Assembly (NCBI GenBank): GCA_002788775.1
Contig: PFRX01000043.1
Coordinates: 59,207-98,346, forward strand
From: Candidatus Peregrinibacteria bacterium CG_4_9_14_0_2_um_filter_53_11
GTDB lineage: Bacteria > Patescibacteriota > Gracilibacteria > UBA1369 > UM-FILTER-53-11
DNA length: 39,140 bases
Reading direction: 5' to 3'
The notes under the pieces were generated by a model. That model was not told where the DNA came from. It did not search any database and saw only the letters and a program-made list of their open reading frames with translations. Each line of letters starts with the position of its first letter. Within the stretch, counting starts at the first letter, position 1. Made by a program: the position numbers and the translations under genes. Below are positions 1 to 39,140 of the stretch, in pieces.

Positions 1-473
<473 letters not shown>

Positions 474-569
474 TTAGGAAGAAGTAAGTGCGTTTGGGAG
501 CTACCACTGGGAAGCACCGACGCACCTTCAGAATACTAAAAAGCCGAAGCCATTCAAAGCTCGAAAACT

Positions 570-581
570 CGGCAGCTGCCG
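570..581. repeat. 12-bp perfect palindrome upstream of tRNA-Glu promoter
   Basis: CGGCAGCTGCCG is a perfect palindrome with no spacer, 17 bases before the -35 box of the tRNA-Glu/proB promoter and inside the divergent mdh upstream region. It could be an operator for either side or chance. No protein that would bind it is suggested by the window. Confidence 0.35.
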
Positions 582-598
582 GAGGATGCAGTTATGAG

Positions 599-626
599 TT
601 GGCGTTTACGGGGAGACTGGTATACT
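599..626 (+). promoter_or_regulatory. Sigma-70-type promoter for tRNA-Glu and proB
   Basis: The -35 TTGGCG (599-604), a 16-base spacer and the -10 TATACT (621-626) are present, with a TG extension at 618-619. The predicted start of transcription, about 633, is only about five bases before the mature tRNA, so the tRNA and proB would share one transcript. Confidence 0.65.
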
Positions 627-637
627 GGGCACGATCC

Positions 638-712
638 GGCGCCATCGTCTATCGGTTAGGACACTGCCCTTTCAAGGCGGAAAGACGGGTTCGACTCCCG
701 TTGGCGCTACCA
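638..712 (+). tRNA. tRNA-Glu (UUC)
   Basis: A full cloverleaf can be folded by eye. The acceptor arm is GGCGCCA with TGGCGCT (the first pair is G-U). The D arm is GTC/GAC around a GG-containing loop. The anticodon stem CTGCC/GGCGG has loop CTTTCAA with anticodon TTC. The T arm is ACGGG/CCCGT with loop TTCGACT. The 3' CCA is encoded (710-712). The anticodon reads GAA and GAG (Glu). It sits 11 bases after its -10 box and five bases before the proB start codon. Confidence 0.96.
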
Positions 713-717
713 CCTCT

Positions 718-1479
718 ATGCAGTTCAAACAGACCCAGATCGTCAAGATTGGAAGCCAGGCGCTCTTCCGTGAGGGAGATCACCTCGACATCAACAAGAT
801 CAACGACCTTGCCCACTCGGTGAAGAGACTCCGTGATGAGCGCGGGGTCATGAGTATCCTGGTGACCTCGGGTGCAGTCGCGCTCGGAAAGATGAATACG
901 ACGGTCTCAGAGCTGAACGGTAGCCCCCTTGCCTCTCGGGTTGCCGCGGCTGTTGGGCAGTTTGAGCTTATGAACCTCTACAAGTTAAGTCTGGGCGAGG
1001 ATATTGCACAGATCCTTGCGACACACCACAGCATACTCTCCGAAGAGCGTCGTGGCCCCTTCATTGAGATGATGAATCTCCTGCTTGGTAAGGGAATCTT
1101 CCCGGTCGTGAATTACAATGATGCTGTCGACGACTACGAGATAACCCACGTTGCCGACTTCACCGATAACGATCGACTGGCCGAAGAGCTCGCCTCGATG
1201 ATGAAGACCGACCGAGTGGTTATCCTCTCAAATGTGGATGGATTTATGGATGGAGAGGGTAAGCTGATAGAAAAAGTCGCAGCCGATGCCAACTATGAAG
1301 AGCTCCTCTCACTCTGCAATGGAACCTCGAGCAAGGGAACGGGAGGTATGCGCTCAAAAGTAGCCATTGCCGAGCGACTCACCAAGCAGGGCATCGAAGT
1401 TATCGTCGGGAACTCAGCCCGCGACCTTGAAGGCCTGATCAACGGGACGATCGCCTGCACACATTTCATGCCCGCATAA
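718..1479 (+). CDS. proB: Glutamate 5-kinase, amino-acid-kinase domain only
   Basis: Phosphorylates the gamma-carboxyl of glutamate, the first step of proline synthesis. The 253-residue protein is a single amino-acid-kinase fold: N-terminal VKIGSQAL and TSGAVALGK (phosphate-binding loops), FPVVNYNDAV, DNDRLAEELASMM, VVILSNVDG, and the hallmark SKGTGGMRSKVA near residue 203. It ends at the kinase domain, so the C-terminal PUA domain of longer ProB proteins is absent, as in many short forms. ATG at 718 is five bases after the CCA of tRNA-Glu and has no Shine-Dalgarno sequence. The start is supported because the conserved KIGS motif begins nine residues in. Processing of the tRNA would leave an almost leaderless proB mRNA. 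proA and proC are not in the window, so a complete proline pathway cannot be shown. Confidence 0.85.
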   Translation: MQFKQTQIVKIGSQALFREGDHLDINKINDLAHSVKRLRDERGVMSILVTSGAVALGKMNTTVSELNGSPLASRVAAAVGQFELMNLYKLSLGEDIAQILATHHSILSEERRGPFIEMMNLLLGKGIFPVVNYNDAVDDYEITHVADFTDNDRLAEELASMMKTDRVVILSNVDGFMDGEGKLIEKVAADANYEELLSLCNGTSSKGTGGMRSKVAIAERLTKQGIEVIVGNSARDLEGLINGTIACTHFMPA

Positions 1480-1518
1480 GGACTTGCCCGACGCTTCGTG
1501 ATGAAGTAGCTTGGTTGA

Positions 1519-2289
1519 GTGAGCGAACTTCAGGCAATCATCTTAGGTATAGTTGAGGGGCTCAGTGAGTTTCTCCCCATCTCTTCAACGGGCCATCTCG
1601 TGCTCACATCACACGCTCTGGGGATTGAGGATACCGAGTTCGTTAAAACTTTTGAGATCGTCATACAGCTGGGTGCGATCCTCTCGGTTGTAGCGCTCTA
1701 CTGGCGCTCACTACTGGTGAACTGGTCCATAATGAAGCGCATCATCGTCGCGTTTATCCCAACGGCGATACTGGGCCTCTTTTTTTATAAGATCATCAAG
1801 GAGCACCTCTTGGGCAACCCGACTATCGTGGTCTGGGCACTCGCCCTCGGTGGTCTCTTTTTAATTATCTTCGAGCTACTTCACAAAGAAAAAGCCGACG
1901 CGGCAAAAAAAGTTGAGGAGCTGAGTTACAGACAAGCGGCCCTGATCGGACTCAGCCAGACCTTCGCCTTCGTCCCGGGAGTCTCACGCTCTGCCTCAAC
2001 GATTGTCGGTGGCCTGATGATGAATATTAGCCGAACAACCGTCGTCGAGATGTCCTTCCTTCTTGCCGTCCCCACTATGGCAGCGGCAACCGGCCTCGAC
2101 CTGATAAAGTCGGGACTCAGCTTCTCCTCAGATCAGGCTCTCGTGCTCGCACTGGGCTTTGTAACATCATTTATCGTCGCCCTCGCCTCAATAAAATTCC
2201 TACTGAAATTCATAAAACACCACACCTTTATAGGCTTCGGGATCTACCGCGTAGTCATCGCACTCGCCTACTGGAAACTCTTATTATAA
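1519..2289 (+). CDS. uppP: Undecaprenyl-diphosphatase (BacA/UppP family)
   Basis: Integral membrane enzyme that dephosphorylates undecaprenyl diphosphate so the lipid carrier can be reused for peptidoglycan and surface-polymer synthesis. The 256 residues match the normal family length. Both family signatures are present: EGLSEFLPISSTGHL near residues 13-27 and PGVSRSAST near 153-161. Several hydrophobic helices lie between and after them. The start is GTG at 1519. An in-frame TGA directly precedes it (1516-1518), so no earlier start is possible, and the N-terminus aligns with the family. No Shine-Dalgarno sequence and no promoter are seen in the 39-base gap after proB, so it may be read through from proB. 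It converges on the capA-like gene with a 26-base gap that holds no T-tract terminator. Confidence 0.95.
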   Translation: MSELQAIILGIVEGLSEFLPISSTGHLVLTSHALGIEDTEFVKTFEIVIQLGAILSVVALYWRSLLVNWSIMKRIIVAFIPTAILGLFFYKIIKEHLLGNPTIVVWALALGGLFLIIFELLHKEKADAAKKVEELSYRQAALIGLSQTFAFVPGVSRSASTIVGGLMMNISRTTVVEMSFLLAVPTMAAATGLDLIKSGLSFSSDQALVLALGFVTSFIVALASIKFLLKFIKHHTFIGFGIYRVVIALAYWKLLL

Positions 2290-2315
2290 GGGCCTTAAAA
2301 GGACCTATAAAGGCT

Positions 2316-3980
2316 CTATAAACTCTCGGGAAGTCCCAAAGCCTGCAAGTATTTCAGACGATCGAGCCCATTTATTATGTAAGGCTGAACGCTGTCGAGG
2401 CGGGTTGGCATAAACTCAACAGAGGGACGTCCCGTCTGGGGAGCGAAGGTTATTTTGGCGATCACGCCATCACGAACGGCGTCCGAGAAGAACTGGTCGA
2501 AGACGAAGTTACCCAAGCTGTAGAGGATGAGTCCATCTTTGTAGCGTTCGGCCGGCTGCACAACATGCGGGTGGTGGCCAATGACGAGGGAGGCCCCGGC
2601 ATCGACGGCAGCATGAGCAAAATCTTTCTGGAACTGATTAGGCTGAGTGCGGTACTCGATACCGGCGTGCATCGAGACGATGACAATCGAGTACTGAGCC
2701 TTAGCTTCAGCTACATCTTTTTTGACTTGATCAATATCCATAGAGGCGATTCCGGCTGAGTTCGCAGCGGCCTCTCCATTACCTCCCGGAGGGATGCTCG
2801 GATCACTGTAAGCCAAGATAGCTATGCGGCGACCTTTAACGTCGAGGACGGCGGGCTTGTGAGCTTCAGCAATGTTCGTTCCGCCACCGGCATGCTTGAT
2901 GGAGTTGGCGTCGAGGGCATCAATCAGCTGGAGAAGACCCGGGGCCCGATAGTTCATGGTGTGATTATTCGCAACAGAAACGACGTCATAACCCGCGAAG
3001 GTGAGCCCCGTGATACTCTCGGCATCGGCACGGAAGGTCGTCGACCCATTGGGGGTCGTGTAGCCCTTCAAAACGGGGGTCTCGATATTTCCAAATGTAA
3101 GGTCGCCACTTCGAAGTACCTCGGCAACATTATGGAAGGGATAGGTATAGTCGTTGAGAGCCCGCATCCGCTTTTCGACATAACGTGCCAGGAGGATGTC
3201 ACCCGTGGCCATCATAACAATCGGCTCCTCTTGTGCGGCAGAGGCGGCAGCTGAGTCGAGTTGAGGAGCAGTGGGGGAAGGAGCGGCTTCGGGAGTTGTC
3301 GGCGGCGTCAGCGAGAGGTCATTGAACGTTGAGACCTGAACCATCTGAGTGACGGCGTTGGGAGAGCCTACCTCGGGGGCGGACCATGAGGCGAGCAGTG
3401 AGAGGACGGCAAAAACACCGACAATGGCGCTAAACCAACCAACAAAGGTCTTTACTCGATAGATGACATGATTGGAGGAGTGAGACTGGGCAAGCTTCTC
3501 AACGCCGGGTGGAGGTATTTGAAGCGGAGTGGGAAGCTGACGAAGCTGAAAGGCCTTCAGAACGGGCCGAGGAGAAGCCTTCTTGGCTGTAGGAGCTGGC
3601 AGAGGCGCGACTTTTTGAGCGGGCTTCGTTGCCTTTTTAAGGTGTTTCTTAACAGCGGCCTTGGGTGCGGCCGATTTCTTTAGAGAGAGCTTGGCGACAG
3701 GCTTCTTTGAAGAGAGTTTGACTCCAGTTTTTTTTGAGACCGGGGGCTTGATGGTAGAGGAGTTCTTTTTCGGAACAGCCTTTTGAGCTGAAGGACGAAC
3801 AGTCTTTTTCGGAGCGGTCTTCACCACCTTTTTAGGCTTGGGAGCAACGGCCTTCTTTTTCAGAGGAGCACTCTTTTTTACACTCACTGGCTTTTTTACA
3901 GCCGTGGCCTTCTTGCCGGAGTTGGCCGGTTTGGAGTGAGCTTTTTTCGAGGCCGATGGTGATGTTGACTTCTTTGGCAT
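2316..3980 (-). CDS. Membrane-anchored CapA-family protein with histone-H1-like lysine-rich N-terminus
   Basis: 554 residues in three parts. Residues 1-145 are dominated by Lys, Ala, Pro and Ser in KKA/KKP/KKS-type repeats, much like histone H1 tails. One transmembrane helix lies near 180-200 (GWFSAIVGVFAVLSLLASW). After a Pro/Ala/Ser-rich linker, residues 255-515 form a CapA (PGA_cap) metallophosphoesterase-type domain: ATGDILLARYVE, GNIETPVL, SVANNHTMNY, HAGIEY, VIGHHPHVVQ and YSLGNFVFD. The topology is presumably lysine tail inside and CapA domain outside. CapA relatives act in poly-gamma-glutamate or capsule production, but the partners CapB and CapC are not here, so the substrate is unknown. 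The tail might bind nucleic acid or anionic lipid; that is inference. It follows the dsbA-like gene after 52 bases on the same strand and may be cotranscribed. Confidence 0.85.
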   Translation of the reverse strand: MPKKSTSPSASKKAHSKPANSGKKATAVKKPVSVKKSAPLKKKAVAPKPKKVVKTAPKKTVRPSAQKAVPKKNSSTIKPPVSKKTGVKLSSKKPVAKLSLKKSAAPKAAVKKHLKKATKPAQKVAPLPAPTAKKASPRPVLKAFQLRQLPTPLQIPPPGVEKLAQSHSSNHVIYRVKTFVGWFSAIVGVFAVLSLLASWSAPEVGSPNAVTQMVQVSTFNDLSLTPPTTPEAAPSPTAPQLDSAAASAAQEEPIVMMATGDILLARYVEKRMRALNDYTYPFHNVAEVLRSGDLTFGNIETPVLKGYTTPNGSTTFRADAESITGLTFAGYDVVSVANNHTMNYRAPGLLQLIDALDANSIKHAGGGTNIAEAHKPAVLDVKGRRIAILAYSDPSIPPGGNGEAAANSAGIASMDIDQVKKDVAEAKAQYSIVIVSMHAGIEYRTQPNQFQKDFAHAAVDAGASLVIGHHPHVVQPAERYKDGLILYSLGNFVFDQFFSDAVRDGVIAKITFAPQTGRPSVEFMPTRLDSVQPYIINGLDRLKYLQALGLPESL

Positions 3981-4013
3981 ATTAATTTCCAGTGTAATGA
4001 TTCCTTATTTTTT

Positions 4014-4030
4014 TATCAATGAAATTGATA
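4014..4030. repeat. Inverted repeat between dsbA-like and capA-like genes
   Basis: TATCAAT-gaa-ATTGATA has perfect 7-base arms. Read on the minus (coding) strand it is followed by an A-tract rather than a T-tract, so it is not an intrinsic terminator. It may be an operator or a short RNA hairpin in the 52-base gap. Confidence 0.35.
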
Positions 4031-4032
4031 CA

Positions 4033-4809
4033 TTATTCAACCTCAACGAGCGGTTGTCGAGTGGCAGGATCTGAGACCAACTTCCAGCTTTTTCCGGCAA
4101 GTTCCGCCTCGAAGATAGATTTAAAGACACTCTCGTAGGGCAGTGCACCGGAAACATACTTGCCGTTCACAAAGAAGGTGGGGGTTCCGTTAACGCCTAC
4201 TGCCAGACCATCGACAAGATCATCTCGGACCTCGTTAACGTGTGTGCGAGCGCTCATGCAGCTCTTGTAGGTTTCAAGATCGAGTCCGACAGTCTCCGCA
4301 TAACCCGCGAGGATATCCTCAACTACGGGGTTCCCCGCCCACTCACTCTGACCTAAAAAGATAGCGTCGTGCATCTCTTGGAACTTCGACTGGTCTTCGG
4401 CACACTCAGCCGCGAGCGCAGCGAGCGGCGCCTGAAGGTGACCATCAATGGGAAAATCACGATAGACAAAGCGGACCTTACCCGTATTTATATAGTTTTC
4501 CTTAATAAGAGGGAAGGTGTCTGTAATAAAGCGGAGACAGAAGGGACACTGAAAGTCACTAAACTCAACGACCGTTATAGGTGCGCTCTCACTTCCCCAT
4601 GAGGGATCGTCATTCGGAAGTGCCGCTATCTGTTCAGCGGTGAGAACGGGTGAGGCAGGAGCAGCCTGCTGCTGGGCTACAGGCGGGGAGGGAGCTGCCT
4701 CAGGCTTTAAGAAAGCGGGAAGCTGAGAAGCACCGAAACCGACGATAATTCCCAACAAGATGAGGGTCGATATCATCCATGGATTCGGGCTGTTCTGTTC
4801 GTTCGTCAT
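4033..4809 (-). CDS. Membrane-anchored DsbA-like thiol-disulfide oxidoreductase
   Basis: Likely oxidises or shuffles disulfides in exported proteins. The 258 residues comprise a short cytoplasmic N-terminus, a membrane anchor near 12-32 (MISTLILLGIIVGFG), an Ala/Pro/Gln linker, and a DsbA-type thioredoxin fold from about 75. The active site is FSDFQCPFC with Cys88 and Cys91. The cis-proline loop is GTPTFFVNG with Pro210. An inserted helical domain contains C134-region and SCMSARTH segments. No DsbB or VKOR partner is in the window. Cysteine-rich exported domains do occur nearby, for example the TSP1-like region of the protein at 7421, and are plausible clients. ATG at 4809 has no Shine-Dalgarno sequence. 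It is the first gene of the minus-strand pair with the capA-like gene. Confidence 0.88.
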   Translation of the reverse strand: MTNEQNSPNPWMISTLILLGIIVGFGASQLPAFLKPEAAPSPPVAQQQAAPASPVLTAEQIAALPNDDPSWGSESAPITVVEFSDFQCPFCLRFITDTFPLIKENYINTGKVRFVYRDFPIDGHLQAPLAALAAECAEDQSKFQEMHDAIFLGQSEWAGNPVVEDILAGYAETVGLDLETYKSCMSARTHVNEVRDDLVDGLAVGVNGTPTFFVNGKYVSGALPYESVFKSIFEAELAGKSWKLVSDPATRQPLVEVE

Positions 4810-4842
4810 AGTGTGGGGATAAGAGAAAAAATCATTGAGCTA

Positions 4843-4867
4843 ACTACTATTAGACAGTAGTTTTTTT
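4843..4867 (+). other. Terminator-like hairpin with T-tract in the divergent dsbA/lplB gap
   Basis: ACTACT-attagac-AGTAGT is followed by six more T residues on the plus strand. Nothing obvious on the plus strand ends here, because the upstream gene is on the minus strand. It could stop antisense or leader transcription, or its sequence may simply overlap the dsbA promoter. Confidence 0.4.
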
Positions 4868-4876
4868 CGAGCGCAA
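4847..4876 (-). promoter_or_regulatory. Candidate promoter for the dsbA-like gene
   Basis: On the minus strand TTGCGC (4871-4876), an 18-base spacer and TAATAG (4847-4852) are seen, giving a leader of roughly 30 bases before ATG at 4809. The match to consensus is moderate. Confidence 0.35.
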
Positions 4877-4917
4877 CGTCTAGCAAAAAAACAGCCTATC
4901 GCGTATGGTTGGTTCAG

Positions 4918-5202
4918 ATGAAGAAAGCCATCTACAAGGTGCCGAACGGCAAACTTCTCAAAATCTTCCTCCGGGTAGATGGAGCTAAGTCGATTAGCCA
5001 GATTAAAATTACCGGTGATTTTTTTATGTACCCCGAAGAGACGATCATCCCTTTGGAAGAGGCACTGATCGGCACTCCCCTCTCTGAGGAAGCGCTCAGT
5101 AACAGGCTGCGTACTTTCTGGGAGTCTCATCCCACAACTCTCTTTGGCATCGATACGGACTCGCTTATTCTCACAATCCTTAACGCCGCACAGAGCCCAT
5201 GA
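4918..5202 (+). CDS. lplB: Lipoate-protein ligase accessory/C-terminal subunit (LplB type)
   Basis: This short protein corresponds to the C-terminal domain of lipoate-protein ligase made as a separate chain. It shows KVPNGKLLKIFLRVDG, then ITGDFFMYPEE, LEEALIGTPLSEE, and a final FGIDTDSLILTILNA. That order matches the Lip_prot_lig_C family and the archaeal LplB subunit, which is needed for lipoate adenylation by LplA. I place the start at ATG 4918 (MKKAIYK); an in-frame TTG at 4909 would add three residues. The stop TGA overlaps the lplA start in an ATGA, implying translational coupling and a stoichiometric complex with LplA. Recognition is by motif and context, not by a database search. Confidence 0.8.
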   Translation: MKKAIYKVPNGKLLKIFLRVDGAKSISQIKITGDFFMYPEETIIPLEEALIGTPLSEEALSNRLRTFWESHPTTLFGIDTDSLILTILNAAQSP

Positions 5203-5972
5203 AACTCCGACTTTTGATGACCGGCAAAAGCTCCGCTGCGGAAAATATGGCGATCGATGAAGCAGTACTTGAGTCAGTGAGCTCAAAGAACTCTCCTCCA
5301 ACGCTGCGTCTCTACGGATGGGAGCCTAAGGCGATCTCGCTGGGGTACTTCCAGAGCCTTGAGGAAGAGGTTGATCGAGAGGCGTGCAGAGTAAAAGGCA
5401 TCGATATCGTACGGCGAATGACCGGCGGTGGCGCCGTTTTCCATGATGAAGAGGTCACCTACAGCATTCACCTTCCCGAGGCTGAAGAGATTATACCCAC
5501 GGGCGTTCTCGAGTCTTACCGTGCGGTAAGCGAGGGAGTTATTCGCGGAGTTGCTGAGCTCGGAGCGGCCGCCTCGTTCGTCCCGCTCAACGACTTGGTC
5601 GTGATAGATCAAGGCCTACCCCGAAAAATCTCCGGCAATGCACAGACGCGCAAGAAAGGAGTTATACTGCAGCACGGGACACTTCTTCTACAAGTTGACG
5701 TGGATACGATGTTTGAGCTCCTGAGAGTCCCCAGCGAAAAGCTCAAAGGCAAACTCATCAGCGAAATACGCGAACGCGTTACAAGCCTCTCCAAACTCCT
5801 CGGCAGAAGAGTGACCTTTGATGAGGCCTGCGAAGCCCTAAAAAAGGGTTTCTCGGAAACCTTCAGCGATCACGAGCTTACACTTGAAAAGCTAACCGGC
5901 GATGAGCTCAAGCGCATAGACGAGCTGGTGAGAACCAAGTACGCTTCAGATACATGGACCGCTCAACGATAA
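5199..5972 (+). CDS. lplA: Lipoate-protein ligase A, catalytic subunit
   Basis: Activates lipoate with ATP and transfers it to a lysine of lipoyl-domain proteins. The 257 residues contain only the catalytic domain of the biotin/lipoate ligase fold. Seen in order are ENMAIDEAVL (N-terminal), RRMTGGGAVFHD (residues 72-83, lipoyl-AMP binding) and RKISGNAQTRKKGVILQHGTLLL, with the conserved Lys near 143. The C-terminal accessory domain of the E. coli-type enzyme is missing and is supplied by the gene immediately upstream, with which it overlaps by four bases. The dihydrolipoamide dehydrogenase gene follows after 17 bases, so the three form a lipoate-use cluster. The lipoylated acceptor (an E2 or GcvH protein) is not in this window. 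Confidence 0.93.
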   Translation: MKLRLLMTGKSSAAENMAIDEAVLESVSSKNSPPTLRLYGWEPKAISLGYFQSLEEEVDREACRVKGIDIVRRMTGGGAVFHDEEVTYSIHLPEAEEIIPTGVLESYRAVSEGVIRGVAELGAAASFVPLNDLVVIDQGLPRKISGNAQTRKKGVILQHGTLLLQVDVDTMFELLRVPSEKLKGKLISEIRERVTSLSKLLGRRVTFDEACEALKKGFSETFSDHELTLEKLTGDELKRIDELVRTKYASDTWTAQR

Positions 5973-5989
5973 CCTAAATTTTATCTTAT

Positions 5990-7315
5990 ATGGACTACGA
6001 TGTACTCATTATAGGCGGCGGCCCCGGCGGGGCCGCCGCCGCACGACACCTCGCAAAGAATGGCAGAAAAGTCGGCCTCATCTCTGACGAGCTTGGTGGC
6101 GAGTGTCTCAACTATGGCTGCATCCCAACCAAGACCTATCTCTGGACGGCGGAGCTCCTGGAAAAGCTCAGAGAAAATGGCAGTCTCTTCGGCATAGAGG
6201 CCGGCTCACCTCAGCTCAACTGGCAACAGCTCAAAGAGCGCCGCGCTGATGTAGTTCGCAAGCTCAGCAAGCAGCTCGCCTTTGTTGTCGAAAGAAGCGG
6301 CGCGACAATCATCCAAGGACGCGCACGATTTAAAGATGCACAGACACTGACAATCACGCCCCTTAACTCAGAAGAGAACAACTACGAGCTGACGGCTGAA
6401 AAGTTCATCATCGCCACCGGCTCGCTCCCCACCCAACTCCCCGGCTTCGACTGGAGTGAAAAAATCTTATCCAACCACGAGATCCTCGACCTTCCGCTCC
6501 TTCCTAAAAACCTTCTGGTCATTGGCGGAGGTGCAATCGGTGTTGAGTTCGCCTCAGTCTTCTCAGCCTTTGGGGTCGAGGTCTCAGTTGCCGAAGCCTC
6601 AGATCGGCTTCTCCCCCTTGCCGATGCAGAGGTCGCTCAAGAGCTCGAACGAGTCTTTGCAAAGAAGAAAATAACCGTACTTAAAGATATCCGCATCTCG
6701 CCCGAACAAGCCGCCGTCTACGATAAGGTGCTCATCGCCGTTGGACGCACCCCAGCTACCGGCGCACTCGGACTTGAGGCCGCCGGTCTCACCGTTGAGC
6801 ATAAGGGAATCCCCACCAACGCGGTTATGCAGACCTCTCTTCCTCATATCTATGCCATCGGCGACGTCGCCGGAAAAGCACTCCTGGCATACACCGCAGA
6901 ACGAGAAGGAACGATTGCCGCACAACACATTTTGGGGAAGAATCCGGCACCTCTCCGCTACGAGACCGTCCCCACAACGATCTTCTCGCTCCCGGAGGTC
7001 GCCTTTGTCGGCGCAACTGAAGAGCAGGTAAAAGATACCGGCAGAGCCTATCGGGTGGGGAAGAGCATGAACATAGGAAATGCCAAGGCACTCATCATGG
7101 CCGGCCGAGAGGGGTTTGCTAAAGTCCTGATAGACAGTGAAAGCAACCAGCTGCTGGGGATTCATATGATTGGAGAAAAGGCCTCCGAACTGATCGCCGA
7201 AGCCTCACTCGCACTCACTAATGATATGAGCCTGGAGTCGTTCACTCTCAACCTGCACAGCCATCCGATTCTTGGCGAGATACTCAAAGAGGCCTGTGAG
7301 GAGCTGGCTCTTTAG
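5990..7315 (+). CDS. lpdA: Dihydrolipoamide dehydrogenase (FAD, disulfide oxidoreductase)
   Basis: E3 component that reoxidises dihydrolipoamide using FAD and NAD. The 441 residues show an N-terminal FAD loop GGGPGGAAAA (residues 9-18), redox disulfide GGECLNYGCIPTKT with Cys39 and Cys44, NAD-binding VIGGGAIGVEFAS, a second FAD motif IYAIGDVAG, and the C-terminal interface motif HSHPILGE with His425 and Glu430, the acid-base pair of active enzymes. Slightly shorter than typical Lpd (about 460-480). A mercuric-reductase-like relative is the main alternative, but the lplB-lplA neighbourhood and the HxHPxxxE motif favour Lpd. The DNA encoding the first FAD loop forms a perfect 12-bp all-GC hairpin (6014-6040). 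No E1 or E2 genes are nearby. Confidence 0.9.
   Translation: MDYDVLIIGGGPGGAAAARHLAKNGRKVGLISDELGGECLNYGCIPTKTYLWTAELLEKLRENGSLFGIEAGSPQLNWQQLKERRADVVRKLSKQLAFVVERSGATIIQGRARFKDAQTLTITPLNSEENNYELTAEKFIIATGSLPTQLPGFDWSEKILSNHEILDLPLLPKNLLVIGGGAIGVEFASVFSAFGVEVSVAEASDRLLPLADAEVAQELERVFAKKKITVLKDIRISPEQAAVYDKVLIAVGRTPATGALGLEAAGLTVEHKGIPTNAVMQTSLPHIYAIGDVAGKALLAYTAEREGTIAAQHILGKNPAPLRYETVPTTIFSLPEVAFVGATEEQVKDTGRAYRVGKSMNIGNAKALIMAGREGFAKVLIDSESNQLLGIHMIGEKASELIAEASLALTNDMSLESFTLNLHSHPILGEILKEACEELAL
6014..6040 (+). repeat. Perfect 12-bp GC-only hairpin inside the start of lpdA
   Basis: GGCGGCGGCCCC-GGC-GGGGCCGCCGCC lies at codons 9-17 of lpdA. The arms are perfectly complementary with a 3-base loop. 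It encodes the glycine/alanine-rich FAD loop. Synonymous choices could easily have broken it, yet every position pairs. It should be very stable as RNA or single-stranded DNA. Confidence 0.9.
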
Positions 7316-7370
7316 CCACTAGTCCGCCCATCAAATGATCGGCTAACCGAGGCCCAACCTGACGCGCCTA

Positions 7371-7399
7371 TTTACAAAAGTGCGCTTTTGAGCTATTAT
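7371..7399 (+). promoter_or_regulatory. Promoter of the TSP-like surface protein gene
   Basis: TTTACA (7371-7376), a 17-base spacer and TATTAT (7394-7399). Transcription would begin near 7406, giving an A-rich leader of about 15 bases with no Shine-Dalgarno sequence before ATG 7421. Confidence 0.65.
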
Positions 7400-7420
7400 A
7401 GTTAAAAGAAACAAAAAAAT

Positions 7421-9436
7421 ATGAGCACTATAAAACGATTCATTTTTGGTGTCGGACTCCTCACACTCGTTTTGGGTGGAGCCTATCTCTCGGGAGCCAT
7501 CTCGAGCGACAACCTCCCTTCTTATCTGAAGCCGTATGCACAAGTACTAAGCCAGAGTGAAGAGGACTATTTGGATATCGACTGTACGCCGGAACTTTGC
7601 GGTGGTGACGTTTCCCAAGAAGATGAGTTCATAAATACACCTGATCCGGACCTCGAAGAACTGCTCCTCCCCTCATGTTCAGAAGACATCTGGGAGTGTG
7701 GTTCGTGGACAAGCTGTTCGGCAACCGGAACTCAGACGCGCTCATGTAATCTGGTCAACGACTGCAAATCAGCCACCACCCCTCCCCCCCCCCAGCAACA
7801 GTCATGTCAGCCACCAACGCCTCCGGTCAAGAAACCCGTCAGCGTCAAACCAGCGCCAGCTCAGACACAACGGCCTGCGGCGGAAAAGCCGGCAGCCGTT
7901 GAGTCCACCGAAACTCAAGATATTGATAAAGCTCTCACCGAAGAGCTCGTCAGCCTCCAAGTTGACGAGGCGGTAAAGGCCGAAGAAAAAGCGGCCGAAG
8001 AGTACAAAACTTCAGTGACCGAGACTATCGAGAAAAATCCTCTCTTCAAAGAGGTACTCGAAAAATCCGGCGTGAGCGCGAGCGATATCCAGGCCGACTT
8101 GGAAAAACAAAAGGATACCAACGACAACGGTATTCCCGATACCCTTGAACGACGTGCGGGAATTGATGCCGGAGCTGAACGATCACGCCGTGCTCGCGAC
8201 GAGCTTGAACTTGCACGAACACGACTTAAACTTGTTGAAAACGGCGCAAGTGAAAAAGAGGCGACGGAGGCCGTTAATAGGCTTGCAAAAGAACTCCGCG
8301 GCAAGCGCCGAGTAGAGACGATCGACACTATCAGTGAGAAGCTCTATGGACAGAAAATTGAAAACCAGCTTCAGGACACCAATAAAGACGGCATCTCCGA
8401 TCAGGCGGCAGTTCTGATGGGACTCGACCCTAAGGCCTCAGCCGATAAAGATGAAGGTGGCTTCACCTCTGCAGAGCGCGTCCTTTACGGACTCGACAAG
8501 GTCTCGATCGGTAATGGTGGACTCAACGATCCGGTTGATAGTGAAGCCATTGGCAATGGTGGACTTAATCATCCCGTTGATAATGCAGCCATCGGTAACG
8601 GTGGACTTAATCACCCTCTGAGTATGGGAATGAGCCATGGAACACGTGTTGAAGGGAGAGGATTCACCGTTCTCGCGGCGGGCAAGCCCGGCGAGCGGGT
8701 CACTCTTTTTGCACTTGATCAAGAAGGTAATGAGATCGCCCTTCAGACCAACACTATGTCAGAAAATGGCCGTGCCGTTTTTGGTCCTGAGCCCCAACTT
8801 GAACCGGGACGATATGTTATGCAGGTGCGTGGTGTAGAGAGGCGTGTCAGCAGTTTTGAAAACCTGCTTAAAGCCTCGACCTTGGCCCAACTAACAAAAG
8901 AGAGCCCAAAACGCTCTCGCGCCGTACTGGTTGAGGTAGTTGACAAGACGGATGTTGCAGAACCGATCGTCGAAACGATCCAGAATGTTAATCTGACAAA
9001 CCTTCTCAGGGATATTAAGGTAAAAACGGACTCAGCCGGACGTATTACCGTTACGGGGCGTGCCGATATCGCCAGCACCGTGATCGGAAACTTCCAGAGT
9101 GCCGTCTTCACATCTGCAATCCTCGCCGACGTGACAACGGGATCATTCCAGCTAACCTCATCCGAGCCACTTCCCGATGGAGATCATGAGGTACTGCTCT
9201 ATGCGACTCTTCCGGAAAATAACGCCCAGAGTAAACCCGTCAGAGTCTCCTTCTCTATAATCGAAACCGCTCAAGCGGCGGATGGTGAGAGTGGTCGAGT
9301 TATTACCAACCAGTCGACACCAGAGAGCTCTGAAGTGAGCGCCGACTTCCCTCTTATACCGGTCGCAACCGGTGTTGGAATCGGGCTACTTGTTCTCGTC
9401 GGCTATCTACTGCACAAGCGTAAGCTGGGAGAATAA
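7421..9436 (+). CDS. Exported, membrane-anchored surface protein with TSP1-like and calcium-binding (TSP3-like) repeats
   Basis: 671 residues. There is a signal peptide (residues 1-27, RFIFGVGLLTLVLGGAYLSG), an acidic stretch with paired cysteines, and then a thrombospondin type 1-like segment around 85-130 (WECGSWTSCSATGTQTRSC). A Pro-rich linker, encoded partly by a C10 tract, leads to charged coiled-coil segments. Two calcium-loop motifs DTNDNGIPD (about 231) and DTNKDGISD (about 318) resemble TSP3 or dockerin loops. Three tandem 14-residue repeats IGNGGLNxPVDxxA follow, then beta-rich Ig-like regions and a C-terminal transmembrane helix with KRK tail (VATGVGIGLLVLVGYLLHKRKLGE). No LPXTG signal. 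It probably projects from the cell surface in adhesion or wall contact; function is inferred. Its disulfides may depend on the DsbA-like protein at 4033. Confidence 0.85.
   Translation: MSTIKRFIFGVGLLTLVLGGAYLSGAISSDNLPSYLKPYAQVLSQSEEDYLDIDCTPELCGGDVSQEDEFINTPDPDLEELLLPSCSEDIWECGSWTSCSATGTQTRSCNLVNDCKSATTPPPPQQQSCQPPTPPVKKPVSVKPAPAQTQRPAAEKPAAVESTETQDIDKALTEELVSLQVDEAVKAEEKAAEEYKTSVTETIEKNPLFKEVLEKSGVSASDIQADLEKQKDTNDNGIPDTLERRAGIDAGAERSRRARDELELARTRLKLVENGASEKEATEAVNRLAKELRGKRRVETIDTISEKLYGQKIENQLQDTNKDGISDQAAVLMGLDPKASADKDEGGFTSAERVLYGLDKVSIGNGGLNDPVDSEAIGNGGLNHPVDNAAIGNGGLNHPLSMGMSHGTRVEGRGFTVLAAGKPGERVTLFALDQEGNEIALQTNTMSENGRAVFGPEPQLEPGRYVMQVRGVERRVSSFENLLKASTLAQLTKESPKRSRAVLVEVVDKTDVAEPIVETIQNVNLTNLLRDIKVKTDSAGRITVTGRADIASTVIGNFQSAVFTSAILADVTTGSFQLTSSEPLPDGDHEVLLYATLPENNAQSKPVRVSFSIIETAQAADGESGRVITNQSTPESSEVSADFPLIPVATGVGIGLLVLVGYLLHKRKLGE
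7784..7793 (+). repeat. C10 homopolymer in the surface protein gene
   Basis: Ten C residues in a row within Pro codons just after the TSP1-like segment. Such tracts are prone to slippage; a change of one or two bases would shift the frame and remove the repeats and the membrane anchor. Confidence 0.95.
8507..8623 (+). repeat. Three tandem 42-bp repeats in the surface protein gene
   Basis: Units start at 8507, 8549 and 8591 (the last is partial). Each encodes IGNGGLN-x-PVD-type 14-residue units. Third-base differences between copies show they are not a very recent expansion. Confidence 0.92.
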
Positions 9437-9468
9437 AGGAGCCAAATAAAACTCTAAAATAAGCTGGG

Positions 9469-9516
9469 ACCGTAGCGCGCGACGAAGTGCAACTATTGAC
9501 TTAACGCCCCTACGGT
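9469..9516 (+). other. Stem-forming element after the surface protein gene
   Basis: ACCGTAG (9469-9475) pairs perfectly with CTACGGT (9510-9516). Further inner pairing of GCG (9477-9479) with CGC (9505-9507) is possible. It begins about 30 bases after the stop of the upstream gene and has only a weak T-stretch behind it, so it is a poor intrinsic terminator. It may be a 3'-end stabilising structure or a small structured RNA. Confidence 0.35.
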
Positions 9517-9699
9517 TCTTTGCAAACAATAAATCAAATTCGAGTCAATATAAGTCTCGCTGGATGTTAGTCCGGCGGACATTTTGGAAGTTTGGGCCTA
9601 GAGACGAGCGATTCACGTTAGAAAAAAACTGGGTGGATATAAACTGCACAAGATTGACCGCAACGAGGCAAATAATTTTCGCCCCTCGGCGCTTGTGAG

Positions 9700-9715
9700 G
9701 CACAAGATATAGGGG
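9700..9715 (+). promoter_or_regulatory. NrdR box 1 (distal, weaker)
   Basis: The 16 bases match 12 of 16 positions of the published NrdR consensus ACACWATATATWGTGT (core GCACAAGATATAG). It starts exactly 32 bases before box 2, about three helical turns, the standard NrdR pair spacing. Confidence 0.7.
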
Positions 9716-9719
9716 TAAC

Positions 9720-9747
9720 GTGACTCTTTGGGCACTATATATAGTAT
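9720..9747 (+). promoter_or_regulatory. Candidate nrdJ promoter
   Basis: GTGACT (9720-9725), a 16-base spacer and TAGTAT (9742-9747). The -10 lies inside NrdR box 2, so NrdR binding would block RNA polymerase directly. Confidence 0.5.
9732..9747 (+). promoter_or_regulatory. NrdR box 2 (proximal, strong)
   Basis: GCACTATATATAGTAT matches 14 of 16 positions of the NrdR consensus and is nearly palindromic. A 16-base gap separates it from box 1. Paired boxes of this spacing upstream of a ribonucleotide reductase are diagnostic for the NrdR repressor. Confidence 0.82.
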
Positions 9748-9828
9748 TTTGTCCTAACACATGCGCACTTCCCCCACGAAGGCGTTTGAGTTGTCAGCTC
9801 TTTTTGTTTTTTAACGTCTTTCTCATCC

Positions 9829-12800
9829 ATGTCCCAGCCCTCTCAACAGAACGCCACAGACCGCCGCACCGAAACCCGAACTCGTTCGGAGCTCACTCGT
9901 GTTCGCCGCGAATCTGCCACGCCAAAAAAATCCGGACTTCACATCGGTCGGCTTTTCACAACCAAAGGCAGCGAGCCTCTGGAGGAGGGTGCCTATGAAA
10001 AGCGGGTATCACGTATCACAAATCCTGATGGCTCGATCGTCTTCGAGATGAAAGATGTAGAGGTGCCGGCAAGCTGGTCACAAGTTGCAACAGACGTTAT
10101 CACGCAAAAATACTTCCGCAAACGTGGGGTTTCCGATGAGAAGGGTGGGCGCAACGGCTCTGAGTGGTCGGCCAAGCAGGTCGTCCGTCGTCTGGCGGGC
10201 ACATGGAGATACTGGGGAGAAAAATACGGTTACTTTGAGACTAAAGAAGATGCAGAGAATTATGAGGCCGAGATGCAGCAGATGCTCATCACTCAGGCTG
10301 GTGCACCAAACAGCCCGCAGTGGTTCAACACGGGTCTCGCCTGGGCCTACGATATTAAAGGTGAGGCGCAGGGACACTACTTTGTCGATCCGGAGACCGA
10401 AGAGCTTCAGCGCGCCGTCGACTCCTACTCACACCCACAGCCCCACGCCTGCTTTATCCAGTCGGTGAAAGACGACCTGGTGAATGAGGGAGGAATTTTC
10501 GACCTTGTCATCCGTGAGGCTCGACTCTTCAAGTTCGGCTCAGGCACGGGAACAAACTTCTCGGCGATCCGATCCAAGAGCGAACCTCTCTCGGGTGGAG
10601 GACAGTCATCGGGCCTCATGAGCTTCCTCTGCACGATCGATCGCGCCGCCGGTGCAATCAAGTCGGGTGGAACAACCCGCCGTGCAGCCAAGATGGTCTG
10701 CATAGACATCGACCACCCGGAGGTTGAGGAGTTTATCAACTGGAAGGTTATTGAGGAGCAGAAGGTTGCCGCGCTCCATGCGGGCTCCTATATTTGCAAG
10801 AACCATCTTCAAGCTATCTTCGAGTCAGCTCGCCGCGACGGGATCGACCCCGAGGTTAATCCGGATCTCAAAAAACTTATCAAAGCTGCAAATAACGAGT
10901 ACGTCCCCCTGAGTTACATCAAGCGCGTCCTCATGCTTGCGGAGCAGAAGGAGTCGTTCGCAGACGATGACTTCAACTTCCCAACCTATGACACAGACTT
11001 CCGCTCTGAGGCCTACCTAACGGTCTCCGGCCAGAACTCAAACAACTCGGTACGTCTGAGTGACGAGTTCCTCGGCGCTGCAAAGCGTGATGAGATGTGG
11101 AACCTCCGCAACCGTGCAAAAGGCGATGTGGCCCGTCAGGTCTCTGCACGAAAGTTGTGGAACGATATTACCTACGCCGCCTGGGCCTGTGCAGACCCGG
11201 GACTTCAGTTCGACACGACAATTAACGACTGGCATACCTGTCCATCCGACGGTCGCATTAATGCCAGCAACCCCTGCTCGGAGTACATGTTCCTAGACGA
11301 CACAGCCTGCAACCTCGCCTCGATCAACTTGATTAGGTACTACGATCCGGAGACACAAAAACTCGATATCAAGAAGATCCGCCACGCCTCACGCCTCTGG
11401 ACGATCACTCTCGAGATCTCGGTCTTGATGGCTCAGTTCCCTTCAAAAGAGATTGCTCAGAATTCTTTTATCTACCGCACCCTCGGTCTTGGCTATGCCA
11501 ACATGGGAACCGTTTTAATGCAGATGGGAATTCCCTATGCGAGTGAGCGCGGCTATGCGATCTGCGCAGCACTCACGGCCATTATCGGTGGCCAAGCTTA
11601 CGCAACCTCGGCAGAGATGGCTGAAAAGCTCGGAGCCTTCAGCGCCTACAAGAAGAACCGAGATAACATGCTCCGCGTTATTCGTAATCACCGCCGAGCC
11701 GCCTACAACGAGGTCAAAGAAAACTATGAGGGACTGATGGTCGCACCCCAGGGAATTCGCTCGGACCACTGCCCCGATTACCTTTTGGAAAGCGCCCGCA
11801 AGGTGTGGGACGAGGCTCTCGAACGAGGAGAGAAACATGGCTTCCGCAATGCACAGGTCACGGTTATTGCTCCAACCGGAACGATCGGTCTCGTTATGGA
11901 CTGCGACACCACAGGCATCGAGCCCGACTTCGCACTCGTTAAGTTTAAGAAGCTCGTCGGAGGTGGTTACTTTAAAATCGTCAACCAGTCTGTAACCAAA
12001 GCGCTCAAGGCACTTAAGTACAGCGAGACTCAGATTAGCGAGATGGAGTCTTATGTAAAAGGACACGCAACACTCAAGAACTGCCCACACATTAACGAGG
12101 CCAGCCTTAAAGAGAAGGGCTTCACGCCCGAGGCGCTCACGGCTATAGAGACACAGCTCAGCTCGGCCTTCGAGCTCAAGTTCGCCTTCAACCGCTTTGT
12201 CTTGGGCGATGAGTTCTGCAAGAATGTCCTCGGCCTCAGTGAAGAAGTTCTGAGTGATCCGGCCCTCAACATCCTTGAGATCCTGGGCTTTTCGCGTGAT
12301 CAAATCGAAGAGGCAAACGAGTATGTCTGTGGAACAATGACCATCGAAGGAGCACCTCACCTCAAGGCAGAACACTACCCAATCTTTGACTGTGCAAACC
12401 GCTGCGGTAAGAAGGGCGAGAGATTTATCCCGTGGGAGGCCCATCTCCGCATGATGGCCGCAGCTCAGCCCTTCATCTCAGGTGCGATCAGCAAGACGAT
12501 CAACATGCCTGAAGAGTCAACAATTGAAGAGGTTGAAAAAGCCTACACACTCAGCTGGGAGTACATGCTCAAGGCCGTCGCGCTCTACCGTGACGGAAGT
12601 AAACTCAGCCAGCCACTCAGCACCTCTTCGGCCGGCTCAAATTATGGTGCGCTCTTCAGATTCCTCGAAGAAGAGAACGACGAAAACATCTCAACGGAAG
12701 AGGTCAATGACCTACTCGCCCAAGAGATGCGCAAGCCGCTCCGCCGTAAGCTGCCCGAAGAACGACACTCACTCACCCACAAGTTCTCGATCGCAAATCA

Positions 12801-13428
12801 CGAGGGCTACTTGACCATCGGCCTGTACGACGATGGCTCCCCCGGTGAGATCTTTATAAAGATGAGTAAGGAGGGATCGACCCTCTCGGGTATCATGGAC
12901 GCCCTCGCCCTGACCATCTCACTCTGTCTTCAGTATGGCGTCCCACTCGAGGTTCTTGTTGCAAAGTTCACTCACGCTCGCTTCGAGCCCTCCGGTATGA
13001 CCGGCAACAAGCACGTGCCCATCGTAAAGTCGATTGTCGACTACATCGGACGCTACCTCGCGCTCAAGTTCCTTCCCAAAGAAACGGCAAAGAAGTACCA
13101 CAACGAAGAGCTTATCGAGCGAGCCTATGCCGAGGCGAACATCTCGCACCTACCAAAGCTCCCCATCGAACGTGCCGCCGAGTCGGCACCCGAGGTGAGC
13201 CTCAAACATGTCGCCTCAACAAGCCACGCTCCGGCAGGGACGATGACGGCAAGCGCGACACGAGGAGCAGTCACCTCAAAAGAACAGCTTCAAGTGATGC
13301 AGACCAATATGGCTCTGGCCCTGAATAATGATGACGCCCCCATGTGCTCAACATGCGGCATGGTCATGGTCCGAAACGGTGCCTGCTACAAGTGTACAGG
13401 CTGCGGCGAAACAAGTGGCTGCAGCTAG
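9829..13428 (+). CDS. nrdJ: Adenosylcobalamin-dependent (class II) ribonucleotide reductase, large form
   Basis: Reduces ribonucleotides to deoxyribonucleotides using a radical from adenosylcobalamin, so it works with or without oxygen. The 1199-residue protein is full length for the large zinc-ribbon class II type. Seen are NSPQWFNTGL, HACFIQSV (first redox Cys region), GSGTGTNFS, KSGGTTRRAAKMV, the finger-loop NPCSE with Asn481, Cys483 (radical site) and Glu485, TACNLASINL (second redox Cys), and APTGTIGLVMDCDTTGIEPDFA. The tail has a zinc-ribbon/shuttle motif CSTCG...CYKCTGCGETSGC that re-reduces the active site. No intein is evident. Two NrdR boxes overlap its promoter; a strong terminator follows the stop. 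Cobalamin synthesis or uptake genes are not in the window, so the cofactor is probably scavenged (inference). Confidence 0.96.
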   Translation: MSQPSQQNATDRRTETRTRSELTRVRRESATPKKSGLHIGRLFTTKGSEPLEEGAYEKRVSRITNPDGSIVFEMKDVEVPASWSQVATDVITQKYFRKRGVSDEKGGRNGSEWSAKQVVRRLAGTWRYWGEKYGYFETKEDAENYEAEMQQMLITQAGAPNSPQWFNTGLAWAYDIKGEAQGHYFVDPETEELQRAVDSYSHPQPHACFIQSVKDDLVNEGGIFDLVIREARLFKFGSGTGTNFSAIRSKSEPLSGGGQSSGLMSFLCTIDRAAGAIKSGGTTRRAAKMVCIDIDHPEVEEFINWKVIEEQKVAALHAGSYICKNHLQAIFESARRDGIDPEVNPDLKKLIKAANNEYVPLSYIKRVLMLAEQKESFADDDFNFPTYDTDFRSEAYLTVSGQNSNNSVRLSDEFLGAAKRDEMWNLRNRAKGDVARQVSARKLWNDITYAAWACADPGLQFDTTINDWHTCPSDGRINASNPCSEYMFLDDTACNLASINLIRYYDPETQKLDIKKIRHASRLWTITLEISVLMAQFPSKEIAQNSFIYRTLGLGYANMGTVLMQMGIPYASERGYAICAALTAIIGGQAYATSAEMAEKLGAFSAYKKNRDNMLRVIRNHRRAAYNEVKENYEGLMVAPQGIRSDHCPDYLLESARKVWDEALERGEKHGFRNAQVTVIAPTGTIGLVMDCDTTGIEPDFALVKFKKLVGGGYFKIVNQSVTKALKALKYSETQISEMESYVKGHATLKNCPHINEASLKEKGFTPEALTAIETQLSSAFELKFAFNRFVLGDEFCKNVLGLSEEVLSDPALNILEILGFSRDQIEEANEYVCGTMTIEGAPHLKAEHYPIFDCANRCGKKGERFIPWEAHLRMMAAAQPFISGAISKTINMPEESTIEEVEKAYTLSWEYMLKAVALYRDGSKLSQPLSTSSAGSNYGALFRFLEEENDENISTEEVNDLLAQEMRKPLRRKLPEERHSLTHKFSIANHEGYLTIGLYDDGSPGEIFIKMSKEGSTLSGIMDALALTISLCLQYGVPLEVLVAKFTHARFEPSGMTGNKHVPIVKSIVDYIGRYLALKFLPKETAKKYHNEELIERAYAEANISHLPKLPIERAAESAPEVSLKHVASTSHAPAGTMTASATRGAVTSKEQLQVMQTNMALALNNDDAPMCSTCGMVMVRNGACYKCTGCGETSGCS

Positions 13429-13443
13429 AATGAGAAAGAATGA

Positions 13444-13479
13444 AATGGGCTGGGAGCATTGTCTCTCCGCCCATTTTTT
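13444..13479 (+). terminator. Intrinsic terminator of nrdJ
   Basis: AATGGGC (13444-13450) pairs with GCCCATT (13469-13475), extended inward by GGGAG with CTCTC, and is followed by a T-run to 13479. It lies 16 bases after the nrdJ stop. Confidence 0.88.
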
Positions 13480-13487
13480 GTTAGTAT
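13459..13487 (+). promoter_or_regulatory. Promoter of the 13498 gene, nested in the nrdJ terminator
   Basis: TTGTCT (13459-13464), a 17-base spacer and TAGTAT (13482-13487). The -35 lies in the loop/right arm of the nrdJ terminator. The start codon ATG 13498 is ten bases after the -10, so the mRNA would have a leader of only about three bases. Confidence 0.6.
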
Positions 13488-13497
13488 TGATCCCCCT

Positions 13498-15453
13498 ATG
13501 GCCCTCGAAGCAACAGACCAACTCGACCAAGCAGACGACTCATCGAACAATCAAGATTTTGAGGGGATGAAGCAGAACTACCTCAAGCTCGTCTGGGAGA
13601 GTCGCTCACTCTCTACCAAAGATAAGCAGCTCTCACTATCCTGGATGGACACTATTAGCGAGAGTAATAAGGGCATGCTCAAGCTCGCCACAGACACCTT
13701 CAAAAATGCAGAACGCAGTGTTGAAGAGCTCAATCAGGCGTATTCAAAAGAACTCAATGATGCCGTCAAAAAAGGGCTTTTCTCGAAAGGCAGTGTCAAA
13801 GCCTACGAGACCTGGTTCAATGCCCTTTCGTATGGAGACAAGTCTAAGCATATGAAAGAGAAGACCACCGATCTTCATGACCCAAAACGTCAGCGACTTC
13901 TCGACGTCTTCAACGGCAAGGCCGAGATGGATGGCGAGAGACTTCCCACAGCCCTTCGCAAAGAGTGCAATGAGGCCTTCATGAAGGCCGATCTTGCCGA
14001 ACGCGAGAAGCTCCTCACTAAGTGGCTCAAGCACCATGCCACCCTTAAAAAAAGCTTCCTCGGCTTCCCGGCGGAGGTGCAGAAAAAGTATGCCGAGGCC
14101 TTCAAAAAGGCGGGGTTCAAAGGACGAGAAGGACTTATCGCAAAGATAAAACGTGAGGCGGGGATGAGCAGCACCGAGATTGCCGCACAAGAAAAGAGCG
14201 GAGCTGCAGAGAATCTTCAGATGGACAAAGCATTCAACGCCAAGACCAGTAAGATGGTAAAGGAGGACCTGCTCACAAAAACAGGGAAGGCCTCTTATGA
14301 CAGCTGGTACAAGGGCCTCTCAAAGGAAGAAAAAACGAAGATGGCAGACAGCTCCGAGCTGGACAGCCGCATGAAAGATCGGATACAGACGCGAGATGAG
14401 GGGCGTCAGCTCATAACTCAACAAGATCCCGCGCTGAGAGGTCCGCTCGGAAAAGAGTTTGGTGAGCTCGACCTTGATGGACGCCTCCTCTTCATCGCAA
14501 AGTTGCAGGGAAAGCTCAATCGTGAGAAGGGACAGGAGGCGACACCCTATCCCCCATCAGCCATCGATGCCGTGATCGACAGCGCACTCAAAACCGACAC
14601 TGCAGCCAAAGAAATGCAGCTCGTTCATACCATTTTTGTAGAGAAAGTAACACTCAGGAAACGAGCGGAACTGATGCTCCACGCACAGAGTGTAGAGGGC
14701 CTTACCCGTGCGGCGGCATCACAAGGTCGCGAGGTCGACTTCCACACCAGTGAGGCGGCACAGCGGGTCCAACATGCACGCAACCCCACCAAGAGTTACG
14801 AGCTCGAGGCCAGTGAGATACGCCGAGAAAAACAGCTCGAGGCCCAGAGAAAAGAGAGTCAAGAAAGTGAGGCAGATGCACAAAACAGTGAGGGAGAAAA
14901 TGGTGAGCAGTCCCAGGAAGCTGAGGCAGACAACGTCCTGGACTTCTACCGGCAGGCACGTAAGGCGCGGGCCATAGCGAGCAATCGGCCGGTCTCACAG
15001 GAGACAGAGGAGGAAGAGAGAGAGAATGAAGGAGGAACAGAAAGAGAATTTCGTGCAGAAAAGAGCCAGCCCGAAGGTCAAAAGGTCGACCACGAAGAAC
15101 ATATCGAGGCGGTGGTGGAGGCAGCAAAAGAGCACAGCGAGACACTCAGCTATGCTCCCACCGTTCACCGCAGAGAGATTCGTCAGGGTATCCGCCGTGA
15201 GATGATCGAGCACAACAAGTTGAGCCAGAACAAAGAGGCTAGAGATACTAACACCCGCTTTCTCAGTGCCGACAGCAGAGAGATCAGCGCCGACCAGTTC
15301 AAAAAGACGATCATGGCACATCAACGAGATGAGCTTACCGCACGCCTCACCATGCTCACGGCCAACAAGCTTCCCGGCATCGACCCAACAACGCTGGAGA
15401 AACACATAGCTGAGCGTGACCTCCGCGCAGATCTCCGCCGCACCGCCGCCTAA
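13498..15453 (+). CDS. Large helical, charged cytoplasmic protein with internal repeats, unknown function
   Basis: 651 residues with no signal peptide or membrane helix; not recognised. The N-terminal half holds two related modules. One around residues 75-115 (DAVKKGLFSKGSVKAYETWFNALS) and one around 245-290 (KMVKEDLLTKTGKASYDSWYKGLS) share the pattern VK-x2-L-x2-K...Y-x2-W-x3-LS. Each is followed by an R-x-LI/LF-xAKL-type helix. Residues 440-560 are very rich in Glu, Gln and Arg (QEAEADN, EEEERENEGG) and look like disordered or coiled coil. I start at ATG 13498; an in-frame TTG at 13459 falls inside the promoter. It has its own near-leaderless promoter after the nrdJ terminator. No function is proposed. 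Confidence 0.8.
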   Translation: MALEATDQLDQADDSSNNQDFEGMKQNYLKLVWESRSLSTKDKQLSLSWMDTISESNKGMLKLATDTFKNAERSVEELNQAYSKELNDAVKKGLFSKGSVKAYETWFNALSYGDKSKHMKEKTTDLHDPKRQRLLDVFNGKAEMDGERLPTALRKECNEAFMKADLAEREKLLTKWLKHHATLKKSFLGFPAEVQKKYAEAFKKAGFKGREGLIAKIKREAGMSSTEIAAQEKSGAAENLQMDKAFNAKTSKMVKEDLLTKTGKASYDSWYKGLSKEEKTKMADSSELDSRMKDRIQTRDEGRQLITQQDPALRGPLGKEFGELDLDGRLLFIAKLQGKLNREKGQEATPYPPSAIDAVIDSALKTDTAAKEMQLVHTIFVEKVTLRKRAELMLHAQSVEGLTRAAASQGREVDFHTSEAAQRVQHARNPTKSYELEASEIRREKQLEAQRKESQESEADAQNSEGENGEQSQEAEADNVLDFYRQARKARAIASNRPVSQETEEEERENEGGTEREFRAEKSQPEGQKVDHEEHIEAVVEAAKEHSETLSYAPTVHRREIRQGIRREMIEHNKLSQNKEARDTNTRFLSADSREISADQFKKTIMAHQRDELTARLTMLTANKLPGIDPTTLEKHIAERDLRADLRRTAA

Positions 15454-15540
15454 TCCTAAGAGCTCGTCCTAATCTAGAGACTGCTGACCCGGCCTTCATC
15501 AAAAGACTCAACTCGGCACCTGTGCTGAAGGAAGCTTCTG

Positions 15541-15549
15541 TGTTATAAT
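15541..15549 (+). promoter_or_regulatory. Extended -10 promoter of the first methyltransferase gene
   Basis: TGT-TATAAT, a perfect -10 (15544-15549) with TG extension at 15541-15542 and no good -35. ATG 15557 follows after seven bases, so the transcript would start at or next to the start codon. Confidence 0.65.
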
Positions 15550-15556
15550 GGTCTGA

Positions 15557-16087
15557 ATGATCCAGACACTCCTCCTCATTATCACGGCCATCTTTGTTGG
15601 CCTTCTGGGCCTGAGTGCAGCCGTCCACCTCTTCTTCCTCGTCCCCTACGTCCCCTCGGCGAAGAAGACGGTAAAGCGCCTCTTGGAGCTGGCGGAGCTC
15701 AGGCCGGGAATGACTCTTATGGACCTGGGGTGTGGAGACGGACGCGTAGTCGTTGAGGCGGCAAAGCACGAGGGAGTAAAAGCGATAGGTTTCGAGATCG
15801 CTCCCCTGATGTACTTGATGGCCCTCATCAACAACCTCTTCACCGGACGCAGAGCAGACATACGCTTTGAAAATATCTTTAATGCGGACCTTCATTCGGC
15901 CGACATCATCATATGCTACCTCTTCCCGGGAGCAATGGCGCGGCTGGATGAAAAGATTAAAAAGGAGTGCAAAAAGGGCACGGTCATCATAAGCAACACC
16001 TTCTCATTTCCCGGCCGGGACCCCGTGAGTATTCTTCCTGCAGACCCTCACAATCGCATGCCAAAAGTGTATAGTTACAGAGTCTAA
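15557..16087 (+). CDS. Membrane-anchored class I SAM methyltransferase (copy 1)
   Basis: 176 residues. An N-terminal transmembrane helix (residues 3-27, LLLIITAIFVGLLGLSAAVHLFF) leads to the motif VPYVPSAKKTVKRLLELAELRPG, then the SAM-binding loop LMDLGCGDGRVVVEAA (about 55-70) and IGFEIAPL, whose acidic residue would contact the SAM ribose. The C-terminus resembles a short Rossmann methyltransferase lacking a distinct substrate domain. This family, a membrane helix followed by VP-x-VPT and a methyltransferase, is common in Patescibacteria, but its substrate is unknown to me. A related gene follows after nine bases, so they form an operon and probably arose by tandem duplication. A lipid or membrane-bound substrate is possible. 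Confidence 0.82.
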   Translation: MIQTLLLIITAIFVGLLGLSAAVHLFFLVPYVPSAKKTVKRLLELAELRPGMTLMDLGCGDGRVVVEAAKHEGVKAIGFEIAPLMYLMALINNLFTGRRADIRFENIFNADLHSADIIICYLFPGAMARLDEKIKKECKKGTVIISNTFSFPGRDPVSILPADPHNRMPKVYSYRV

Positions 16088-16096
16088 TCCTCGCCA

Positions 16097-16648
16097 ATGC
16101 GCCTCACAGAATTCTTGCTCCTTCTGGAGCTCATAATTTTCATCACGATATTTATTCCCACAATGGTGGCCTTTATCACGGGGGCACCCTGGGTTCCTAC
16201 TCCCACCGCCAGAGTTAAAAAAATGCTCGAATTGGGAGAGATAAAGCCGGGGCACAAAGTCTACGACCTTGGCTGTGGTGACGGGCGGATGGTTCATCTT
16301 GCGGCAAAACTCTATAATGCCGATGCAGTGGGAATCGAGCTCTCACCACTCGTCTACGGCTGGGCACGCGTCCGCAACTTCTTCCTAAAATCAAAATCGA
16401 AACTTCTCCTGCGCGACTTTCGTAAACTGAGTTATAAGGATGCAGATGTCATCTGCTTCTACCTCCTTCCCAACGTCCTCAAAATAATCGGACCAAAACT
16501 CGCACAAGAGCTGAAGCCGGGGACGAAAGTTATCTCCTACGCCTTTGCGGTGGAGGGATGGGAGCCGGTCTATACCGAGCCGAAAGATCCAGCAAAAAAT
16601 CTAAGCAGAATTCTCGTCTACGAGGCCCCAACTTCCTTTCCCAAATAA
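16097..16648 (+). CDS. Membrane-anchored class I SAM methyltransferase (copy 2)
   Basis: 183 residues, paralogous to the preceding protein: N-terminal helix (residues 5-28, FLLLLELIIFITIFIPTMVAFI), the linker WVPTPTARVKKMLELGEIKPG, SAM loop KVYDLGCGDGRMVHLAAK and GIELSPLVYGWARVR. The two copies differ at most positions outside the motifs, so the duplication is old and both are likely kept under selection. The start ATG 16097 lies nine bases after the stop of copy 1, with no Shine-Dalgarno sequence. A possible internal -10 (TATAGT 16070-16075) lies in the end of copy 1. Homodimer versus heterodimer, and the substrate, cannot be told from sequence. Confidence 0.82.
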   Translation: MRLTEFLLLLELIIFITIFIPTMVAFITGAPWVPTPTARVKKMLELGEIKPGHKVYDLGCGDGRMVHLAAKLYNADAVGIELSPLVYGWARVRNFFLKSKSKLLLRDFRKLSYKDADVICFYLLPNVLKIIGPKLAQELKPGTKVISYAFAVEGWEPVYTEPKDPAKNLSRILVYEAPTSFPK

Positions 16649-16717
16649 AGAACAGTCTTTTGACTTTCGAACCGATTTTATATACGTTTGAGGGGTATTT
16701 TCTAAACATATAATTCC

Positions 16718-17707
16718 ATGAAACGTCTCACCGCCACCCTTCTTGTCGTCTCAGTTCTTTTTTCCGGCTGCAGCCTCTTCCAAAAAGATCCTCAAGAAGC
16801 TGTGAATGAGGGAGTAAAGGAGTTCGCCCAGGTTAAACGGGCCTCATCACTCACAAAAGTCAGTGGTATTATCCACTCTCCGGCAGGCGAGACTCCCGCC
16901 CAGATAACGTTTGATTTTGAGGTTCAGGGCCAGGCCGACTCCACCAATCAGGAGGAGCCGCGCTTTGACGTGACCATGAAGGTAAACGTAGGCGTCGATG
17001 ACAAGAAAGGTAGTGCCGAGATCCAAGTCCGTTCGCTCAACAAAAAGCTCTTCCTAAAACTCAACTCTCTCTCACTTCCCGGCCAGCCGGCCGAGCTCGA
17101 AGAGCAGCTGAAGACGATCTCTCAAACCTGGTGGAACATCCCCATGGAAGACACTCCCTTCGGCAAGTTGAATGAAGAGCAGAAGGGACTCCAGGAAAAG
17201 CTCAAGAACCTAACCTTCTTTGAAAATGCAGCCGAGGACGGACCTGAGGTTGTGCAGGGAATGGACGGAACTCGCTACCGAGTCGATCTTAATAAGGAAG
17301 CCGTCAAGGAGCTCCTTGTGGAGATCTCTCGTCTGGGTGGCCAGATCCCCTCACCCGAAGAGCAGACTGCTCTGGCAGATGCACTTAGTGAGCTCTCATT
17401 CAGTGGAGTCCTCACGATCGGTGAGGACGATGCACTCCACCGAGTACGCTCAACGGTCAGCGTCCAACCGACCCAAGGTGCAAGCAGCAGCTTCGACATC
17501 GACTACCAGGGTTGGGACTATGGTGAAAAGTTTGAGCTCGCCGAACCGGCGGATGCTCGAGAGTTCAGCCCACTCCTCCTCCTACCACTCATGAGCACAC
17601 TGGGCAGCCTCAGCGCTCCGGCAGAGGCGATCTTACCCGCAGAGGGTGATCTGGGGGCCGAGCAGACACCCGAGAGCACAGAAGCTGAGGGAGTACCCGC
17701 TCAGTAA
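16718..17707 (+). CDS. Secreted lipoprotein, function unknown
   Basis: 329 residues with a clear lipoprotein signal peptide: basic MKR, a hydrophobic core, and lipobox LFSGC with Cys19 as the lipidated residue. The mature part (EFAQVKRASSLTKVSGIIH..., then alternating beta-like stretches such as QITFDFEVQGQ and DVTMKVNVGV) resembles lipoproteins with LolA/LppX-like folds, which bind lipids or carry a DUF6612-like domain; this is a weak structural guess. The C-terminus is Glu/Pro/Ala rich and probably flexible. It lies 69 bases after the methyltransferase pair and 46 bases before comEC, all on the plus strand. Confidence 0.75.
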   Translation: MKRLTATLLVVSVLFSGCSLFQKDPQEAVNEGVKEFAQVKRASSLTKVSGIIHSPAGETPAQITFDFEVQGQADSTNQEEPRFDVTMKVNVGVDDKKGSAEIQVRSLNKKLFLKLNSLSLPGQPAELEEQLKTISQTWWNIPMEDTPFGKLNEEQKGLQEKLKNLTFFENAAEDGPEVVQGMDGTRYRVDLNKEAVKELLVEISRLGGQIPSPEEQTALADALSELSFSGVLTIGEDDALHRVRSTVSVQPTQGASSSFDIDYQGWDYGEKFELAEPADAREFSPLLLLPLMSTLGSLSAPAEAILPAEGDLGAEQTPESTEAEGVPAQ

Positions 17708-17753
17708 GGGCCGTTCATAGAACGTTCACGAAGACACTCTAAAAGGATGAGAT

Positions 17754-18962
17754 GTGCACAGACTAAGTTTAAGTCGAGGCCATCTCATCTTTTTTTGCCT
17801 CATTATTGGTCTCTACCTCTTGCGGTACTACGCCGCCCTTCCTAACGCTGAAGAGCGCGCGGTCCAACGTTACCAGGGCTCGGTGATCCAGATTCAAGGC
17901 ATGATTGTCGAAGAGCCGATCCCAACAGGTTCGGGAGTTCGAGCCCGCTTCTTAATCGAGCGCATAGCGCTGAGCACCCGCTGGTGGCCGAACACAAGCG
18001 AGCTCACCCTTAGAACCGACGGGCTCAAAGATCTGGCCTACGGCGACCGTATCGAAATACGGGGCAGACTTGATCCCCCATCGGAGTACGATCATCCTCG
18101 CGTCGTCGGAGGAGTTCAGACCTCGTCCATTAAACTGCTTGAACGAGGAGGCGGTTCAGCGATAAGGCGGGCACTGATCTCTACGAAAAACATCCTGATT
18201 GGACGACTCAACAAGGTCTTCCAGGAGCCTTACGGAAGCCTCGCGGCCGGCTTTTTGCTTGGAGCACGCAGCTCAATTCCCCAGTCCATTATCGAGGATT
18301 TTAGACGCACAGGCCTTACTCACATCCTCGCCCTCTCGGGCTTTAATATCGTCATCATCATTAATGTTATCACCTCGCTGCTGCGCCCACTCCCACGGAC
18401 AGCGGCCGGGTTGAGTGCACTCGCGGGCATTACACTCTTTACCCTCCTCGTCGGAGCGGGAGCCTCAATCGTCCGAGCGGCACTCATGGGCTCGCTTGGA
18501 ATTGTGGGAGGATTACTGAGGAGACCGGTAAGAAGCGCGCGTATGCTCTACATCGCAGGCTATCTCATGATACTACACGATCCATTCATTCTGATGCATG
18601 ACATCGGCTTCCAACTTTCGTTTTGTGCCACTGCCGGCATCATCTACTTCAACAAGAGGATAGAAGAACACCTGAGCTTCATTCCGGAGCGGTTTGCACT
18701 CCGCGAGACGGTAACAACTACGTGGAGCGCACAACTCCTAACCCTGCCCCTCCTTCTCTACTACTTCCACGCCCTCTCACTCATCGGAACAGCCGTCAAC
18801 ATCTTCGTCCTCCCGCTCATACCCTTAACAATGCTCGGAGCAACGCTGGCTCTCATGGGAGGGAGCCTCTTTGCGGCACCGACAGCCCTCCTCATGAGAC
18901 TCATGCTCTGGATCGTTGGAGTTGGTGCGGCCGTACCCTATGGCTACCTGGACTTCTCTTAG
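17754..18962 (+). CDS. comEC: ComEC-type DNA uptake channel core, without beta-lactamase-like domain
   Basis: Inner-membrane channel for single-stranded DNA import during natural transformation. 402 residues. There is one N-terminal membrane helix, then an OB-like soluble segment (IQGMIVEEPIP...YGDRIEIRGRLDPP), then the Competence domain with the family signature GLTHILALSGFNIVIIINVI around 182-201 and many helices (RAALMGSLGIVGGLLRRP, DIGFQLSFCATAGII). The C-terminal metallo-beta-lactamase-like domain of full-length ComEC is absent, as in several short forms; it could be a separate gene elsewhere. The start is GTG at 17754, the one start in this window with a reasonable Shine-Dalgarno sequence (AGGA six bases upstream). 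Its stop overlaps that of the convergent giant gene (TTAG). Confidence 0.87.
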   Translation: MHRLSLSRGHLIFFCLIIGLYLLRYYAALPNAEERAVQRYQGSVIQIQGMIVEEPIPTGSGVRARFLIERIALSTRWWPNTSELTLRTDGLKDLAYGDRIEIRGRLDPPSEYDHPRVVGGVQTSSIKLLERGGGSAIRRALISTKNILIGRLNKVFQEPYGSLAAGFLLGARSSIPQSIIEDFRRTGLTHILALSGFNIVIIINVITSLLRPLPRTAAGLSALAGITLFTLLVGAGASIVRAALMGSLGIVGGLLRRPVRSARMLYIAGYLMILHDPFILMHDIGFQLSFCATAGIIYFNKRIEEHLSFIPERFALRETVTTTWSAQLLTLPLLLYYFHALSLIGTAVNIFVLPLIPLTMLGATLALMGGSLFAAPTALLMRLMLWIVGVGAAVPYGYLDFS

Positions 18963-21900
18963 TTGAGCGCGGCTTGCACGGAAGATCCAACGTTTTTAAG
19001 CACTCCACCAAAGCGTGTCCTAAAGTTCTCGTAAGCTTTCTGCGCATCAGTTTTGGGCTGAACACCAAGTTCGGCAAAGACACCATCGACAGCCCTTTCC
19101 AGGTCGGCCTGGAGCTCTGGAGCGGTTGTATCAAAGGCCCAGGTAAGACCGGGGGCACCAAGATTCAGATTTCCCTCCATATCCGGCACCTCCTCACCAT
19201 TGAGCGTGACCATATCAAACTGAGCCATCAGTCCCTGATTAGGTGCGACGTCTGTTGCAAGCTGTTGTGCAAGAAGAGCCATCGACTCCCCCCGCGGATA
19301 CTGCTTGAGCACAACGGTGCGAGCCAGCTTCTTGACCTTGTTAACATCCACTGCGAGGCCCTGTGACTGGGCACGCTGCATAACAAGATCCGCAGCAACC
19401 TCCGCAAGGCCGCGCTGAGCACCTCGAGTCAGAGACTCGTTGAGAGACACGGTGACAAGTTTTAGTGTTGGATACTCCGCCAAAAGAACATCGCGGTCGA
19501 AGGCAACCGGCTTTACAAGGGGGCCGTGTCCATCGCGAAGGAAGGCACGAGCACCGGTGGTGCCACGAGAGTAGTCGGGGGCGGGAACTTTAAGCTCGCC
19601 GCTACGAAGTGCACGCACCATCTCAGTGAGCCCGGTATGCAAGGAAGGATGCGCCTGCTTTTCGTTCGCCACAGTGTCAGGCTCAACATGTTCTTGCGGG
19701 AGCTGAGCCTCCATAGTCACCTCAGCTGGGAGTGCTTCAATATCCCGAGGAGGAGAATCACTGGCCACCCCGGGCTGAACTCCATCCCCTACTCCTATTC
19801 CCGCTTGAGCGGCCGGCATACCTCCAACCGAGATACGCACAGCATCATCGTCAATTTTCAGCTGGCCCGTATCGGTTGATGGTGAAGAGTGACCAAGATG
19901 AGGAGACTTTCCATGGTGAGTTCGACTATTCTGGTAGTGTGCAGCCGAGCCGGCAAAAGCGGCACCAACCAAAGAGAGTAAGATGATTTGCGCATTTTCC
20001 CGAACAAACAGCCGTGTTCGGGAGATCAGACGGCTGGCACCGGCTTGAACAGGTTCAACCAGCCGCTCAGTGACCTTAGTAAGGTTCTCCTTGGAAACAA
20101 CGTTAGTGAGACGCTGACGCAGAGCTTGAACCTTGGGTTGAAGAGCACGTCCGGCTGGCGCGAGTGCCAAGGCGATACGGTGCCTAATACCCCGGCCAAT
20201 GTGCGCGAGCCGAGGCCCCCAACGCTTTTCAACAACCTCACCTGACTCCGAGGGAGCAAGGAACAAAGTATCCAGTGAGGGAGCCAGTGATAATGGAGCC
20301 CCGGGGTGAGAGAGATCAGCGGGAGGAGAAAGATCGGCGGGAGAGGCGGCAACGGCCGGCTCTTGGACGGGTAGTTCCACGGGCTGGCCTGAAGCAACTG
20401 CCACCTCAAGCCCCACCTCATCATCGTTAGTCACTGAAAGCGGAGAGAGGTCGTGCTGAAGTTCCGGAAGACGAGCGACCGACCGAGCATTAAATAGATG
20501 AGGTACCACATGTCCTGGATCTAGGCCGGCACCTATAACTGTCCACAAACTGTCAACATCCGGATTCGCATTCTCATGAGCGGGAGTATGGTCGTCGGAA
20601 AGGTCAGGAAGGGGAAGACGTTTAATCATCTCCACAGCAGTATCAACAGCCGCATCACTGGTCGCTAAAAGGAGTGCTTCATTCTGAGCCAAGTAGCTAT
20701 TGGAGTCCTCAATAAGATCGATGAGATCCTCAGCCGGCTCTTCCTGATTCACACCATTTTGTATCCCCTCACGACGGGCATTAAGAGTAAGGCGAACCTG
20801 ATTGTAAAACTGAAGGGGCCGGCTAAACGCCGCTTCAAAATCCCCGGGAAGCGGCAAGGCCCCAAGCTTGTAAGCGGCAACGACTTGATCTCTGGCTGCC
20901 TCAACACGAGCGATAGCGCCATCAATAAAATGCATCTGCTGGTAAACAGTATCGCCAAAGAAATCAACTACCCGCTGAGACGCTTCATCAACGGGTCCTA
21001 GGGGCTCAAGGACGGCCTCACTAAAAAGTGAGGCATCACCCCTAACGGGAAGCTCATCTCCTGAGACTTCAAGGTACATGTCCGTAAGACGATCAATATA
21101 GGTACGCGCCTTTTCATGACTGGTGCGACAGAGCTGAGCGAACTCCTCAAAATTACCGGGATTCTCCATACGAGGAAGAAGCTCTGCACGATCCTGGGCG
21201 ATTGATTTAGCAACACCGTCAAGGTCCCAGTACATCTTAGTCACCTTCTGCAGATCCTGACCTGCAAGCTCATCAGTCAGATCGACCTGGAGCTCAAGCA
21301 AACGCCCCGAAAGACGATTAGCCAGGCTTTGAGACCAGCCCAGGGCAATAAAAGCTCGATGCAGACCGATCATGGCAGCATGGAGAGCCTGTCGAGAAAT
21401 CTTCGCATAGGCGGGGTTCTCGGCCATCTCTTCAACAACGGTCGGAAGCTCATCATGGACATACTGACGAATTTCGGCCTCACTTACTTGACGCTGGTCC
21501 GCAAGCGCTTGATTCCAGTGACGCGCATATGCAAGACGATTTTGGGCACGATCTATCTTGGCCGCCTCAGCGGTATCGTAGTCGTGGTGAGTCCTAGCAC
21601 CGGCACGAAGTTGAGCAAGAAGGTTCTCTCTGCGTGTAAGTAGTGCGTAAGCATGCTGCTCTTCCTTAGTCGGCAGGATAAGTTCGGCCGTTCCTCCAGG
21701 AATGGCCAGGCCAGGATGAGCTCGATCAAAAGGCCTCTGTACCCTGAAGTATGAGTCGGTTTGGGTGGGGTCACCGGGACCACGCGCAACCGGAGCCGCC
21801 GCGGCGGCAGAACTCGTCTGCGTAGTGACTACAGGAGGAACGCTCGAGAGAGCAGCCTCCGCTACGGGCGGGACGTCCGGAGGCACCGGATGGTCGGGAC

Positions 21901-23197
21901 TGGTATTAATGGGAGCAAAGGCCAGCGGAGAGAGCGTTGCCACATGCGGGAGAGGGTCCGAGACCTCATCATGGATCTGCTCACCGGGAGCAAAGGGTAG
22001 ATCGGCTACCCCCATAGCGGTCTCTTGAACATGCACCAGAGCTATAGGTGCAGTATCGCGCCTCGGTCGTACCTCCTCGGCAAAAACATCCACGGGTAGT
22101 GGTGTCGACGAAAGGTCGTCCTCAAGGGCAACCGGTGCGGCAGCTGGGGGAGGCCCCGAATCATAGGTTGGAACGCCTTGAGAATAAAGAACCGGCGAGC
22201 GTATATCAACGGCAACTGGCCCCACCTGATCAAAGCCATAGCGCTCCCAAATTGCATTGATAGCATGGTTGTCGATGCTGTTTTTCCCCTCATAGAGAGC
22301 TATCAGCTCATCCAAAAGGGCGGCGCAGTGTTCCGCAAAGACCACCTCAAGCCCGGATTGAACAAACGTCGTCCGGTTAGACATATTAATATCGGCACGA
22401 AGCCCCTTCAAAACGGCCACCATAGCTTCTCGACGCTCAGCGGGACTTAAGTTTCCCGCAATAATAATGTTAGGGGCAAGGACTACACCATGAACCAGCT
22501 TGGGAAACTCCACCAGACGAGCACGCGCACCCCTCATACGAAGAAGGTGGTCTGTAATTCCCTTCACAGAACTCACCGCCGCCTTTCTTGGATCACGCTC
22601 GTCACGAATGCGGGTTGAAGGAGAGCTACCGGAACTAGTACGAAAGGCATCGGCCGAGGGAGTCCCATCAATAAGAACGCTCAGAGACTCTCCAATAAAG
22701 ACGGGCTCGTCCGGTACAGGTTCACGATTCACGATGCGTTGGATTCCACGCATTAAAGCACCTTCAGATGGTGCATTCGAAGAATCAACAAAATCCCTGA
22801 GGAACGCTTCAACTTCAAGTCTGTAGGGCTCGCTAATGAACTTAAGAAAATCATCTAGAAGGAGCGTCCGCTCATTGGGATCGCCAACACCGTTGAAGAG
22901 GCGGACCGGAAGTTCCCTCAAAATACCTCCAACTAAAGCACGACGACGCTTGGCTTCGGCATGGCGGCCCCAGAGTCCGCCATGAGACCCCGCACGTACC
23001 TCGCGCGTTCTCCCTATCTCAAGAAAACTCGACGAGATGGTCCTCAGCACAGAGGTAAGTCTGGAGATTACGAACTCTCTTCGCTCCGGGGCAAGTGTTT
23101 CGATACCGGCACTGATACGCTCGGGTGCCGGCATCGGTGGTGGAGCGGAAGAAATAGATGGATGTTGATCGGGAGGTGTACTCATGCTGTCTTTCAT
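18959..23197 (-). CDS. Giant 1412-residue single-pass membrane protein, unknown function
   Basis: Not recognised. Residues 1 to about 150 are helical and charged. From about 330 to 480 there is Pro/Ala/Val-rich low-complexity sequence. From about 510 to 840 there is a long helical region (TRRENLLAQLRAGARTHHDY, AEIRQYVHDELPTVVEEMAE). A second Pro/Ser-rich linker leads to basic helices (HIGRGIRHRIALALAPAGRA) and a single transmembrane helix near 1070-1090 (IILLSLVGAAFAGSA). About 320 residues follow, presumably outside, with a compact helical C-terminus. No signal peptide, so about 1060 residues should be cytoplasmic. Two in-frame ATGs (23197 and 23185) are possible. It is transcribed from its own promoter that shares -35 bases with the divergent CAP gene. 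A scaffold or surface-machine role is only a guess. Confidence 0.75.
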   Translation of the reverse strand: MKDSMSTPPDQHPSISSAPPPMPAPERISAGIETLAPERREFVISRLTSVLRTISSSFLEIGRTREVRAGSHGGLWGRHAEAKRRRALVGGILRELPVRLFNGVGDPNERTLLLDDFLKFISEPYRLEVEAFLRDFVDSSNAPSEGALMRGIQRIVNREPVPDEPVFIGESLSVLIDGTPSADAFRTSSGSSPSTRIRDERDPRKAAVSSVKGITDHLLRMRGARARLVEFPKLVHGVVLAPNIIIAGNLSPAERREAMVAVLKGLRADINMSNRTTFVQSGLEVVFAEHCAALLDELIALYEGKNSIDNHAINAIWERYGFDQVGPVAVDIRSPVLYSQGVPTYDSGPPPAAAPVALEDDLSSTPLPVDVFAEEVRPRRDTAPIALVHVQETAMGVADLPFAPGEQIHDEVSDPLPHVATLSPLAFAPINTSPDHPVPPDVPPVAEAALSSVPPVVTTQTSSAAAAAPVARGPGDPTQTDSYFRVQRPFDRAHPGLAIPGGTAELILPTKEEQHAYALLTRRENLLAQLRAGARTHHDYDTAEAAKIDRAQNRLAYARHWNQALADQRQVSEAEIRQYVHDELPTVVEEMAENPAYAKISRQALHAAMIGLHRAFIALGWSQSLANRLSGRLLELQVDLTDELAGQDLQKVTKMYWDLDGVAKSIAQDRAELLPRMENPGNFEEFAQLCRTSHEKARTYIDRLTDMYLEVSGDELPVRGDASLFSEAVLEPLGPVDEASQRVVDFFGDTVYQQMHFIDGAIARVEAARDQVVAAYKLGALPLPGDFEAAFSRPLQFYNQVRLTLNARREGIQNGVNQEEPAEDLIDLIEDSNSYLAQNEALLLATSDAAVDTAVEMIKRLPLPDLSDDHTPAHENANPDVDSLWTVIGAGLDPGHVVPHLFNARSVARLPELQHDLSPLSVTNDDEVGLEVAVASGQPVELPVQEPAVAASPADLSPPADLSHPGAPLSLAPSLDTLFLAPSESGEVVEKRWGPRLAHIGRGIRHRIALALAPAGRALQPKVQALRQRLTNVVSKENLTKVTERLVEPVQAGASRLISRTRLFVRENAQIILLSLVGAAFAGSAAHYQNSRTHHGKSPHLGHSSPSTDTGQLKIDDDAVRISVGGMPAAQAGIGVGDGVQPGVASDSPPRDIEALPAEVTMEAQLPQEHVEPDTVANEKQAHPSLHTGLTEMVRALRSGELKVPAPDYSRGTTGARAFLRDGHGPLVKPVAFDRDVLLAEYPTLKLVTVSLNESLTRGAQRGLAEVAADLVMQRAQSQGLAVDVNKVKKLARTVVLKQYPRGESMALLAQQLATDVAPNQGLMAQFDMVTLNGEEVPDMEGNLNLGAPGLTWAFDTTAPELQADLERAVDGVFAELGVQPKTDAQKAYENFRTRFGGVLKNVGSSVQAALN

Positions 23198-23211
23198 ACA
23201 AGTAGTTGTTA

Positions 23212-23241
23212 AATTTATTACATAACCACGTTTTTTGTCAA
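23212..23241 (-). promoter_or_regulatory. Promoter of the giant gene
   Basis: On the minus strand a perfect TTGACA (23236-23241), an 18-base spacer and TAAATT (23212-23217). Leader of roughly eight bases to ATG 23197. Confidence 0.55.
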
Positions 23242-23265
23242 TTTAAGGTGCGCGTGTGCTATAAT
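23235..23265 (+). promoter_or_regulatory. Promoter of the CAP-LCP-dacA-mraY operon
   Basis: TTGTCA (23235-23240), a 19-base spacer and a perfect TATAAT (23260-23265) with TG extension (TGcTATAAT). ATG 23277 follows after 11 bases. The -35 overlaps the divergent TTGACA of the giant gene in the bases TTGTCAA. Confidence 0.65.
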
Positions 23266-23276
23266 CCTCAATTGTC

Positions 23277-25568
23277 ATGGGAGTACCAACGCAGCTGCGT
23301 AACTATATCGTTTTAGTCACTAGTTTGGTGTTGCTGGGATGGGGCATTGCGACCCCTCTCGCAACTCCACGAGCGCAGGCGGCAAGCTCGCCCAGCCCGG
23401 AGATAACAGCCCTTTTCGGAAGCAGCTACCTCCCCGGGGAACGAGTAACTCGCCGGAGCTTTTCAGAGGCTCTTTTCCAACTCCAACAAAAGCACCCTTC
23501 CGTCAAACCATTTGAGTCCGCCTCGCCGCTTTATACTCGCTGGCAAGATGCGGTAAAAAATGTCTGCGTCTCACTCGGATGGAAGCGCCTCCCCAATTTC
23601 AGTCTCTGTGCCTACGAGATCAAGAAAGCCGGCATACTCTTTGATCCCCTTCCGGAAACACTTCTTCGGAGCCCCTACATAACCTACGAGGAGCTCGCCA
23701 CGCTCATTGAGCGTGGCCTTATACACAGCGGGCTGGAGGAAGGTGTATTAATGGTGCCCGCCACAACGACCAGCCCGACACCGCCGCCACTATCCCTTGA
23801 CGATACGAATGTTCCTCCCCGTGCACTTCCTCAGCTGAGCTTCCAGCAGGCTCCGAATATACCGCTCAGTACAACCTACTTCACAAACATAACCCTCGAT
23901 GAGCCACTCAGCCGGCAGTTCTACCTGGACGAGGTCTACTACCTAAAAGGCAGCATCGATAGTGGAGACTACGAGGATATATTTGCCTTTGTCTGCTGGA
24001 ATGGCGACTCGAGCTGCAGCAGCCCCACGAACTTTTCCGCCTCGGTAACCAACGGACGATTTAGTATTCCCCTAACTCTCAATCAAGCGGGAAATATTAA
24101 AATCGGTCTGATTCCGGGACGATCGGGTGAGAGTAAGACGGCAACTATCTCTATCCTGCCGGAAGAGCCGGTGAGCTCCGGTGCCGGTGAGCAGCCCACT
24201 ACTCTAAGCTCAAGTTACGCAGAAGGAGAGACTCGCTTCCAGTGGAGTGGCGGTAACTCGGGAGAGTTGCATCGGCTAGTGTTTTTTCAAGGAAATAAAC
24301 GTCGGGACTATATCTTTCAGCAGTCTATAAACTCCTTCACCCCACCATCCAAAGACTTCAACTCGTTCACTACCGGAGCGGCATCATGGTACGTCCAAGA
24401 TGGCCCTTCACGCAGCACCATAAAAAGTATCTCACTCACACGGCAGATGCAGTATAAAACGAGTCCAGGCGAGTTACAGATACTGAGTCTTAAAGAAGTC
24501 TATCCCGCACCGACAACACTGACTTTTAGGGGCACTGCTCTCGTAACACTTTCAAAAAGAGCAGCGGTAACACTCCCCAATGGTTTCGTAGAAGAGTTCA
24601 TTTTTTCCGACAAAAATATCAATCCCGGCGAGACGTTCGAAGTTAAGTACACAATGAAAAATACAGGTACCTACATCTTCGAGATCAACAACACGGGAGG
24701 GGCCGCGGCTCTGAATGTTCCTATTTATGTGGGCAGCTCAACTCCCCTCTTGCCTGACTTCTTCGCCCTTAATACGCCTCATCTTGACACAGCCCCTCTG
24801 GGGGAACTGAGCTCAGCACGAGAGCGACTCCTCAACCTGATAAATGCGGACCGAGCAGCTCATGGTCTCAACTCAATAACGGTCTCCACAGAGCTGGATA
24901 CCGTGGCTCAGGCACACTCCGAGAATATGGGAAGTGGCAACTTCTTCGCCCACATAGACCCCCAGGGACGCTCACCTGATGACCGACGACGTGCAGCGGG
25001 AGTCACAACACCCATTCGCGAAAACCTCGGTCGCTCGACCAGCATTGAACTCACTCAAGAAGGGCTTATGCGAAGCCCCGTTCACCGGGATGCGATTCTT
25101 GATCCCGATATCAAACGCGTAGGATTAGGCATCGTAAAAGATGCCACGGGTTACTACTATATCACTCAGAACTTTGCGCGCGATCCACTCACCCCAACTG
25201 AGCTTGCGGCGATCCAAAATGATCTTTACGCGGAGGCACAAGCTTACCGAAAGAGCCAGAACATTATCACTATCTCACGCGACCAGTCACTTGAGACTAT
25301 CGCAGCGACCTGGTCGGGACGAATGATTGATGAGGAGTTCTTTGGCCTAACCGACAGCGATGGAAACGCACTGGCTCAAAACGTGCGCGCACTAGGCGTT
25401 ACTTCAAGCATTCAGCTCTATGCCCTCAAAACCAGTGACTACAAAAATCTCATCGAAGAACTTGTCGAAGAGGCCGCAATGAATAATAGTACCTACGCAC
25501 ACTTGGGCATCGGACTTGGCCTTGATGAGCTCGGTGAGATTTATATGACCGTTATCTACACTCCATGA
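23277..25568 (+). CDS. Secreted CAP (SCP/PR-1) domain protein
   Basis: 763 residues. There is a signal peptide (1-35, ending TPRAQA). The N-terminal region holds SLH-like stretches (GERVTRRSFSEALFQL and ITYEELATLIERGL), a Pro/Thr linker, and two beta-rich regions. A CAP domain lies around 515-640 (ARERLLNLINADRAAHGLNSI, AHSENMGSGNFFAHIDPQGRSP, GLGIVKDATGYYYITQNFA). A second, degenerate CAP-like segment follows to the end (DLYAEAQAYRKSQN..., YAHLGIGLGLDELGEIYMTVIY). CAP proteins are extracellular with varied roles; the SLH-like region suggests wall association. The stop TGA overlaps the start of the LCP gene (ATGA), making it the first gene of a wall-assembly operon. The function within this operon is inferred. 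Confidence 0.85.
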   Translation: MGVPTQLRNYIVLVTSLVLLGWGIATPLATPRAQAASSPSPEITALFGSSYLPGERVTRRSFSEALFQLQQKHPSVKPFESASPLYTRWQDAVKNVCVSLGWKRLPNFSLCAYEIKKAGILFDPLPETLLRSPYITYEELATLIERGLIHSGLEEGVLMVPATTTSPTPPPLSLDDTNVPPRALPQLSFQQAPNIPLSTTYFTNITLDEPLSRQFYLDEVYYLKGSIDSGDYEDIFAFVCWNGDSSCSSPTNFSASVTNGRFSIPLTLNQAGNIKIGLIPGRSGESKTATISILPEEPVSSGAGEQPTTLSSSYAEGETRFQWSGGNSGELHRLVFFQGNKRRDYIFQQSINSFTPPSKDFNSFTTGAASWYVQDGPSRSTIKSISLTRQMQYKTSPGELQILSLKEVYPAPTTLTFRGTALVTLSKRAAVTLPNGFVEEFIFSDKNINPGETFEVKYTMKNTGTYIFEINNTGGAAALNVPIYVGSSTPLLPDFFALNTPHLDTAPLGELSSARERLLNLINADRAAHGLNSITVSTELDTVAQAHSENMGSGNFFAHIDPQGRSPDDRRRAAGVTTPIRENLGRSTSIELTQEGLMRSPVHRDAILDPDIKRVGLGIVKDATGYYYITQNFARDPLTPTELAAIQNDLYAEAQAYRKSQNIITISRDQSLETIAATWSGRMIDEEFFGLTDSDGNALAQNVRALGVTSSIQLYALKTSDYKNLIEELVEEAAMNNSTYAHLGIGLGLDELGEIYMTVIYTP

Positions 25569-27064
25569 CGCAATTTACCAGGAAACGAATACGAAAACGC
25601 CCGCCCAGACAGCCGATGAGTCCCACTCTCAAACACCACCTTCTGGTGGGAGTGGGCGCCGTTGTTTCCCTTATAATTGTCTACTATGTAGGACTCCAAG
25701 TAATCCAACAGCTCAGTGGCTCGCGACTGATCGCCTTTTTTTCAGGGCTTTTCGGACAGGAGCTAGTGGCTGATGAAAATGACCACACGAACGTCCTCCT
25801 TCTGGGTATTGGCGGAGAAGGACACTCCGGAGAGGATCTTACCGATACGATTATCGTCGCCAGCATTGATCAAAAAACCAAGTGGGTGAGCATGCTTTCG
25901 ATTCCCCGTGATCTCTACGTGAGCTCGAGCATGGGCCAGAGCCGCGTCAACAAGCTCTATGAGTACGGAAAGGCTAAGTGGGACTCACAGATAGGCCTCG
26001 ATTTTACGCGTGATACCATCTCAGAGGTTCTGGACATTCCGATTCACTATGTAGCAAAGGTAGATTTCGCCGCGTTTGAAAAGGTTGTCGACAGTGTTGG
26101 GGGGATCGACATCTACGTTGAGCATGCCATCAACGACCCTTTCTATCCACTCGACGGGACCTATGATTACGCGCCATTCTCGATCGCAAAAGGCATGAAC
26201 CATTTAGATGGAAAGACGGCACTCAAATATGTGCGTTCAAGAAAAACCAGCTCCGACTTCGACCGTAGTGAGCGACAGCAACAGGCGCTTATCGCTCTAA
26301 GAGATAAGGCGAATGAATATGGCAAGCTCAGCAAAGCTCGCTTTATTCGCGATCTCTACTACTCCCTCTCGGATCACGTCCAGACAGACCTCAGCATAAG
26401 AGAGATTATCTCATTTGCCGATTTTGCGGCCTCGTGGGACTCAGCTAAACGCAACTCAGCAACAATTCACGATGACCCCTCTCAAAAAGGAGGATTCCTT
26501 TACACACCGGATCGTAGCCTCTACGGCGGAGCCTTCGTTCTCATCCCGGCAGGAGGTCTCGATCAGCTCAGAACCTACGCGCGCTTTGTTCTTTATGAGG
26601 ACAAGGGAGAAGCCGGCGACTCAATTGCGATCCTGAACGGGACCAAAATTCCGGGCTTCGCCGGAAGCGCACGAGCAGTGATCCAACGCTATGGCATACA
26701 TGTTGAAGAGACTGCAAATGCTCGGGAACAAGACCTGACAGCAACGCGCTGGTATGTCCTCAACCCCACCGGAGAGGAGCTCCTGCCCTTCCTGACAAGG
26801 CTGATTCCGGGAGAGGTTGTACGCGAGGTTCCTCAGGAATACCTGGACGACCCAACACTCTCCCCACTCTCACTCATCCTCGAGCTGGGACCCGAGAGCA
26901 AAAAGGTTCTTTCCGAACAAGACGTCTTCAGCGGACTGGTTTCAATTCCTCAACCAACCTCAACGAGTTCGACCGAGTCGGAGTCCTCAACAGCTGCTCA
27001 AGAGCCTGATGATGCCCCCGCCAGTTCGTCGAGCGAGTTAGACGACCTCCCAGCACAACAATAA
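25565..27064 (+). CDS. LytR-CpsA-Psr (LCP) family protein with LytR_C domain
   Basis: LCP enzymes transfer lipid-linked glycopolymers onto peptidoglycan at the outer membrane face. The 499 residues comprise a basic cytoplasmic tail, one transmembrane helix (about 27-48), and an LCP domain around 75-255 with NVLLLGIGG, DLTDTIIVAS, SIPRDLYV, VGGIDIYVE, DGKTALKYVRSRK and SDFDRSERQQQ, including the conserved Asp and Arg residues that bind the pyrophosphate. A LytR_C-like domain follows around 345-430 (SIAILNGTKIPGFAGSARAVIQ), then a Ser/Glu/Pro-rich acidic tail. It overlaps the CAP gene by four bases and precedes dacA by eight, so translation is probably coupled. The polymer it attaches is unknown; UppP and MraY supply related lipid chemistry. 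Confidence 0.93.
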   Translation: MTQFTRKRIRKRPPRQPMSPTLKHHLLVGVGAVVSLIIVYYVGLQVIQQLSGSRLIAFFSGLFGQELVADENDHTNVLLLGIGGEGHSGEDLTDTIIVASIDQKTKWVSMLSIPRDLYVSSSMGQSRVNKLYEYGKAKWDSQIGLDFTRDTISEVLDIPIHYVAKVDFAAFEKVVDSVGGIDIYVEHAINDPFYPLDGTYDYAPFSIAKGMNHLDGKTALKYVRSRKTSSDFDRSERQQQALIALRDKANEYGKLSKARFIRDLYYSLSDHVQTDLSIREIISFADFAASWDSAKRNSATIHDDPSQKGGFLYTPDRSLYGGAFVLIPAGGLDQLRTYARFVLYEDKGEAGDSIAILNGTKIPGFAGSARAVIQRYGIHVEETANAREQDLTATRWYVLNPTGEELLPFLTRLIPGEVVREVPQEYLDDPTLSPLSLILELGPESKKVLSEQDVFSGLVSIPQPTSTSSTESESSTAAQEPDDAPASSSSELDDLPAQQ

Positions 27065-27072
27065 CTTCCCCT

Positions 27073-27981
27073 ATGTTAACGAGCCTTATCTACGCCCTCA
27101 TCCTCGAAACGTTCGACTCTTCCTACGGGACAGTTGCAGCCACCCTACCTCCTCAAATTGTAGCTCAAGGATACGCACAAAACTCCGTCCTCACACTGGG
27201 CGAGAACCGTGCAGTGCCCGAAAAAATAACGCGAAGTCTCGGCCCCGTTGTCGAGGCGGCCGCCGTTTTTTCAGTTGAGCTTGAGAGCGGAACTCCCCTC
27301 CTCTCAACGCGGATTTTTGACCGCCGCGCGATCGCCTCAATCACAAAACTTGTTACGGCCATGGTGATACTGGACAACCACAAACTCGACGAGGTCCTAA
27401 CCGTGAGTAATAATGCCGCGGGCCAAGAAGGCTCTAGAATGTGGCTAAAAACAGGTGAAGAGATCAGAGTCGAGGAGGCCATGCGGGGGCTGCTCATCTC
27501 ATCGGGAAATGATGCCGCCGTGGCTCTGGCCGAGTATGATGCCGGCAGTGAGGAGGCCTTCGTCAAAAAGATGAACGACAAAGCTCAGGCACTTGGCCTG
27601 AAAAATACCCACTTCTCAAATTCTAAAGGTTTCGATAGCCAGTACAACTACTCAACAGCCTTTGACGTCATGGTCTTCAGCCGAGCCGCCTTTCAGTATC
27701 CATTCATACGAGAAAGCGCACATACACAATCGCTGGAAGTTCAGTCGGCAGACGGGAGCATAACTCACAAGCTTGAGACTACGGACGAGCTGCTCGGAGA
27801 CTCCGACTTCGCTTTCAGGGGACTAAAAACGGGAACCACACCTCTCGCCGGTGAGTCGTTTGTCTCAGTTGTGGAGCTCTACCCGGGACACACAATCTTA
27901 ACGGTTGTATTGGGGAGCCGCGCACGCTTTAAGGAGACCAAAATAATTCTTGATTGGATTCGTCGCAACTACTCATTTTAA
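27073..27981 (+). CDS. dacA: D-alanyl-D-alanine carboxypeptidase (peptidase S11)
   Basis: Trims the terminal D-Ala from peptidoglycan stem peptides. All three penicillin-binding motifs are present: SITK with Ser89 and Lys92, SGN at 144-146, and KTG at 252-254. The 302-residue protein lacks the C-terminal beta-domain and amphipathic anchor of classical PBP5. The N-terminus (LTSLIYALIL) is a short hydrophobic stretch that may serve as a weak signal or anchor. It lies third in the CAP-LCP-dacA-mraY operon, eight bases after the LCP gene and 14 before mraY. The pyrimidine run TTCCCCT directly before ATG is typical of starts in this window. Confidence 0.92.
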   Translation: MLTSLIYALILETFDSSYGTVAATLPPQIVAQGYAQNSVLTLGENRAVPEKITRSLGPVVEAAAVFSVELESGTPLLSTRIFDRRAIASITKLVTAMVILDNHKLDEVLTVSNNAAGQEGSRMWLKTGEEIRVEEAMRGLLISSGNDAAVALAEYDAGSEEAFVKKMNDKAQALGLKNTHFSNSKGFDSQYNYSTAFDVMVFSRAAFQYPFIRESAHTQSLEVQSADGSITHKLETTDELLGDSDFAFRGLKTGTTPLAGESFVSVVELYPGHTILTVVLGSRARFKETKIILDWIRRNYSF

Positions 27982-27995
27982 CCTCAGCCAAAACT

Positions 27996-29075
27996 ATGTT
28001 CCCGCTTGGATTTGAACTCCAGGATGTCCTACGCCACTTCTACCTTATCTTTGGAGTCACACTCCTGGCCTTTATCTTGGTAATGCTTCTTACCAAACCC
28101 TTTTACAGAATCTTGATAAAACATGGGGTGAGAAAACAGCTCCGTGACACCGCGGCAGATGGGGGAAGCGCCTCGATCTTTAATCAGCTGCACGCCAGCA
28201 AAAGCGGAACCCCCACCATGGGAGGAGTTCTGATATGGCTCACAGTCGCTATAATAGTTCTAATTTCGCCACTGGCTCAGTGGCTGGGTCTTGCTCGCTT
28301 TTCACTGCTCAACCGAAATGAGACCTACCTCCCGATCTTTACGCTTATCTCTACCGGCCTCCTGGGCCTGCTGGACGACTACCTCAATATTCGGGGAGGC
28401 AAGAACAAAGGGCTCAAGGTTAAACCCAAGTTTTTCTGGCTAACCCTCTTCGCACTCGCGGGCGGCCTCTGGTTCTACTACAAACTGGGCTACGATCTTA
28501 TTCATATCCCCGGCTACGGAGACCTGGCACTCGGCCCCTGGTACATCGCCCTCTTCACCTTTATAGTTGTAGCGGGAGCTAACGCCGTCAACATAACCGA
28601 CGGGCTCGACGGGCTCGCGGGCGGGCTCACTCTGATAACGTTTACAGCTCTCGGCATCATCGCTTATTTCCAAGGACTCGTCATCCTCGCCGCCTTCTGT
28701 GGAATGATTGTCGGGACAACAATGGCCTTCCTCTGGTTCAACATTCCTCCCGCTCTCTTCTATATGGGAGACACGGGCGCACTGGCTCTGGGAGCAACGA
28801 TGGGTGTTATCGCCATGCTCACCAACTCCGCCGTCGTCCTCCCACTGGTCGCCTTCATCTTTGTTGTAGAAGCTGCCTCATCGAGCATTCAACTTCTCTC
28901 AAAACGCTGGTTTAAAAGAAAAGTTTTCCTCATTGCTCCCCTTCACCACCACTTTGAAGCACGCGGCTGGGGTGAGGCAAAAGTGGTTATGCGTTTTTGG
29001 ATTGTGGGAGCACTCATCGCTTTCTTGGGAGTCCTACTGCATCTACTCAGTCTGCTTCCCCGCATCCCCGCCTAA
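27996..29075 (+). CDS. mraY: Phospho-N-acetylmuramoyl-pentapeptide transferase
   Basis: Membrane enzyme that joins phospho-MurNAc-pentapeptide to undecaprenyl phosphate, making lipid I. From ATG 27996 the protein has 359 residues, normal for the family. The motifs in order are KSGTPTMGGVLIWL, LLGLLDDYLN (catalytic Asp pair), NITDGLDGLAGG, FYMGDTGALALGA, and the C-terminal APLHHHFEARGW triple-His motif. About ten membrane helices can be drawn. Its placement after the CAP, LCP and carboxypeptidase genes, rather than in a dcw cluster with rsmH and ftsL, is unusual. Its last 33 bases overlap the 3' end of the convergent FecR-like gene. Confidence 0.96.
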   Translation: MFPLGFELQDVLRHFYLIFGVTLLAFILVMLLTKPFYRILIKHGVRKQLRDTAADGGSASIFNQLHASKSGTPTMGGVLIWLTVAIIVLISPLAQWLGLARFSLLNRNETYLPIFTLISTGLLGLLDDYLNIRGGKNKGLKVKPKFFWLTLFALAGGLWFYYKLGYDLIHIPGYGDLALGPWYIALFTFIVVAGANAVNITDGLDGLAGGLTLITFTALGIIAYFQGLVILAAFCGMIVGTTMAFLWFNIPPALFYMGDTGALALGATMGVIAMLTNSAVVLPLVAFIFVVEAASSSIQLLSKRWFKRKVFLIAPLHHHFEARGWGEAKVVMRFWIVGALIAFLGVLLHLLSLLPRIPA

Positions 29076-31373
29076 CTCATCGGAGCTTTCAAGAAGCGGA
29101 AGAAATTCAGGAGTAACTGGTGGGAGCCGCTTAAGTTCTTTTGCGATGTCGTCAAAGGGAAGGAGCAGTTCTTCAGGCTGCACAACCGGTAGTCCGTCGT
29201 GCAGACGAGCAGATGCGCTATGTCCCGCCTCGAGTATCTCTTCGAGAGTGAGTTCGGGAAGTTCCGGTGCGGCACCACGCTCTTTCACCTCGGTTGTTGT
29301 ATCCGTATCACCCTGCTGCACCGCACGGGCAGGGCCGGTCACAGAGATAACTTGAGTGTCGGTACGAATGATGACGCGGTTCCCGATAAGACGGACATCG
29401 AGAATTGACTTACCGTTAACATCAAAGCTCTGAATAGCCTCGAGCTTTTCTATGACCTCCGGGCTGAGCTGCCCCCCTCGAACATCCAGAACCGCCTCTC
29501 CAAGTTTGGCAAGCGAGTCCGTTCTAACGTGTGCAATGCTCTCCTTGAGAGCGCCGGCTGAGAGGAGATCATCATAAAGTTGTTTCTTACGAGCCTCTTC
29601 TTCTTCCCTCCGCCGCTCGGCTTGATAGCCGGTCGGATCGTTTGCAAGAGCGGAAAGATCAACCGGAGTGGAAACCGGCTTAAGTGGAGCTCTGATACTC
29701 TCAAGCACCTTGATGTCCTCGAATTTAGCATCGAGCAAGACGCTCACCGCCTTCTCACGCTCCTCGCGAGGAAGAACTTTTAGATCCTCAACGAGCTGGT
29801 CGAGCTTCTTACTATAAGCCTCAACCTGGCGCTGCGCAGCGGATGAGTCACCCTGCTGAGCAAGATCGTGTGCCTCAAGAAGTTTTTGTGCGGCAAACTC
29901 AAGCTGCCCCTGAGTCTTCTCAACTGTTGTCTGGGCAATATTCAGGCGAGTCTCCGCAATAACCTCCTTCAAAGCGTAGAGCTCTTCGCTAGGCAAGACG
30001 AGACTGAGCTGTTTCTGGTGGCTTCCTATGACCTCTCGCATCTGGTTGCGAAGCTCACCAACACGAACATCTCCATCATACTGATGTTCTCTAATCCAAT
30101 CGGCAACCGCCTCTATGTTGCGCTTAAAAGAGCCAACGGCCAGCTCAGCCGCTCTAGTCTGCCCTGAGGCGTAGAGAGCCTCGGCCTCTCCGAGCTTTTT
30201 ATTAGCCTGACTCAAGAGACGCTTCTGGCGCTCGAGTGGACTGGGGCTCAGTGCAATACGTGTCTCATCGCTAAACTCCGAGAAGGAGTAGAGTACATCG
30301 CCGGGGACGAGTCCACCTCCGTCACGCAAGAGTCCCTGCGCCTCAGCCTTAATAGTGGCGATATAGCGCTCGTCTTGGGAAAGATTATTCTGGACCCACT
30401 GATCCTCCTGAGTATCTCCATCCGAAATCTGCGAGATGAGTGGGCGTGTGGAGCCCGTCTCCCCAACCTCGGCCGAGTAGCCGCGAACCAAGGTAGTCTC
30501 AACCACACGGTTAGTATTGGCTACAAGCAGGTCGACACTATTCTGGAAGGCGGAGACCGTAGCTCTACCGTCCTCTATAAAGTTTACATCAAAAGCCGCC
30601 TTTCGCTTGGCGACAGCAACGGCATTGGCGGCATTAACCTGAAAACGGGAAAAAACGCTGACCAAGTTGATAACACGACTCCAGAGCCGGCCCTTCGTGA
30701 GAGAGACTTCAACAAATGTCTCGGTGGTATTGCGGGGATTGACACCAAGCTGCAGGAGCTTAACTTCCGTATTGGATCCCAGACGGCTCACACTCTGGTC
30801 CAGAAAGCGGAGGATAGCACCCGACTCGACACCAGTCTGCACAACATCATCGGGAAGAAGAACGAAGCCGGGCTCTACAGGAAAAGACTCACCACCACGC
30901 GTAACGGTGACTTCACCATCAACACCCTGAATGAGGGTCTTGTAGGAAGCCTCAGTTACTTGAGGACTTACAAAACTGCTCAGTACGAGTGTTGCCAGAA
31001 AAATCGCTCCCATTGCAACCGCCGAGAACTGCCTCAAGGACCCCGACCAGCCAAGGAAGGCCGAACGCGCCTTTGGTAGAAAACCTCGGTTTCTATCAAA
31101 CTCACGAAGAAGCGTCAGCTTCTCCTTAAGCATGAGACGAAAAACAGGATCGGGCCGAATCTTCTCGGAAAGGTTCTTGAGAGCATCAACCAGGATCGGT
31201 TCGGCAGTGGGTTCCTTTTGCATAGCCGAAGAGCGAACCGAGTGGAGCAGTCGCTCCTTCAATCGACTCTTAGAGTTCTTCGAGAGCTGAGGAAAGCGAC
31301 TACCGCGCGAGCGGAGGCTGGCTTCAAGCTCAGAGAGGGAATCATCATTTTTGAGGAAGTCTAACAGTGCCAT
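29043..31373 (-). CDS. FecR-domain transmembrane protein with DUF5667-like region (putative anti-sigma factor)
   Basis: From ATG 31373 (MALLDFLKNDD) the protein has 776 residues. A helical cytoplasmic region (1-115) contains paired RLKERLLHSVR and RLMLKEKLTLLREF helices that could grip a sigma factor. A transmembrane helix lies at 117-137. A FecR domain follows at about 150-310 (GVDGEVTVTRGGESFPVEPGFVLLPDDVVQTG, RLWSRVINL). A DUF5667-like helical region lies around 360-430 (SPLERQKRLLSQANKKLGEAEALYASGQ), then more coiled coil. The sigma gene ends 34 bases upstream, so the pair likely forms a sigma/anti-sigma unit with an external sensor. The earlier start at 31424 would overlap the sigma gene and lacks support. 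Confidence 0.82.
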   Translation of the reverse strand: MALLDFLKNDDSLSELEASLRSRGSRFPQLSKNSKSRLKERLLHSVRSSAMQKEPTAEPILVDALKNLSEKIRPDPVFRLMLKEKLTLLREFDRNRGFLPKARSAFLGWSGSLRQFSAVAMGAIFLATLVLSSFVSPQVTEASYKTLIQGVDGEVTVTRGGESFPVEPGFVLLPDDVVQTGVESGAILRFLDQSVSRLGSNTEVKLLQLGVNPRNTTETFVEVSLTKGRLWSRVINLVSVFSRFQVNAANAVAVAKRKAAFDVNFIEDGRATVSAFQNSVDLLVANTNRVVETTLVRGYSAEVGETGSTRPLISQISDGDTQEDQWVQNNLSQDERYIATIKAEAQGLLRDGGGLVPGDVLYSFSEFSDETRIALSPSPLERQKRLLSQANKKLGEAEALYASGQTRAAELAVGSFKRNIEAVADWIREHQYDGDVRVGELRNQMREVIGSHQKQLSLVLPSEELYALKEVIAETRLNIAQTTVEKTQGQLEFAAQKLLEAHDLAQQGDSSAAQRQVEAYSKKLDQLVEDLKVLPREEREKAVSVLLDAKFEDIKVLESIRAPLKPVSTPVDLSALANDPTGYQAERRREEEEARKKQLYDDLLSAGALKESIAHVRTDSLAKLGEAVLDVRGGQLSPEVIEKLEAIQSFDVNGKSILDVRLIGNRVIIRTDTQVISVTGPARAVQQGDTDTTTEVKERGAAPELPELTLEEILEAGHSASARLHDGLPVVQPEELLLPFDDIAKELKRLPPVTPEFLPLLESSDELGGDAGKQTE

Positions 31374-31407
31374 AGTCTCTTTATAAAACGAGAAAAGAGC
31401 AAAAACG

Positions 31408-32064
31408 TTACATCTCGGCACCACTAATACCGCGCTTCTCTAAAACGTTACGGAGTTGTCGGAGGGCGCGGAACTGAAGAATACGGAGTGCAGGCTGACT
31501 GCGTGCCATAATAAGGGCTATCTCATCGTTGTTGAGGCCGTTCATATATTTGAGTACAAGAACAGTCTTGTAGTCGTCCTTAAGCTCATCGAGAGCCTCA
31601 TCCAACGCCTCACGCTTGATGCGCCGATGAGCTCTACTCTGAGCGGCATACTCGTGTCGAGTATCGGGAAGCTGATCGGGAAGCTCTTGGGTCGTATGCT
31701 TCTGCATACGGTAAAAATCAACAACGATATTATGGGCAATACGGAAGATCCAGGCGGAGAAGCTGAACTTCTCGCGACGATACTGCCGGATGTTCTCCCA
31801 TGCCTTGAGAAAAACCAGCTCGGTAAGATCCTCGACCTCCTCAACCTGAACACGATAGTAGACATAACGATAGATGGGATCGACAAAGAGGTCATAAAGC
31901 TCGCCAAAGGAAGTACTATCTTCCGCCTGAGCCTGGGCGACAAGCTCCTCAACCCTCTCGCTTCTGAGGTCTTCTTGAGCACCACGCACAGTACGTTTAT
32001 GAGTTTTGATGGGGAGGGCGGCTCCTACATCGAGGATCGCGCCGTCATTCTGAGCATTATCCAT
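31408..32064 (-). CDS. ECF-type RNA polymerase sigma factor
   Basis: 218 residues. A disordered N-terminus is followed by region 2 (about 58-125: FGELYDLFVDPIYRYVYYRV, then AWIFRIAHNIVVDFYR) and region 4 (about 165-212: ALDELKDDYKTVLVLKYMNGLNNDEIALIM, with a helix-turn-helix). It lacks regions 1.1 and 3, as ECF factors do. It probably transcribes an envelope or stress regulon under control of the downstream FecR-like protein. The -10 TATACT is only eight bases before ATG, so its mRNA should be leaderless. Its regulon cannot be read from this window. Confidence 0.92.
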   Translation of the reverse strand: MDNAQNDGAILDVGAALPIKTHKRTVRGAQEDLRSERVEELVAQAQAEDSTSFGELYDLFVDPIYRYVYYRVQVEEVEDLTELVFLKAWENIRQYRREKFSFSAWIFRIAHNIVVDFYRMQKHTTQELPDQLPDTRHEYAAQSRAHRRIKREALDEALDELKDDYKTVLVLKYMNGLNNDEIALIMARSQPALRILQFRALRQLRNVLEKRGISGAEM

Positions 32065-32072
32065 GGCTCAAT

Positions 32073-32101
32073 AGTATACAATAAAATGCAAGAGATGTTA
32101 C
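32073..32101 (-). promoter_or_regulatory. Promoter of the ECF sigma gene
   Basis: On the minus strand GTAACA (32096-32101), a 17-base spacer and TATACT (32073-32078). Eight bases separate the -10 from ATG 32064. The -35 overlaps the end of fbp. The AAC in the -35 would also fit an ECF-type element and self-regulation, but this is not decidable. Confidence 0.55.
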
Positions 32102-33021
32102 GAATCGCTCCGTAACGCCGTTAAGAACTCGGTGACCGTCGCGGAAGAGCCGCAGATGATTGGTGAGCGCTGATGCAAGGTGGTAACTTCGATATCAAGA
32201 ACCGCCTCCTCTTCAGAAAGAGCCACTCCCCCGGCCTGCTCAATAAGAAAAGCTATCGGAGCACACTCAAACAAGAGACGCAGCTTCCCCTGAGGAAGTT
32301 CGGAATAACCGGGATACAAAAAGACACCGGATCCTTTGAGGAAGATATGATTAACGTCAGGAACCATACCGCCAGAATACCTCAGCGTACGCTTGGCCAT
32401 AATAGAATCATTCACAATTTTCCTGTAGCCGGCTCGCTCGCTCGCTGCTCTGAGATTACCGGGAGCAAAATAGCGTGCCTCGGGCTCAATAGTGAGCTTC
32501 TCACCGGTCTGTATCATCTCACCGTCGGCTGTGAGCCTAAACTCAACAACTCCCCTCCCCACCGTGAGGAGCATAGTGGTACGCGGGCCGTAGACTACGA
32601 TACACGAAGCAACCTGCTGACGCCCGGTCACGCCAATCAAAGAGTCAACATTCCGGTAAAAACCGAAGATCGAACCAACGGCGAAGTTAACATCCACAAG
32701 AGAGGAGCCATCCAGAGGGTCAAAAGCCAGGGAGAAAGGTGCCTCGGGAGTTTCCGTCGTGACCAGTTCTTCTCTCTCCTCGGTGGCCATCGAACGAACG
32801 AGTCTTGAGGCGCGAAATGCCTCAACAAAAATCTCATCCGACTCAACATCAAGCTGACGCTGAATATCACCCGAAGAGTTGGAGGAGTCCGTGTAACCTA
32901 CATCGCCATCATCAAGAGCGCTGCGCACACGAACGATCGCGGGAACGAGATGATGAACGATAAGCTCAGAAAGCTGGTGATCAACACCCTGTTTTGAAAG
33001 GTAGTCGGGAAGTGAAACCAT
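32098..33021 (-). CDS. fbp: Fructose-1,6-bisphosphatase, class I
   Basis: Hydrolyses fructose-1,6-bisphosphate in gluconeogenesis. The 307 residues contain FDPLDGSSLVDVNFAVGSIFGFYR (the metal-binding DPLDGSS signature, near 106-128), VVYGPRTTMLLTVG, RYSGGMVPDVNHIFL, GKLRLLFECAPIAFLIEQAGG and the terminal HQRSPIICGS. All fit class I, at about the usual length. It suggests carbon flow towards sugar phosphates for cell-wall and pentose synthesis, together with GAPDH at 37001. It has its own promoter (TTGCCT-N17-TATGCT) with a leader of about 20 bases and no Shine-Dalgarno sequence. Confidence 0.95.
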   Translation of the reverse strand: MVSLPDYLSKQGVDHQLSELIVHHLVPAIVRVRSALDDGDVGYTDSSNSSGDIQRQLDVESDEIFVEAFRASRLVRSMATEEREELVTTETPEAPFSLAFDPLDGSSLVDVNFAVGSIFGFYRNVDSLIGVTGRQQVASCIVVYGPRTTMLLTVGRGVVEFRLTADGEMIQTGEKLTIEPEARYFAPGNLRAASERAGYRKIVNDSIMAKRTLRYSGGMVPDVNHIFLKGSGVFLYPGYSELPQGKLRLLFECAPIAFLIEQAGGVALSEEEAVLDIEVTTLHQRSPIICGSSATVTEFLTALRSDS

Positions 33022-33049
33022 AAGTCGTTAAAAAAGGTTGGTTGTGGAA

Positions 33050-33078
33050 AGCATAGTCTCTTGGGGCTCAGCAGGCAA
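33050..33078 (-). promoter_or_regulatory. Promoter of fbp
   Basis: On the minus strand TTGCCT (33073-33078), a 17-base spacer and TATGCT (33050-33055), 28 bases before ATG 33021. Confidence 0.5.
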
Positions 33079-33244
33079 CATCGGGATCTAAGAAAGAAAG
33101 GGAAGACATCGTGAGGTGTGGAAGTATGAAAACTGGCTGAGGGACTCTTCCCCGGAGGGGAGTTCGCTGCCCATGAGCGAGAAATCGTACGGTGTATCCT
33201 TACCTATTGATAGTTCTTATCCCTTTCCTTGGGAAAAAAGTAAC

Positions 33245-33625
33245 TTAGTTAAATTCGGCCCGAGCCGGGCTCTGAGCAATCGCTCCATCCTGTTTCAAGT
33301 AGAAAATGGCGCGGGGGGCAACCATTCCTCCGGTGACTGAGTTATCCTGAATCGAGACCAGAGACTTTTCATGAGCGATGGAGAGGTTGCGGTGCTCGCG
33401 GGTGGAGAGGAGGGACTCACGCTGAATATCGAGTTTTTTGAGCTGGAATCCCTTCGTATGAATCTCGGTAAATTTTGTAAGGTAGAAGAAGCCGAGCAGT
33501 CCGATAAATACGAGTAAACTGCCCATGATGAAGTACTGTCCAAGGTGGAAGTGCAGAGGATAGACCGAGCCCATGCGGAGGGTTCGGCTATGTCGAGGCG
33601 ATCGGGGGAGGATCAGAGACTTCAT
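33245..33625 (-). CDS. FtsL-like small membrane protein
   Basis: 126 residues: a basic cytoplasmic N-terminus (LILPRSPRHSRTLR), one transmembrane helix (31-50, YFIMGSLLVFIGLLGFFYLT) and an external helical segment (KGFQLKKLDIQRESLLSTREHRNLSIAHEKS) that looks like a short coiled coil. This is the architecture of FtsL-type divisome proteins, and the gene follows rsmH by 34 bases as ftsL does in dcw clusters. FtsL sequences are too variable to confirm without a profile search. ATG 33625 is chosen because it avoids overlap with rsmH. A further upstream start at 33724 would overlap rsmH by 65 bases. Confidence 0.65.
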   Translation of the reverse strand: MKSLILPRSPRHSRTLRMGSVYPLHFHLGQYFIMGSLLVFIGLLGFFYLTKFTEIHTKGFQLKKLDIQRESLLSTREHRNLSIAHEKSLVSIQDNSVTGGMVAPRAIFYLKQDGAIAQSPARAEFN

Positions 33626-33659
33626 GAGCGTTACGGGGGATAAAAAGTGGTAAGTGGGA

Positions 33660-34649
33660 CTAGTTCTGCTGGTTCTTCTCGGCGACGCGCAGCTTTGCGC
33701 TGCGTGCGCGGGGATTTTCTTCAACTTCTTCAGGCGTGGGAATGATCGGCTTCTTTGTGATGAGGTGGAGGCTCTTATCGAGCTTCCCTTCCTTGAAGAT
33801 ATTCTTCACAAGGCGGTCTTCATGGGAGTGGTAGGAGATGACGGCTATTCTTCCACCGGGTGAGAGAATCTCCAACGCCCCTCGGAGGCCACTCTCTAGA
33901 ACTTCGAGCTCTCTATTGGTGGCAATTCGTAGGGCTTGGAATACTCGTGTTGCCGGATGCCGCTTGCGGCGCTGAGCCCAGAGTTCGAAGCGATCTCGCT
34001 CCTTATCCGGCCAGATGCCATCCGTGAAAGCTCGCTTGTGATAGTAGGCATTCCGCGATGCAACAACTGCCGATACAAAAGCTGCAAGCTCTCGCGTGTT
34101 TTTAAACCGCGAATGCTTACGATACTCGACAAGGTTGTATGCAATCCGCTGAGCAAAAGGTTCATCGCCGTAGACTTTAAAAATATGGATGAGGGAGTCG
34201 ACGGGGTAGGTATTGACGATCTCCCCCGCCGTCAGCTCCTGACGTTGATCGAAGCGCATATCCAGGGGCCCTTCTCTTAGAAATGAGAAGCCACGTTCCG
34301 CCTCGTCAACATGCATTGATGAGAGCCCCAGATCCATCAAGATAGCGTCGAGACGCCCTCTTTCTTTGTGTATCCGCTCACCGACGGTGACGATATCCTC
34401 AAAGTTCGTGTGGATAGGGTGGATAGTCGGATTTTCCTTGAGCACCTGTGCAATAAGCTCTAGGTTCCTGGCATCAACCTCAAGACCGTAGATCGCTCCC
34501 GTTGGCCCAACCTGTTGGGCCATAGCCTGAGCGTGTCCGGCCATGCCGAGCGTGCAGTCCAGGGCGCTACTGCCTTTTTGAAGCTGTAAAAGATCAATTA
34601 CTTCTGTAATGAGAACGGGGATATGACTACCCGTGGAATTCTTGTTCAA
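33660..34649 (-). CDS. rsmH: 16S rRNA (cytosine-1402-N4)-methyltransferase (RsmH/MraW)
   Basis: Methylates C1402 in the ribosomal P site. The 329 residues show SHIPVLITEVIDLL at the N-terminus, SAM loop LDCTLGMAGHAQ (the usual form is DgTlGgGGHs, so Met-Ala here is a variant), LMDLGLSSMHVDEAERGFSF, GPLDMRFD, YGDEPFAQRIA, ATRVFQALRIATNRELE and ISYHSHEDRLVK. The start is TTG at 34649, the only start codon placing the conserved HIPVL near the N-terminus. It heads a partial dcw-like cluster with the FtsL-like gene; mraZ and ftsI are not adjacent. A near-palindrome TTGTGCACAA lies at its probable transcription start. Confidence 0.94.
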   Translation of the reverse strand: MNKNSTGSHIPVLITEVIDLLQLQKGSSALDCTLGMAGHAQAMAQQVGPTGAIYGLEVDARNLELIAQVLKENPTIHPIHTNFEDIVTVGERIHKERGRLDAILMDLGLSSMHVDEAERGFSFLREGPLDMRFDQRQELTAGEIVNTYPVDSLIHIFKVYGDEPFAQRIAYNLVEYRKHSRFKNTRELAAFVSAVVASRNAYYHKRAFTDGIWPDKERDRFELWAQRRKRHPATRVFQALRIATNRELEVLESGLRGALEILSPGGRIAVISYHSHEDRLVKNIFKEGKLDKSLHLITKKPIIPTPEEVEENPRARSAKLRVAEKNQQN

Positions 34650-34652
34650 AAC

Positions 34653-34662
34653 TTGTGCACAA
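34653..34662. repeat. Palindrome at the putative rsmH transcription start
   Basis: TTGTGCACAA is a perfect 10-bp palindrome lying just downstream of the candidate -10 for rsmH; a possible operator. Confidence 0.35.
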
Positions 34663-34931
34663 ATCGTGTATAACTTTTTTGATCGTTGCGTGGTTGAAAT
34701 CTACGATTAACAGGTGGCTATGTCAAAAATAAAATGTAAAGAGAAGCCAATCAGTGCAATTTTTGTGTTCACGAATCACCCTGTTTTGCTTTTTTAAAAG
34801 GCAAAAACGCCATTTCATAACTTCTGCTTGCCACTTTATGGAGTTATTGGGTAATTTTTTTGATCACTAGGCGAGTACCCAACTCTGATTTCCCACTACT
34901 AGATAGGACTCAGTCGACCTTCACTTTGATA

Positions 34932-34960
34932 TTTTCAAGCAAACTAAAGTCGCGTAATCT
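34932..34960 (+). promoter_or_regulatory. Promoter of the small membrane protein gene
   Basis: TTTTCA (34932-34937), a 17-base spacer and TAATCT (34955-34960). Only six bases separate the -10 from the GTG start at 34967, which implies a leaderless message. Confidence 0.5.
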
Positions 34961-34966
34961 TGGCCT

Positions 34967-35437
34967 GTGATTACAAACCAGCCACTACTACTCGACACAC
35001 TGGTGACCATCGGGCTCTCAATGCTCCCCGTCTTCGAACTCCGATGGGCGATACCCTATGCTATTGGTATCCTCAAGATGCCCGTACTTTTAGCCTTCGT
35101 GGCGAGTCTTTTCGGCAACATTGTTGCGGTAGTGGTCCTACTGAAGTTCCTCGATCCACTCATTAAATACCTCTTCGCCCACTCCCCTTTTCTCCGCAAA
35201 CACCTTGAGAAGTACTTCGAAAAACTGCACGTCAGACACAAAGAAAGCTTCAACGAGTGGGGCTCGCTCTTCCTGGCACTCTTCGTTGCGATTCCACTCC
35301 CCGGGACAGGCGGCTGGACAGGCGCACTGCTAGCCTATCTCTTCAACATTCCCCACCGCTTTGCCATTCCTGCACTTATTACGGGACTTGTGGGAGCAGG
35401 AGTGATCGTAGTTCTGGTTACAGGTCTATTTGTATAG
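34967..35437 (+). CDS. Small multidrug-export-type membrane protein (Sm_multidrug_ex/YqaA-like)
   Basis: 156 residues with four or so hydrophobic segments: 15-33, 35-60, 95-125 and 130-155. The segments ELRWAIPYAIGIL and FVAIPLPGTGGWTGALLAYLF match the Sm_multidrug_ex family (PF06695) as I know it; family members are often annotated as small multidrug exporters, but transport has rarely been shown. The start is GTG, six bases after a -10 box. The 3' end overlaps the convergent tsaC gene by 20 bases. Confidence 0.75.
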   Translation: MITNQPLLLDTLVTIGLSMLPVFELRWAIPYAIGILKMPVLLAFVASLFGNIVAVVVLLKFLDPLIKYLFAHSPFLRKHLEKYFEKLHVRHKESFNEWGSLFLALFVAIPLPGTGGWTGALLAYLFNIPHRFAIPALITGLVGAGVIVVLVTGLFV

Positions 35438-36014
35438 CGCCCTGGCGAAGCAGACGAGGCTCTGTACCCGAGAGGTCAATGATCGTCGAAGGGCGGACGG
35501 AACGGTCGAGTACTCCCCCATCAACAATCAGATCAGGCTTAAGAGGCAATGAGGCAAACTGAGCCTCTATTTCGTCCGGAGAGTAAGGCGAGGGCTGAGT
35601 TGTTAGGTTAGCACTCGTCGTAGTTATAGTACCTCCCAAAAGACGCGCCAGTTCTCTGGAAAACCGATCTTGGGGGAGACGGATGCCAACAGTCGGATGG
35701 TTCGCATTAAGATGTTCTGGCAGGTGGGGCGTACGAGGAAGAACCAGCGTCAGGGGCCCGGGCCAGTAGCGCTCTGCAAACTTAAGGGCACGGGATGAAA
35801 ACTGAGCATACCGACGAGCCATAGCGAGATCTGCGACTAAGATCGAGACCGGCTTATCCAAAGACATCTGTTTCAGCGCATAGAGCCGCTCAACAGCACT
35901 CTTATTTGAGATATCACAGGCAAAACCGTAACACGTGTCAGTTGGATGCGCGATAACTCCCCCGCTCTTCAAGAGAACGACCGAAGACTCGAGCTGATCA
36001 GGGGGAGATGCCAC
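35418..36014 (-). CDS. tsaC: Threonylcarbamoyl-AMP synthase (TsaC/Sua5/YrdC family)
   Basis: Makes threonylcarbamoyl-AMP for the t6A37 modification of ANN-decoding tRNAs. The 198 residues cover the YrdC domain only, without the Sua5 C-terminal extension. GGVIAHPTDTCYGFACD, LYALKQMSLDKPVSILV, YWPGPLTLVLP, VGIRLPQDRF and ITTTSANLTTQP (the SAN motif) all match. The start GTG 36014 gives a normal N-terminus (VVLLKSGGVIAHPTDT follows within 15 residues). It lies 80 bases after the peptidoglycan-binding-like gene on the same strand with no clear promoter between, so cotranscription is likely. Confidence 0.93.
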   Translation of the reverse strand: MASPPDQLESSVVLLKSGGVIAHPTDTCYGFACDISNKSAVERLYALKQMSLDKPVSILVADLAMARRYAQFSSRALKFAERYWPGPLTLVLPRTPHLPEHLNANHPTVGIRLPQDRFSRELARLLGGTITTTSANLTTQPSPYSPDEIEAQFASLPLKPDLIVDGGVLDRSVRPSTIIDLSGTEPRLLRQGAIQIDL

Positions 36015-36094
36015 GAGCCGAGTTTAACCCGAAGATGGCCACAAGCCAACAGGCTCGAAGGTATCGACAGTGGCGCGGTAAAATCCAAGAGAAG

Positions 36095-36868
36095 TTAGAC
36101 CTGCCCCTCTTCCTCACCGGTAAGACGCTTAAGTGCAGCTACACGGGCGGGATCATTGGCGAAGATCGGATTTTGAGGATTTCGTCTCAGCTCACGCGAA
36201 AGTGCCCTCAGTGTCTGAGGGCCAAAGACTCCGTCAGCGGCTCTTCCCGAAAGGCCAACCGCGCGCTGAATATCCTTAATAGCCGCGAGCGACTCATCGG
36301 TAACACTGAGCGCATCAACCTTCAAGACAGCCATCGGATCATCTACTTTATTTCCATTAAAAACGCCCATCTTTTCAAGAATTTTCGTCTGCTGCTCTTG
36401 CAGACGAGCAATCGTGCGCAAACTCGCCTTCTCGCCATGGATAACCGTGTCGATTGGAATCGCATGATCCTGAGCCAAGGAGGGCCCCTGAAGAGTCTTG
36501 GGCAGTGCTTGAACTCCCCTACTCAATGTGGTCGCCAAAGAATCACCGAGATCGCCAACCGCACTGCCAAACGTCGTCGCGGTATCCTTCAGGTTTTGGA
36601 GCGAGCCCAGAGCCTTACCGACTGTCGCGTCAGAGGCCTTTCTTGCTTCATCAAAGTCTTTTTGTGCAGCAGCTATAGCCTCAGCCTCAGAAGTGGGCTT
36701 AGGCATGTTCTCCTTGGCCGCCCGGGCAAGCTTTGCTATATCAGCAAGATTCTCAGAGCCTGCCCCTTTGGCCCCTCTAAAAACAAACTGCAGAGCCTTA
36801 ACAGAGCCGGGAGCGTAAGAACAGCTCAAGAGGTTTGAGGCAAAAAATGATGAGGTATGGTTAGTCAT
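36095..36868 (-). CDS. Protein with C-terminal peptidoglycan-binding-like domain
   Basis: 257 residues. The N-terminus (FFASNLLSCSYAPG) is not a convincing signal peptide. Residues 30-150 are Ala-rich helices with repeated KDFDEARKAS/LGDSLATTL patterns. The C-terminal region around 200-240 (AIKDIQRAVGLSGRAADGVFGPQTLRAL) matches the PG_binding_1 repeat, where VQ-x-GL, DGVFGPxT and AL are hallmarks. If it binds peptidoglycan it must be exported, which the N-terminus does not clearly show; a role as an internal modular protein is the alternative. It has a strong promoter with a palindrome at the start of transcription. Confidence 0.7.
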   Translation of the reverse strand: MTNHTSSFFASNLLSCSYAPGSVKALQFVFRGAKGAGSENLADIAKLARAAKENMPKPTSEAEAIAAAQKDFDEARKASDATVGKALGSLQNLKDTATTFGSAVGDLGDSLATTLSRGVQALPKTLQGPSLAQDHAIPIDTVIHGEKASLRTIARLQEQQTKILEKMGVFNGNKVDDPMAVLKVDALSVTDESLAAIKDIQRAVGLSGRAADGVFGPQTLRALSRELRRNPQNPIFANDPARVAALKRLTGEEEGQV

Positions 36869-36896
36869 TGGGTTTGTATGTTTTTTATATTCCCGA

Positions 36897-36913
36897 ATCC
36901 TTAACTTAAGGAT
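36897..36913. promoter_or_regulatory. Operator-like palindrome at the start of transcription
   Basis: ATCCTTAA-c-TTAAGGAT has perfect 8-base arms. It directly abuts the -10 of the 36868 gene and is centred near its predicted transcription start. A repressor bound here would block the promoter. Confidence 0.6.
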
Positions 36914-36942
36914 ATTATAGCACTTTAAAAGTATATTGGCAA
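36914..36942 (-). promoter_or_regulatory. Promoter of the peptidoglycan-binding-like gene
   Basis: On the minus strand TTGCCA (36937-36942), a 17-base spacer and a perfect TATAAT (36914-36919). One of the best promoters in the window. Confidence 0.75.
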
Positions 36943-36962
36943 TATAGGCACACGCCGCGCTG

Positions 36963-36991
36963 TTGCCAGGGCAGAGAGTTTCTATTAGTGT
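36963..36991 (+). promoter_or_regulatory. Promoter of gap
   Basis: TTGCCA (36963-36968), a 17-base spacer and TAGTGT (36986-36991). Nine bases separate the -10 from ATG 37001, so the message would be nearly leaderless. Confidence 0.45.
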
Positions 36992-37000
36992 TTGTGCACT

Positions 37001-38017
37001 ATGGCTAAACCACGCGTTGCTATTAACGGCTTTGGAAGGATCGGAAAGATGGTCTTCCGCTCAAATTTACAGAGTCAGCTCCTCGATATTGTGGCCATTA
37101 ATGACACCTCGCCCGCCGAGATGCACGCCCACATGCTCGAGTTTGACTCGACCTACGGCCGGCTTGGAGCCGAACACACAGTTGAGGCGGGAGAAAACGA
37201 GCTGATAGTGGATGGAAAGAAGATTCCCATGTTCTGCACCCGCAACCCACTCGAGCTCCCTTGGAAAGATGTGGGCGTTGATATCGTATTAGAATGCACT
37301 GGAGCCTTCCGCGATAGGGCGGGAGCGGGCCAGCACATAACTGCGGGAGCTAAACGAGTTATCATCTCGGCCCCCGGAAAGGATGTCGACGCAACGTTTG
37401 TTATCGGTGCAAACGAGGAGACCTTCGACCCCGAGAAGCACATAATCATCTCGAACGCATCCTGTACTACCAACTGTCTGGCTCCGCTCGCACGTGTCCT
37501 CGACGAGGCTTTTGGAATAGAAAAGGGCTTTATGACGACCGTCCACGCTTATACAAACGACCAGAACATCCTTGACGCCTCACATAAAGATATCCGCCGC
37601 GCCAGAGCCGCCAACCTCTCACTCATTCCAACAAGTACCGGAGCCGCGCGAGCCTTGGGTGAGGTACTGCCACAGCTGGCAGGCAAACTAAACGGAGTGG
37701 CCGTTCGAGCACCGACCCCAACTGTATCGCTCGTTGACCTCGTATGTGAACTCAAGCGAGCTCCCGCCAATGCGGCGGAGGTTAATAGTGTCATCGAAGA
37801 GGCGTCGAAAGGTCGGCTGAAAGGCATTCTCGAGCTGGAGAAGCGCCCCCTCGTCTCCGTGGATTTTCGAGGCAATCCACACTCAAGCATCGTCGATGCG
37901 GAGCTCACTATGACGATGGGATCGATGCTCAAAATCTTCTCGTGGTATGACAACGAGTGGGGCTACTCGATGCGCACCGTCGAGCTCGCCGCAAAGGTTG
38001 GAGCGCTCAGCGCCTAA
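37001..38017 (+). CDS. gap: Glyceraldehyde-3-phosphate dehydrogenase, type I
   Basis: Converts glyceraldehyde-3-phosphate to 1,3-bisphosphoglycerate in glycolysis, and the reverse. From ATG 37001 the protein has 338 residues: AINGFGRIGK, VAINDTSP (Asp35 favours NAD), the catalytic SNASCTTNCLAP with Cys155, TVHAYTNDQ with the paired His, RAARALGEVLPQL-type region, RAPTPTVSLVDL and the final WYDNEWGYSMR. An earlier start (36992) would add only three residues and sits in the promoter-proximal bases. It is monocistronic in appearance; hrcA follows after 57 bases with its own promoter. Confidence 0.96.
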   Translation: MAKPRVAINGFGRIGKMVFRSNLQSQLLDIVAINDTSPAEMHAHMLEFDSTYGRLGAEHTVEAGENELIVDGKKIPMFCTRNPLELPWKDVGVDIVLECTGAFRDRAGAGQHITAGAKRVIISAPGKDVDATFVIGANEETFDPEKHIIISNASCTTNCLAPLARVLDEAFGIEKGFMTTVHAYTNDQNILDASHKDIRRARAANLSLIPTSTGAARALGEVLPQLAGKLNGVAVRAPTPTVSLVDLVCELKRAPANAAEVNSVIEEASKGRLKGILELEKRPLVSVDFRGNPHSSIVDAELTMTMGSMLKIFSWYDNEWGYSMRTVELAAKVGALSA

Positions 38018-38019
38018 AC

Positions 38020-38048
38020 TTGCATGATCGAGCTTGGCACTTTATAAT
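38020..38048 (+). promoter_or_regulatory. Promoter of hrcA-grpE
   Basis: TTGCAT (38020-38025), a 17-base spacer and a perfect TATAAT (38043-38048). The -10 lies in the spacer of the CIRCE operator. Confidence 0.8.
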
Positions 38049-38060
38049 CCGGAGTGCTTA
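38034..38060 (+). promoter_or_regulatory. CIRCE operator for HrcA
   Basis: TTGGCACTT-N9-GAGTGCTTA matches the CIRCE consensus TTAGCACTC-N9-GAGTGCTAA at 7 of 9 and 8 of 9 bases in the two arms, with the exact 9-base spacer. It sits directly before hrcA. Confidence 0.88.
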
Positions 38061-38074
38061 TTTGACGTACTCCT

Positions 38075-38788
38075 ATGGAAGACCGAAGCCGCGCCATTCT
38101 CAATGCCATTGTTCGTGAGTTCATTACGACCGCCGAGCCCGTGGGCTCAAAGACACTGGTAATGAGCTACCACTTCTCCGTCTCACCGGCAACTATTCGC
38201 AATGAGATGGCCGGACTTGAAGAGGAGGGGCTGATCTTCCAGCCGCACACCTCAGCCGGACGCATTCCGACCGATCAAGGTTACCGACTTTATGTAGACT
38301 CACTTGCCGATTACGACATAGCCGAACGTGAGGCAGAAAAGCACCTTAGTTTTCTGCTCAAGGAGAGGAAGATCGCAAAAGCTCGAGAGAAGATCTACGA
38401 CTGCGTCTCCCTCCTGGCTCAAGCTACAGGCTGTGCCAGCTTCGCCACGACTCCCGATAACGCACGCACCTTTTATCTGGGTTTTGCGAACGTACTCAAG
38501 GAGCCGGAGTTCTGCCGCGATCCGCTCCACGCCTCTCAGGTAATGGAGGTTCTTGAGGAAAACGACAACTTCATAACGACCTTGCGCACACTCGACCTTG
38601 GAGAGGAGGGCGTCCAGATATTCATAGGGAAAGAGAACATCCTCCCACAGATTCAGTCATGCTCACTTATCATCGCCGAGTATCAGCTTGAAGGCTTCAC
38701 GGGCTACTTTGGCCTCCTTGGCCCGACGCGCACACGCTATCCTTACAACCTCGCGATGGTAAAAAAAGTTAGAGATATACTCATCTAA
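38075..38788 (+). CDS. hrcA: Heat-shock repressor HrcA, short form
   Basis: Represses chaperone genes by binding CIRCE, with its activity set by free chaperonin. The N-terminal winged helix is complete: [46 protein letters not shown] and [19 protein letters not shown]. The protein has 237 residues, whereas typical HrcA has about 340; parts of the central GAF-like and insert domains are missing. The C-terminus still shows [22 protein letters not shown] and [13 protein letters not shown]...VKKVRDIL, matching the family end, so this is an internal shortening, not truncation. Start ATG 38075 has no Shine-Dalgarno sequence. grpE follows after 35 bases. Confidence 0.93.
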
Positions 38789-38823
38789 TTCCCCTATTTT
38801 CTACCCCCTGACAACCGTACGCA

Positions 38824-39140
38824 ATGCACAATGACGACTCCCAAAACCAATCAATGGGCGACGATTCGACAGCTCAGGATGTGAGCGCAGCCCAAGATGA
38901 ACAGACCGTTGAACTCGATCTGGATCAGCTTAGATTAGAGCTTCAAGAGGCCCAAACAAACATCGACCAGCTGACCGAAACCTCAAAGCGCGCCCTCGCC
39001 GACCTGCAAAACTACCGCAGACGTGTTGAAGAAGAGCGAGCACACATGAGCAGATTCGCAACCGCCGGCCTTCTTCGAGATCTGCTTCCCGTCATAGACA
39101 ACTTTCACCGAGCCTCTACTCACAACCGCCAAGAAGTGCG
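38824..39140 (+). CDS. grpE: GrpE nucleotide exchange factor, cut by window edge
   Basis: Cochaperone that releases ADP from DnaK. About 105 residues are visible: an acidic, Gln/Asp-rich N-terminus (MHNDDSQNQS...), a long coiled coil (LRLELQEAQTNIDQLTE), then the signature RALADLQNYRRRVEEER and FATAGLLRDLLPVIDNFHRAS. ATG 38824 has no Shine-Dalgarno sequence. It lies 35 bases after hrcA in the CIRCE-controlled operon; dnaK would be expected downstream. Confidence 0.93.
   Translation, partial: MHNDDSQNQSMGDDSTAQDVSAAQDEQTVELDLDQLRLELQEAQTNIDQLTETSKRALADLQNYRRRVEEERAHMSRFATAGLLRDLLPVIDNFHRASTHNRQEV

Follow-up and report, generated by a model that had tools for sequence, protein, structure and literature searches.

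A predicted bipartite lipoate-protein ligase linked to lpd in a CPR bacterium with LipA and pyruvate dehydrogenase genes

We analysed a 39,140-nucleotide stretch of DNA (the window) from a 1.2 Mb Patescibacteria (CPR) genome that is 99% complete in 49 contigs. Positions 4918-7315 of the window constitute a three-gene unit, lplB-lplA-lpd, with the following features:

4918..5202, + strand: lplB, predicted small accessory subunit of a bipartite lipoate-protein ligase (94 aa; PF10437, NF053749 and 3r07_C matches)
5199..5972, + strand: lplA, predicted catalytic subunit (257 aa; PF21948 and 2ars/3r07_A matches)
5199..5202, + strand: ATGA overlap of the lplB stop and the lplA start, read from the sequence
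5990..7315, + strand: lpd, dihydrolipoyl dehydrogenase, E3 (441 aa; TIGR01350, CLNYGC redox disulphide motif)

The initial annotation had described a split ligase with the small-subunit gene first and a four-base overlap, and the coordinates and frames of all three genes proved correct. The lplB gene runs from an ATG at 4918 (with a TTG in frame at 4909) to a TGA at 5200-5202, lplA from an ATG at 5199 to a stop at 5970-5972, and lpd from an ATG at 5990, 17 bases past lplA, to a stop that ends at 7315. Promoter and terminator scans of the locus gave signals close to chance level, and the search for a regulatory RNA upstream of lplB returned no Rfam match in the window apart from a tRNA. Further along the window (9829-13428), a large protein of 1199 aa resembles, by eye, a vitamin B12-type ribonucleotide reductase.

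The small protein had been proposed to be the accessory domain of the ligase, and a profile search of the 4918 product bore this out, with a score of 31.9 bits against PF10437 (cut-off 24, E 1.2e-7). Against the NCBIfam LplB family (NF053749) it scored 60.9 bits (E 1e-16), just under an equivalog cut-off of 65 that serves for naming and is not itself a functional feature; the LplBs of all five CPR genomes found to carry the ligase fall under this cut-off, and their neighbourhoods and motifs agree. The best Protein Data Bank match of LplB was T. acidophilum LplB (3r07_C, E 9.4e-7). Its GDFF motif is encoded at 5014-5025, and both GDFF and a PE motif are invariant among 24 LplBs aligned. An AlphaFold model built from these 24 aligned LplBs was confident (pLDDT 95.7, pTM 0.86), and by its sequence the protein is predicted to share the fold of LplB in the 3r07 complex. 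LplA scored 184.5 bits against PF21948 and had T. acidophilum LplA (2ars, 3r07_A) as its best Protein Data Bank match (E about 1e-29); its RR-x-TGGGAV lipoate loop is intact, as is the predicted catalytic Lys143 (codon 5625-5627) in the motif RKISGNAQT, of the SGNAQ type. Judged by sequence, the small protein is thus a genuine accessory subunit, and the pair is a real bipartite lipoate-protein ligase, a further example of an enzyme type already known, though few members of this lineage have it. That the small reading frame is an unrelated protein or a chance ORF next to an LplA that works alone draws on the score under the NCBIfam cut-off, but has practically no probability left and is refuted in practice by the PF10437 score above cut-off, the 3r07_C match, the GDFF motif invariant in 24 sequences, the confident model and the conserved position adjoining LplA.

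To place the gene order among relatives, we inspected 84 LplAs, comprising that of the window, those of three CPR genomes from a whole-genome search and 80 named loci, a set biased towards relatives of the window LplA. The lysine motif is kept in 84/84 of these proteins. A separate LplB gene is adjacent at 78/84 loci, with lplB first at 65 (33 of them in Spirochaetota) and lplA first at 13; six loci have no LplB, four of which are cut at a contig end beside lplA. The small-subunit-first order highlighted by the initial annotation therefore holds here, and it is also the commonest order in relatives (65 of 78 pairs) and the order in Thermoplasma (PMC3904984). An ATGA-type overlap was found in 29 of the 65 lplB-lplA pairs and says nothing firm by itself, so the earlier suggestion that it implies fixed stoichiometry was dropped. 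The view of split ligases as mainly archaeal is likewise outdated: they have been published for bacteria (PMC3904984, PMC10332631), bacterial LplAB falls in clade 3 of the ligase family tree (PMC10332631), and we observed split ligases in Spirochaetota, Chloroflexota, a gammaproteobacterial MAG and several CPR lineages. Beyond the phylum of the window's genome, such gene pairs are thus common.

The third gene of the unit encodes a protein scoring 430.2 bits against TIGR01350 (cut-off 408.8), with CLNYGC as its redox-active CxxxxC motif. A second Lpd-like flavoprotein of 465 aa is encoded on contig C7 (L142, 484-1881) and is best matched by PRK06292 / mycothione reductase-like proteins; because the genome has this second protein, the pairing of the window Lpd with pyruvate dehydrogenase (PDH) is an inferred one.

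We then considered which proteins the ligase could serve. The proposal that it acts on a complex whose genes lie elsewhere in a small genome was supported, as the genome-wide search for lipoyl-domain proteins detected one such domain, in a PDH E2 that also has an E3-binding domain. The E2 gene lies in an operon, lipA-pdhA-pdhB-pdhC, on contig C40 (L007, 5073-10140, minus strand), and its predicted lipoylation site is K43 in VETAKAIVEI. No GcvH was found in the window's genome, and it was rejected as a ligase target. The suggested search for lipA and lipB gave a divided answer: lipA is present as the first gene of the PDH operon, and no lipB was found. Of the four radical SAM proteins in the genome, the three besides LipA are Elp3, RlmN and a QueE-like protein, so that LipA is the sole lipoyl synthase seen and LipS1/S2 was rejected for this role. 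Neither a second ligase nor an octanoyltransferase of the LplA, LipB or LipM type was detected in the window's genome, and a search that was positive for acyl carrier protein (ACP) in 11/14 control genomes gave no ACP match in the five CPR genomes with the ligase, the window's included. An ACP or transferase may have been missed, as the genome is not closed (99% complete, in 49 contigs).

Taken together, we consider it very likely that LplB-LplA is an ATP-dependent ligase of the T. acidophilum type that lipoylates PDH E2 with the help of LipA, and that Lpd acts as the E3. LplB and LplA would form a heterodimeric, ATP-dependent lipoate/octanoate-protein ligase that converts free lipoate or octanoate to acyl-AMP and passes the acyl group to the predicted K43 on the single lipoyl domain of E2; where octanoate had been attached, LipA would add two sulphurs to give lipoyl-E2, and Lpd would re-oxidise the lipoyl arm of PDH. 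For the T. acidophilum pair, ATP-dependent activation of free lipoate or octanoate and transfer to the lysine of a lipoyl domain are established, according to primary work cited in two publications (PMC10332631, PMC3904984). The searches returned neither ACP nor LipB nor LipM, which makes the ligase the probable sole route to lipoyl-E2, dependent on lipoate or fatty acid from outside. Transfer from octanoyl-ACP is not to be expected where ACP is missing, and the acid would have to be supplied externally or by turnover of lipids. Five complete published genomes of Peribacteria, a CPR group considered for comparison only, are reported to be without fatty acid synthesis and to use pyruvate:ferredoxin oxidoreductase (PFOR) (PMC4736985), which fits dependence on outside acids and does not fit PDH.

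A simpler possibility is that the pair only attaches lipoate taken from the environment, LipA being a relict or of minor importance. This would agree with the missing octanoyl-ACP donor, as no ACP was found, and with the acceptance of free lipoate by ligases of the LplA-LplB family. However, LipA is canonical, intact, well above its cut-off (396 versus 310 bits) and first in the PDH operon, and LplB, LplA and LipA above cut-off co-occur perfectly, in the same 5 of 380 sampled Patescibacteria/CPR genomes. We therefore regard scavenging alone as unlikely; the ligase part of the earlier scavenging proposal stands, and because a canonical LipA is present, adjoining the PDH genes, the system is better described as ligase plus LipA. 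Distinctly less probable still is that LplA is a LipM-like octanoyltransferase using acyl-CoA or another thioester donor, with LplB merely aiding substrate recognition. LipM enzymes derive from archaeal relatives of LplA (PMC10332631), and the ligase reading has to presume a source of free octanoate, but LipMs occur without LplB, and here LplB is intact and adjacent, as in 78/84 relatives. The features that define LipM and LipB octanoyltransferases, namely no LplB and an octanoyl-ACP donor, are at odds with an LplB that is present and an ACP that was not detected.

Within the phylum, the five ligase-bearing genomes differ in the surroundings of the ligase, and three of them have an E2. In G039, G057 and G019, the order is gcvT-gcvH-gcvP-lipA-lplB-lplA, while in G004, which belongs to the same taxonomic order as the window's genome, lplB-lplA faces lipA-pdhA-pdhB-pdhC. 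G019 also encodes a second lipoate ligase-like protein of 245 aa, without an adjoining LplB, directly before PDH E1a-E1b-E2 (L054, 5288-9328); with its split ligase beside glycine cleavage genes and the second ligase at PDH, this genome apparently has one per lipoate enzyme. Neither of the two genomes of the order that bear PDH (the window's, G000, and G004) has POR_N (PFOR family), which was found in 36/59 across the order; the chance of both lacking it is about 15%, and replacement of PFOR by PDH in the order is suggestive at this level. Our literature search found no publication dealing with lipoate in CPR bacteria.

The phylogeny of LplA against archaeal and bacterial forms called for by the initial annotation was run, and it placed some of the CPR proteins firmly and left that of the window without a supported place. 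G004 fell inside Micrarchaeota (100/98), and the three Wirthbacteria-like genomes (G039, G057, G019) grouped with a gammaproteobacterial MAG (100/99). The window LplA, distant from T. acidophilum LplA, was sister to Spirochaetes (83/58) in one tree and had an unsupported placement in the other. A single origin of the window and G004 ligases, the only two found in the order, was rejected by an AU test (p 0.001) on a pair chosen after the first tree was seen; repeated acquisition of the module is therefore probable. In a LipA tree restricted to the same loci, the window LipA grouped with G004 and Micrarchaeota (96/85). As the window LplA does not join this group, the ligase of the window's genome probably has a history other than that of the PDH operon. 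The G004 locus (L050, 1657-9069) shares its layout, lipA-E1a-E1b-E2 facing lplB-lplA, with two Micrarchaeota loci (L126 and L120, the latter cut within E1a), and this layout together with the LplA and LipA trees suggests that a PDH-lipoylation island has passed between DPANN archaea and CPR bacteria. Tentatively, and with the balance of probability somewhat against it, a few CPR bacteria may have replaced the usual PFOR with a lipoate-dependent PDH and an ACP-independent split ligase/LipA system, the ligase having been gained repeatedly from different archaeal or bacterial sources and the entire G004 island matching that of Micrarchaeota.

The lipoylation system described above is complete, its host has no detectable ACP, and such systems are very rare in the phylum (5/380 sampled genomes). 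These results suggest what the ATP-dependent split ligase may be good for, namely lipoylation from free lipoate or fatty acid where ACP is lacking, as in archaea, and they offer a case of modular, repeated ligase transfer between distant lineages.

Among known systems, the bipartite LplA-LplB of Thermoplasma acidophilum was reportedly described by Christensen and Cronan in 2009. Both of its subunits (PDB 3r07) are homologous to those of the window, although the host here, a CPR bacterium, has LipA as well. In T. acidophilum, too, the small-subunit gene comes first and the reading frames overlap, by 1 base there (PMC3904984) and by 4 bases here. The lipA-lplB-lplA clusters of Spirochaetota and Thermoplasmatota (within L057-L136) share the split ligase, the order and often the ATGA overlap, and their closest LplAs are about 50-55% identical to the window LplA; lipA lies directly upstream in these clusters, whereas here it adjoins the PDH genes on a different contig, and the gene after lplA is lpd. 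The sLpl(AB)-LipS1/S2 pathway (PMC10332631) similarly combines a ligase with a radical-SAM lipoyl synthase to make protein-bound lipoate from free octanoate, but the window's genome has split subunits and a canonical LipA, with no LipS1/S2 candidate among its radical SAM proteins. Finally, the fused Lpl(AB) of E. coli has the same catalytic and accessory domains, the accessory domain being C-terminal in a single polypeptide, whereas here it is a separate protein encoded first.
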